DNA of 64,000 bases from Pomacea canaliculata (taxonomy: Eukaryota; Mollusca; Gastropoda; Architaenioglossa; Ampullariidae): NCBI RefSeq assembly GCF_003073045.1, contig NC_037593.1:11580735-11644734 (forward strand). Reading direction: 5' to 3'. The position numbers and the translations under genes are program-made. The notes under the pieces are model-generated. The model had not been told where the DNA came from and did not search any database. It saw nothing but the letters and a program-made list of their open reading frames with translations. Positions within the stretch are counted from its first letter, which is position 1, and every line of letters begins with the position of its first letter. Shown piece after piece: positions 1 to 64,000 of this stretch.

Positions 1-118
1 AGATGAGCTCAATCGGTTTCACATCGCCTTCTGGCAGTCTGGTAGTCCTGCTTGATGGTGTACAGCTACAGACACCGATTGTTGTAAAGAACATAACCTT
101 TCTCCACAAGACAGCCGC
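1..118 (-). pseudogene. C-type lectin first-half exon, decayed (cut by window edge)
   Basis: The reverse strand matches the first-half CTLD exon found repeatedly in this window: a Gly-Cys-Pro-like start, then a CLKLY-like stretch, a QDYQTARRRC-like helix and a DGAHL-like strand. It is not functional. The splice acceptor AG of the intact copies is AA here, and two in-frame stops replace the Lys of CLKLY and the Gly of DGAHL. Its 3' part lies outside the window. The flanking bases 121-560 match the intron between the coiled-coil and CTLD exons of the gene at 26.6-30.5 kb, so this is a remnant of an Ig-CTLD gene and not a solo lectin. Confidence 0.8.
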
Positions 119-345
119 TTGTACATGAGATGTTACACATTATATATTGCGTATATGACAAAGCCAACTATTTCACTGACTAAAGACAAAGAGCAGCATG
201 TAATACAATTAGTACTTACTATAACAACACGATTATGAAGCAAAAAATAACACACAGGAAAAGCTTCTGGAAGGACGCTTAGAAACAGGAGTGGGAAGGA
301 TTTCTCTCTCTCTCCTTTCAATCTGTCCTATCTCTTTTTTTTTTT

Positions 346-415
346 CAAACTATGTAAGAATGAAAGTGTTTTTCTTTTTTTCTTTTTTTTTTTCTTTTTT
401 TTTTTTGTTTCATCG
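346..415. repeat. T-rich low-complexity tract
   Basis: Runs of T broken by single C or G bases. It lies inside intron-like sequence of the decayed Ig-CTLD gene. No coding signal. Confidence 0.7.
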
Positions 416-559
416 ATTATAATCTATTAAAATAAGACTAAAAAATGAAAGAGATACAGGTAAACAAAATGTAACAGAAACTACGAATCCACAATAGAAG
501 CCAAACATTTTAATGAAATATTTCTGCATTAATACAATTTAAAAAATGACAACATATTC

Positions 560-1990
560 TGTTGGATACAATGTTAAACAAAATAAAAATTAGGTTTCAC
601 TGTTAAAGTGACAATTAAAAAGAATGTCATTGAAAGTGAGGCTTTGAAGTCCGTGAGTTTAGACCGTGAGTTTTCTATTCTTTGAGTGGTTCCTTTTGTT
701 TTGCTTTTAATTTTTAATTTACCACACAAAAAAACCTTGCAACACTGCAGCTAATCAAAGCAAAAGTAGACAAGACCATTATCCCCTAAGAAACTTGTTT
801 GGAGCCAGAAATTGAATATAATATTTGTTATCCATGCAGACACGTTTTCTTTTGATTACGAGGCAAGAAGAGAGAACAGAGCAAAAAAGGAAAGAAGAGG
901 ATGGAGGACAGAGAGAAAGGAAAAGAGATAAAGAATTTTAAAAAGGATCAAATGATTAAAAATACAAAAGCTTCATCTCCAATACTTTATTTTGTTGCTG
1001 ATGAACGTTTATTTTTAAAACATCTAGAAGATTGACTTACTTTCATTATTACAGAAACATTTTTAATTTAAATGCCACAGACGTGGAAAATAATTCCCTT
1101 GGTCCCTTGAGGCATTTGTAAACGTGGTGGCTACAGGTCTGTCATTGCGATACACTCAGACACGGGAGGGAACTTCTGCATTACCTTCATTCATTACAAG
1201 GTTATCTCCCTTACACCGTGTAACCACTCTCAAAAGACAAGCGAAAGAGACAGAGAAGAATGTGACAGGATATTTTGCATAAGCATAGAATTTATGATTT
1301 CTAGACACACTAAACCTCGGTTTTGGTGGATAATCTAAAAACTAAAAAAAAAATTGCTAAAGTAAAGAATAAATAAATATTTCACATGGCATTTTTTATT
1401 CTGCAAACTCTTCTTTGTGTATGGAAGACGGCAAGGAAAGGAGAAAGAGGTATACATATTATTTTTTCGACAATCGACTATAACCAAAGTGAATGAAAAC
1501 TGATGTTTCGTTGTACTTTACTTTCTCTTAGAAATTAAAATTAATAAATAAAATGAAGCGGTGCTCGGGGTCATGTTTACCAGACTTATTTTTCAACTGA
1601 AAGACATTTTTGTTGATCTATATTGGGTATATTGTGAAATACCCGTATAAGAAATTGTATGGCAAGAAACACACAAACACTTTTTCCAGCATACTAAGTA
1701 GAACATGTCAGATTTACATGTGCTGTGCTGATTATTAGAACGGTGTTCGAAGCCAAGGATCTTGATTTCAGTTCTTACACACTGAATTTCAATAAATTAA
1801 AGCATCTTTTTGTGAAAACATAATATCGTTTATTTCATCTGTATCTGCCAAAATAGCGAATGAAGATTTTCTGTGGACTTTTCAGCTTTCCGCAAATTAA
1901 CTGAGATTTGAGGTGAAAATAAAGTCTCTGCCAAGTAGATAGAATTTTGAAAGTACGTGTATGCGTGTGCGTGTGTGTGTACTTGTGTTG
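560..1990 (-). pseudogene. Collapsed Ig-lectin gene remnant (introns, part of an Ig exon, 5' flank)
   Basis: In order along the plus strand this stretch matches pieces of the intact minus-strand Ig-CTLD gene at 26.6-31.8 kb: intron sequence between the two halves of the first Ig domain (about 660-1000, like 29640-29940), a decayed first-half Ig exon (1095-1240), and then the 5' flank (1340-1990, like 30960-31760). The second Ig domain, the coiled-coil exon and the second half of Ig1 are missing, apparently by deletion near position 600-660. It belongs to the same broken gene as the lectin exon at 1-118. Confidence 0.6.
1095..1240 (-). pseudogene. Decayed first-half Ig domain exon
   Basis: The reverse strand matches codons for the RCKGDNLVL-like B strand and the RNDR-like hairpin of the intact Ig1 exon at 30061-30263. 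The donor site (CAG|GTAAAA in the intact copy) is gone and the 5' third of the exon, including its acceptor, is absent. A related relic sits at 25373-25520. Confidence 0.65.
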
Positions 1991-1998
1991 TTTCATAT

Positions 1999-2813
1999 TG
2001 TAACGATTCGCGATTGAGACGAATCTAGTTAGATTCATGTTTATTTTTAACTCTCCCTGTGGTCAGGGAAGAGCAGTCGCGCGAGCGCTGACGTAGCTCT
2101 GCGTGACGATTCTTTTGCGTCATATAGTGAATGACGTAAATGAACTGAGCACAGCGTAACTAGGGCGACGGTAGGCAATGGAGAGCCATGTAGTACTCAT
2201 GATTGGTTGAGAGAGTCTCCAAGAAAGACTGTTGGATGGTCGTCCTAGTTACCTGGTCGCTAGGGGTGCCTGATTGGTCAGGAGGGAGAAAAGGACGTGT
2301 TAACTAGGTGATTCTAACGTTTCTCGACACAGACGAGACCAAGCAGTTGGAGAGTGCAGAGCTCCGTGGTCAGTGAACAGTGTGTGGTCAACTGCCTGCA
2401 ACGGATATCCAACGTTTTTCCTGTGGAGTATTATCGTGTGTATTCCGAGCGTGGTGTAGAAATCAATTCGGTCGGAATATAACATCTTCGCCGATACGGC
2501 TTTAATCTCTCCTTAGCTTCACGAACTGCGTGAAGTGATTCATTGGATTAACCTGCTGATCTAGTCAGTGATCTCGTCAGCGCCAACCGTCTGAGAAACG
2601 TTAGGAGGAGGTTGACGCTGGAGGGGGTAGCGTTATTTTATTTTGTTTCATCCTCATCTCATCGTTAGTTAATTTCATAAACATTAAATGTGTTAATCGT
2701 TGGCCGGACCTTTTTGTTGAAAGAGGTGAAAGAGTGCGGCGAGCGTGGTTTACATGCAGATGTTTACACGCGCTCGCAGACACATTCAACACACTCTTTC
2801 GTAAAACGTTACA
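1999..2813 (+). mobile_element. Solo LTR-like element (LTR retrotransposon kin), copy 1
   Basis: An 815-bp unit starting TGTAACG and ending CGTTACA (TG...CA ends), flanked on both sides by CATAT (1994-1998 and 2814-2818). The paralogous segment at 14110-14125 carries the same flanks with a single CATAT and no element, a natural empty site. Ends and target duplication fit a solo LTR of a Gypsy-type retrotransposon. No internal coding region is present. An inverse-orientation copy lies at 11399-12203. The insertion postdates the segmental duplication, so it is fairly young. Confidence 0.7.
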
Positions 2814-2869
2814 CATATGTCTCCACTTAAGACTATTTCAATGAGTCACTCAGTTAAACTTTCTAATGC

Positions 2870-3375
2870 TTATAGCAACAAAAGTATTACTGTATTTTAT
2901 ATTGTGATACATTAATTAACATTAATAATTGCGTGCACGCCCCATGTTAGGATAGAGAACCAATCTGCTTGCCAGGATTTATACTGGACCAGCCACCGGG
3001 ATGTAGCAATCAACTGATGCCGCGCAAGAATACACCCGGACACAGGACGCGGATGTAGACTGTGGTCAGCCCAGCATCGGCGGAAGGCTGTGATGCGCCC
3101 CTGGGGGGAGGTGGGGAGAAAAATACTGTGCCCACCTCCACCCCTCACCCCAACCACCCACACAAACGCATATCCCAAAAGAGAACCTTTCATCAGCAGC
3201 AACATTGAATCAGGAGGAGATTTCAAACTCTCGTCTGAAAGGTTTTATTGAGTGGCGACACTTCGACTACACACTGATGCAGACAAGAAATCTGCCGCAT
3301 CTCTCCCTTCCCCAGGTTCATGTCCCAAGAGTTCCGCCTGACAGGTGGGCTGTACGAGGAAGACGCAAAATGAAA
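2870..3375. repeat. Unrecognised unit shared with 14210-14665
   Basis: About 0.5 kb, more G+C-rich than its surroundings, with one other near-identical copy in the second half of the tandem duplication. Both strands have short open frames in both copies (about 60-130 codons), but none matches a family I know. Between the plus-strand frame and position 3400, copy 2 carries about 325 bp that copy 1 lacks (14675-14998). It could be an old retrocopy or part of a lost gene. Confidence 0.45.
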
Positions 3376-3379
3376 GTAT

Positions 3380-4575
3380 TAGAATAAAACAAGGTAAAAT
3401 GTTGAGATATGTATGCAAATATAAAAATTACAATTATTTAGTTGTGTGGGGTAAGTTACCTTTCCAACATTAACAACACCAACAACAATAATAATAATGT
3501 CAAAAATCTAAATTGTATCCAAATAATCACCAACACACCGAAATTAATTCACATTAAAAACAATTAAGGGGATGTTTATAATCTGTAATTAATCACAATA
3601 TTGTTAATAAACTGAAATGCTAAAAAAACTGCCTCAAAAGACAACTTTCAAATGCAGGCTAATAACCATCGTAGATAGAAAAATTCCAGGATGAGCAATG
3701 AGTAGGTTCAGAGGTCAAGTACCACGTGATGTTTGTCGTGATCTGGCACGAGCCGCCAGCTACAGGTGCTGGTAACGATATGGTGAAAGGCAGAGTCAAT
3801 ATTATTGTTTACTCAAAGCCGTTGTAAATAATACAGGATGTAGGCAAGCAGCTGTCTCTAACTCCTGTCTTGTTTGGCAGTGATAGTAACCCTAAATAAT
3901 TATCAGGGTGGATTCTTTTGATAAGATTCAAAAACAAAGTAGCTGTAGGCAGCCACTAACTGTTGCATTGTTCATCAAAACAAGTCACAACTGACCATAC
4001 TAGAACTTGAAAACTTTTTGGGGGGTAGGTTGGGGTGGAGAGAAACTCTTAACTTAAATGTTGAAGTACGTATTGCTATTTAATATTTACCATGTAGGGC
4101 AGGATGCAATTTAACAGCACAGAGTTATCAAAAACTCTGAAGTACTAGGCTAACAGATAAAGAACAAGAACTGGGTGTAATTTAACAGTCTTCTCAAGAG
4201 GAAAAAAATCTCGACCAAAACACAGGTGAGGATACAAGTGACGACGGTGCCAACGAAAACATCAATGTACCGACTGCAAAATTATGAAAGAGGGAACTTC
4301 AGTGAGAGAATAATACTGAAACTAGCCATGACATTACTTGACAACAAAGCTGTCTGCTAAACACTGGGGGGCCGCTTATGAAAGTTTTTTCTCAAGCCGG
4401 AACTACTCAGGGCATGTAACAGATTATAATAGTTATTGCTTTCTGACTAAGCATTGGTTGTGATGGAGCGTGGGATAATGGCGGTAAAGCTTCTGTAATC
4501 ATCTAATGCAGCAAACAATACAAGTCATGCAAATCCTTAAAGATGTGTTGTTGTTGTTGACAAAAGCTGTCGGTA
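3380..4575. other. Intergenic/3' UTR-like sequence, duplicated
   Basis: No coding signal. It matches 15000-15545 and 17212-17870. The stretch from about 4180 to 4580 also matches 32940-33350, directly downstream of the intact gene ending at 33351, so it is probably the 3' UTR of the lectin exon at 4581-4831. Confidence 0.5.
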
Positions 4576-4580
4576 GTTCA

Positions 4581-4831
4581 CTACATACTGATGTCTGTCT
4601 GACAAACAAACGACAGCTTTAACGGACAGTAACAGTCGTTAAATACGAAATTGTTTGGGAAGATCTCAACATAGTCTTCGACTTCCCCCGCGTCGTCCGG
4701 GTGGCCACGTGGCCAGAGTGGAGAACCTATCACCAAGGGGGTGCCGTCGCTCCACAGGAAGTGACCCTCGCTTACAATGTCGTCTGCTCCAATCCACAGA
4801 CCTTTACCTAATTTAGGATTTATCCGTTGAC
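4581..4831 (-). pseudogene. Orphan second-half C-type lectin exon, key cysteine lost
   Basis: The acceptor CAG at 4834-4832 is followed by 251 bp in frame with a stop at 4581-4583. The translation begins QRINPKLGKGLWIGADD and keeps the WIG core, the FLWSDGTPL segment and a C-terminal FVCQTDISM. Two features set it apart from its relatives: the cysteine of the EDC motif is Tyr (EDYVEI), and the QPD sugar-binding triplet is HPD. One codon is also missing just after. No first-half exon lies upstream on this strand before the plus-strand gene at 6.3-10.5 kb, so this is an exon left by rearrangement. The frame is open, so decay may be recent. Confidence 0.75.
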
Positions 4832-6250
4832 CTGCACAAACATGAAGATTTTCTTCTCATCCGAAACATTCATTTAATCTCATTTTAACATTTTATTTAA
4901 AAAATTAGAATCAAAAGTGAATGCTGAGAAAAGTAGCCCTTAATAATTTATAGTAGATGGAAGCATAGATAGCCGCGTGCTTAGTGATGACAAAACGATT
5001 GTTTTGCAGCGACAGAGGTAGTGATGTGTGGACATGGAACACAACTGTCTTTCGCGAAGTTACTTTCACTCGCCCTCACGCGCACACCTACAGACTAGAA
5101 TAGTGTGGAACCCAAAACAATAGACGTCCACTCATCCAAACGGCTTGTGACAGGTCGATGGACTTATTGTTTGAAGTTATTTCAACAGAATCTGCGGTTT
5201 GTCCAACTACGGGATTTTAAGTGAAAGAGATGAGTCCTGTCAGCTTCACATAGTTGTTTAAAAGTATGATTGTCTTGTTGAACCAAATACAAAATAAAGA
5301 TGACACTGCCGTAAATACTGTAACCTTTCTGTACAGGGTACGTGTGATGTTACACAGTGCGAGGCTAGGTACCTTTCCTTGATGATGATGAATGCTAAGA
5401 TCACAATCATACTACTCACATCGGCAGGACAATTTATAACAGTTGATGCAGAGTTTCCATAAAATTTATGGTCTTTACAGTCTCCTTTCCATGCTCTGAT
5501 ACTTTTCTGCTTCATCCATCACTCGGGGCACTTTGACTTGACAATCATTTGAAGTAAACATATCAGAGCAAAGTTCTGACTGGAGGACATGTCTTGGGTA
5601 ATAACTGTGTAGGTGTTCTGCTTATCACAGAGCAAAATCTTTTTTTTTCATATTCCGAACAAAAAGCTTCACTTGGACATTTTTGAAAATTACTTACACG
5701 CATAATTTAAGATTTTAATAATCATTAAAAATTAAGGAGTCAGGCCTGTATCCTAATCACTTTTCTTTCTTAACAATAATGATTGTATCTTTTCCCCCTA
5801 CTTTGCATAGGTCATAAATAGGTGAAACAGTTTTCCCTTTGTTTTGTGAAATACTGAAGTTATCCATAAAAACTGCAACGCACATAACGACATTTGAATC
5901 AACAGGTTGTGACACTAAATTATGTCCACATTAGCTGCTATGGTTACGGTCTGAGAACACGTGGGTGTGGTCATCAAAAGAAAATCTCATTTGTTAAAGC
6001 TTTGTGTTTTATGAGACAAAAATGTTTTTCCGCAACATCACACTCACATTTTTGCCGTAACTTGATTGTCTCCATACAAAAAAATAATTGGTGCGCGAGC
6101 TGTGAACTGTATTCGAGTTCCAGACAACACAATAGAATTTTGATGACAGGGCGAGTTCATGTCAGACAACGCCTCTCGTGACGTGGATAACTTTTGTTAA
6201 TGACCCGCCTTCTCTCACAAAATAATTATTTTTAATGCCATGTCCGGGAG
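4832..6250. other. Truncated lectin intron and upstream region of the plus-strand gene
   Basis: 4840-5050 matches the CTLD intron of 33605-33800 and then breaks off. From about 5085 the sequence matches 18680 onward. 6100-6250 matches the promoter-proximal block of the other two solo-lectin genes (20055-20200 and 55690-55800 reversed). No further exon seen. Confidence 0.5.
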
Positions 6251-6262
6251 TATGGACGAGAG

Positions 6263-6269
6263 TATATAT
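6263..6269 (+). promoter_or_regulatory. TATA box of solo-lectin gene 1
   Basis: TATATAT inside the string GAGTATATATTGCTGATGCC. The same string precedes the first exon of the genes at 20.2 kb (+) and 55.7 kb (-). About 90 bp downstream is the exon-1 donor ATATG|GTAAG. Transcription probably starts near 6295. Confidence 0.7.
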
Positions 6270-6354
6270 TGCTGATGCCGCCCTGTGTTCAGACATTCCG
6301 AGGTCTCTCCTCTACGAACCACGTGATCACATCGAGAAGTACAGACGTATCGAT

Positions 6355-9300
6355 ATGGTAAGAGTTTATGTAGATAACACACTACTTATTGAAAGTTTGT
6401 ATCAGTCTTAGGCGCTGCTGTTGTTTTAAGAATATTAAAAGAACTTAACACTACAATCAAGTGATGGTATGTCGCAGATTTAATGTTTTATGATTATTAT
6501 TTACAAGTTCTTTTTGATTGTGACTCAGGTTAGATATTTACAGGTTCATACTGGAATCTTTAATTTTATTCTCCGTCAGTGCACGGAAAATGTGATTAGT
6601 TTTCTCTGTTGGATCTTGTTTATTAGTCTACTCAATCAAATGCCATCGTGCATGTATTGACTATTTGTTCTCAGGCCGCCTCACGCTCACCTCGTCTCAC
6701 AATCGTGATGCTACTGGCTCTCACCTGTGTGGCGACTGTCACCTTGGGCAAGTCCATTTTCTTGTCACTTGTTTTTCTAGTTTAAAAACTTCATTTGTGA
6801 TCAGTCTATCAGTAATAAGCATCACTGGTGCCTTGACAACAACTAGCATTAACAGAATTGACAAAATAGATAAAATTTATGATTGTAATGTATGTTATAA
6901 ATACAAATTATGTAAAATATATGTCACGAGCAAGTAAAGGATCAAAGAGAATTAGAAATTCAGGTTTGCTGATCACAGTAATAGCAAGTTTATTGATAAC
7001 AAAACATGTATAAATATTAGATAAATATTATGAAACTCATCTCTAATTTCACAGCACTGTATCACTTAGCATATCTTAAAAAAATCTTTATTATAGTTTG
7101 TAATGTTTACGATCACTCATTTTTAGTGTATCCTCATAAGAATATGACTCAAATATGGAAGACACAAACAGGGCTAAGTAAACATCACTAACTGAGTTGC
7201 TGGCACAGCATAAAACTCAAACAATTTGACCTGTATGACGACGATGAACTCTACGCTCGATGTCGCTTTCGGCGAGTCGATACCATGTACCTTCGCGATT
7301 TAATACAGGAGGGCATCGACCACCCTGGCTTTTAAATTTGACCTTTATTTTTAATTTGGGCCCATTCCCGGTTTTTCTCTCCACGAACACTGATGGCAAC
7401 TGCTATGTCTTTCCACAGCTGATTTTTTTTCTTTGCGGTCCACGTATTTCAAAAGCCTTCTTTGTGCTCTTCCACCAAACTGATCAGAAGCCGAATCTCA
7501 CAATCCCTCCAGTTGGCCGTAGGTCTTTCTTTTTGGTAATTGTTTCCAATTTTTTCAGGCAAATACCTCAATCTCAAAAGATAGTATCGTGGTTGAAAAG
7601 ACTGAACAGGAGCAAACATAGAAGCGTAACGCGCGAACAAAGCGATTGTTGATTGGCTGTCTGTATATAACGCGAGACAATCCCCGCAAATTCCGAAAAG
7701 GACAAGTCTTGACCCATTTCTTAACTAAGCAAGCATCTGAGTCCGCTCATGCACATCAACGTAGATTCTCGCCATCCACGAACTCAGCTGAGTCAAATTT
7801 GCGGTTAAGTCAGCCAACTTCAGTAAGAAATTTAAGTTCGCTTATGCACATCAGCCCAGAAGCCAGGACTGATCGTTGTGCTGCTTTTTCAACTCTTAGA
7901 ATTACTTTTTGACTACAGCAGCCGTCTGAATTTAAGCTGCTTTATTACTGTGATATACCAGGAGAGGGATGGTGATACTATTTATATTAAGTTTTATTTG
8001 TTTAGTCGACAATAGTTTTGTTTATTTCTGGCTACTTTTCCCGGTGACTAGGATACATTAGGGTTCTTTTTGTACGTGTTAGAATAGAGCGAGAGGTTTG
8101 TAAAGTCACGTGACTAAATAGTTTGGGTTCAGCTCGTTTATCGAAGTGTAGACAGTAACCCTGATATGACATTCTTGTTCGATATCTTTGTAAGGGAAAA
8201 CGATTCACTGTCATTACTGCATGTGCAGAACAACACTACAAGTTCTAATTTCAAATCGATATGCAGACAAAGACTGACAGTGACTACATCAGTACACACT
8301 ACTTACACTTACAATGCCGAGGGTCGCTAATGTAAAGGTCAGTTCCTGACAACATGTTGCGATGTAAACTTGTTTGTGCAGGTGGCTGTCCTGTGGAGAG
8401 AGGTTACGTGCTTTGTGACAATCGTTGTCTGAAGCTGTACACCATCAAGCAGGACTACCAGACTGCCAAAACGCGCTGTGAAGCTGATGGAGCTCATCTC
8501 TTTTTCTTCAAGTCACGTGATCAGGACGTCCCGGCCTTGCAGTATCTGTTGGACACGAGGGGTAAGTTGATACAAACGTTACTGTCATCTACAGCACAGA
8601 TGGAGAGTAGTACAAAAAATTGGTCAATCCAAAATTTAAAAAAGGTCATACTGACGTTAAGAAGAAGAAGAAGAAAAAGATGATGATGATGATGATGATG
8701 AGGAGGAGGAGGAAGAGGAGGAGGATGGCAATAATAATAGCAATTATAATAGCAATAATAATAGCAATAACGAAACTTTGTACAACGCCTTTCTAAAATT
8801 TTCTCAGAGCACTTTACCTACATCATATATAGACTAGATGACCAACAAATATGTATCAATATTCTCATTTAAAAGACTCCCGCACTTGTACAACATGCAC
8901 TCACTCATACACAAAGTACAGCGAATAGATGGCAGTGCGATACCAGGACAAGTGTTACAAACCGCAGGGTAAGTCCAAGTGAAATGTTTGTAGGCTAAAA
9001 GGCCCACGACTGGCAGCCAGTGAGGATGTGAAATCTTAGAACTTTGTATGAGAAGTTACTAACACTGACTTTATACTCAAATTTTTGAAAAGCTCATTTG
9101 CAAAATGACATACTGGAAAGTATGTAATTAAATTAAAAAAAATACTTTTCCTTTTCGTCATTTTTCATATTTCAAATACTCCATTTCAAATACTAATTTA
9201 CTAAATACTACTAAACATGTTTAAGTTGCTATTATATACTGTTGTGCAAATATTTTTATATAGAAAATTAAAAGATATTTTATGTGAGGTAGGTAGTAGG

Positions 9301-10486
9301 AGTAACCACCTGTAAAAAGGTAATTTCCAATCTACTACACAGATCAGATTTTGTTCAAATTTAAAGGACTGATAGAAATCAGTATATCTGTTAATCTATA
9401 TTGTGTTAATTACTTTTACTTGTAGCGGAGGGGGGCTAGTGGTTAAAAATGAAGAGTAAGCATCTAATATTTCATCTGGACACTTCTTGGTCAACCCAAT
9501 CTTTTAATTGATGGTGGTGAGAGAAATAACACACACAAGCGCAATGCCGAGTAAATAATAAATGAATACCCTCAAATTTGTGTGTGGGTAATACAGTCAG
9601 CCCACCCCACTTTTGATTAAGGGAAGAGCTTTAAACATTTGTAACACATAATCATAAGAGTAGTTGTAGTATGTTAACAAATAATAGTCAGATGTGGTTA
9701 TTATGTCCGAGGGCCTCGCTGCAGATTTCACGTCCCCTCGTTAATTCACTTGATTATTGTCTGGCTCTGAGTTTTAAGCAGATTAGAATAGTTTTAAATC
9801 ATTAAAACGGTGCAATAGTTCTAGAAATTGTATCTATAATATTAATAATTACCAATGGCTTATTTTAACAATTCAACTTCCAGCTAAAATATATCACTAA
9901 CGATAAAATGCTATCGACGTATAACAGTAAATCATCGACTTTGTTTTTGTTCTGTTTTTCTGACACTTTAATTAAACACTACAAATAATCATTTTTAAAA
10001 GTTGCATGCCGGAACGCAATATAAATACCGTAATATCCTACTTTTGTTTTTCATCAGCAAATGTAACCTTGTCTAAAGTGGAGACAAACTTGTCTCTTTT
10101 TATTGCCTGTCAGTTAAATTATATTACGGAGCACTTTGCAAACCGAGCCCTAGTTAAAATCAACAGTAGACATCATTAGATGTAATGTAGACCTTTAGAT
10201 AAAATATTCATTAAAAAAAAGAACTCATTCTTTGTGCTCAGGTGAAGTTCTCCAGGGTATAGCCCAAGGTTTATGGGTTGGAGCAACTGACATTGAAGTG
10301 GAGGGACAGTTTGTGTGGAGTGACAACTCCTGTGTGCCGACAAATACCGGACTCTGGGCCCACACTCAACCGGACAACTATTTGAACAACGAGGACTGTG
10401 TTGTAGTCGGCATCTCGAGCGGTATCATGCTCAACGACCTTCCCTGCTCGTCGAGAAATGGATATGTCTGTCAGGTTGACATATAG
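6355..10486 (+). CDS. Secreted single-domain C-type lectin 1 (4 coding exons)
   Basis: Coding exons 6355-6357, 6675-6747, 8382-8561 and 10242-10486 add to 501 bp, 166 aa. The ATG is the last three bases of exon 1 (GAT-ATG|GTAAGA), with G at -3 and +4. I chose it because the same arrangement holds in two paralogs. Exon 2 encodes a signal peptide with core MLLALTCVATVTLG and ends in a GC donor (TTGG|GCAAGT). The two 3' exons encode one CTLD joined by a phase-1 intron: GCPVERG start, WVG core, a QPD triplet (galactose-type in classical lectins), a VMLND-like strand (here IMLND) and terminal YVCQVDI. It has two cysteines its relatives lack (VLC and NSC), which could form an extra disulfide. Likely a secreted sugar-binding defence lectin; ligand unknown. 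Confidence 0.82.
7200..7650 (-). pseudogene. Myb/SANT-like (trihelix) relic, probably from a Harbinger-type DNA transposon
   Basis: On the minus strand, from an ATG at 7640, the translation contains NWRDCEIRLLISLVEE, then in a second frame WKDIAVAI and NREWAQIKNK. This is the tryptophan-rich pattern of Myb/SANT-like DNA-binding domains carried by PIF/Harbinger elements and derived host genes. The frame is lost at an A-run near 7430-7440. The segment, about 7190-7850, has no counterpart in the paralogous intron at 21.1-21.7 kb, so it arrived after duplication. No terminal repeats found. Family assignment is by motif only. Confidence 0.5.
8640..8765. repeat. GAA/GAT/GAG microsatellite in the lectin CTLD intron
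   Basis: Runs of GAA, GAT and GAG followed by AATAAT-like repeats. It starts about 90 bp after the first CTLD exon, the same place as the microsatellites of the paralogs at 22490-22520 and 52613-52671. Confidence 0.85.
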
Positions 10487-10598
10487 AAGCAGTGAATGAC
10501 AAATAATGAGCTGTCAACACTACGTTAGTAACGGTCAGTCCGCTGGTCTCAGTCTCCTACTTTTACCATGGCACACTGGTCATGTTACAATTTGACGA

Positions 10599-10604
10599 AA
10601 TAAA
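10599..10604 (+). terminator. Polyadenylation signal of solo-lectin gene 1
   Basis: AATAAA in the string GACGAAATAAAG, about 113 bp after the stop. The paralog at 24.8 kb has the same string. Confidence 0.75.
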
Positions 10605-10619
10605 GCAATATTGAAATCA

Positions 10620-11185
10620 CTCCTTCCATCATTGTGTTCTTATCCCTTGTAATGTAAGGGTTGTCGAGAAAGTGAATGTGATACACAGTGGCAGAGGTAG
10701 ATGTTTTATCTTGTATATAATTATTTCACACGAGAAAACAGTCCGAACAATTTGTAACTATCTGATAAATTAACCCCCTTATCATATTTTACACTTGACA
10801 GCATTTACAGGTTATTTTAGCATGTGAATTCGTGATCTCAGTATTTAAAGACAAACACACGACATCTGCGATCGTGTTTCTGTAGACAATTGGTCTACAT
10901 TAGGCAGAACTGTATTAGAGAAATGCAGTGTCTAGGCGAGTCTTAACAATGAATGTGACTAAAGCGGAAGCTTTGTACAAACCTGCCTCGTTTTAGTAGT
11001 TAACTGTTAAAAATCTTTTGCCTTCAGTCCAGTTATACAACTTCGTGGTATGATTGCTTATGGAGTAAGCGAGCATCTACATGTGACCACTAATTAATTA
11101 AACCAAACAGGTACCTCAAAGTGATACTTCACGCTCGTCTGATAACACACGTCATCAACTGGAAGTCAGCAGCCATGGGTAACAT
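10620..11185. other. Intergenic, no gene seen
   Basis: AT-rich. 10620-10800 matches the region after the second solo-lectin gene (24880-25080). No exon could be supported. Confidence 0.4.
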
Positions 11186-11187
11186 AC

Positions 11188-11367
11188 CCATCGTGTCCAG
11201 TAGCAACAGTAAGGGCGGGTCGTACAGCTCACGTGACTTCAAGTTAAAGAGATGAGCTCCATCAGTTTCACATCGCCCTCTGGCAGTCTGGTAGTCCTGC
11301 TTGATGGTGTACAGCTTCAGACACCGATTGTTGTAAAGCACATAACCTTTCTCCACAGGACAGCCAC
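11188..11367 (-). pseudogene. Orphan first-half C-type lectin exon with open frame
   Basis: A perfect 180-bp exon by splice signals: acceptor ACAG| before GTGGCTG, donor ACGATGG|GTATGT, both phase 1. It encodes GCPVEKGYVLYNNRCLKLY, QDYQTARGRC and DGAHLFNLKSREL, so it looks intact. No second-half exon follows on the minus strand before the convergent plus-strand gene ends at 10.6 kb, and no coiled-coil or complete Ig exon precedes it. It is the paralog of the decayed exon at 1-118 in the tandem duplication. Probably non-functional for lack of partners, unless used with the distant exon at 4581-4831. Confidence 0.72.
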
Positions 11368-11398
11368 CTGTACATGAGATTTTACACAACACGATATT

Positions 11399-12203
11399 TG
11401 TAACGTTTTACGAAAGAGTGTGTTGAATGTGTTTGCGAGCGCGTGTAACATCTGCATGTAAACCACGCTCGCCGCACTCTTTCACCTTTTTCAGCAAAAA
11501 GGTCCGGCCAACGATTAACACATTTAATGTTTAAGAAATTAATTAGCGATGATATGTGGATGAACCAAAATAAAAGAACACTACTCCCTCAGCGCATACC
11601 CCCCTCCTACGGTTATCAGACGGGCTGGCGAGATGACCGACTGGACCAGCAGGTTATATCCAACGAATATTTTCACGAAGTTCGTGAGTCTAAAAGACAC
11701 ATTAAAACCACACCACTTGTATCGGCGAAGCTGATATATTCCAGTGGAATTAATAGCTACACCACAACTCGAAATACAAATGATAATCTCCCACTGAAGA
11801 ACGTTGGATATAACGTTGAAGGCAGTTAACACACAATGTTTACTCTCTCACTGCTTGGTCTCGACTGTCCCGAGAAACATTAGATCTCCTAAGTTAACTC
11901 CTTCTCTTCAGAGCTCTTGACCAATCAGGTCCTTCGCGACCAGGTAACTAGGACGACCTGTTCACAGTCTTTCTTGGAGACTGTGCCGATCAATCATGTG
12001 TCAAATGTTCAGGCATGGCTTCTCCCTCCATTGACTACCGTCGTCCTAGTTACGCTGTGTCGAGCTTACTTACGTCACTTCATCCATGACGTAAAAAGAA
12101 TTAGAGCTGTCGCGGCCTCCGCGCGACTTCCCTCCCCTGACATCAAGGAGAATTAAAAATAATATGAATCTAATTAGATTCGCCTGAATCGCGAATCGTT
12201 ACA
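11399..12203 (-). mobile_element. Solo LTR-like element (LTR retrotransposon kin), copy 2, reverse orientation
   Basis: 805 bp, bounded TGTAACG/CGTTACA, the reverse complement of the unit at 1999-2813 along its length. Flanks ATATT and ATAGT are near-matching 5-bp sites. The paralogous interval near 135-160 lacks the element, so this copy also entered after the segmental duplication. No internal coding region. Confidence 0.65.
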
Positions 12204-12214
12204 ATAGTCACCTA

Positions 12215-13440
12215 CATTGTGTTTATGACGAAGCCAAACTATTTCGCTGACTAAAGACAAAGAGCAGAATGTAATACAATTAGTACTTACTATAACAACA
12301 TGATTATGAAGCAAAAAATAGCACACAGGAAAAGCTTCTGACAGGACGCTCAGAAACAGAAACAGAAAGAGCGTGGAGTATTCCTCTCTCTCTCTCTCTC
12401 CTTTTAATCTGTCATATCTATCTTTCTTTTTTTTTCAAAATATGTGCGAATGAAAGTGGGATTTTTTTCGCTCCATCGATTGTTATCTATTAAAATAAGA
12501 CTCAAAAAAAATGAAAGAGATACAGGTAAAAAAAATGTAACGGAAGCTACGAATCCACAATGGAAGCTAAACATTTTGATGAAATATTTCTGCAGTAATA
12601 AAAATTTTTAAATGACAACAAATTCTGTCGGATACAAGTGTATGCGACAGAGAATTCACTGATTGGAAAGTAAATCAACCGTTGGAAATTAACACACAAA
12701 TAAAAAACTTTACATAATATAATCAAACATAAAGTACCAAAAAAAATCATATTTTAGTAAAATATACATTCGAATTTTGATATTACTTACTGTTTTCTTC
12801 TTATTTTAAATTATTTGAGTACCAACCCATGTGGAGTGTAGTAACCGGTAACCGACGGGCGCTTGAACACATAATCTTTGCCTACTTTCAAACATAACCA
12901 AGTACAATCTAATCGACTGACTTTTTTCAGCAGTTAAAGGGAAGTAATCTATAGTGGAACAAATCCTAAAGGTTCCAGTACTTGCGTCCCTTATTTATTC
13001 ATTCATATGCGCACAGAGCCATGTGTTCTAAGAAGCTTCGCCTAGATAAGACATATTTGTCCTACTCGGCCCAGGCGGCACCGGGTAGAGCTTGTTGATT
13101 TGTGGGCTTCTCGTCTTTTAAACGTTTCTATTCATGATTTAGAAAACTAGTTGTTTCCTTCCGTTAGTCGATCTGTCTTCTCTTTCTCATTCATTACCTC
13201 AAACCACGAGTCTCACGCTGTTGATCAATTTTTATCCCAGCAGACACGCAAGATTTGCCCAAGCTTGGCCGAATCTTGCCTGCATGGTGGGTACAGCTTT
13301 CTGTTCTTTGAGTGGTTCCTTTTGTTTTCCTTTTACTTTTTAATTTACCACACAAGAAAAAACCTTGCTACACTGCAGCTAATCAAAGCAAAAGTAGAAA
13401 AGACTATTATCCCATAAGAAACTTGTTTGGAGCCAGAAAT
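12215..13440 (-). pseudogene. Collapsed Ig-lectin gene remnant (introns)
   Basis: 12215-12770 matches the intron upstream of a first-half CTLD exon. 12775-13190 matches 28990-29435, the intron between the Ig1 and Ig2 exons of the intact gene. 13310-13440 matches the intron between the Ig1 halves. Only a scrap of Ig coding sequence survives (13190-13240). Confidence 0.55.
13190..13240 (-). pseudogene. Scrap of second-half Ig1 exon
   Basis: About 45 bp match the donor end of the exon at 29441-29576 (codons for MRLVVGG and the GTAATGA donor). The match then stops and the sequence changes to unrelated bases, marking a deletion joint. Confidence 0.55.
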
Positions 13441-14205
13441 TACTAAAAAAAAATTACTAAAGTAAAGAATAAATGAATATTTCACATGGCATTTTTTATT
13501 CTGCAAACTCTTCTTTGTGTATGGAAGACGGCAAGGAAAGGAGAAAGAGGTATACATATTATTTTTTCGACAATCGACTATAACCAAAGTGAATGAAAAC
13601 TGATGTTTCATTGTACTTTACTTTCTCTTAGAAATTAAAATTAATAAAAAAATTAAGCGGTGCTCTGGGTCATGTTTACCAGACTTATTTTTCAACTGAA
13701 AGACTGTCACCTTGGGCTTGTGCCATATTTACTTGATCTATATTGGGTATATTGTGACATACCCGTATAAGAAATTGTATGGCAGGAAACACACAAACAC
13801 TCTTTCCAGCATACTAAGCAGAACATGTCAGATTTACATGTGCTGTGCTGATTATTAGAACGGTGTTCGAAGCCAAGGATCTTGATTTAAGTTCTTACAC
13901 ACTGAATTTCAATAAATTAAAGCATCTTTTTGTGAAAACATAATATCGTTTATTTCATCTGTATCTGCCAAAATAGCGAATGAAGATTTTCTGTGGACTT
14001 TTCAGATTTCCGCAAATTAACTGAGATTTGAGGTGAAAATAAAGTCTCTGCCAAGTAGATAAAATTTTGAAAGTACATGTATGTGTGTGCGTGTGTGTGT
14101 ACTTGTGTTGTTTCATATGTCACCACTTAAGACTATTTCAATGAGTCACTCAGTTAAATTTTCTAATGCTTATAGCCACAACAGTATAACTGTATTTTAT
14201 ATTGT
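13441..14205 (-). other. 5' flank of a lost Ig-lectin gene
   Basis: Matches 1345-1998 and 30960-31880, the upstream region of the Ig-CTLD genes. It contains the single CATAT that is the unoccupied version of the insertion site used by the element at 1999-2813. Confidence 0.55.
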
Positions 14206-14209
14206 GATA

Positions 14210-14990
14210 CATTAATTAACATTAATAATTGCGTGCATGCCCCATGTTAGGATAGAGAACCAATCTGCGTGCCAGGATTTATACTGGACCAGCCACCGGG
14301 ATGTTGCAATCAACTGTTGCCGCGCAAGAATACACCCGGACACAGGACGCGGATGTAGACTGTGGTAAGCCCAGCACCGGCGAAAGGCTGTGATGCGCCC
14401 TGGGGGGGGAGGTGGGGAGAAAAATACTGTGCCCACCTCCACCCCTCACCCCAACCACCCACACAAACACATATCCCAAAAGAGAACCTTTCATCAGCAG
14501 CAACATTGAATCAGGAGGAGATTTCAAACTCTCGTCTGAAAGGTTTTATTGAGTGGCGACACTTCGACTACACACTGATGCAGACAAGAAATCTGCCGCA
14601 CCTCTCCCTTCCCCAGGTTCGTGTCCCAAGAGTTCCGCCTGACAGGTGGGTTGTACGAGGAAGACAGAGACAGTACAGAGTAAATGCTGGTGTCCAGGTG
14701 CCTGCCAAACACATTCCAATGTCCGGTCTGACAGAGTTTGTTAAGAACTAGAGAAGTATATAACCTACAGGTCTCAATACACATTATCTCCTTATAACCA
14801 ATATTAAATATTCTATCAATAAAGTATTACAAGCTATCGGTTCAAACTGTATACAAACAGACTCAATCTTAGATAATAAAAATAAATAAAAACAAACAAA
14901 CATTCCAATTCGACAAATAAATTAAGCGTAATACACCTGTGCAAAAGTTGTGTGTGTGTGTGTTTTAGAAAGAGAAAGAAGTTAAAAAAA
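14210..14990. repeat. Second copy of the unrecognised 0.5-kb unit, with extra 3' part
   Basis: Copy of 2870-3375 plus about 325 bp. A plus-strand frame at 14362-14751 (129 codons) and minus-strand frames run through it. I recognise none of them. An AATAAA string occurs at about 14818 and a GT run at 14950-14965. Confidence 0.4.
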
Positions 14991-15545
14991 ACCGCAAAAT
15001 GAAAGTATTAGAATAAAACAAGGTAAGATGTTGAAATATGTATGCAAATATAAAAATTACAATTATTTAGTTGTGTGGGGTAAGTTACCTTTCCAACATT
15101 AACAACACGAACAACAATAATAATAATGTCAAAAATCTAAATTGTATCCAAATAATCACCAACACACCGAAATTAATTCACATTAACAAAAATTAAGGGG
15201 GATGTTTATAATCGGTAATTAATCACAATATTGTTAATAAATTGAAATGCTAAAAAAACTGCCTCAAAAGACAACTTTCAAATGCAGGCTAATAACCATC
15301 GTAGATAGAAAAATTCCAGGATGAGCAATGAGTAGGTTCAGAGGTCAAGTACCACGTGATGTTTGTCGTGATCTGGCACGAGCCGCCAGCTACAGGTGCT
15401 GGTAACGATATGGTGAAAGGGAGAGTCAATATTATTGTTTACTCAAAGCCGTTGTAAATAATACAGGATGTAGGCAGGCAGCTGTCGCTAACTCTTGTCT
15501 TGTTTGGCAGTGATAGTAACCCTAAATAATTATCAGGGTGGATTC

Positions 15546-17212
15546 GATAGGAATACCTTTGAAAATAAATAAATATGTCAACAATCATGTAATCTAAAGA
15601 AAACATGAATTTTCACACAGTTTGTGTCAAACGTTAAGCTGAACATGTGTTCTTTAATTTCAAGAGCAGTTAGGTGTCAATCTGTCATGTTTGATGCTGG
15701 TGTGCATGACATAAACAGTTAGACGGCTGCGTAGTGACCTTCCTGCACTCAGAGAATAAAAACAACCTTACCAGAGAGGTTAATTTTTTTTACTTTGATG
15801 GGAGCTGGTTGAACATTTGACTTCATCTGTCATAATTACTCGAGATACTGTTACACCATATCCCGATGCCCCTCTTGTTTACTTAGGATTTATAGTGAAC
15901 AAAGGAAACTTAGTCTGCAATTAGTTCAGTTGACATTTGATTGTTCTGACAGCAATTAGCTTCTGTGGACTGCAATGTTGTGAGATCACAGAAGTAAACA
16001 GTTATATACAGTGCTAAAACATTTTCTAAGAGAGGTGGACCGGAACTGTATGTGGGGACCAGGATGATGAACTTTTCGTAAATAATTACTACTGCATTAA
16101 TTTTGATTATATGTAATTAATCGGGACAAACTTATCGCAATGCCTTATCTCCCGTATTCTCATTTTCTCCGCCTCTTTAACAGCCTGCTTTAACTGAAAC
16201 TTACTGAGGACATTTTGTTTACCATTATTTTTATAATTTATAATTTGAGAGTCATGCACGTGATGAGTAAACAAACATTACAAACACTGAGTATACTTAA
16301 GAAGTTTCGATCGTTCTTTCCTGGTGTATACGCAGACCAGAATAAAATATCTTAAAATAAATAAAATATCTTATAAAAGGAGGGAGGAAGCTGAATGGCT
16401 GTGAGCCTGTTACCGCTCCTCGAAGAAGCCATTTCGTATAGATGTAGCTATTATTTGCCAGCGAAAGATTCAAATTGAAAGTTCGTTAACTAAATCAAAT
16501 AGCAATGCCAAATAGGATCAATTCTCTTCTCTTGGAGTTGAGATGTGATCATGGAGGTTCCGGAAGCTGGCGCTGTTCCCGGTCACCAGGGGTTGGGTAG
16601 GTCGAGGGTGAGAGTTGATTCCGCCCTTTGTTTTTGTGTCTAGTTGCTGGAATGTTTACCAGGGATGTTTGTTCCATGTTTTAGTTTACACTAGGTATTT
16701 ACAGACCGTGGGAAGTGCATGTGATGGATCCTACCGCATAAAGTAATTGAGTTTCTGACTAAATGCATCGTTATTAATTAATGTTATTAGATGCATAAGG
16801 TGTGACTTATACTTTTCATTGGTTCAATAAGAACTCAATATACTATTCCATACACTCCGTATATCACAATCTTTCAAACTAAAAATAACTGCTGTTATTG
16901 TTGATGCACGCGCTGTTACAGGATTATTTACCTGTTGACACCTGTGTGCAAGGTCGACGAGTGACCACGTTGTGAAGAGTGATTGTTTAGAGACCTGTAA
17001 ACATCCTTTTTTTAAATGTCAGGAGCAGAAATTTGTTTTGCTGTGCACAGCAATGAAAACAAACACGAGGTTTCTGACGACTATTCACTTCTTCATTGTC
17101 AGGTGTGACCGTCAGGTGTCCTGGTTCTACAGGTGTGGTATGAAGTGATAATGTTGCAAAAATAGTAGAAATGCTTGAACAATATAACCTACAAGAAAGC
17201 TGTTTCTTTTGA
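15546..17212. other. 1.67 kb present only in the second duplicate; no gene seen
   Basis: The first duplicate joins directly across this interval at about 3914. No target-site duplication or terminal repeats found at its edges, so deletion from copy 1 is as likely as insertion into copy 2. Only short frames, none recognisable. Confidence 0.4.
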
Positions 17213-17871
17213 AAAGATTCAAAAACAAAGTAGCTGTAGGCAGCCACTAACTGTTGCATTGTTCATCAAAACAAGTCACAACTGACCATACTAGAACTTG
17301 AAAACTTTTTAGGAGGAAGGTTGGGTGGAGAGAAACTCTTAACTTAAATGTTGAAGTACGTATTGCTTTTTAATATTTACCATGTAGGGCAGGATGCTAT
17401 TTAACAGCACAGAGTTATCAAACACTATGAAGTACATAGGTTAACAGATAAAGAACAACAACTGGGTGTAATTTGACAGTCTTCTCAAGAGGAAAAAAAT
17501 CTCGACCAAAGCACAGGTGAGGATACAAGTGACGACGGTTCCAACGAAAACATCAATGTACCGACTGCAAAATTATGAAACAGGGAAAAGCAGTGAGAAA
17601 ATAATAGTGAAACTAGCCATGACATTACTTGGCAACAAAGCTGTCTGCCAAACGCTGGGGGGCCGCTGATGAAAGGTTTTTCTCAAGCCGGAACTACTCA
17701 GGGCATGTAACAGGTTATGCTAGTTATTGCTCTCTGTCTGAGCATTGGTTGTGATGGAGCGTGGGATAATGGCGGTAAAGCTTCAGTAATAACCTAATGC
17801 AGCAAACAATACAAATCATGCAAATCCTTAAAGATGCGTTGTTGTTGTTGACAAAAGCTGTCGGTCGTTCA

Positions 17872-18125
17872 CTACATGGTGATGTCTGCCTGACAAACAA
17901 ATGCCAGCTTTAACGGACAGTAACAGTCATTAAGAACGAAATTGTTTGGGTAGGCGATCTCAACACAGTCTTTGACTCTCCCAGAGTCGTCCGGCTGGCC
18001 ACGTGACCAGAGTGGAGAACCTCTCATCAAGGGGGTGCCGTCGCTCCACGAGTAATTACCCTCGCTTACATTGTCGTCTGCTCCAATCCACAGACCTTGG
18101 CCTAATTTAGGATTTATCCATTGAC
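17872..18125 (-). pseudogene. Orphan second-half C-type lectin exon with open frame
   Basis: Acceptor CAG then 254 bp to a stop, encoding QWINPKLGQGLWIGADD, a YSWSDGTPL strand, a QPDD sugar triplet, KDCVEI, VLNDCYC and a terminal FVCQADITM. All second-half CTLD cysteines are present. The upstream intron matches that of the intact gene at 33.6-33.95 kb until about 18480, then breaks roughly 15 bp before where the first-half exon should begin. So the rest of the gene was lost by a rearrangement at the exon edge. Paralog of 4581-4831, with better-kept residues. Confidence 0.72.
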
Positions 18126-18129
18126 CTGC

Positions 18130-20195
18130 ACAAACATGAAGATTTTCTTCTAACCCGAAACATTCGTTTAATCTCATTTTACCAATTAATTTAAAAAACA
18201 AAATCAAAAGTGAATGCTGAGTAAAGTAGCCCTCAATAATTCATAGTAGATGGACGGACAGATTGCCGCGTGTTTAGTGATGACAAAACGATTGTTTTGC
18301 AGTGGCAGAGGTAGTGATGTTTGGACATGAAACACGACTGTCTTTCACAAAGTTATTTAAATGCAGTTAAATGACATACAAGAAAAGTAAATAAGAAAAT
18401 GATTGACAGAGTGGAGATGTATTTCAGCACTCATTTGTGCAAAAACTTAGTGCTTTAACTCAGAGACACCTGAAAAGAAATCCTTATTTTTAAAAAAAAC
18501 AGACTATTAAACCTAAATTCAAAATCCAGACAAGGAAAAGCGGGTGTGCTCCACATGCGCCGGACCCGGACATCACCAGTTTAAGCTGAAGAACAGGTGA
18601 AGTAACACGTCTCGCACTCTAAATCTGATAATAAACGAAGTTATTAAGACACAGCAACAACAACAGCAACAGCAACAAAAACAGAAATACTTTCACTCGC
18701 CCTCACGCGCACCTACAGACTAGAATAGTGTGGAACCCAAAACAATAGACGTCCACTCACCCAAATGGCTTGTGACAGGTAGGATCAATGTATAACAGTT
18801 GATGCAGAGTTTCCCTGAAATTTATTGTCTTTACAGTCTCCTTTCCATGCTTTGATACTTTTGTGCTTCATCCATTAATCGGGGCACTTTGACTTGATGA
18901 TGATTTCAAGTAAACATATCAGAGCAAAGTTCTGACTGAGGGACATTTTTGTGGTAATAACTGTGTAGGTGTTCTGCTTATCACAGAGCAAAATCTTTTT
19001 TCATATTCCAAACAAAAAGCTTCACTTAGACATTTTTGTCACATTAACTGAAAATTACTTACACGCATAATTTAAGATTGTAATAATCATTAAAAATTAA
19101 GGAGTCAGCCCTGTATCCTAATCACTTGTCTTTCTTAACAATAATGATTATATCTTTTCCCCCTAATTTGCATATATCATAAACAGGTAAAATAATTTTT
19201 CACATTGTGTTATTAAACACTGAAGTTATCCATGAAAAACTGCAACACACATAACAACAATAGAATCAACATGCTGTGACACAAAATTATGTCCACATTA
19301 GCTGCTATGGTTACGGTCTGAGAACACGTGGGTCTGGTCATCACCAGAACATCTCATTTGTTAAAGCTTTGTGTTTTATGAGGCAAAAATGTTTTTCCGG
19401 AACATCACACCATGGAAAGCCACAGCTCCTATCCCCCCTAACAGCTCCCTTTGGTATACCTGAGCATGAGATCGCACTGTTAGACAGTGCTTAATTCTAC
19501 TTATCTAAAAATTAAAACACAACTAAAATAGCCATTTGCATTTTTAAGTTTTCTTTTTATCTTATCTTCAAGCTTTTCTACAAAGAAAGACTACTCTTGA
19601 TTTTTTCTTTCGTCTGTAATAACTCTTTAACCAATAAAGATAATTTGTATCCTGGTTGTTTATACATATTTCTTTAAAATTTACTCAGATGTATTGTTAG
19701 GTTAGCTAAGTACCGATGTTCGATGGTTAAGTTGTACTTTTTTGCAATTTTGTTACGAAGGAAGTAAAATAATGATAACCATGAAAAATCGCTATGATGT
19801 GCATACAGCGGAAGCTGTTACAAATAACAGTAAATATTTCTTTTAAGCAGCATACACATAATGCAAATAATCAAATATGTAAACAATTTTGACTAAACAG
19901 CACAGTTATAATGCCAAATAACATAAAACTAATTTGTATACATTACTGAAGTTTCTTTTTTGTTCTTATTCGCCCCTAGTGGAGCATAGGGCCGCAAATT
20001 ACTAAAGTTATGATGTCAATATTTTTTGAAATATATTGCGTGGAGGATATCCGTATTCGAGTTACAGACGACACAATAGAATATTGATGACAGCACGTGT
20101 TCATGTCAGACCACGTCTCCCTTGACGTGGATGCCTGTTGTTACTGGCCCACCTTCTCTCGCAAAATATTTATTTTTAATGCCAGGTGGGAGTGT
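18130..20195. other. Intron remnant, duplicated upstream sequence and a copy-specific stretch
   Basis: 18490-18690 and about 19410-20045 have no counterpart in the first duplicate. The latter replaces about 80 bp of different sequence at 6030-6110. No coding region recognised. Confidence 0.4.
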
Positions 20196-20204
20196 GGACG
20201 AGAG

Positions 20205-20211
20205 TATATAT
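20205..20211 (+). promoter_or_regulatory. TATA box of solo-lectin gene 2
   Basis: TATATAT within GAGTATATATTGCTGATGCC, identical to the promoter core of the gene at 6.3 kb. About 150 bp upstream is also conserved among the three paralogs, including CACGT-type half sites. Confidence 0.7.
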
Positions 20212-20296
20212 TGCTGATGCCGCCCTGTGTTCAGACAGTCTGAGGTCTCTCCTCTACGAACCACGTGATCACAGCGAGAAGTACAGACGTGTCGAT

Positions 20297-23200
20297 ATGG
20301 TAAGCGTTTATGTAGATAACACACTACTTATTGAAAGTTTGTATAAGTCTGAGGCGCTGCAGTTTTTTAAGAATATTAAAAAAACTTAACCATTACAATC
20401 AAGTGATGGTATGCTGCAGATTTAACGTTTTATGTTTATTATTTACAAGTTCTTTTTTTTAACGACTCATGTTTTATATTCAACAGGTTCATACTGAACC
20501 TTCAATTTTATCCTCCGTCAGTGAACAGAAAATATGATTAGTTTTGTCTGTTGGGTATTGTTTATTAGTCTACTCAATCAAATGCCATCGTGAGTGTATT
20601 GACTATTTGTTCTCAGGCCGCCTCACACTCACCTCGTCTCACAATCGTGATGCTACTGGCTCTCACCTTTGTGGTGACTGTCACCTTGGGCAAGTTCTTT
20701 TTCTTGTCACTTGTTTTGTTGGTTAAAAAACTTCATCTGTGATCAGTCTATTAGAAATAAACATCACTGGTGTTGTTGTCTTGACAACAGCTAGTCTTAA
20801 CAGAATAAGTAAAATAATAATATATGTTATAAATACATATTATGTAAAATATATGTCATGAGCAGGTAACGGATCAAAGAGAATTTGAAATTCAGGCTTG
20901 ATGATCACAGCAATAAGAAATTTATTTATAACAAAACATGTATAAATATAAGATAAATATTTTGTAACCTTATCTCTAATTTCACAGCACTGTATCACTT
21001 AGCATATTTTAAAACAATCTATATTAAAGTTTGTAATGTTTACGATCACTCATTTTTAGTGTATCCGCATAAGAATATTACTCAAATATTGAAAACACAA
21101 ACAAAAAGGAAGTGCAGGGAGATTAACAAAATGTAAATATACATAACATAGATGAAAATAGAAAAAATAAGAATTAATCTAACATCTATGTAATTGCTGC
21201 GAATGTAACCGTTAATAAAAAATCTGCAACAGAAAGCACGGTAATTACAAACAGGTAAACAATCACAAAGGCAGGTTTTAGAGTTGCGTTGTTTCCAGAG
21301 CCCAAACACCTGGACAGAAAATTACCAGTCTTTAAAATCAAGATTTCGCTTACAAAAGTATTCCCCTCAATCAATAATCTACTTTCAGCTACTTATTTCA
21401 TACATAAAAAAACTAGAAATCCCTCTATCAAAGTAAAAGTTCCACCATTAATTCACAACATTCACAATTAATGATTATCAGAATTTTCATTTACTCTGGA
21501 AACATCTTTGTTGCTCGTCCGAGTAAAGCTGCTAAGGCTCCCTCCGGTAAACCTACATTAACAGTAACTATAGTAGAAATAAGACATGTTTAAAGAGGTT
21601 TATGTCTCTTCATTATGTACAATTACTGACGGTTACTGCACTTTCCTGCTTTCCTGTCATCAGAAACTCTCTCGCTCGCCTCATTGCCCATCGCATGGTG
21701 ATACTCTTTAACTTAAGATTTATTTGTTTAGTCAACAACAGTTTTGTTTATTTCTGGCTACTTTTCCCGATGACTAGGATACATTAGGGTTCTTTTTGTA
21801 CGTGTTAGAATAGAGCACGAGGCTTGTAAAGTCACGTGACTAAATAGTTTGATTTGGTCTCGTTTATCGAAGTGTAGACAATAACCCTGATAATACAAAC
21901 TTTGTTGTTAGATAACATTGTAAGGGAAAGTGATTCACTGTCATTTCTGCACGTGCAGAACAACACTTGAAATTCTAATTTGAAATTGTCGGCCGTTAAA
22001 TGTCCGACTGCAGCTATTAGTAGTACCATTGGCAGTCAAATTATCCGTTGTAGGAAAGTCTCCAGTGTCCGTTCTGATAGAGTGTGCACGGAGACATCCA
22101 GACAAAGATTGACAGTGACTACACCAGTACACACTACTTACACTTACAATGCCGAGGGTCGCTAATGTAAAGGTCAGTTCCTGACAACATGTTGCGATGT
22201 AAACTTGTTTGTGCAGGTGGCTGTCCTGTAGATAAAGGTTACGAGCTTTTTGACAATCATTGTCTGAAGCTGTACTCTGTCCAGCAAGACTACCAGACTG
22301 CCAGAGCGAGCTGTGAAGCTGATGGAGCTCATCTCTTTCACTTCAAGTCACGTGATGAGGATGTCCCGGCCTTGCAGCATCTGTTGACCAGGAGGGGTAA
22401 GTTGATACAAATGCTACTGTCATCTACAGCACGAATGAGGTGTAGTACGAAAAATTGGTAAATCCAAACTTAAAAAAGGACATACTGACGTTAAGAAGAA
22501 GAAGAAGAAGAAGATGATGATGATCATGATGATGACGACGAAACCTTGTACAACGCTTTTCCAAAAATTTGCTCAGAGCACTTTACCTACACCATATACA
22601 GATACAGACTAAATGATCAACAAATATGTATCAACATTCTCATTTAAAAGACTCCCGCACTTGTACAACATGCACTCACTCATACACAAAGTACAGCCAA
22701 TAGATGGCAGTGTGATAACCAGGACAAGTGTTACAAACCTCAGGGTAAGTCCAAGTGAAATGTTTGTAGGCTAAAAGGCCCACGACTGGCAGCCAGTGAG
22801 GATGTGAAATCTTAGAACTTTGTATGAGAAGTTACAAACACTGACTCTATACTCAAATTTTTTTGTAAAGTTCATTTGCAAAATGACATACTGGAAAAAA
22901 GAAAATTAAATTAAAAAAATCAGTTTGCATATTTCAAGTACTCCATTTCAAATACTAATTTACTAAATACAACTAAAACAAATTTATTTTAAAGTTACTA
23001 TTATATATTGTTGTGCTAATTTTTTAATAGAAAATTAAAAGGTATTTTATGTGAGGTAGGTAGTTTCAAATATTACAAAATTATCAATTTTTCATGAGTA
23101 ACGAACTAAAAACAAATTCAATTTATAACCTTTAGACAGATGAGATTTTGTTCAAATTTGAAACACTGATAGAAATCACGTATATCTTTTAATTTACATT

Positions 23201-24746
23201 ATGTTAATTACTTTTACTTCTAGTGGAGGGGGGTAGTGGTTAAAAATGAAGAGTAAGCATCTAATATTTCATCTGGACACTTCCTGGTCAACCCAAACTT
23301 TTAATTGATGGTGGTGAGAGAAATAACACATACAAGCGCAATTCCGAGTAAATAATAAATAAATACCCTCAAATTTGTGTGGGTAATACAGTCAGCCCAC
23401 CCACCTCCTTTTTGATTAAGGGGAGAGCTTTAAACATTGTTATACATACTCACAAAGTAGCTTTAGTATGTTAACAAATAATAGTCAGATGTGGTTATTA
23501 TGTCCGAGGGCCTCGCTGCACATTTCACGTCCCCTCGTTAATTCACTTGATTATTGTCTGGCTCTGAGTTTTAAGCAGATTAAAATATTTTTAATCATTA
23601 AAACGGTGCAATAGTTCCAGAAATGTTGTTATCTATAATATTAATAATTACCAATGGTTTATTTTAACAATTCAACCTTCCAGCTATAATATATCACTAA
23701 CGATAAAATGTTATCGATGTGTAACAATAAATCATCGACTCAGTTTTTGTTCTGTTTTTCTGATAGTTTCTTAACACTGTCATTAAACACTACAAATAAT
23801 CATTTTAAAAAATGATGTTGTATGCCGTTTAATAATATAAATACCGTAATATCCTATTTTTGTTTTCGAATGTGTGCATCAGCAAATGTAATGAGTCTAA
23901 AGAGGACAAACATGAACAAACTTTTCTCTTTATTGCCTGTCAGTTAAATTTAGTTACTATTTTAGGCTACCCTCTGGTATTTTCCAGCCTTTTCCTTTGA
24001 TTTCTGGTAGATATGTTCGTACATAAACATGATTGTAGTTTTTAAAAAAGCATGTTATTGTAGTTTTCTAGTTTCTTAGTAAAACATAACTAAGGGACAT
24101 TAATACTCTTTCTAGTCCAGATGTAAGCAAGTTATGATATATTTACTTTTATTGTTGGAATAAGATGGAAAACGGGAAGAAACTGCACACCACACACACA
24201 CACATACACAAACACACAAAATTGAGTGGTCTACTGCAAAATAGTTGGATAACTAAATGAATTCTATTTAAATGATTATGTGACCATCTAAAACTGTGTA
24301 CGATGTAGGGTTTCGATCACCTCACACAAAATTTCCTTTCTTTTCCACCTGAAGCTTTGTCGACAACGTATCTTATTTCTTCGTGGTAAAACTTTCACAT
24401 TGTCTCTTGTCTTTTATTTTATTCATAAGATTGTAATGTAGACCATTAGATGAAATATTCATTAAAAGAAGGAAATCATTCTTTGTGCTCAGGTGAGGTG
24501 CTCCAGGAAATAGGACAAGGTTTATTGGTTGGAGCTAATGACCTTGCAGTGGAGGGAAAGTTTGTGTGGAGTGACGGCACCTCTCTGCCGACAAATACCG
24601 GACTCTGGGCCGTCAGTCAACCGGACGACTATTTGAACAACGAGGACTGTGCTGAAGTCGGCAATTCAAACGGTATCGTGCTCAACGACGTTTCCTGCTC
24701 GTCGAAGCTGAAGTATGTCTGTCAGGTAGACATCAACAAGCCGTGA
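20297..24746 (+). CDS. Secreted single-domain C-type lectin 2 (4 coding exons)
   Basis: Coding exons 20297-20299, 20617-20689, 22217-22396 and 24493-24746 total 510 bp, 169 aa. Start ATG ends exon 1 (ATATG|GTAAGC). Exon 2 gives MAASHSPRLTIVMLLALTFV, a signal peptide, and stops at a GC donor (TTGG|GCAAGT). The CTLD halves read GCPVDKGYELFDNHCLKLYS and LLVGANDLAVEGKFVWSDG, then a QPDDY sugar triplet, NEDCAEV, IVLNDVSC and a terminal YVCQVDINKP. In the WIG position it has LLVGAND, so the core Trp is Leu. It is the duplicate of the gene at 6.4-10.5 kb, without that gene's two extra cysteines. Probably secreted; ligand unknown. Confidence 0.82.
22490..22545. repeat. GAA/GAT microsatellite
   Basis: (GAA)n then (GAT)n-like repeats starting about 97 bp after the first CTLD exon. 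Positional match of the one at 8640. Confidence 0.8.
24185..24222. repeat. CA-rich dinucleotide run
   Basis: ACACAC runs broken by T and A, inside the CTLD intron of solo-lectin gene 2. The homologous intron of the gene at 49-55 kb has a GT run at 49685-49700. Confidence 0.7.
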
Positions 24747-24854
24747 ATGACAAATAATGAGCTGTCAACATTGTACGTTAGTAACGGTCAGTCCGCTGGT
24801 CTCAGTCTCCTTCTACTTTTACCATGGCATACTGGTCATGTTAAAATTTGACGA

Positions 24855-24860
24855 AATAAA
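24855..24860 (+). terminator. Polyadenylation signal of solo-lectin gene 2
   Basis: AATAAA in GACGAAATAAAG, 109 bp after the stop. Confidence 0.75.
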
Positions 24861-25082
24861 GAAATATTAAAATCACTCCTTCCACTATTGTGTTGTTATC
24901 CCTCGTAATGTAAGAGTTGTCGAGAAAGTGAATGTGAGACTGTTGTTAGTAATATCGTGTATGTCACAGAGATATCAGTCACAGTGGCAGAGGTAGATGT
25001 TTCATCTTGTATATAATTATCTCACAGGAGATAACAGACCAGAACAATTTGTAACTATCTGATAAATTAACCCCCTTATCAT

Positions 25083-26050
25083 CTGTTTTCTTCTTATTTT
25101 CAATTATTTGAGTACAAACCCATGTTGAGTGTAGTAACCGGTAACCGACGGGCGATTGAACACATGATCTTTGCCTACTTTAAAACATAACGAAGTACAA
25201 CCTGATCGATTGACTTTTTCAGCAGTTAAAGGGAAGTAATCTATAGTGGAACAACTCCTAAAGGTTCCAGTATTTTATTTTGTTGCTGATGAACGTTTAT
25301 TTTAAAACTTCTAGAAGATTTACTTACTTTCATTATTACAGAAACATTTTTAATTTAAAAGCACAGACGTGCAAAATAATTTTACCTGTGGTCCCTTGAG
25401 GCATTTGTAAATGTGCAGGCTTCAGGTCTGTCACTGCAATACACAGGACACGGGAGGGAACTTCTGCATTGCCTTCATTCAATAGTAGGTTACCTCCCTT
25501 ACACCGTGAAAGCCACTCTCAAAGAGAAAAATGTGACAGGATATTTTGCATAAGCATAGCTAGATACACTAAACCTCTGTTTTCGTGGATAATCTAAGAA
25601 CTAAATAAAAATTATTAACGTAAAGAATAAATGAATATTGCACATGGTATTTTTTATTCTGTAGACTCTTCTTTGTGTATGGAAGACGGCAATGAAAGGA
25701 GAAAGAGGTATACATATTATTTTTTCGACAAAAGCCGAAATCGACTATAACCAAAGTGAATGAAAACTGGGGTTTCATTGTACTTTACTTTCTCTTAGAA
25801 ATTAAAATTAATAAATGAAATGAAGCGGTAGCCTGTACTTACCGTGTACTTACAGTCTTTGTGCCTAAGCTTTACTATAGCATTACGATTCTTGTAATAA
25901 TAAAATCGGTTAAACACCTCTAAGCAATTCATTCAGTTTCACTGAGTAGCACAAACAGGATGCAGCCTTTTATTTTCTTCCACTGGTGTCCGGGGTCATG
26001 AACATGTTTACCACACTTATTTTTCAAGTGAAAGATTGTCGCCTTTCCTC
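25083..26050 (-). pseudogene. Collapsed Ig-lectin gene remnant
   Basis: 25083-25272 matches the Ig1-Ig2 intron of the intact gene. 25373-25520 is a decayed first-half Ig1 exon in which the LQ donor is altered and the 5' third is lost. 25560-26050 matches the 5' flank and leader-exon region at 30930-31370, including a GTAAGTACA donor-like string. All lectin, coiled-coil and Ig2 exons and the signal exon are gone. Confidence 0.6.
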
Positions 26051-26079
26051 GGGCTTGCGTTATACTTACATTACAACAG

Positions 26080-26470
26080 GTCTATCAACAGAAAAAGGAC
26101 ACCGGCTGCCAGGGCCTCGGTCTAACACCATCCTGCACGTCCGGCACTGCCTGTTGCTGGAGGACTTTCCAGAAGCGTCAGAAAAACCCGCCGAGGACTG
26201 CACGCTCGGGAAAAGAAAGAAGGTGCAAAAGGGGGGAGAAAGGTCAAAGGGAGGAGGTCCTGGACCTCGCGAGACGGACAGGGTCACACAAGGACGAGGT
26301 GAAAGGTCGCTTGATTCCCACCCAACGACAGGCCAGCAAAGTAAGGGAGGCCGAGCACGAAGACAACAAAATAATCGCCGACACGCGACAGTTCTGATTG
26401 CTATCAATGACCTCACTTTCACGCATTCATCACAATTTTCAACAACACAGTACATATGTTGGAGTTTTGG
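26080..26470. other. G+C-rich segment with overlapping open frames, unrecognised
   Basis: A plus-strand frame of 169 codons (25986-26495) and minus-strand frames of 129 and 60 codons overlap here. The plus frame begins in the 5' flank of a lost gene and is rich in Gly, Arg and Lys. The unrelated sequence begins abruptly at about 26080 compared with the paralogous flank near 31375. No known family. Confidence 0.3.
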
Positions 26471-26478
26471 ATATGCAT

Positions 26479-26493
26479 TTTATTTCATTTATT
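26479..26493 (-). terminator. Polyadenylation signals of Ig-lectin gene 1
   Basis: Two AATAAA strings on the minus strand (26479-26484 and 26488-26493), about 110-125 bp after the stop of the gene ending at 26604. Confidence 0.55.
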
Positions 26494-26603
26494 AAAACCA
26501 GTCGTGATAGACAAGACCAGAATGCGTTCATGAGTCATAACGTACCACGGAGTAAGAGTAGATAAACAACTGAAGGATAAGAAGACGGTAAATTTTCGCT
26601 CGT

Positions 26604-29600
26604 TCACTGCATTTCGATGTCTGCCTGACAAACAAAGCCCAACTTCACAGAGCAAGTGAAGTCGTTGATCACGATGTTGCTCGGCTGGGCGACCTCAACA
26701 CAGTCCTCGTTGCCATTAGCGTCGTCTGGCTGGCCGGTGGACCAGAGTGGGGAACCTCTCAACAACGTGGTACCGTCGCTCCACAGGAAGTGACCCTCGG
26801 TTACAGTATCATCTGCTCCAATCCACAAGCCTTGACCTAACGTTGAACTAAGCTCTTGTCCTGCACAAAACATACAGTTTATTTTTTATTAAACATTGTT
26901 TAAATGCATCAAGGTAGCAAAAATTAGTAAGACAAAGAATTAACTAATTAATTAAACGGCTGTCTCAAGATGATACTTCACACTCGTCTGATAACACACG
27001 TCAGCGGCCGTGTGTAACATACCCATCGTGTCCAGCAGCAACAGCAACGGCGGGCCGTCCAGCTCACGTGACTTCAAGTTAAAGAGATGAGCTCCATCGG
27101 TTTCACATCGCCTTCTGGCAGTCTGGTAGTCTTGCTTGATGGTGTACAGCTTCAGACATCGTTTGTTGTAAAGCACATAACCTTTGTCCACAGGACAGCC
27201 ACCTGTACATGAGATGTTACATATCATGAAACTCACCGACATTCAAAAAATGAAAGATACAGGCAAAAAAATGTAACGGAAGCTACGCATCCACAATAGA
27301 AGCTAAACATTTTGATGAAATATTTCTGACCTAATCAAATAAAAAAATGACAACAAATTCTGATGGATACACGATTAAATAAACAAAAATAAGTTTGACT
27401 AATAAAGTTTCAATTAAACAGAATTTAAAAGGCTGTAGTAGTACAAGTATACTACCAGGGGGAGAAGGAGCTGGCAAAGACAAGATCAGACATGTTACAA
27501 AGGGAAACAGATGTTACACAAGGGAGAAATCATGAAATTAAAGTAGTTGTTAAACTTTGCTTGCAGCTCTGTATCCTGGACACGTGACCTTAAGGGAGTA
27601 AACAACCTGGTATTTTCGAAACGCTTTGCTTCAGTGTGCACGTGCATAAAACAGCAATTTGGAAATGTATACTTATTTAAACAGTGTATATATATATATG
27701 TAATACGTAGTGTTTAAACATAGCTATTTTAAAAGTACAGTTTTACTGTATGATGGTCGCTGCAATATGTTTTGAATCGTATTTTCTGCTGCGCTCAGTC
27801 GGTCAATGAAAGACTCAAGCTGGTCGCACTTTGCTTGGCGATGAACCAGGTAAGCCATGGCGGCCACGCCGCTGTCACCGCAGTCTTGTGATGTGGCTGC
27901 TGTCTCCAAGTCCTTCACACGCTGCACGAGGCTGGAGAAATTCGCCAGAGGTACACTGTCTTCACTAGACATCTTGTCTATCTGCACGTCGATCTGAGCC
28001 CATTGTCTGAGAGGAGACTGGTTGTCAAGACAACAATCGTTGGGGTCACGACAGTCAAGGTGACAACTGTAGCGGCCAGGTCTGGCAAGGGTCACGGGTA
28101 AGTCCAGTGTGAAGTACTGTTCAGAGAACCCTGTGCTGGCCAACAGCTGTCCTACGGGATCCTGGAAAACATATTAAACCCACGATAAAAACCGGCGCAG
28201 TGTATATGAGAGCAAAGAGAAAGACAGGTAAACGTTTACTGGACGAAAGTGAGGCCTGGTTGTCACCCACTCAAGTTAAGCACCAACTTTTGAAAAAAAT
28301 ATCAAAATTGCTATCTTCAATATGTGTTTCTCCCTATTTCTTCTATTATTGTTTGATACGTTGCACTGTTGTAGAATATTTGTAGACCTGGATAAAAAAA
28401 AAAAAAACAGCAAGTTAAATATCCCATTGTCACTCTCGTTAATGAAGAACTCTCTGATTTTATATTTCCTACTCGAAATTTCTCGAATTCCATCTCTGAA
28501 AAATGCCACGTTGACACTGCTTATGGTAGTTTGTACTACCAGAAAGTGTTGTGACTTACCCTCCAAATGACAGAGACAGGAGGAAACCCTAGGAAGGTCA
28601 CAGCACCACATCTCAGACGAATTAATGAGAGGTCAGAAGTGTCGGACACAACAACTAGCCGGCTGCCGGTGATCTCAGGGGGTTCTGCAGACAGAATGTT
28701 AGCTGACATTAACCATAGCTAGACATATGTTAAAGTATAATAACTGATGTTAATACAATACTCTATAGGTTTTAAGGAGCATTTTCAAAACAATAAGGTA
28801 GCGTGAATTATAAGAAACGTAGGTTTTGTTTACTGGTAGTTAAATCAAATGAAAGATTGTAACTGTATGAGACAGAGATTTCACGAATCGGAAAGTAAGT
28901 CAGCCGTTAAAAATTAACAAAACAAAAAAAAAATAAAAATCTACACGATATAAGCAAACAAAAGTACCAAAAATAGACATATTTTATTAAAATATACATT
29001 AGAATTTCGATATTACTTACTGTTTTCTTTTTGTTTTCAGTTGTCAAAGAACAAATCAAAGTTGAATTAAGTAACCGGTAACCGACTTGAACATGGCGCT
29101 TGAACACAGAATCTTTGGCTTCTTTCAAACATAAGCAGATACCTTTTTTTTTCTCTCTCACACACAAACACTGCTGTTAAAGGGAAGTAATTTATAGTGG
29201 AACAAATCCTAAGGGATCCAGTACTTGCGTCCCTTATGTAGTCATTCATATACGCACAGAGCGATTTCTTCTAAGTTACTACCCCTAGATAAGACATATT
29301 TGTCCTACTCTGCCCAGGCGCCACCGGGTAGAGCTTATTGATTTGTGAGCTTTTCGCCTTTTAAACATTTCTATTTATCATTTAGAAAACTAGTTGTTTC
29401 CTCCCGTTAGTCGATCTGTCTTCTCTTTCTCACTCATTACCTCCAACCACGAGTCTCATGCTGCTGATAACGGAGCTTCCATCAGAATGTGTGACCTCCA
29501 CGCGATACACTCCTAGGTCACTCGTCGATAGGTTTCTCAGCGTCACGGATGACTGAGCGTCTACGAATAGTCGCCTCTAAAAATAATATATTTTAATTTT

Positions 29601-30508
29601 TGTTTAATATGTGTTTTATTTTACAACCATTTTTAAAGTCTTCTGTTCTTTATGTGGGTCCTTTTGTTTTGCTTTTACTTTTTAATTCACCACAAAACAC
29701 TGTAGCTAATCAAAGCTAAAGTAGTCAAGAATATTATCCTCTTAAAACTTGTTTAGTGCCAGAAATTGCAGATAACATTTGCTATCCATTCAGACACGTT
29801 TTCTTTTGATTAGGAGGCAAAACGAGAGAGCGATCAAATAGGGAGAAAAGGAATTAACAGGAAGATGAGGAAGGAGGACAGAGAGAAAGGACAAGAGATG
29901 GAGAATTTTAAAAATGGTCAAATGATGACATATACGAAAGCCTCATCAACACTTTATTTTGTTGCTGATGTATGGTTATTTTTAAAATTTCAAGCAGTAC
30001 TTACTTTTATTATTACAGAAAATTTTTTTTTAAAGCTGCAGACGTGGAAAATAATTTTACCTGCAAGTCCCTTGAGGCATTTGTAAACGTGCTGGCAACA
30101 AGTCTGTCATTGCGATACACCAGGACACGGGAGGGAACGTCTGCATTGCCTTCAGTCAATACAAGGTTCTCTCCCTTACACCGTGTAACCACTCTCGTCC
30201 CGGTGTCTACTCCTGCTGGCCCACCAGCTATGATTGTCCATTGCAGAGTTGACAATATGACACCTGCTGATAAAGTTTGATATATTATCGCTATCCTACA
30301 ATATCTCAGATTAAAGGTATAGTAAAAGTTTCGAATGTTTTTCATTATCCTAGAATTCTTACATATATTCTCCGTTAACTGTATATTTGTGAGGTCTTTT
30401 CGTTCAAAAAGTCAGAGGGTTGACCACAGACAACATTGCTTTAAACTGTGATTAGAAAAAAGATGACTTACCCCAGATAACAGTGACGACAACCATGGTC
30501 AGTTTCAT
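26604..30508 (-). CDS. Ig-Ig-short coiled coil-C-type lectin protein (VIgL/CREP type), 7 coding exons
   Basis: Exons, 5' to 3': 30508-30472 (signal, MKLTMVVVTVIWG), 30263-30061 and 29576-29441 (Ig1), 28684-28560 (start of Ig2), 28161-27747 (rest of Ig2 plus coil), 27202-27023 and 26860-26604 (CTLD). They total 1353 bp, 450 aa. All junctions are GT-AG and every phase closes. Ig1 has a Cys in the B strand (TRCKGENL) but the F strand reads DLGVYRVEV, so the usual second Cys is absent. Ig2 has LRCGAV, VIWR and YSCHLDC. The coil segment is short (about residues 220-305). The CTLD has GLWIGADD, a QPD triplet, NEDCVEV, VINDFTC and ends FVCQADIEMQ. A secreted, probably oligomeric immune lectin, by analogy with snail FREP/CREP molecules; ligand unknown. 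Confidence 0.85.
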
Positions 30509-31182
30509 TGGGTGGTGAAACTTCAAACCACCTAATGAAGTTAAAAAATTATATTAACCATATATATAAATAACAAGTTATCAATGTGTGTGTGTAGGTG
30601 GGGATTAATGCAGTGGGAGTGTGGGTGAGTGTTGTGTGAGATTGTACGAGATTGAAAGCACTAGATGGAGGAAAAGCCATAGACACAAGCGAAGGAGAAA
30701 GAGAAGAAAGTGACACTATATTTTGCATAAGCATAAGATTCATCATTTCTAGATACAGTAAACCTCGGTTTTCGTGGATACTCCGTTCCAACACAATCGG
30801 CGAAATTCTAAACCGACGAAAACTGAGGCAATTATTTCCATATGAAAAATGTAAATCCAATCAATTCGTTCTAAACGCCCCGAAATAACTATCAGAAACA
30901 CATTGTATAGAGAATGAATATACATGTAGCATTTAATAACAAAAATAATAAGAAATAAATACAAAATAAATACAAATTACTGACGTAAAGAATAAATGAA
31001 TATTTTACATGGCATTTTCTATTCTGCAGATTCTTCTTTGCGTATTATTTTTTGACGAAAACCGAAATCGACTATCACTGAAGTGAAAGAAAACTGAGGT
31101 TTCATTGTAATTCACTTTCTCTCAGAAATTAAAATTAATAAATAAAATGAAGCGGTAGCCTGTACTTACTGTGTACTTACAG

Positions 31183-31310
31183 TCTTTGTGCCTAAGCTTT
31201 ACTATAGCACTACGATTCTTGTAATAATAAAATCGTCTAAGTACGTCTAAGCAGCTCACTCGGTTTCACTGAGTAGCACGACCAGGATGCAGCTTTTTAT
31301 TTTCTCCCAC
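31183..31310 (-). promoter_or_regulatory. Probable leader exon and promoter of Ig-lectin gene 1
   Basis: On the minus strand an AAATAAAAAG string (about 31295) is followed by about 100 bp ending in a donor-like GACT|GTAAGTACAC. The signal exon at 30508 has an acceptor-like ATTAG just upstream of its ATG, so a non-coding leader is expected. The same region survives in the remnant at 25.8-26.0 kb. No transcript evidence. Confidence 0.35.
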
Positions 31311-31879
31311 TGGAGTCCGGGGTCATGAACATGTTTACCACACCTATTTTTCAACTGAAGGACTGTCACCTTGGGCTTGTGCCATATTTACTTTATCTAT
31401 ATTGGGTATATAATGACATACCCGTATTTTATGGCAGGAAGTACACACTCTTTCCAGCATACTAAGTGGAACATGTCAGATTTACATGTGCTGTCCTGGT
31501 TATTAGAACGGTGTTCCAAGCCAATGATCCTGATTTAAGTTCTTACACACTGAATTTCAATAAATTAAAGCAACACCTTTTTGCGAAAACATAAATATTG
31601 TTTATTTCATATGTATCTGCAAAAGTAACCAATGAAGATTTTCTGTGGACTTTGCAGCTTCCCGCAAATTAACTGAGATTTGAGGTGAAAAGATAGTCTC
31701 TGCCAAGTAGATAAAATTTTGAAAGTACGTGTATGCGTGTGCGTGTGCGTGTACGTGTGTTGTTTCATGTCACCACTTAAGACTATTTGAATGAGTCACT
31801 CAGTTAAATTTTCTAATTTTCATACCCACCAACAAAATGTCCAGTATTAATGAATTTTATATTATGATACATTCATAAA

Positions 31880-32930
31880 CGACTTTTTTACCTGCCGACT
31901 CCTCAAACAGAAATTTACCTCTCAAGATGTGTGATTGTGACATGTTGTAGGTGTCTCTTAACGGATTTAGATGTAATGTTTCGTTTGTTTTATCTCACAC
32001 GTTTTACCACAATACACTATTTGTCTTTTCTTGTAAATTAAAATCGTTCTGTTTTGTTTAGTTTCGTAACAGACCTCATTGTTTCAAATTATAAAATGGG
32101 ATTAATAAGGTTATATTTGATATATTTAGCTGGGTACATGAATGCACTAAACATGCAGGATGTATTTCAACTGCTCTGTTCTCCAAGGACACAAACACTT
32201 TCATGGGCCGTAGTTATATATCGAGAGTGTGTCGTTACCCTGAGCTAACGTAAGGAACGTAAGGAAAGTCGTCTTGTTTCCAAAGTTGTAGATAGCTATC
32301 CAGAGTTCTTAGATGTTGTTTTACACCAGGAGCAGAATTTACACAGCGGTAACAAAGTCACCCTGGTGTATTGAAACAGGAAATGGTGTCCGCCGGGACC
32401 ATGTCGCATTGTAACTATGAAAACAAGATATATTTCCTGCAGTTCCCCATTTTGCCCAAAGAAAAGCAATCGCACTTCAGAACTACGGCCCTAGAAGTGT
32501 GCACTTTTGCAGAGTGATATTGTGTGCCAGAGAATATAACTAAAAATAAGCGAAGATAACTTCTAAGTGTGATTACTGGGGATTGCGACTTTCAATGGGA
32601 AAAAGTCAACTCTCAGATGGAATTAAAACTAACACCCTCAATTCTGCAGGCATGAATGAGTTGACTGAACAACACTAAAAGCGAGAGAGACAGTCACAGG
32701 ATTCAGATAAACTAGCAGTCTGACAGATTTATGAAAAATCGTGGAAAATAAACTCTAAGACGCCCTAACCACCATAAGCCGATCAGCTTCCATCGTACAG
32801 TTCTGCCTCATATTGCAAATACATCATTTTATCAGGGTTTGAAGTTTTACAGATTTCAAAGCTGAAATCCAATGTAATCTTCTGTATACGTGTTATGTGC
32901 AAAACAAGATTAAAAGTACGACTTCAATAT
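31880..32930. other. Intergenic, no gene seen
   Basis: Nothing recognisable apart from short frames. From about 32940 the sequence becomes the 3' UTR-like block shared with 4180-4580 and 17460-17870. Confidence 0.4.
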
Positions 32931-33350
32931 CCATGCGTAATATGACAGTCTTCTCAAGCGGAAGATAATCTCGACCAAAGCAAACGTGAGGATACAAGTG
33001 ACGATAGGGACAAAGACAACATCAATGTACCGACTGTAAGATTATAAGACAGTGAATACTGACTGGTGAGAGAATTACACTGAACCAAGTAATGACATTA
33101 GGTAATAAATAGACGAAACTCTGGTGGTCAGTGGGTGGAGGACCTATCTTTATAGGCGGAACTACTCAGGGAAGGTAACAGCTTATACTATCTTTGGCAG
33201 TCTAGAAAAAACATTTGTTGTTATCGAGCATGGTATTTAAATGATAATAAAACTTCTATAATCGCCTAATGAAGCAAAAACCAAAAAGTACAAACATCAT
33301 GCAAAACTTTAGTGAGGCGCTCTTATTGACAACAAGCTGTCGGTCGTTCC

Positions 33351-36300
33351 CTACATGTTAACGTCTGCCTGACAAACAAACGACAGCTTAAACACACACT
33401 GAAAGTCGTTAAGAACGAAATTATTTGGGTAGGCGATCTCAACACAGTCTTCGGCTCTCCCAGCGTCGTCCGGCTGGCCACTGGACCACAGTGGGGAACC
33501 TCTTATCAAGGGGGTGCCGTCGCTCCACAGGAAGTTACCCTCGGTTACAATGTCGTCTGCTCCAATCCACAGACCTTGGCCTAATTTTGGATTTATCTGT
33601 TGACCTGCACAAACACAAAGATTTCCTTCTGATCCTAAATATTTGTTTAAGCTCACTTTACCATTCAATTTGAAAAACAGAATCAAAAGTGTGTTCTGAG
33701 AAAAGTAACTCAATCATTAATAGTAGATGGACGGACAGATAACCGGTTGTTTAGTGATGACAAAACCATTGTTTTCCAGTGGCAGACATAGCGAGACTAT
33801 GAAACACGACTGTCTCTCACAAAGGTATATAAATGCAATTTAATGAAGTAAAAAAGGTAAATAAGAAAATAATTGACAGTGTCGAAATGTATTTCAGTTC
33901 TCATTTGTGCAAATACTTGGTGCTTTAACTCAAAGACACTTGTAAAGCCATGTATAACCTACCGTTCGTGTCCATCAGCATCAGCAATGGCGGGCCGTCC
34001 TCCTCACGTGACTTGAAGTGAAAGAGATGAGCTCCGTCAGCTTGACATCGCCTTCTGGCAGTCTGGTAGTCTTGACCGATGGTGTACAGCTTCAGACATC
34101 GTTTGTTATAAAGCACATAACCTTTCTCCACAGGACAGCCACCTGTACATAAATAGGATGTTAGATGATCCACGAATAACAAGTGTGTTAGAGAGGCGAT
34201 GCTGTGCTTGTTTCAAAGTAAACTACCTCAGCTTGCTACTTAACAGATTATTAGGACGGAATTACATTGAAACCTCGGTTTGATTGATTTCCATTGTTTT
34301 TGTGCTTTTTATTGATTGCTAGTTGTAATAGTACGATTACATGTAACTGATTACTGCGTAGACAGTATTTAGTATAAAGTCTTCTTTTACGATTTTCAAA
34401 CTCAAAATGTACTTAGCCAAGTCAGATAAAATCTCATAGTCCTTGTTTAGTGTTTTCCTTGCTAATAGGTTGACCCTTTCCTTTAACCTCCATCATAGGA
34501 CCAAAGAAAGTTTCTAGAGACAACAGCTCCTTACATTTGTCTCTTATATTCATTTTCTATTAATTACAGATTGATACATTCTTAAAGATGCATTTCTTAA
34601 AATCTTGGCCTTTTTAAGTCAGTTTTACCATAAGCTGGTTGTTTCGCCATCCTCGTCAGCGATGAAAGATTCGCATAGATTGCTGAGTGAGTAGCGTCTG
34701 ACCTCTTCACTTGAGTACTCAAGGCGTTGTCGATGTCTGATATCCTGCTTCTCACTGTCGCCATATCCTTGTGTGTTTCTGTTCTGAGAACTGTCACATC
34801 CCGAGTGACCGCCGACAGGTTGCCTGTTAACTGATTACGATAGTCGGACTCTTTCAGCCTCCAATCCGTTAGACTGGATATACGGTCATCTGTCTCTGAC
34901 ATCGTCTCATTTACCTGTGTCATCCGCTCATTAAACGTTGACATCCTGTCTTCTACTCGCTGCTGTTTTGATAAAATATTTTTCAGTTTTTCTTTTATGT
35001 CCATCGTCTCTTTCTCAGACTGAAGCCGCAAGTTATTGAAGGATTGGTTAACTGTCTTCATGTCATCTTCACTGTGCAGCTGAAACAATTTTAAAGTGTG
35101 ATTCACGAGATTGAGCTCATCTTGCATTTGTTTTATGATCCTGCTCACATTCTCCATGTCAGATATCTTCTTTTCTGTTTCGCTTAGACGAACAATCAAG
35201 GTGTCAAGCTGGTCGCATTTTGCTTGGCGATGAACCAGGTGAGCCATGGCGGCCACGCCACTCTCCTTGCAGTCCTGCGCTGTCATGGCAACCTCTAACT
35301 CTTGGACACGCCGCACCAGGCTGGAGAAATTCGCTACAGGGACGTAGTCCTCCTCCCTGGACTTTTTGTTCTCTCCGCTCACTTTGTTTGTCTGCACTTC
35401 GATGTTAGCCCATTGTCTGAGAGGAGACTGGTCATCAAGGCAACAGTTGCTAGGGTGACGGCAGTCAAGCTGACAACTGTAGAGGCCAGGTCTGGCAACT
35501 TCTGTGTCTAAGTCTAGTGTAAAGTACTTTTCTGAGAATCCTGTACTGGCCAGCATCTGTCCCACGGGATCCTAGAAACAAAGATACTTCAAAAGGTAGA
35601 ACTTAAACTTTGAGGTGCGGATATTCTAAAGACTTGCTGTTGCTTAGAAAAACGACAGTAAACCGTACTGTGGTTTTGGTGAAAGGAACGATCTGTCAGC
35701 AGCAAGTTTCATAAACACCTTAAATACAAACTAGACTGCTCATCGCCAAGACCAAAACCACAATCGTAACCATCATTGCACCCCACAATAAAACTGTTCT
35801 GTGTGTATGTGTGTTTTATGTGTGCATCGCTGCCAAGAACCTAAAGGCTCTAGCTATTTCCCTCATCTATCACCTCTGTTACGACGTCTACCACTAAGGG
35901 TCACTAGTGTAGACACTGATATACATCGGCTACTTCGCTGTCAAGGGAAATAGTGTAAACAAATGATTTATATTTTACATACAGCATTTATTTCCCCAAT
36001 TAAATTAAACGCTCTCGGATGAAAAAAAGGGGGAAAAACCCACGTTACACACGTGCAAGGCGCGATATTTATAACCGATTTTCTAACAGACAATTCACCG
36101 GTTGTGGGCTGGGGGAGGAGTGATGGCTCGGATTTTATGTAACTGTATATATGGGAGTTAGTTTACCTTCCAAATGACGGAGACGGGAGGGAATCCCGAG
36201 AACATGAAGGCCCCGCAACTCAGACGAATGAAGTTGTCGTCAGAAGTGTTGACAAAAGCAGTCAGCCGACTGTCGGTGGTCTCGGGAGGTTCTGATGACA

Positions 36301-37299
36301 GAACATAACTCCTTTGACCGTTCCAGTGTCTTGATCAAAATAAAAGCTTAGCTGAACCTTTTGTCTCACAGAACATTGTAACACGACAGAGTAATGTCCC
36401 TTGCATGTTGTAATGAAGTTCTCGTGTGAATAAAACGTGTACCGGTCTCCAAGAGACTATTTTTATTTCATTCTTTGCCTAAGGCTGTCAGAAAATTTTT
36501 TTAAATTTTGTTAATTGCTCATTCCTTTTGTTATCCCAGGTGACATCCTTACTTATTACCTCCGACCACCACGATCGTGCTGTGGTGTGTGGCGCTGCCA
36601 TCAGACAGTTTCACCTCCACGCGATACAGCCCGACATCACTGGACGTAAGGTTCGTTACCGTCACCCTTGAGTCCTCGCCCACAAGCAGTCGCCCCTAAA
36701 AACAATAGTTTGTTAAATTTATCTTATTTTCCTTTGTAATTTGTTCGAAACATCACATGTGGTTCTTACTGAATGTGTGCGTGTGTGTGATTGTTTAGCA
36801 CATGATTCTCTGTAGGTACATTGTTATCTTTGTGACCGTTTTCTATTATTTCGACAAGAGACATTTTGAAAGTTATTATTAATTGTAAAAATATATTAAT
36901 GTCGATATTCTTTTAAAAGTTTTACCTCCAGGTCTCCTTTTGCAGCTACGGACGTGCTGGCTACAGATTCACCATTGCGAAACACGAACACGTGGGCGCT
37001 AACTTCTGAACTTTCTTCGTTCAACACGACATTGTCTCCCTTACACTTCGTCAACATCCTCGGCCTTCCGTCTGCACTCTCTGCACCAGAAGCTGCATTT
37101 ACCCATTGCAGACTTGCAAACAGGCCACCTGTTACAAGTGTACATGTTTAATATATCTAAAACAAATAAGATAAATCTACACGCAAATTTATAGTTGTGA
37201 TATTTTTTCCGAGATTATAGGGTTAGTTGGTCACAGAATAATTTTTTTTTACAAGGACTTACCCCAGGCGATAATGCAGGTAAACCAGGTTAGTGTCAT
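33351..37299 (-). CDS. Ig-Ig-long coiled coil-C-type lectin protein (VIgL/CREP type), 7 coding exons
   Basis: Exons, 5' to 3': 37299-37263 (signal, MTLTWFTCIIAWG), 37128-36926 and 36695-36560 (Ig1), 36291-36167 (start of Ig2), 35571-34629 (rest of Ig2 and coil), 34142-33963 and 33604-33351 (CTLD). They total 1878 bp, 625 aa. All junctions are GT-AG with phases 1,0,1,0,1,1, identical to the paralog at 26.6-30.5 kb. Ig1 has LTKCKGDNV but DVGLYRVEV in place of a YxC motif. Ig2 has LSCGAF, VIWK and YSCQLDC. The coil exon runs about 240 residues with many heptad-like Leu/Ile/Val and several NxS/T sites. The CTLD has GLWIGADD, QPDD, EDCVEI, VLNDFQC and FVCQADVNM. Secreted; trimerising or larger assembly is an inference. 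Confidence 0.87.
35575..36165. other. Intron of Ig-lectin gene 2
   Basis: Lies between the Ig2 exon and the coiled-coil exon. No other feature recognised. Confidence 0.6.
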
Positions 37300-38092
37300 T
37301 TCTGGTGGTCAAAGGTCAATCCGTCTGTTCCTAGTGAGGTGAAGCAAAACCACCGTAATTCGATTAGGCGCGTATGTCTCGAATAATAACTGACATTGTT
37401 TACAGAAAATAGAGAGAATAAAAGTGAGAGACTAAAAAATAACAACAGTATTGATAGTTTTGCCTCATAATCTTGCTATTTATTATCATACGCAAGCGCC
37501 GTAATTTAGGAAAGAATACGTTCAGTAATTGTCTGCTCATCATTTATTTACACGTAAAATGTTTACCGAGTACCCAAGCATTCAAAAATCATCTAGAGGC
37601 GATTCTGAAGTTTGTGGAATTATTTGAATTTTGGATGTATATCTCTTTCTAGCAATGATTTATAGCTAAGTATTGCAATGATGTATAACTACTCTACCTC
37701 GCATTGAGCTGATCTATGTCACATTCGTTGCGACACAAGTAGGTATGTGACTTTCTTTCATCCCAAATTACTATTTTTAAACTAACTCCTATCTACGCCA
37801 ATGTTACAAACTATGAAGAGAGAGAAAATATCTCCTGTTGGCTTTATTTGTCTGTATGGTGTTTGCTCTCTCTATCTCATATACGTACTTTTTTATTTCA
37901 TTTTTATGTCTTCTTTGTTGATATTTTTAATTCCTGTTTTCTTCACTTAAAATATAATATGTACATATACGTCGTACTTTGCATCATTATTGTAATTAAG
38001 TCGTCATAGACTTTAATAAATTAAATATTTCAGATAGTCGATACCTGCCGTTCATAAAACAGTGTTAATAAATAAATGTAAACAGTACTTAC

Positions 38093-38165
38093 GGTGCAGT
38101 ACAGAGAAAGGCAGAGTATTTTTGACCACAAATTAAAAACTATATTCACTTTTATCTAACTACGA
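38093..38165 (-). promoter_or_regulatory. Possible leader exon and promoter of Ig-lectin gene 2
   Basis: The minus strand shows TAGATAAAAG near 38155 and, about 60 bp on, a donor-like TGCACC|GTAAGTACTG at 38093. The signal exon at 37299 has an acceptor-like CACTAG about 30 bp before its ATG. Motif reading only. Confidence 0.3.
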
Positions 38166-38908
38166 AGGACATATTCTTTCGACTACAGAACACTGCTAGA
38201 CTTCTATGCTCAGTTTCCTTGGAGTAACTGAAGACCAACAACAGATTGCGACACACAACGCACGCACTATCGTCTGGGATCATTAATTAACCTCATCACG
38301 TGCCTCTTGTTAGGTTATCAAGTAATTGGAGAGACGCGATCGCATTTCTTAGGGATTCCACAATATCAGTGAGCTATGCGCCTTAACTAGGGTGTCTTAC
38401 CAGTAAAAGGTCATAAAGCCAATTGATGATGATGGAAGAAAACGTCACAGCCAGAAATACAAAGTTGTCTTTCATGACTGTGCCTGTGACTGAGCTGTAA
38501 AATTTGTTGAAGTTGTAATATTAATGCTGCAATTATTTATTTTTGATGAATAATCAGATCTCAAAATGTTTTTGAATATGCCTATGTCAGATATCTTTCA
38601 GTAATATGTAACTTGGTTCTTTTATTCATGGACCGACCTTCAACGGTCAACCGTTAGAAATTAACAAAAAAATTATTTACATGATGTAAACAAATATAAA
38701 GAACAAAAACCCACTTTTGTTATTAAATATACATTAGAATTTTGATATTACTTACTGTTTTATCGTTATTCTCAATTGTTTGAGTACAACACTGCCGAGA
38801 GAAAGGACAAGAGATGAAGAATTTAAAAAAAACTTCAAGCAGTACATACTTTATCATTACAGAAGTTTTTATTGGTTTAAAAGCTACAGACGTGGAAAAT
38901 AATTTTAC

Positions 38909-39342
38909 CAGCAAGTCCCTTGAGGCATTTGTAAACGTGCTGTAAACGTGCAGACCTGTCTCTGTCATTGCGATACACCAGAACATGGGAGGGAACTACT
39001 GCATTGCCTTCAGTCAATACAAGGTTATCTCCCTTACACCGTGTTACCACACTCGCCCTTGCTGACTCACCTCCTATGATTGTCCATTGCAGACTTGAGA
39101 ACATGGCACCTGTTGATAAAGTTTGATATATTATACTATCTTAAATATCTCAGAATAAATATAAAAGATTTGAATCTTTTTCATTCTCCCAAAATTCGTT
39201 TATATATTTTCTGTTAGGTCTTGTGAGGTCTTTTCTTTCGTAAAGTCAGAGGGTTGGCCACAGAGAACATTGCTTTAAACTGTGATTAGAAAGAAAATGA
39301 CTTACCCCAGATAAGAGTGACGACGACCACGGTCAGTTTCAT
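38909..39342 (-). pseudogene. 5' fragment of a third Ig-lectin gene (signal exon plus damaged Ig1 exon)
   Basis: Signal exon 39342-39306 encodes MKLTVVVVTLIWG with a good GTAAGT donor. The next exon, 39109-38909, starts correctly (LQWTIIGGE, TRCKGDNLVLTEG, LVYRNDR). Near its 3' end an 11-base string (GCACGTTTACA) is repeated and the frame shifts, so its last codons do not match the family and it ends in the wrong phase. No second-half Ig1, Ig2, coil or CTLD exon follows; below 38.9 kb the sequence jumps to intron remnants and then to the next gene's leader region. Confidence 0.75.
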
Positions 39343-39510
39343 TTGGGTGGTGAAAGGTCAAACCGCCTAATGAAGTAAAAAAGTTATATTAAGCACAGAT
39401 AATTAGATGTTTGTGCTTAATGCCGAGCCTTGTGTTGTGTGTGTGTAAGGTTTTCAATTTAATGTGTCCGACATTGCTTACTTTTGTCATTTTGTGTCTA
39501 CTCTCCTGAT

Positions 39511-40278
39511 TGTAGGTTCGTCACGGACCAGTCCGTGCCCCAGTTTATTTTAACCCTGAAGGAATGTGATGCCAGTGATAAAAGCTTAAAAATGTCTATA
39601 AATAGTCTTTCTGTGTATATCTATATATAGCAACAGTAGTGCAGCATGAATGACGTCAGTTTGCCTGAGTGCGTATGAGTGACGTAAACAGATTTTTGAC
39701 CCAAGAGAGGGAATCGTTGAGCAGACGAGAAGATACTGAAGGGCAGAATGTCTGACTGTGAGTGAAGGTTGTTTTCTCAAGTTGAGCCTGTATACTATGC
39801 GCCCAGACGTTTACATCCTATTACGTTTGTGAATTTAAGAGCCAATGGCTAGTTCTTGTTCTAGTATTTATTTGTAGAAAAACGCTTTGCTGTCAGTAGT
39901 AATGTTAATTTGAGAGGGAGTGTCAACGCCTTGTCGTGACGTCTGTGACTGTTGTAATACCACGAGGAACATTTCAAGGAGGATTTTCTATTTCCCAATT
40001 TCGCATTATCTGCGTGGGGTGCATTAAGATGATTACTTCTGAGTGAACATCGTGGAAGACGAGTGAAGCTTGTCGAGTTCTGACTGCTGTTTGTGAACGA
40101 AGGTTTGTGTACACTGCAATATTTCTAACCTAGAATTCTGATAAGTGTTAAATTGTTTTACCTTATCTTGGATTTATGAAGGACCCAACCCACGATTAGA
40201 TCGTTTGTTTTTCGTCTGAGTAAAAGAACGCGTAACGTGTCGTGTGCCTGCGTGGTGAGGTTGTGACAACTTCCTACA
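39511..40278. mobile_element. Possible solo LTR-like element
   Basis: 768 bp starting TGTAGG and ending CCTACA, with a TATATATAG box and several TGACGT strings, resembling in layout the units at 1999 and 11399. Against it, flanking 5-bp sites do not match (CTGAT/CTTTA) and no second copy is in the window. Confidence 0.3.
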
Positions 40279-40289
40279 CTTTACTGTAA

Positions 40290-41560
40290 CTTTAATGTAA
40301 CATTTTGCAAAGAAAAACGCACATTTCACTATTCACACAAGTAGACAGCGTTAGTACAAGTAATGTGTGTGTCCCCCAATGTGAGGGACTATTGTACTCG
40401 TCATCTGGTGATATACATCCTCTGTTAACACTTCAGAGAATAGATGAAAGAACATGACACATTTATACATAGAGTTCTTTCATTAATTGAAAATTGCTTA
40501 ACTGACAATGATGAAGCATTTATTTCGCGAGAGGATATGCAACACCACATGGAGGTCTTTTGAATGCAGTTTTATGCACACACGACTGAAGGAAGAATGT
40601 TGTGATGTCATTGAATGTTGTCAAATAGGGAGATGATAAGTGCTTAATATTTGCATTTCTGTTTCATAACAATTATTTTAGAAAATCTATGTGACACTGT
40701 AGTGTTTACTGGCTTGCCTTTGAGTGACCCAGCATTTTTTATTCACCTTTTGCCACACTGAAGTTGTACCGTGAACTTTTGCTATAAAGACAGATAGTGA
40801 CGTTTTAATTACTACTAGACTCGCAAAAGTGTCAACCTTGTGCAGCTTCACATTTCCGTCAAAATTAATTTCTTGGAAAATACACTAACAGAGAAATACA
40901 CTGTTTTCAAAAATGAAGAAGTAAAAAATGGTCTTAAATGCATGTTAATCAACGTACCACTCTCGATTTCCACATGAAAATGAAGAAATGTGAACGCTGT
41001 TTAGTGCCGTATACCCGTCAGACCTCCATCACATTTTAACTTGATGGAGAGCCCAGTATCCTTTTAGTTCCTGATTTGACTGAAATCTACCTGCAAGCGT
41101 TTATAAAAAAAACGTGAGTACATCTGACCGTTGATCTAACGCTGTTTCTATCCAATGGGATCATAAAATAGTGACATCCTTGGAAACGAGAAGAAACGCG
41201 GTCAGCGATTGGCTGACAGGAAGATACTCCATTTGCAACACTATCAAGGTTCTGCGTAAAGCCAGAGAATGACGAAAATGCTTGTGATGATAATTATTGT
41301 CTTTACTTAATTCAAATCAACCTTTGACTATTCCACATTCAATCAAAACAGACAGAAGATCACACAGCAAGGGACTTGGATGAATCTGTGCGAGATGGGA
41401 ATACTTTACAGAGAAAAGTGATCAAACTGACAAAGATGTTGATTTACACACTTTATTAATCTTTTGAACGTAGAGGCGGGACATTAATTCCGATTGTGAG
41501 TAATCTTATGGTTTTTTCCTGTGGTAGTACATGCTGGAACAAAATACATGCCTCCCTGAC
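40290..41560. other. Intergenic; last 0.45 kb duplicated at 46.9 kb
   Basis: No gene seen. 41100-41560 has a diverged direct copy at 46900-47390. A string near 40780-40815 (CTATAAAGACAGATAGTGACG) belongs to the repeat family amplified at 45.9 and 56.9 kb. Confidence 0.4.
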
Positions 41561-41751
41561 TGAGCCCTAAATTAACCGCATTCTGTCCACGCAGCTACAG
41601 TCGTTTATCACGATGCCATAACTGTTGAAGGTTCCATACAGTCCTCTTTCCCTTTATGATCGTCGGGCAGTCCGCTGACTGACATTGTAGAGATGCTTGG
41701 TTTAGTCATCTCTGTCATGATGACGATTGCGTTGATGACGATTACGATGAT

Positions 41752-41845
41752 AATAATCATCATCATCATCATCACCACCATAACCACCATAACCACCATC
41801 ATCATCACCATAACCACCATCATCATCGTCACCGTCATCATCTTG
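41752..41845. repeat. CAT/CAC trinucleotide tract
   Basis: Runs of ATC, ACC and CAT, giving meaningless Met/Val/Ile-rich frames on both strands. Confidence 0.85.
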
Positions 41846-42504
41846 GGAAGAAAGAAAAAAAGGTTTTTCTTAAAAAAAATGTTTCCTACAATAAGCAGTT
41901 CTTACTTTCTGTATCCAGTATGGTAACATGGACTAGGGTGTAATGATGTCCGCGGTTTTGCTGCACATTAAACATTTTGTTCAGCTCACTATCCTGATTT
42001 CTAGTATGAAAAACATTTTGCTCTGTGATAAGCGAAATGCCTCCCTATTTCCACAATAAATGTCCTTAGGTCAAAATTTTGATCTGCTATTTTGACTTCA
42101 AATAGTTTGTACTTAAAATCATTACTTTCTGAATGACCTGTAGCTTTTCTAATTTCCTTAATGAATACTTTTTTCTTGTATATCATCATTAGCCACAACA
42201 TTAATAATAAAGGACGTCACACATAGCAAAAAAAAAAAAATATTTTTTTTTTTGTTCTTGGCAGATTTCTTTGCTATACATTTTGTAGCTAATTTGTACA
42301 AAACCACAAATGTGGCAGCCAGCCCTGTAAACAGATGCCACATGCAGAGAAAGAACAACCTGCCTCAGACGAGAGCTGAACACAGGAGAGACATTCCTCA
42401 ATATTTTGGTGACAGGTGCGAACCCTTGCACCACCGGACAACCCTACTAGGTTTGGAAGCTTCCTATGTATCCAAAACTGAGGATGTATTAGGAGATTGC
42501 TTAC

Positions 42505-42612
42505 TATGACGGCATATTTTGCAGCTCCTCCTGCAGCGTGAGTTCATCCAGTCAGAGCTGCAATCGCCTTTCTTTGCCTTGCGTTTGCAGTTCAAGTCAA
42601 TGTCGAAGCATG
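42505..42612 (-). CDS. ShKT-domain exon (intact)
   Basis: 108 bp flanked by CACTAG| acceptor and CATA|GTAAGC donor, phase 1 at both ends, encoding about 35 residues. Cysteines fall in the order CFDIDLNC, GDC, RC, SC, KIC, with the conserved Asp after the first Cys and Trp-Met before the fourth. This is the ShKT/SXC pattern seen in many secreted animal proteins, where it is usually a protein-interaction or channel-binding module. Phase-1 symmetry suits exon shuffling into lectin genes. Confidence 0.75.
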
Positions 42613-42634
42613 CTAGTGGAAGCCATTAACGAAC

Positions 42635-42665
42635 GAACAAACAAACAAACAAACAATTAAATTAA
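42635..42665. repeat. AAAC/AATT short tandem repeat
   Basis: (AACA)n followed by AATTAAATTAAATT. Confidence 0.6.
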
Positions 42666-44404
42666 ATTAATACCGTTGAGGCAGAAGCAAAATACTGTTA
42701 TTTCACGTTTTCTATCATGGTTACTTCTTTTGTGTTCTATGCTTAGGAAGAAATAAAATTGGATCATTGTTGAAACAAATGTTCTACGGTGAGCATCTCT
42801 TACTTTCCATTTCCAGGTAACCAACACAGCTGTCGTGTAAACTTTTACACATAATTAAATTTACATTCTGCATTTTTAGAAGCTAAATTTTTGTGAGACA
42901 ATTTATGAGGACCGGGTAATAAATTTCAAAGAAAATAGGTTAAATTAGAAAAGAAAGATATTTTTTAGATATGTAAGAAATTTTATTAAATAATAAAATC
43001 AAAAGCATAAGTGGTAGTGAACAATACAATATGAGGGACATAACGAAGTAGTAGTCGAACTAGCGGATATGCGCTCCACAGTCAGGCGCACAAGGTTTGA
43101 AAGTCTCGTCCGTATCACAAATAAAGAAGAGAATTAATGTTTGCACAAGCATGTACTTTCAAGTTTTGGTCGCTGTTACCGTGTTTCTCGGAAAGTAAGA
43201 CATGGTACTTTGTTAATTATTGCTCCAAATGAGCTATTAGAAATTATTTTAAGTTAAAGTCTGATTTCCGCAAGAAAAATCTGCATTTTTCGAATACAGC
43301 CGTGTCATATCCTCCTAGAATATAAAAATACTTTCAAAACTTTAAGTTCCGACCCAGATTTCTTTTGACTACATTTCTCGTTAAACCAATCTCTGTTGTA
43401 ATTTATTTTACAATTAATTTTACAGTTTCTTTAAATATATTATTTATTCATATATCAATATCATTACTTTATCATCTGGTCGGGTGTATCAACGGACAAA
43501 CAGAACCCGTCCATATGGCTGATGATATTAACTAGAGATTATGTTTCGGGTAGGGTATAAATTACGAGACTCCATAAAAATCATTATAGGGCTTATTATT
43601 GGGTTAAATTTTATTTTTGGCAAAACACTATAGCAGCGTGTTAAGTTTTACCGTTTTCGTCGTCATCCGCAGTACACACTTGAGTGTTCAAGATGTAAAC
43701 AATTGCACCTAAAAAACACAGAAAGTACAAATCAATCAGGTATCTGTATAATCTACCTATACCTGTACCGGTGGAGATGGTATGCGTGTGTGTATAGGTA
43801 TGTATCTGTGTTTATTCTCCTTCAGAATGACAACGAAAGCTTATTTCAGTTGACGTTTTAGTTAACACATGACTACAGATCATACTAATTTGTTCAAATA
43901 AATGATAAGAAAATTACCCAAAGTGATCATCACGAGAAAGGTTGGTGCCATTTCTGCTATGACAGTGAAACCAGCTTTATAATGAAGTGACCTGAAACAT
44001 TGTGGTAACCAGACAGACGATGGAATTCAATAAAGCTAGCAGATAATTAGCTATGTTGCTTACCACAAGAAAACTATTAGTATATTACTATGTTAGATGA
44101 CAGAATGGAAAGTGTAAGATTTCGCAAGATAGCCCTTTAAACATAGGACAAGACCAATTAATAAAATAAACAATTTAAACCGAATCTTACTGATGTATTT
44201 AGCAAGAGATTGAACAATTTATAACATGTATTTTTTTCTCAGGTTTGTAATTTTTATATATTTACTTGAAGATTCAATACAATGCACAGGACAGTACAAA
44301 ACAACTACTGTATTGATATTATCCTTAAGATACATTTTTACATAAAATACTTACGAACTTCAGGGGAGACTACTGTGTGAGGTAAACATAACGGACTGTG
44401 AGCA

Positions 44405-44411
44405 ATATATA
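44405..44411 (-). promoter_or_regulatory. TATA box upstream of the ShKT gene
   Basis: The minus strand reads GTATATATTGCT, the same 12-base core that drives the three solo-lectin genes. A leader exon ending TTC|GTAAGT lies at 44355 and the spliced 5' UTR resumes at 43991. Confidence 0.5.
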
Positions 44412-44434
44412 CTTGCGGTGAAAGTCGTTGTAAT

Positions 44435-44800
44435 TAGCGGTTGCCAATACCTCGTGACACTTTGTAAATTATTATGTAGTCTGCAGCTGGATCACAGACG
44501 ATTCGTTCTACACTTAGCAACAGGGGACAGAAAAATTCAATAAGTTGAGGTCTGCACATGCGAGTGACTTCCCTTACTTTGGTTAAACAAGGCCGCCAGT
44601 GTTTTGACAATCAAATACTATATAAAGCCAAGACATTTTTGAGCTCGTGTTCAAAAATCGGAATATTATTTTATAAAAAGGATTACGAAGTACTGAATAA
44701 TTCAAGATTTTTTAAAAGTCCCTTCGGAGTGGCTCTGTTAGTTGACGAAGTGCAAAACTACATCAGTTATGTTTACGACATGTGTCGCCTGTCCCGAATT
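44435..44800. repeat. Upstream region, direct copy at 47818-48210
   Basis: Long near-identical stretches (GTGCCTCGTGACACTTTGTA-like and AAGGCCGCCAGTGT) recur at 47.8-48.2 kb in the same orientation. Confidence 0.7.
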
Positions 44801-45854
44801 CACTCGATAAATTAAACTTTAACAAGACCTTTGTACCATGAACCCTTATTAAAGTCATACTCATATTAGTTTAACTCTGTGGCATGTATGGATGATATAT
44901 TATATTTTAGGTTATGATATCAACATCTTATATATCATAGGTACATTGAAACAGCGCCTTTCTCCATCATTAGCGGGACTGAAAGCTTGTTACAGTAATA
45001 AAAGTTCTAAAGACGAGCTCAGTTGACTGCACAGGAAGATCAAGTTAATCTAATGAAGAAACAAAGCTAAAAGACCTAGCGGCCATGGGACACATAAGCA
45101 AACAATACGGCAATAACCAGTTTTCTTAAGAAGAATGCAGTGGAGATCAGCGTGAATAATATTATGTTTAAAAAAGTCATCTTCAACTAGCAAAAACGAG
45201 ATCATTCTAATTAATGATGAGATATGATCAAACCCTAATTAAGCCACCAGCTGCTGACAGTTACGCTCCTTGGGGTCGCGACAGCAACAGCGCCAACCGC
45301 CAGTATACACGCCCAGCCATCACACCACCCATTCCATTACTGCCTACAACCTATACACGCCCCTCGTGGTGTCAACTCTAATTTAGGTATGTAAAATGTA
45401 GACTACTTGCAGACGTGGCGAGGCGAATACAGGGATTACACAGCAAGTACCCAAAGAAGGCCTCAAAAGGTTTGGGGGTTTTTAAAGCTTATGATCTGCT
45501 TGGAGTCTGTTCTTATTTTCTTATTGCTAAACCTAACAGACTCCCAAAATATTGCGCCGATTTATTAATAGTTTACTTATCAAAACTTAATTATGATCTC
45601 TATGTAAAATACTACTATAAAGACAACTCTGTAATATCTCCATGTATTTTTTTCTTTCTCTCTATTTCTCATCTTTTCCATTTGTATTCGACAGTTAAAC
45701 TGAGATCAAACAAGACAAAATATTTCCATGGACATTTATAATGTTTATTGTAAGTTACATAATCTGGGTTGACAACGTTACAAAGAGGTATTACCAAAAA
45801 TCATATGCAAAGATTTGAGATGGAATTGATAGAGTGAAGTATTATGGAAATTGC

Positions 45855-46000
45855 ACTTTGAACTACTGTTATAAAGACATCGTCTTACGTTTTAACTAAT
45901 GTTATAAAGATAGCCAATGACATTTAAACAGCTGCTGTGGAGACAGCCACTTACATTTAACTACTGCTATAAAGACAGTCAGTGTCACTACCAAGCCTCT
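45855..46000. repeat. Degenerate tandem repeat, ACTATAAAGACAG type
   Basis: Three to four imperfect units of about 43 bp containing ACTACTGTTATAAAGACA-like strings. Related to the minisatellite at 56866-57128 and to single units near 40795 and 56600. Confidence 0.5.
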
Positions 46001-46895
46001 TAACGTCAACGTTGTCCAAGTATATTCCACGACTTTCACGAAGTGAGATAATAAAAGGAGTGAACTTTAACAACAGCCAGACACGGTAAAAAAAAGCAAT
46101 TACCACCGCAAAAGAACACCTCCCTAGCACTTTGTGTGATTGCAACGATAAAGTATACTACATTAAACGGTCGCAATAATTAACCAACAATAGGACCAGC
46201 ATCCACCTTGCGCAAAGCCACCTTAGTCGATAGACTACACTCACACAAGAAATGAACTTGATAGTCGCCAGACGTGTTGGTGCATCACCAAGCTGACTCC
46301 TCCTGCTGACCAGACTTCTCAAAAAGCCAAGAGGAGAATATGTCCAGGCGCTGACAATGACAATGACAATGACCATGATCTTTTCTTCAAGAGTCTGAAA
46401 CTGTAGCTGAATATAAAGCGGCGCTCAAATTTCCACGAATTCGTTTTTATCTTGAGAAGCTACAAGACCCAACTTTCCTTACATCTCACACAGACACAAC
46501 ATTTACTAGCCTATCAATTGTAAGATTGGATGGCATCACCGTTGTTACATGTCTGTATAATACTTTACTTCTTGGTAGTCCAAACAATGCCTGCAAGGTA
46601 ACGAATATGGAATGTTTTCAAGTATTGGTGTTTGTTTCGAGTTTAGATTTCAGCTTAATATACATACCTCTGTTCCTTGTTGCTGTTATGCAACAAAAGC
46701 CATGCGTGGGCAGAATCGTATACTCTAACTCTAAACATTAGCTACGATTTAGTAATAGTTTGTTTATCAAAACTTAATTATAAGAAAATAACCCGCCACC
46801 ACGAAATGAGTGCTGACTCGAGAATCGGGGTCTGTATTTTCAATTCTTTTAACTACTGATTTGACTATTTATCAATCATCAAATTTGCCTGTTTA
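46000..46895. other. Intergenic, no gene seen
   Basis: Only short frames, no recognisable domain, RNA gene or element. Confidence 0.4.
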
Positions 46896-46899
46896 GGAG

Positions 46900-48210
46900 A
46901 AAATATGAGCAAGTTTGGCCGTTGACCCGACGCTATCCAATGGGATAATCAAATAGTGACTTTTCCTTGGTAACGAGATGAAACGCGTTCAGCGATTGGC
47001 TGACAAAAAGATATTCTATCTGTAATTCTTTCCTAACACTAACAAGGTGCTTAATAAAGCTGGACAATGAAAAAAATTCATGTAATGAATAATCAATTTA
47101 AATCAATCATCGACTCTTCCACACTCAATTCAAACATCACAAAAGATCACACAGAAAGCGACTTTGAATCTGTGCGAGATATGAATACTTTACACAGAAA
47201 AGTGATCAAACTGACAAAGATATTATTAATGTACACTCCTTTTATCAATCTTTTGATAATAAAAGAGGGACGTGAATTTCGTTTTTTAGTGATCTGGGTT
47301 TTTTCTATCATAGTGTATGCTTTTGGAACGAACACTTCTACTTGTATTTTCTTCTCACAAAACGTATGAATATTTAAAGTCATGCACGTTATTGTGATTT
47401 AAAATGATGTAAGTTTATCTGTTTCTGTATTATGTAAAATAAGTTATTAGAAGTAAGCGATGCTACGTAAAAACCTTGTGGGATTGCTGGGAAAAAAAAA
47501 CTTTAAACCTGCTTTTCTGCTTTTTCGTCAGAGCGAGATAACTACGGTCTTCTACTAACTCCTTTCACTAAAACTAAAACTAAAAAAGTTACTGAGCAGG
47601 AAAAAAAAATGAAACTCTCTCCCTTTCCAAATCTGCCAACTCCCCACAATTAAATCCTTTGACTGTGCACTGAAAAGGCGCCTCTTTTTTAACAGTCTAC
47701 TCAATGCTATTCATTTATCACACCCTCCCTTTTTACTACTTATTGCTAATTTCTTACTCATATTTCTTTGCAAAATCACAGTACTCTCAGAGCTTATTAT
47801 TGGTATCTCCATGTAGTCAGTGGTGCCAGTGCCTCGTGACACTTTGTAAATTACTATGTAGTCTGCAGCTGGATCACAGACGATTCGTTCTACATACAGC
47901 AACAGGGGACAGAACAATTCAATAAGTTAAGGTCTGAACATGCGAGTGACTTCCCTTACTTTAGTTAAACAAGGCCGCCAGTGTCTTGACAATCAAATAC
48001 TATATGAAGCCAAGACATTTTTCAGCTAGCGTTTAACAATCTGAATACGTACTCTGAGTAAGAAAAAAGTTTAATTACTAAACTATTTATAAGTTTTTAT
48101 TGTATAGGATTACAAAGTACTAAATTATTCACGATTTTTTGTTAAAACTCCCTGTGTGGTGGCTTTGTTAGTTGACAAAGTGCAAAACTTCATCAGTTAT
48201 GTTTACAACA
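46900..48210. repeat. Partial duplicate of the ShKT locus with its gene body missing
   Basis: 46900-47390 matches 41100-41560 (3' side of the ShKT gene) and 47818-48210 matches 44435-44800 (5' side), both in direct orientation. The 430 bp between hold none of the exons found at 41.5-44.4 kb. Confidence 0.6.
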
Positions 48211-48906
48211 GGTGACAGATGAGAAGTCTGTACCGAAATCACTTGATAAAGACCTTTGCACCATGAACCCTTTGTAGGATTCAATGTTTGTGTTGCTGTG
48301 TGCTTGTACCCTGCAATTCACAACGAGTCATTGTCTTGAAGGGGAGACCTAGCACATCATCAAATCAGTGGATTATTGTGTTATTGTTGTCATCACCATA
48401 TGTCGCTGTTCTCCGCTGCGACTGCTTGAGGACGACTGAAAAACTGCTCAATTATTGGATTAACTTATTACTACTACATATTAATACTAATATTGCAGAC
48501 GATAGACGATTGTCTAGTCTATCAGAGACACTGCATTTCTGTACTATGGTCCTGCCTGATGTATACCAAGTGTCTACAGAAACATGATCGTAGATGCCAT
48601 GTCTCTGTTTGTTTGTTTTTTTTTATATAGTACTGAGTTTAGGAATTCACATGCTAAAAATAACCTGTAAATGTTCTCAAGTGTAAAATATGGTAAGGAT
48701 TAATTTATCCATTAGTTACAAATTTTTCTGATCTGTCATTTGGTGTGCGATATTTGTATACAATATACGACATCTACCTGTGCCACCGTGACTGATATTT
48801 CTGTGACAAACATGATATTAGTAACAACAGTCTCACATCTACTGGCTCGTCGGCTCTTACATTACAAGGAATAACATGACAATGCTGTGAGGAATGCTTT
48901 TAATAT

Positions 48907-48917
48907 TTTATTTTATT
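48907..48917 (-). terminator. Polyadenylation signals of solo-lectin gene 3
   Basis: Two overlapping AATAAA strings on the minus strand, about 130 bp after the stop at 49044, in a GACGAAATAACG context like the other two paralogs. Confidence 0.6.
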
Positions 48918-49043
48918 TCGTTATTTCGTCAAGTATTACCATACACAGCTCTCCCCCGTGTGCCAGGGTAAGAGCAAAAGAAAACTGAGAACAGCTGACT
49001 GAACATTACTAACGTACAGAGTGGACAGCACACTATTAGTCGC

Positions 49044-52000
49044 TCACTCTGTTGAGATGTCTACCTGACAAATATACTCCTGCTTCCACGTGCAGGGAAC
49101 GTCGTTGAGCACAATACCGTTCCAGAAGACGACTTCGACACAGTCCTCATTTTTACTGTTGTTCGGCTCGCCGGGGCCCCAAAGTCCGGTCTCTCTCAAC
49201 AGAGGGCTGCGGTCGCTCCACAGGAACTGTCCCTCCACTTCAATGTCATTTGCTCCAATCCATAAACCTACTGGCATATCTTGGAGCACTTTACCTGAGC
49301 ACAAAGAATGATTTCCTTCTTTTAATGAATATTTCATCTAAATGTCTACCTTACAATCTAATGATATCTACTGTTGATTTTAAGGAGGTCCCCGGTTTGA
49401 AAAGTGCTCTGTGATATTTTTAATGAACGAATACTTCATACGACGAAAACAGTCCAGTTTCAATGCTCTGCCTGTGTGAAAAACGAGACATGAGACAAAG
49501 TGGAATCTTTACCACGAAGAAATAATATCAGTGGTCGACAAAGCTGCAGATGGAAAAAAAGGAAATGTTATAACTTTGAGATGATCGAAACCCTAAATTG
49601 TACACATTTTTAGGTGGTCACATATTCATTTAAATAAAATTCATTTAGCTATCCAACTGTTTTGCAGCGACAACTCTCTTTTTATGTGTGTGTGTGTGTG
49701 TGAGAGTGAGACTAGGGCAGTTTCTTCCCGTTTTCTATCTAACTCAAACAATGAAATGTATATATATATATCATAGCTTGCTTTCGTCTGGACTAGCCAG
49801 AGTATTAATTCCCTTATTTGTGTTTCATTAAGAAACACAAAAACTACAATAGTATGCTTTTTTTTCTAAATTACAATAATGTTTTGTGTTGGGGGTTTTT
49901 AAAAACCTTTATTTTAAATTAGCACATTACACTCTTAAACAATTCATACCCGTTGCAATATAACAAACATGTATAATAATATGACAAACAGATGAGGTAA
50001 TACATGTCAAAATATATGTATGTCTTATATGTATGTTGCATATAAGGTAGCCACTGCTTTACAATTTTTTCTTCTTTCATTTCCGAGCGTGCACGAAAAA
50101 TTTCAAGTTTATATCTATGCTGCAGTATCCGAATGAATTGTTGCAACCATGGGTTGGTCTTTGTGAATCTTTAGGAGAATGTAAGTATGATTTAGCAAAC
50201 AGTAAAATTAAATCCAGTACAGTATGTGTCTGAAAGTTATTACTGCATCCAAATAAAACAAGGTGTTCACTTAAAATCATCCTTGTAAAAAGGACACAGT
50301 TGCTTGACACATAATTTTGAAAGTTTTGCCAGAAATCTTAGACATATTTACATTTTCCAAAAGTATGTTGAATGTTTTCTTTTTAACATCTACAGTAGTC
50401 ACAAACATCATCATCCTCTAGACCCATAATAAATACAATTATTTTTGTCCTCAGTATTCTATGCAGGACTTCTATTTAGTCTGTTATCCTGTTTTGGACA
50501 GCAGTTAGGTACATGTATATTGTCATAATAATGGGACCATTTGTCTAGATTGAATTACACTAAGCGTTTTACTTTCATCATAGGCAAGCGATGCTGGTTC
50601 ACTTATATTCTCTATGTCTGGATATATGTATTCCTTTATGGCCTTTATGCAACCATTCAAAGAGACAAAGTTTATGTTTACATCATATATACTTTTAACA
50701 TCTTGGCGTGATAGGAAATTTCCTCTTTCATCCAGTAAGTGTTTAATTAAATATATCCCTTTGTCTACCCATCTTCTACACAGAAATGGTCTATTCCCAA
50801 TCTTAATTTTGTTGATACAAAGGATTAGCTCTGATGCAATTTCTTGAATTTTTTTCACGTACATCACTTTTTACAAGTACCTTGTACATTTTAAGAATAT
50901 CCGTTCAGAAATTATTCACATTTACAAAAGAGCAGGTGCTGAGCTAAGTTTTTCTAGGTAATTTAGCATTTTATGTGAAGACATAATCTTTTTTTCCAAC
51001 TACGGTTTTCTTTATGTTACACAAAAGTGATGGTGTTAAAGCATTCATACAAGTTCTTAGATCATGTATATCATTTCCAGCCATTAAACATTTGTTATCA
51101 TTTTTTTCCATCCCACACAAACTGAACTATAGATTTCTGAATGTTATTAGCAATATGGTCTGGATGGTTTGGCAGCAATAGCCACAAATGTATTAATTTT
51201 GACAAGATTAATGACTTGAGCATTGCTACTCTTCCTAATAGAGTTAACTGTCTTTTTAGCCAAATCTTGTACCGTGTTCTAATTTAGGCAAGGTTGCTAT
51301 CATAATTTAATTTTATAAATGCTTTTAGACTTAGTAATCCAAATATCACGAATTATGAATTTTTCTGGGTTCCATTGCATCTTTAAAGGGATTCTTAAGG
51401 CAAAATAAAACTGCTTAGAATCGCGTAAAGAGTAGAATAAATTTGAATCTCGTCTATTTATATGTGTGTTCATGTGGAAAACGTTGAAGGTTTATAGTAG
51501 AATGTTGTGTTTAATAAGAGAAATTACACGGGACTCTTTTTTTTTTCTTCCACGAAGTCTCGTTCTCCGTCAATTGACCCTATGACGTGTGGTTTCCATA
51601 GTGAGAACCATGCCTCGAGAATGTGCTGCACCCGACTGCCACGAAAAGATGGAAAAGATTTAAAATTTTCTTTTCATCAGTTTCCGACAGACAGAGCCTT
51701 ACAAACAGACTGCGTCATACGAATAAACAGACGACGTCAAATCTTCGCAATGACCACAGACACTTCCTGCGTGTGTGACGTCATAAGGAGACTGACGTCA
51801 CAAGAAGACTCTGACATCACAAGAAGACTCTGACATCACAAGAAGACTCCTCTCCTTGATCATCTCGGGAAGCTATCGTGGTTGCTCGACAGGAAGGACA
51901 CAAGGGTCGATTTCACTGGATTTTTTTCAATTTTTGAAAACATCGGCAACCGAAATCGTGCTAATAAGTGGTAGTTAAATGAGAAACGAATCCTTTATTT

Positions 52001-52611
52001 CTCCTGTGTTGCTCTCGTGGTCTGTAATTGTAACTAAATATATTTTTAAAACGTTTGACCGTCGCCAGAGCCTTATCACAAGCCTTGAGTATCTTTAAGT
52101 GGGGTGCGTACTAAGCTGATGAATTTGCTCTACTTCCCAGCCATATCGCACTTGATTTTTCAGTTTTCACAACTAAACCAAATATTTTTTTCAAACGATT
52201 TTTAATGTATTCGTTGATTCCTCTAACAACCTCCAGACCGTTCGGTAGCCGGGAGTAATATTTGCATCCATGAGCATATTTGAGAGTAAAATTGAACTAA
52301 GAAAAAGTTTAATCTACTTTGTTAAAATGGTCTTTTCCTACACCAAGTATATCTCAGTGCTCGTGGGTTAGTTCACGCCATATCTCTACTAGATCCAAGC
52401 TTGTCATCATCTTATCAACTTCTTCTTGCCCAGTATTATTCTCTTTGCAAGTATGATAATCAACTTGAAAATTTGAAACAATATTTAAAACAATATTCCA
52501 GTCTTCTCCAATAACATTATTTTCTAACTTCTATATTCTTCTAACTGTGAATAACATTTTGGATGTTCCTTATTTGGTTGCTGTACACTTCCAGCTAAAA
52601 GCTCTTTCTCT

Positions 52612-52672
<61 letters not shown>

Positions 52673-55577
52673 TCAAGGTCAGAACATACTTAATATTCGA
52701 TTTACCAGTTTTTCGTACTACACCTCATTCGTTCCGTAGATGACAGTAACATTTGTATCAACTTACCCATCGTGTCCAACAAATACGTGAAAGCCGGGAC
52801 ATCAGCCTCACGTGACTTCAAGTCAAAGAGATGAGCTCCGTCATTACGACAGCGCATGTTGGCAGTCTGGTAGTCTTGCTTGACAGGGTACAGCTTCAGA
52901 CAATGATTGTCATGAAGCACGTAACCTTTCTCCACAGGACAGCCACCTGCACAAACAAGTTTACAACAGGAACTGACCTTTACATTAGCGACCCTCGGCA
53001 TTGTAAGTGTAAGTAGTGTGTACTGGTGTAGTCACTGTCAATCATTGTCTGGATTGTGATCTCCGTGCGACACGTAATAAGGATGGACACAACGAGGACA
53101 ATACACAGATACAGATTGATGTTGCCCATGTGTATGTGTGTAAGGCTGAAGGATTTATATAACAACACTGTAGCATTTGGAAATACGGATAGTACGGGTG
53201 TTACTGGGACCGCTTTTAGACGAGCCTGATTTTGTATATAATGTATTTTAATTTTAAGCCCCAGCTTTCTGGATGGAAGTTGTTTGGAAAATATCCTAAA
53301 TGACCTACTCATAAATCCCTAAGTCCCAGGCGTGACTCACCGTCACCTGTTTCTGACATGACTTTACAGGTTGATAGCATGGTCCACAAAAAGCAGTCCA
53401 CGCTATTGGTGTATAGCCAACGTCACGTAAAACGTTAGTGAAGCAATTCAGTGAAGTGTGACGTTTTAACAAGAATACAAGAATAACTCTAATCTCTCCT
53501 AGTCACTGGGGGAAGGGGCAAGGAATAAACTAAACTATTGTTGTTGACTATACCAATAAAACTTATTATAAATAGTATCATCATCCTTCTTCTGGTATAT
53601 CACAATAATCGAACATCTTAAATTCGGACGGCTGCTGAAGTCGTAAAATAAATCTAAGAGAGTTGAAAAAGCAACACAACGATATTCCTGGCTTCTGAAC
53701 ATACGAGAGTGACAGTATTACTTGACGAAGTCTTGTAGGAATCTCTTATAACTTTAACATTTTTACGTAAATTCAAAAAACTTATTTGGAAGATATATAT
53801 AAATATAGTTCCAAAGCCTTGTTTACAGCTGAGTGTTTACTGCTTAACGACTCTTCAGCACGGCTTGGGAGGACAAACATGTATTATTTCTTCTGTAGTC
53901 ACTGTTAATGGAGGTTTACAGTACATGGTAAACACACATAAACCTCTTTAAACATGTATTATTTCTACTTTGGTCACGTTAAAGCAGGTTTACCTTGGGG
54001 AGCTCCAACCTCCGCTGGACCACTCGAATGGACATCCATGTCTTCCTTGGTATCCTCGAACTCTTTTGGCAAGCTTTTACCAGTCACACCTAAGTAAACA
54101 GAATAACTTACTGTTAGCTGCTAAACAACTCTACATTGTAGATGTTCATCAAAGACATGAAGCTTTTACTTTTACCCTCTGCAAACGAGTCTGCGCCTGA
54201 CAGGCCGAGTTACTTTATTCTCCTGCGACTTTTCTATTTTCTTTTGCAACGTCTCTGTTTCTTTGTACCCATACTTTTCTTAAGCTAAAGCTGCATTTTG
54301 GTTCCTCTCAATTTCCGTGGTTTTTGTTTATTGCAGATTTTTTTAATGGTTGCATCTCATCCATTACATAGATGTTAGATTAATTCATACTGCTCGTTCT
54401 TTGTTTCTATTTTGTAAAACTTAGTCTGTGAATCTAAATGTGTATCTAATATTGTGTACAAACTGTAATATAGATTGTATCGAGATAGGCTAAGTGATAC
54501 AGTGCTGTGAAATAAGACATGAGGTTTCATAATATTCATTTTATATAAATATATCTATACATTTTTGTTAAAAATAAACTTGTTACTTCTGTGATCAGCA
54601 AGCTTGAATTTCTAATTCTCTTTGATCTTTGACCTGCTCATGACAAATATTTTACATACTATGTATTTAAAACATATATTATAATCATACCTTTTACTTA
54701 TTTTGCCATGTTCATTCTAGTTGTTGTCAAGGCAACAACGCCAGTGATGCTTTTCTTATAAACTGATCGTAAATGAAGTTTTTTAGTATAAAAAAAGTGA
54801 TAAGAAAAAGAACTTGCCTAAGGTGACAATCACAGCAAAGGTCACAGCTAGTCGTGTCACGAATGTGAGACAAGGTGATGGTGAGGTGGCCTGAGAAAAA
54901 ATAATAAGTTCACAGACGATGGCATTTGATTGAGTAGACTAATAAGCAAGACCCGAAATAGTGAACTAATCACATTGTTCTATACACTGATGGAGGATAA
55001 AATTTAAGGCTTCAGTATGAACGTGTAGAATATAAAACATGAATCGCAAACTAAAAGAATTGGTAAATAATAAACATAAAACGTAAATTCTTTTTTTCTA
55101 CAAATAAATACTGGCACAACGTCTCGGCATTGGCCCTTGAACTCACACAAATATTAGGATTTGAGCGTCTGGGCATTTAGCATCCATGTTAAACTTCACA
55201 AAATATCCGTCACTCATAATCAGACGTCCAGCTTCCAGTCCTGTCACGCTTACCTCTCCCTACCCATTCTCCCGTCCTCCCTAACTCCTCTCCCCTCTGT
55301 CGTCACTCGTCACACCTCTTTTATACATCATCGATACACACATTCCGAAAAACTTTCGTCATTCACGCTCTTTCGTCCTTACACGTGCCCTTAGTCCTCT
55401 CTCTTCGACTAAATCTGTGACATAGATACTATCACTTGATTGTAACGGTTTGGTTAAACTTTATTTTAATATTCTTAAAGGATAGCGCGCCTCAGAAAAG
55501 TACCAAGATTTATAAAAAAATTTAAGTAAATAGTGTATAAATAATATAAATAATTAATCTACATAAACTCTTACCAT
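49044..55577 (-). CDS. Secreted single-domain C-type lectin 3, EPN type (4 coding exons)
   Basis: Exons, 5' to 3': 55577-55575 (ATG only), 54890-54818, 52946-52767, 49294-49044; 507 bp, 168 aa. Exon 1 ends CAG-ATG|GTAAGA. Exon 2 encodes a signal peptide with hydrophobic LAVTFAVIVTLG and ends in a GC donor (TTAG|GCAAGT). The internal Met used as a start-like codon in the paralogs is Thr here, which supports the exon-1 ATG as the true start. The CTLD reads GCPVEKGYVLHDNHCLKLYP, then GLWIGANDIEVEGQFLWSD, an EPN triplet, NEDCVEV, IVLNDVPC and YICQVDISTE. EPN is mannose/GlcNAc-type in classical lectins, whereas the other lectins here have QPD. It is an inverted paralog of the plus-strand genes. 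Its introns hold a LINE and a THAP relic. Confidence 0.83.
50080..51400 (-). mobile_element. LINE fragment (L1/Tx1-like, C-terminal part of ORF2)
   Basis: Minus-strand translation near 51250-51090 reads KRQLTLLGRVAMLKSLILSK and then a QFVWDGKK segment, the region following the reverse transcriptase in L1/Tx1-type ORF2. Near 50830-50620 comes RRWVDKGIYLIKHLLDERG and FLSRQDVKS, and near 50415-50380 DVCDYC of the C-terminal zinc knuckle. Reading frames are broken, for example a stop right after DGKK and another after CDYCRC. The catalytic RT core is absent, so it is 5'-truncated and dead. It lies in the CTLD intron of solo-lectin gene 3 in the same orientation. Confidence 0.7.
51611..51790 (+). 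pseudogene. THAP zinc-finger domain relic
   Basis: The plus strand begins MPRECAAPDCHEK, the start of a THAP domain (C-x-x-x-x-C spacing). It continues in another frame as LKFSFHQFPTDRALQT and then a TSCVC segment where the family has VC-x-x-H. The frames do not join (a stop follows the first piece) and the final CxxH is lost. THAP domains occur in host regulators and in P-element-type transposases; which one this was cannot be told. A roughly 20-bp unit (GACTCTGACATCACAAGAA) repeats two to three times right after, at 51785-51850. Confidence 0.55.
52613..52671. repeat. (ATC)n microsatellite
   Basis: About 20 uninterrupted ATC/CAT units, 96 bp after the first CTLD exon of solo-lectin gene 3. 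Positional match of the GAT runs at 8640 and 22490 in the paralogs. Confidence 0.95.
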
Positions 55578-55662
55578 CTGAAGACGTCTGTACTTCTCGC
55601 TGTGTTCACGGAGTTCGTAGAGGAGAGACCTCGGACTGTCTGAACACAGGGCGGCATCAGCA

Positions 55663-55669
55663 ATATATA
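55663..55669 (-). promoter_or_regulatory. TATA box of solo-lectin gene 3
   Basis: The minus strand reads GAGTATATATTGCTGATGCC, identical to the core of the two plus-strand paralogs. Exon 1 ends 86 bp downstream. Confidence 0.7.
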
Positions 55670-55949
55670 CTCTCGTCCACACTCCCACGTGGCATCAGGT
55701 GTAAATATTTTGTGAGAGGAGGCCGGCCAGTAACAGGTATCCACGTCACGAGAGGCGTGGTCTGGCATGAACACGCCCTGTCATCAATATTCTATTGTGC
55801 CGTTTGTAGCTTGAACACAGTTCAAATTTATGTCACGGAGGAAGAATATGCATTTTTCGCAATACCTACATGGTTAGCTAGACGGTTCTCAGTAGTGACT
55901 GTAAGGCCGGCACATCCTTCTCAGGTGATCGTTACCTGACATGTCATCT

Positions 55950-56690
55950 GCTTGAGTGAGATTTTATGTGCAGACTTCCCTTTGTATTAGCGAGGGTACG
56001 TCACGTGGAGTTGTATGTTAGAATATGGGCTTGTTTACTTATTACTTTAATTAGAGGAGCGGCTTTGGAGTCCTAATCAACAGATGAATATTAGAACTAC
56101 ACTAAGTTCAGCTCTCTCCCGCTCTCTCTCTCAATCCACACATCATCATCAGCAGCATCATCTAAAATCATTATGAAAATACTTTTAAATTCGTTCCAAA
56201 CTAAATAAATCTAGGTGATGTTTGACAAATATCAGAAATATTTCTAGAACCACCATGTAAGAAACGTGTCAGGTCAACAATTAGCCTATACAAACGATAA
56301 AGATTTGTAAAAGAGGATGACAAGTGGTCTAAGAAGGCGATCGACAGGTAGGTACGTGTGCGTGTGTGTGTGAGAGAGAGAAGGAGAAGCACGCATGCGT
56401 ACTGTTGCATTGAACACCGTGCATTTTTGCTGTGTTTTTGCAGCTCCACTAAAACGATAATAAAGTTTGTCCTTTTTCTTTTGCTAACACACCCATGACT
56501 GCTGTCGTCTAGCAATCAATCAGACATCATCTGGACAGAATTCATATGGGTATCACAAGGAATAATTATGATCGCGGTATATGGTTATTATAGAAGTTGT
56601 ACTTTGAACGATTGATATCAAGACAGCTGTTGTCACCAAAGAAGGGAAAACTTTACTTCATTATTTCATCCTTTGATCGATCTCTCTCTC
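55950..56690. other. Intergenic, no gene seen
   Basis: Contains short CT and GT/GA runs (56110-56135, 56355-56385). Nothing else recognised. Confidence 0.4.
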
Positions 56691-56755
56691 TAATAATAAT
56701 AATAACAATAACAACAACATCATCATCATCGTCGTCGTCTTCGTCGTCGGATTTG
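56690..56755. repeat. AAT/AAC/ATC/GTC trinucleotide tract
   Basis: Successive runs of AAT, AAC, ATC and GTC repeats. Confidence 0.85.
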
Positions 56756-56865
56756 TATAGCCCTTTTACCTTGTAAAGGCCCTTTGTGGGTTTTACAAGA
56801 GACAGAGGGCGTTAGGCAATGTAGCTGTGGTATAAAGAACGCCGTCACCAACAAACAGAGCCATA

Positions 56866-57128
56866 CATACAGTCAGTGACGTGTCAACTACTTCTATAAA
56901 TACAGTCAGTGACGTGTCAACAACTTCTATAAATACAGTCAGTGACATGTCAACTACTTCTATATATATACAGTCAGTGACGTGTCAGCTACTTCTATAA
57001 ATACAGTCAGTGACATGTCAACTACCTCTATAAATACAGTCAGTGACGTGTCAACTACTTCTATAAATACAGTCAGTGACATGTCAACTACTTCTATAAA
57101 TACAGTCAACGACATGTCAACTACTGTT
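56866..57128. repeat. 33-bp minisatellite, about 8 units
   Basis: Unit of the type CTATAAATACAGTCAGTGAC plus GTGTCAACTACTT, eight copies with few changes, one with an extra TA. It ends 13 bp before the left end of the large element at 57141 and does not resume on the other side. Confidence 0.9.
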
Positions 57129-57140
57129 ATCAAGGCAGCA

Positions 57141-57793
57141 GGCGCCAGTAGTATAGGCATGTTGTTTTCATGCCCCATTTGGGGAGCCGGAAGGGGAGCC
57201 GTGACGTCACAGCCGCCGGAAGTTGCACGGGGGCGGCCATCTTGCCGGAAGTCCCTGTGGGTGCGGCCATCTTGATGAGGACATATCCGTGGCGGCCATC
57301 TTGTCGGCCATCTTGCCGGAAGTCCCTGTGGGTGCTGCCATCTTGATGAGGTCATATCCGTGGCGACCATCTTGTCGACCATCTTGACGGAAGTGGCATG
57401 GAGGTAGCCATCTTGATGAGGTCATATCCGCGGCGGCCATCTTGCCGGAAGTGGCATGGAGGTGACCATCTTGATGAAGTCATATCCGTGGCGGCCATTT
57501 TTTCATACCCCGAGTGATTGTTGTTTTTGTATTTGTGGAAAATGTATTGAAAGAGCCCATTTCGTCAAAGCTTAGAAAAGTATAAACTTTAATAAACTTT
57601 GTCCACCAGTCGCCACGAGGAGGCAGGGCTTTTGTTTGACTGGCAAAAAATGTGTTTGACGCACAAAGAACAAGAAAAACTTTTATCACAGCTTTGAAGA
57701 TATCACAGTCTAAACGGGAGCAGCAGTCTCAAATGTCTAACGGCACGGTAGTCACCCCATCGTCAAGGACCTTTCGCTTGATGTACAGATAGG
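57141..57793. repeat. Left terminal inverted repeat of the PolB element
   Basis: Begins GGCGCCAGTAGTATAGGCAT and matches the reverse complement of 62679-63331 over 653 bp. It includes a TGACGTCA string (57197-57205), a block rich in CCATCTTG and CCGGAAGT strings, and the last 20 or so codons of the polymerase gene. Confidence 0.9.
57230..57505. promoter_or_regulatory. Array of YY1-like and ETS-like sites inside the terminal repeat
   Basis: About ten CCATCTTG strings (reverse CAAGATGG, the YY1 core) alternate with GGAAGT strings (ETS core) and four to five ATATCC strings at roughly 30-60 bp spacing. The same array lies at 62967-63242 in the right repeat. The spacing suggests internal duplication. 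Function is inferred from motif similarity only. Confidence 0.5.
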
Positions 57794-60700
57794 ACAAGGA
57801 GTTGCGGTGTTGTTGGTAGGTAAACATAGATTTACCATCTGTTTTGAAACCGGTGTTGCATCCACCGCTGGCTTGCTGTGTCTGTAAAACCTGTTTGAAA
57901 TGGTTGTGGTCAAGTTGATTTTGGTGTTTGTTTAGACCCTTGGTGCTGAGTTTTTGCGAGTCACCGAAACAAATGTAAGTTTTGCTGCAGAGAGCCACGA
58001 TGCCATCGCCTGTGTACTCTGTTTTAAACAAGCCCGGCGTGCGTTTGTCGTCGCGAGCGCGTTGGAGACAGGCAGGACAGGCAGAGGGGTCCCAGGGTTT
58101 GTGGTTTGTTTTGCTGTGCACAAAGTCTTGGTGATGTTGGTCGCATGCTTGTCCCGGGAACCATTGTGTGTATTCTTGAAAAAACCGTTGTTGCAATTCG
58201 GGACGGACGGCATCTTCGAAGCGAGGTGCCGCCAAAGCCATGTACAGCGAATCCGTGTCCATTTCACACAGCTGAAAGTTGCTGCGGTCTACGTACTTGT
58301 CCACGCAGTCGTAGTAAAACTGAAGCATTCTCAGTTTGGCGTACTGGTAGACGAAATAGCCAATTTGCAAGGGGAGACCCCAGTTGATGTTCTTTTTGGC
58401 CATCTCTACCTCGTACAAGTCTTCCGTCAGTTCCGTCAGCTTTTGAAAGCGACTGTCGTTTATCAGTTTTTCACAGTCAGAGTCACCGACGTAGTAAATG
58501 TCGCAGTGCCTGGCGATGTTGGTGAGCGTCTTGCCGTAAGCACTGTTGCCTAACAGTTTGAACGTTTCGCTCAGAATGTTTTTGGATGGATCGCTGTCTC
58601 CTTGGCGTCGCGCGCTGGTGACCATGTCGCCAAAGGCCTTAAAGCAAGGTTTGGGTTGGTATTCTATCACCAGGTACACGGCAGTGACTATGAGACCATT
58701 TTCAAGATACCATTTCAACAAAGGAGTCGCTAGTAAAACTTTGTTGCCGACATAGCTGCCGATGAGCGTTTTTGTGGAACCGGTCAACAGTTTATATTTT
58801 TCCGCGTACGCTCGCATGAAGGGACCAATGTCGGAGCGCGTGACGTGAATGTTTTTGAAGATGGGCGTCATCTCGCTAAACCGCTCACGCAACGCCTCGG
58901 GGACGTGAAGATCGCACTGCACCAGGCCAAACAGCGTTCCGTCTTTTACGGCGGCTAAAATGTCGTTTTCGGTGGGATATCGTTTGTAACTGTAGGAGGG
59001 GAGCTTTTTGCAGCGTATAACGGTGGAGATTTGGGGGTTGGTCTTTTTTCTTTTTTCCCATTCGCACTCCCACATTTCCTGCACTGCAACACCGACGACG
59101 TTTTGTAAGTACGCGGTGATCTCGCGCGTTTTTTCCCGCAACTCGACGAGTGGCTTTTGGTTAAACGGGTTGATGACGCGACCGCGCGTGAGGGAGCAGT
59201 TTTCGTGTCTGTGAAAAAGACAGCCGTGAAACTGATAGACGGTCTGCGTTTCCGAATGCCACCCATCGACGCGAATTCGCCTTTTTCCTAGCTGCTTTTC
59301 TTTTGAATTAAATTTATGCCGAATGTGAATGTTTTTACAAAACATGACCCACTCTAACCACTCGCGACTCTTTTGACCGTACACGTCTCTTTTTTCCCCC
59401 TTGAAATTATTTTCTTTTTTACGGATGATCGGGTGTTCCGTCGGCATGTTTTGACATAAGGCCCAGAGATACAAGGCATTGGCATCGAAGCCCTCAATGC
59501 TTTGTACGGGTTTGCTGAGGTTGTTGCGAATAAACGTGTGAGATTTTTCGTGATGGCGGTGAAAAATGATGGAGGGACCGCCTGTGATGTTGTCGCGAAG
59601 CAGCGAGTGGATGTCTTTTGTTTTGTTATCGAAAAGAGAAAAGTAGACGTCGGAAGGCAGAGTTTTGAAGAGATAGCGCAGTGTGATGCCGGGAGCCGAG
59701 ATAGCGTCTTTCACCATGTCTACACCGAGAGTAGCGTAGAACGTGATCTGGTTGTCGAGCGCTTGCAGAAAAGGCACAACGTCGAGGTTGTTGTACCACA
59801 TCAGAAAATCTCGCAGCGACGTCATGTTGCGAGTCTCCCAGACCTGTTGACAGTAGGCGTATTGCTCGTCTGTGATGTTGCTCTGTTTGAGTGTCGAATA
59901 AAACGCAGCGTGGGGAGAGAGTTGCTGTTCTTGTAGTGTGTCGAGAGAGGTGACGTGTTCGTAGGGGAAGAAACCTTTTTGCTCTGTGACGTTGTAGGCA
60001 GCCAAGTACTTTGTGTAACTAAATCCCGGCGCGAGAAAGTTGACGACGTCTAGAAATTTCAGCTTTTGGGTGCAAATGCACAAAAATGCGTTGTGACGCT
60101 TCACCACAAACTTGAATGGGTTTTTTGTCTCGTCAACATCGTCATCGTCTGCTTCTTTTTCGCAAAGGACAAACCGGCGAACGAGGTAAGGTTTGATGAC
60201 GTTGATGTCATATTTTCCCGAGTTAAACCCTATGACCGGTAGTTGACGCAAGTAGTCGTCGAATCGGGCTTTGAGGGCGGCGGTGGGAATTTGAATACTA
60301 TCGGGGGAGTTGTTTTGTTGTTGATCGACAGCATCTAGCTCTGTAAGCACGTCACTAAATCGCTCGCATAATAAAAGATAAGACCGGTCCGAAATTTTTT
60401 CTAGGTGATCGACCATGCGATCGATCAAGTGTTGAGAGTCGCCGTCGCTGACGAAACAAACCGGCGATTCAAAATCAGGAACGTTGCTGGCTACCGACAC
60501 GGACAAGGGAACGTGTTGTGCTGTGTACCGCGTGTTGTTGCTGTGGGGTTGGGGAAGGCTAGAGCGATCAAAATAAACTTCAAAATCAAAGGTGGCCCTA
60601 TACGGAAAAACAAACGACGTGTCGACCGAAAACCCGTGCGACTGTAAACTTTCCAGGACGGAGGGTGTACCCTGATAGACCCCGCCTTGATACGTCTCTT

Positions 60701-61928
60701 TTACCTTATCACCCTGACATTTCTTTTCGTGTCGCTCCATCCTCCAATTTTTTTTCCAAAGTTTTCCGCACTTGGGACATTGAAACGCATGCGTGAGCTT
60801 GTCGATGTCGATGATGTGCATAAAATGTTGCTTGTAATGTAAAAGACGGAGAACGTCTGTATACTTGTACGCGCTCCGCTGGAGGGGGACGAGAACGGGA
60901 GGAGACTGACTCTCATCAAACTGAAAAACATCGATATTTACTTTAAATTTATCTTCTAAACTCGGCAGATCTAGCAGGGTCACTCCTGGAAAGTCAGAAA
61001 AAGAAGCAGACGAGGACCATTGGTTGAACAGTTCTCGCGCAGGGATCTGTAACGAATGTACGTTGGCGCCACGGTGTAATGCGAGGGCTCTAAAAAAACA
61101 AAGATTGTCACGGTACGCCTGTCCATGGTGTTGGTCTGTTTGAAGTGTATGCAGGCTTTTGTTATTTTGTATGTATTCGGGTAAAGCATCATCTGTACAA
61201 CAACCGATAGGAAAGTCGGCGATGGGATTGACATAAAAGGAGGTGGACATGATGGCCTCCACCGCCACCTTACTGTCGGGACGTTCGTTTTGGGCGTGCT
61301 CCAACGCGTCGTGGTCTTGAACTTGATTTACAAAGTCCAAAAAATCTTGTTTGTTAGAAATCAGACGGGGGCTTTTTAGTGCTCTGTGGTTGTTGGCAGA
61401 GGCGTGAAAAAACGATAACTCATTTGAAGTTTTATTTTTTAGCAAAAAGGAGTGGGAAAAATTAATTTTAAAACGCTTCTTTTGAGAATCAAAAAGATCC
61501 ACGAGACGTTGTCTCCATAGGGGAGTGGCATTGGGAGCCCAAAAAAACGTAAACACCGACTGATGTTTCCCGTACCGTTTATGTGTTTTGACTGCGCTCC
61601 AGTTTTTGCGATATACTTCTTCGACATCAGGTGGTAACTGTGATAAAAGCTCATCTTCTTCTAACCGACCCTGCGCCTGGGTTTTTTGCTTTTTAGGTGG
61701 TGGAGGCGGAGGAGGAGGAGCCATCAAAGTAGCCGAAGGTGCCACTGGTTGAGGCAGATGATCCTTTTGCACATGGCGGCCAAGATGTTCTTTGCGTGAA
61801 AAGGTTTGAAAACACAAAGAACAAGGAAAGCCTTTTACCTTTTCGTGCATCGCTTTGACATGACGATTTAGGTTCTTGACCGCCGTAAATTTTAAATCGC
61901 ACATACGGCAAATCTGAAAACAAAACAA
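57729..61928 (-). CDS. Protein-primed family B DNA polymerase of the Polinton-like element
   Basis: 1399 codons, uninterrupted. N-terminal C2H2-like zinc fingers (about 8-29 and 36-57) and a proline run (71-78). An OTU-like DNLCFFRAL with a later HYKQHF (273-282, 364-369). A third CxxC-HxxxxC finger (384-404). Exonuclease motifs FDFE (447-450), FNSGKYDIN (568-576) and YNNLDVV (712-718). Polymerase motifs DANALY (814-819), LLGNSAYGKT (1125-1134) and DTDS (1224-1227). Between the first two polymerase motifs lies an inserted RVDGW...TVYQFHGCLFHRHENC segment (886-911) resembling PD-(D/E)XK/Vsr-type nucleases. It copies DNA from a protein primer in this family. The stop lies inside the left terminal repeat. 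I cannot say whether the first methionine is the ATG at 61926-61928 or an upstream one. Confidence 0.85.
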   Translation of the reverse strand: MFCFQICRMCDLKFTAVKNLNRHVKAMHEKVKGFPCSLCFQTFSRKEHLGRHVQKDHLPQPVAPSATLMAPPPPPPPPKKQKTQAQGRLEEDELLSQLPPDVEEVYRKNWSAVKTHKRYGKHQSVFTFFWAPNATPLWRQRLVDLFDSQKKRFKINFSHSFLLKNKTSNELSFFHASANNHRALKSPRLISNKQDFLDFVNQVQDHDALEHAQNERPDSKVAVEAIMSTSFYVNPIADFPIGCCTDDALPEYIQNNKSLHTLQTDQHHGQAYRDNLCFFRALALHRGANVHSLQIPARELFNQWSSSASFSDFPGVTLLDLPSLEDKFKVNIDVFQFDESQSPPVLVPLQRSAYKYTDVLRLLHYKQHFMHIIDIDKLTHAFQCPKCGKLWKKNWRMERHEKKCQGDKVKETYQGGVYQGTPSVLESLQSHGFSVDTSFVFPYRATFDFEVYFDRSSLPQPHSNNTRYTAQHVPLSVSVASNVPDFESPVCFVSDGDSQHLIDRMVDHLEKISDRSYLLLCERFSDVLTELDAVDQQQNNSPDSIQIPTAALKARFDDYLRQLPVIGFNSGKYDINVIKPYLVRRFVLCEKEADDDDVDETKNPFKFVVKRHNAFLCICTQKLKFLDVVNFLAPGFSYTKYLAAYNVTEQKGFFPYEHVTSLDTLQEQQLSPHAAFYSTLKQSNITDEQYAYCQQVWETRNMTSLRDFLMWYNNLDVVPFLQALDNQITFYATLGVDMVKDAISAPGITLRYLFKTLPSDVYFSLFDNKTKDIHSLLRDNITGGPSIIFHRHHEKSHTFIRNNLSKPVQSIEGFDANALYLWALCQNMPTEHPIIRKKENNFKGEKRDVYGQKSREWLEWVMFCKNIHIRHKFNSKEKQLGKRRIRVDGWHSETQTVYQFHGCLFHRHENCSLTRGRVINPFNQKPLVELREKTREITAYLQNVVGVAVQEMWECEWEKRKKTNPQISTVIRCKKLPSYSYKRYPTENDILAAVKDGTLFGLVQCDLHVPEALRERFSEMTPIFKNIHVTRSDIGPFMRAYAEKYKLLTGSTKTLIGSYVGNKVLLATPLLKWYLENGLIVTAVYLVIEYQPKPCFKAFGDMVTSARRQGDSDPSKNILSETFKLLGNSAYGKTLTNIARHCDIYYVGDSDCEKLINDSRFQKLTELTEDLYEVEMAKKNINWGLPLQIGYFVYQYAKLRMLQFYYDCVDKYVDRSNFQLCEMDTDSLYMALAAPRFEDAVRPELQQRFFQEYTQWFPGQACDQHHQDFVHSKTNHKPWDPSACPACLQRARDDKRTPGLFKTEYTGDGIVALCSKTYICFGDSQKLSTKGLNKHQNQLDHNHFKQVLQTQQASGGCNTGFKTDGKSMFTYQQHRNSLSYLYIKRKVLDDGVTTVPLDI

Positions 61929-61934
61929 ACAAAA

Positions 61935-62678
61935 AATCCGTCATGCATACTCATTAAAAAAAAAAAAAATATTTAGAAAAAAAAACACTTAGTCGTTAAC
62001 TTACGATTTCCATGGTTGCTGAGAGAGAGAGAGCGTTGTTAAATAAACGTGCTTTGCTTCTCGAATGAATGAACCGAGATAGTCCAAGGGACGAAAAGGA
62101 TGCTGAAGGCGCGCTGATTGGTGGTTCGCCAAAGGCAGCTTTATATGCGTTGTGATTGACGTGGTAAAAAGCTGAATGACAGATGAGTGCCGGAGGGGAC
62201 ATCATACAGCTCATCACAGTTGATCTTAGTGGCAGTAATTAACGTGTCATCTGGGTAGCATCAGCGGTCAGTAAATATCACTGACCTACATTAATTTTAC
62301 AGAGGTGAACGACCGCTAGTGCCAGCATGGTACCATTCCCCACCCACCCTCAACCACTCCTCGTTTTACACACTGCACAAGTGAGTTGTGAGGACTAGTG
62401 TTGGTTTGGAGTGAGCTTTAAAAAAAAATGGTGGTCCTATATATAAGCAGATATTTGCAACTATGATTAAACAAGACACTGCTCTAAGCAAAATGTTTAG
62501 CAAGTGCTTCAATTATAATCATAGATGACTGTTGCTGAATCTCATTATTTGCTCTTCTACCAGTAACTGTATGCTTATATTACTCTTTGAAAGTTATTTT
62601 TGCACTGCTTTAATGTCGACATTATGTGTGTAGCACCTAAGTGTCGTAATCTTACTTAGGTGCAAAAATAACTTTCTA
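61935..62678. other. Non-coding part of the PolB element
   Basis: No second gene. A-rich at 61955-61988. Two short frames only. It holds the nested palindromes at 62588-62677 and is likely the promoter side of the polymerase gene. Confidence 0.55.
62588..62677. repeat. Nested palindromes beside the right terminal repeat
   Basis: Outer 17-bp arms GAAAGTTATTTTTGCAC (62588-62604) and their exact reverse complement (62661-62677). Inside are a perfect 14-bp palindrome TAATGTCGACATTA (62611-62624) and a 10-bp stem GCACCTAAGT/ACTTAGGTGC (62633-62642, 62654-62663) with an 11-base loop. It ends one base before the right terminal repeat starts. Confidence 0.8.
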
Positions 62679-63331
62679 CCTATCTGTACATCAAGCGAAA
62701 GGTCCTTGACGATGGGGTGACTACCGTGCCGTTAGACATTTGAGACTGCTGCTCCCGTTTAGACTGTGATATCTTCAAAGCTGTGATAAAAGTTTTTCTT
62801 GTTCTTTGTGCGTCAAACACATTTTTTGCCAGTCAAACAAAAGCCCTGCCTCCTCGTGGCGACTGGTGGACAAAGTTTATTAAAGTTTATACTTTTCTAA
62901 GCTTTGACGAAATGGGCTCTTTCAATACATTTTCCACAAATACAAAAACAACAATCACTCGGGGTATGAAAAAATGGCCGCCACGGATATGACTTCATCA
63001 AGATGGTCACCTCCATGCCACTTCCGGCAAGATGGCCGCCGCGGATATGACCTCATCAAGATGGCTACCTCCATGCCACTTCCGTCAAGATGGTCGACAA
63101 GATGGTCGCCACGGATATGACCTCATCAAGATGGCAGCACCCACAGGGACTTCCGGCAAGATGGCCGACAAGATGGCCGCCACGGATATGTCCTCATCAA
63201 GATGGCCGCACCCACAGGGACTTCCGGCAAGATGGCCGCCCCCGTGCAACTTCCGGCGGCTGTGACGTCACGGCTCCCCTTCCGGCTCCCCAAATGGGGC
63301 ATGAAAACAACATGCCTATACTACTGGCGCC
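62679..63331. repeat. Right terminal inverted repeat of the PolB element
   Basis: Reverse complement of 57141-57793. It repeats the last codons of the polymerase gene in the opposite orientation (62688-62744), uncoupled from the rest of that gene. Confidence 0.9.
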
Positions 63332-64000
63332 ATTATAGATAGGAACTTCTGTTTTTATATTTTCGTGTCTTTTCTTTCTCGACTTTCTATTTTTGTTTTT
63401 TTACCAACTTCATTTTTTTTTATTCTTTTATTGTTGTATTCATCATTTAAATACCTTCTGTAAAGGTAAAAGAAAGATATCTTAAGAAACGAGAGCGACA
63501 GGTGTGATTTATTTGGCAAGCTGTTTCTTGAACGATGTTGTAAAGACGGTCCATCAAGATGGGAACACCTTGGCTGCGTCGCATTGACAGTCTTAACTGG
63601 AGTTCAGACTGCGTTCAAGCGAAAAAAATTGTCATTAAAAAAATATTAGAAAAATTTTAAATCTTTACCATCCAATGTAAATCAATTGACTGCTACGTGT
63701 GGTGTGCTTTTAGAATCTTACTGATTCTGTCAACTTCTGTAGCCTGAGGGTTTCCAAGTTCCTGAAAGCTGACATTAGTCAAATTCAAATCAATGGAGGT
63801 TAAAATGGTGCAAGAAATATTATTTAGGTTGGTCACCACATCCATTTACCTGGCGACTTCACTAGATCGAAAAAAAATCAAACTCTCTCTTTACAGTGAG
63901 ATTTTTTAGCCTCAATTTGATGAGCAGAACATGTAAATTAATTCTTGAGTGTTATAATTGCTTGAAATATCGACCGAGGAGGAAGGGTAAAGGTCGCAGC
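63332..64000. other. Flanking sequence, no gene seen
   Basis: AT-rich, with short T and A runs. Nothing recognised on either strand. Confidence 0.4.

What the first reader, a model, noticed from the sequence alone, without database searches (positions are those of the whole stretch)
57141..63331. A 6.2-kb self-contained PolB element without capsid or integrase
Long matching terminal repeats enclose only a protein-primed DNA polymerase. Known Polintons are much longer and carry integrase and virion genes. This could be a minimal lineage that replicates through its own polymerase and integrates by other means, possibly the nuclease-like segment inside the polymerase. It may alternatively be a reduced passenger of full-length relatives.
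Basis: partly seen in the sequence, partly recalled or inferred. Interest (0 to 1): 0.8.

Follow-up and report, generated by a model that had tools for sequence, protein, structure and literature searches.

The report
Collapsed snapback copy of a Polinton
The 6.2-kb polymerase-only element is not an independent minimal transposon but a shrunken member of a family of mirror-image (snapback) copies of a virus-like Polinton that still sits as full-length copies in the same snail genome, a fossil trail of how such elements miscopy their own ends.

Summary
It is not an independent minimal lineage. The same genome (Pomacea canaliculata) holds full-length 13-15-kb Polintons with the same termini, a 97-98% identical polymerase, integrase, protease, ATPase and capsid-like genes. 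Unexpectedly, nine other derivatives (7.9-10.5 kb) are palindromes: the polymerase end joined head-to-head to an inverted copy of itself. Eight of these nine and the window element share one fold-back junction found in none of six full-length copies. So one snapback molecule spread as a unit; the window element is such a palindrome whose second arm collapsed, with 155 nt of host-like DNA at the scar. Two more elements are snapbacks of the opposite, capsid end. All 13 elements tested have exact 6-bp duplications. Best reading: DI-like snapback Polintons, copied by PolB, integrated in trans (inferred).

The parts
57141..57146 (.). left target-site duplication GGCGCC
   Evidence: flush with terminus AGTAGT; equals 63326-63331
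57147..57793 (+). left (polymerase-side) terminal inverted repeat, 647 nt
   Evidence: identical to reverse complement of 62679-63325
57234..57503 (+). about 70-nt tandem repeats with GCGGCCATCTTG inside the TIR
   Evidence: the repeat finder family D2
57729..61913 (-). main exon of the DNA polymerase B gene, uninterrupted (the listed ORF runs to 61928)
   Evidence: ORF; PF03175 E 1.2e-8; exonuclease and polymerase motif strings located
61914..62004 (-). inferred 91-nt intron, GTAAGT ... CAG
   Evidence: both splice patterns found in 9 of 14 loci tested incl. window; splicing itself not tested
62005..62013 (-). inferred first coding exon, ATG GAA ATC
   Evidence: inference
62393..62411 (+). 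segment T, last stretch colinear with full-length copies before the fold-back
   Evidence: present in 5 of 6 full-length copies, where it runs into other sequence
62412..62487 (+). fold-back junction and start of the returning arm; 62422 onward is inverted relative to three full-length copies (C7, C14, C3:38.6M)
   Evidence: junction shared by the window and 8 of 9 palindromes, 0 of 6 full-length copies
62488..62642 (+). 155-nt host-like filler, 98.7% identical to chromosome C1:6967244-6967398
62660..62676 (+). 17-nt inverted copy of part of the filler (of 62589-62605)
62679..63325 (-). collapsed returning arm = right TIR, an inverted copy of the polymerase-side end
63326..63331 (.). right target-site duplication GGCGCC

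Best explanation
The element is a non-autonomous, collapsed snapback (copy-back) derivative of a resident Polinton/Maverick. During replication of the linear parent, synthesis that had started at the polymerase-side end turned round just upstream of the polymerase gene and copied back to the end it had started from. This gave a head-to-head palindrome with the polymerase-side terminus on both sides. That palindrome was replicated and integrated again and again as a unit. In the window copy most of the returning arm was later lost and the gap healed with 155 nt resembling a chromosome-1 locus, leaving 647-nt TIRs. SHOWN: termini, 6-bp duplications, full-length relatives, shared fold-back junction, snapbacks of both ends, unbroken polymerase ORF, purifying selection between polymerases. 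INFERRED: protein priming, fold-back during replication rather than chromosomal repair, integration in trans by relatives' integrase, and the order palindrome then collapse.
For: 13 of 13 elements with both ends read (window, 9 polymerase-end palindromes, 2 capsid-end snapbacks, 1 full-length) have exact 6-bp duplications flush with the terminal motif (12; the 13th, mis-set by one base there); 0 of 156 crossed flank pairs match (with that one end mis-set); outer flanks dissimilar over up to 400 nt in 12 of 12 tested. BLAST maps show the polymerase end at both sides. Fold-back junction in the window and 8 of 9 palindromes, in 0 of 6 full-length copies: 5 carry segment T running into other sequence, the sixth (C1:45.0M) has lost the region; a genome search finds it crossed at those 9 loci only. 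Six loci hold polymerase, capsid-like, integrase and ATPase hits together; the integrase frame is uninterrupted in three of the four best hits, two of them (C3:5.1M, C14:0.53M) in full-length elements. Opposite-end snapbacks: C1:8449528-8459706 (arm about 2.4 kb) and C3:39311557-39323980 (arm about 0.8 kb). Window versus C3 polymerase: 1358 of 1396 residues identical, dN 0.0118, dS 0.0927, ratio 0.127.
Against: No replication intermediate, terminal protein or mobility was observed. Many palindrome arms carry heavy indel noise (171 gap openings in one arm of C7 against 24 in the other), so fine dating is unreliable there. The palindromes could have arisen in a chromosome by repair through the TIRs and been mobilised later. 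The 1.87 kb between the arm and the inner part of the C3:39.31M element is unexplained. The major capsid assignment rests on position and length: no Pfam hit, no PDB sequence hit, unusable AlphaFold model. The window copy clusters with palindromes C4_29, C10_21 and C6_16.77 in two of four gene pieces (support 0.70 and 0.98), not in the other two, while its centre resembles the other palindrome sub-type, so its exact parent is unresolved.
Confidence: 0.76

Rival explanations
1. The inverted copies arose in the chromosome: a break inside an integrated Polinton was repaired by copying the polymerase end through the TIR homology (abortive gap repair), then the product was mobilised by integrase.
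For: The C3 full-length copy offers about 297 nt of TIR homology; junctions of C14pal, C4_29, C10_21 and the window show little homology or filler, as end-joining would give.
Against: It still needs the palindrome to spread as a unit afterwards (one junction at nine sites with nine different duplications), and at least three separate fold-backs from two ends in one family fit a replication habit better.
Confidence: 0.18
2. An independent minimal PolB lineage that integrates without integrase.
For: One unbroken polymerase gene, purifying selection between window and C3 polymerases, perfect TIRs, no other gene.
Against: Full-length relatives with same termini and 97-98% identical polymerase; 6-bp duplications like the full-length copy; the right TIR contains the end of the polymerase gene.
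Confidence: 0.03
3. The palindromes are assembly artefacts (missed-adapter PacBio reads or false joins) and the window element is an ordinary internal deletion.
For: The assembly is smartdenovo plus Pilon from PacBio reads (passages of PMC6129957), and one arm is often noisy.
Against: Artefact joins would not give matching 6-bp duplications with dissimilar outer flanks, nor one junction sequence at nine loci including the window copy.
Confidence: 0.03

Closest known systems
Polinton/Maverick elements (polintoviruses)
   Same: Polymerase B, 6-bp duplications and (AGT)2...(ACT)2 ends as in vertebrate Mavericks (passages of PMC8097293); the C3 full-length copy carries integrase with chromodomain, adenain-like protease, ATPase-like and capsid-like ORFs.
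   Different: The window element has the polymerase only, both ends come from one side of the parent, and it is 6.2 kb instead of 13-15 kb.
Snapback defective genomes of adeno-associated virus
   Same: Symmetric and asymmetric self-complementary genomes from either the left (rep) or the right (cap) end (abstract and passages of PMC8235507): the same two-ended pattern.
   Different: AAV is a parvovirus without protein-primed PolB (recalled); its snapbacks are seen in particles, these are integrated and inherited.
Adenovirus incomplete genomes with duplicated left ends
   Same: Protein-primed linear genome yielding inverted duplications of one end (recalled, not looked up).
   Different: Not integrated by an integrase (recalled).
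Bidnaviruses
   Same: PolB and TIRs derived from Polintons, two segments with conserved terminal structure (passages of PMC4061559).
   Different: Single-stranded parvovirus-like viruses; no palindromes mentioned in the passages seen.
Capsid-less Polintons
   Same: Some Polintons lack capsid, protease and ATPase genes together (passages of PMC4028283).
   Different: Those passages describe concerted gene loss, not fold-back of one end.

Membership tests
Polinton/Maverick, autonomous element | DNA polymerase B | tested here: met
   PF03175 E 1.2e-8; motif strings present
Polinton/Maverick, autonomous element | 6-bp target-site duplication and AGT...ACT ends | tested here: met
   motif described in PMC8097293
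Polinton/Maverick, autonomous element | RVE integrase | tested here: not met
   no ORF for it in the window element; present in six full-length relatives, PF00665 E 5e-14 in C3
Polinton/Maverick, autonomous element | capsid, protease and ATPase genes | tested here: not met
   no ORFs for them in the window element; in the C3 relative protease PF00770 E 2e-6, ATPase-like PF04665 E 1e-4 just under its cutoff, capsid inferred only
Polinton/Maverick, autonomous element | 15-20 kb size (range from PMC4028283) | tested here: not met
   6179 bp; the C3 relative is itself 13605 bp
Snapback/copy-back defective genome | both termini come from the same end of the parent, second one inverted | tested here: met
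Snapback/copy-back defective genome | a full-length parent coexists | tested here: met
Snapback/copy-back defective genome | forms as replicating extrachromosomal DNA | not testable with these tools
   needs DNA from live tissue
Snapback/copy-back defective genome | interferes with the parent | not testable with these tools
   no functional data
Linear PolB plasmid (mitochondrial type) | free linear organellar plasmid | tested here: not met
   chromosomal insertion with duplication; nuclear-type intron pattern (inferred)

The most novel reading that the evidence does not exclude
The snail Polinton is drifting to a split genome: polymerase-only snapbacks and polymerase-less capsid/integrase snapbacks share termini and complement each other, so the family propagates as two partner molecules, a living counterpart of the step that could have produced two-segment bidnaviruses.
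Probability: 0.07. Interest if true: 0.85.

Novelty: new variant of a known kind. Interest (0 to 1): 0.6.

Why it matters
To my knowledge Polinton replication has been inferred from sequence, not watched (recalled). Inherited snapback copies of both ends, each with the family's 6-bp duplications, are a fossil record of replication errors of a linear genome, like the snapback genomes of AAV. They show that derivatives without an integrase gene still integrate, presumably in trans, and that defective forms can outnumber the parent in a genome (12 derivatives against 6 full-length loci found here, both lower bounds from capped searches). The junction sequences give exact markers for testing this in other snails.

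Tried and rejected
IMG/VR scan with the polymerase: nothing, and the query patterns reach close relatives only. Pfam PF03175 search of the whole genome: nothing rang, not even in the controls, so uninformative. Capsid-like protein: no Pfam hit, no PDB sequence hit, AlphaFold pLDDT 31, unusable. A PolB tree with virophages and linear plasmids was not built, since full-length relatives with 97-98% identity settle the placement. Other molluscs: this genome has no relatives held (note). Considered and rejected: assembly artefact; independent lineage. Literature: ten searches. Polinton with 'palindrom', integrase and terminal inverted repeat, Polinton with 'defective interfering', Maverick with 'palindrom' and virophage, and copy-back, snap-back, inverted duplication, head-to-head and internal deletion combinations listed no title or abstract start on palindromic Polintons; one search listed 20 of 45 papers. 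Beyond listings I saw passages only of PMC8097293, PMC4028283, PMC8235507 (with abstract), PMC6129957, PMC12721341 and PMC4061559.
Full report
Observation. The element is at the stated coordinates: 653-nt perfect inverted arms around one 1399-codon ORF that matches DNA_pol_B_2. The outermost GGCGCC on each side is a target-site duplication that happens to be its own reverse complement; most relatives align only from about base 6-7 of the arm. The element proper is 57147-63325, 6179 bp, TIR identical over 647 nt. Its ends AGTAGT...ACTACT match the commonest end motif, and its duplication the 6-bp length, reported for vertebrate Mavericks (passages of PMC8097293).

Host. The assembly has 440,159,624 bases in 24 contigs and contig C6 is 31,531,291 long, exactly the scaffold N50 printed for Pomacea canaliculata (passages of PMC6129957). 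That paper's main text has no occurrence of 'Maverick' or 'Polinton'.

Relatives. The TIR search scored 40 of 69 candidates and returned 49 matches, so counts are lower bounds. The polymerase search (33 of 328 candidates scored), the capsid-like search, the integrase search and the ATPase search coincide at six loci: C3:5.10M, C14:0.53M, C12:0.34M, C1:45.02M, C3:38.61M and C7:1.64-1.66M. Both TIR ends were seen for the first three. Only C3:5.10M was read end to end (in two pieces): its polymerase matches residues 72-1399 of the window's at 98% (1358 of 1396 over the longer alignment), with integrase plus chromodomain, adenain-type protease, an ATPase-like protein resembling Pox_A32 just under its cutoff, and capsid-like ORFs. 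Its duplication is TACCAG. The other five were not tested for duplications.

Palindromes. Nine other elements carry the polymerase end on both sides in inverted orientation: six near-symmetric ones of 10.3-10.5 kb (C5, C9, C6 twice, C7, C10:3.8M) and three shorter ones with unequal or lost central parts (C14:13.69M, C4:29.5M, C10:21.1M). Two more are fold-backs of the opposite end: C1:8.45M (arm about 2.4 kb) and C3:39.31M (arm about 0.8 kb), with integrase and capsid-like hits but no polymerase hit in the capped list. The 13 elements with both ends read each have an exact 6-bp duplication: 12, and C3:39.31M (GACGTG) after I corrected an end that I had set one base off. Three BLAST-derived right ends had been shifted by 1-3 bases to the terminal motif between (C5, C1, C10:3.8M). 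Crossed pairs matched 0 of 156. Outer flanks were dissimilar in 12 of 12. This speaks against false joins as the general cause.

One founder. In full-length copies the sequence upstream of the polymerase gene runs through segment T (window 62393-62411) into other sequence: so in C3, C12, C7, C14 and C3:38.6M; the sixth, C1:45.0M, has lost the region. In the window and in 8 of 9 palindromes T runs instead into an inverted segment (62412-62487); the ninth (C14:13.69M) lost its centre. None of six full-length copies has this join. A genome search with 62370-62480 finds it crossed at exactly those nine loci. In three full-length copies (C7, C14, C3:38.6M) the same segment lies in the opposite orientation, upstream of or around T, twice in the last two. 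By eye, T ends in TTTGGAG and CTCCAAA lies about 35 nt downstream in the C7 copy (sequence printed), a plausible fold-back microhomology; this is inference. Hence one snapback molecule was most likely amplified at many sites. Two sub-types of centre exist, and the cleanest arms of different loci differ by as little as 0.15% in substitutions, so part of the spread was recent.

The window copy. After the fold-back it reads 155 nt that are 98.7% identical to C1:6967244-6967398, the only other place found for them (that search skips very common words), then some unassigned bases and a 17-nt inverted piece of that filler, then the last 647 nt of the returning arm. So it is most simply a palindrome whose returning arm collapsed to its tip. 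Three palindromes also lost their centre or part of an arm at other points, which fits the known instability of long palindromes (general knowledge). Its nearest palindromes differ between gene pieces, so its exact parent is open.

Polymerase. Window and C3 polymerases: 1358 of 1396 aligned residues identical, dN 0.0118, dS 0.0927, ratio 0.127 by a Nei-Gojobori count. Selection acted between these lineages; it does not prove that the window copy works. Motif strings for exonuclease and polymerase sites are present (motif meaning recalled). The frame may start by splicing ATGGAAATC to ATTTGC across 91 nt. Both splice patterns were found in 9 of 14 loci tested; in four full-length copies (C14, C1:45, C3:38.6M, C7) only the 5' pattern was found, and in one palindrome piece neither. 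No transcript was examined. Noise in many palindrome arms is best explained by weak polishing of a PacBio assembly in repeats (assembly method), so I did not date arms.

Mechanism. A linear genome copied from its ends by strand displacement can turn round and copy back to the end where it began, giving molecules with one end duplicated. AAV populations contain just such symmetric and asymmetric snapbacks from either end (abstract and passages of PMC8235507). Polymerase-end forms here could supply their own polymerase if it is intact; no integrase hit lies in any of the ten, yet all ten carry the 6-bp duplications, so integration in trans by full-length relatives is the simplest reading. Chromosomal gap repair through the TIRs is the main rival for the first step only.

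Verdict. No listing in my literature searches describes palindromic or snapback Polintons, though subscription papers and Repbase entries are not covered.

Noticed in passing
window 56830-57135: A 33-nt minisatellite (about 8 copies in register, GTCAGTGACGTGTCAAC type) ends shortly before the insertion site.
   Followed up: no
L057 1363-3236 (C3:39312362-39314235): 1.87 kb between the short arm and the inner part of a capsid-end snapback shows no polymerase and only 45 nt of similarity to the full-length C3 copy; origin unknown.
   Followed up: partly
C7:318731-330482: Terminal-repeat, ATPase and integrase hits spread over 12 kb in an order unlike a full-length element; possibly nested or rearranged copies.
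   Followed up: no
L044 594-731 and 8552-8689, L045 599-736, L046 4866-5003: Palindromes C4:29.5M and C10:21.1M share a terminal-repeat variant only 74% like the window's over the outer 160 nt, although their polymerase arms are about 96-97% identical: ends and body evolve separately.
   Followed up: no
L059 724-1087, L061 751-1118: Full-length copies C14:0.53M and C3:38.6M carry the segment upstream of the polymerase gene twice in tandem, a possible source of the two palindrome centre types.
   Followed up: partly
window 57729-61928: The polymerase carries an N-terminal C2H2 zinc finger (PF00096 E 2.4e-5, 25.0 bits against a cutoff of 25.2) and a stretch DNLCFFRALALHRG that recalls OTU-type proteases (recalled, untested).
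   Followed up: no
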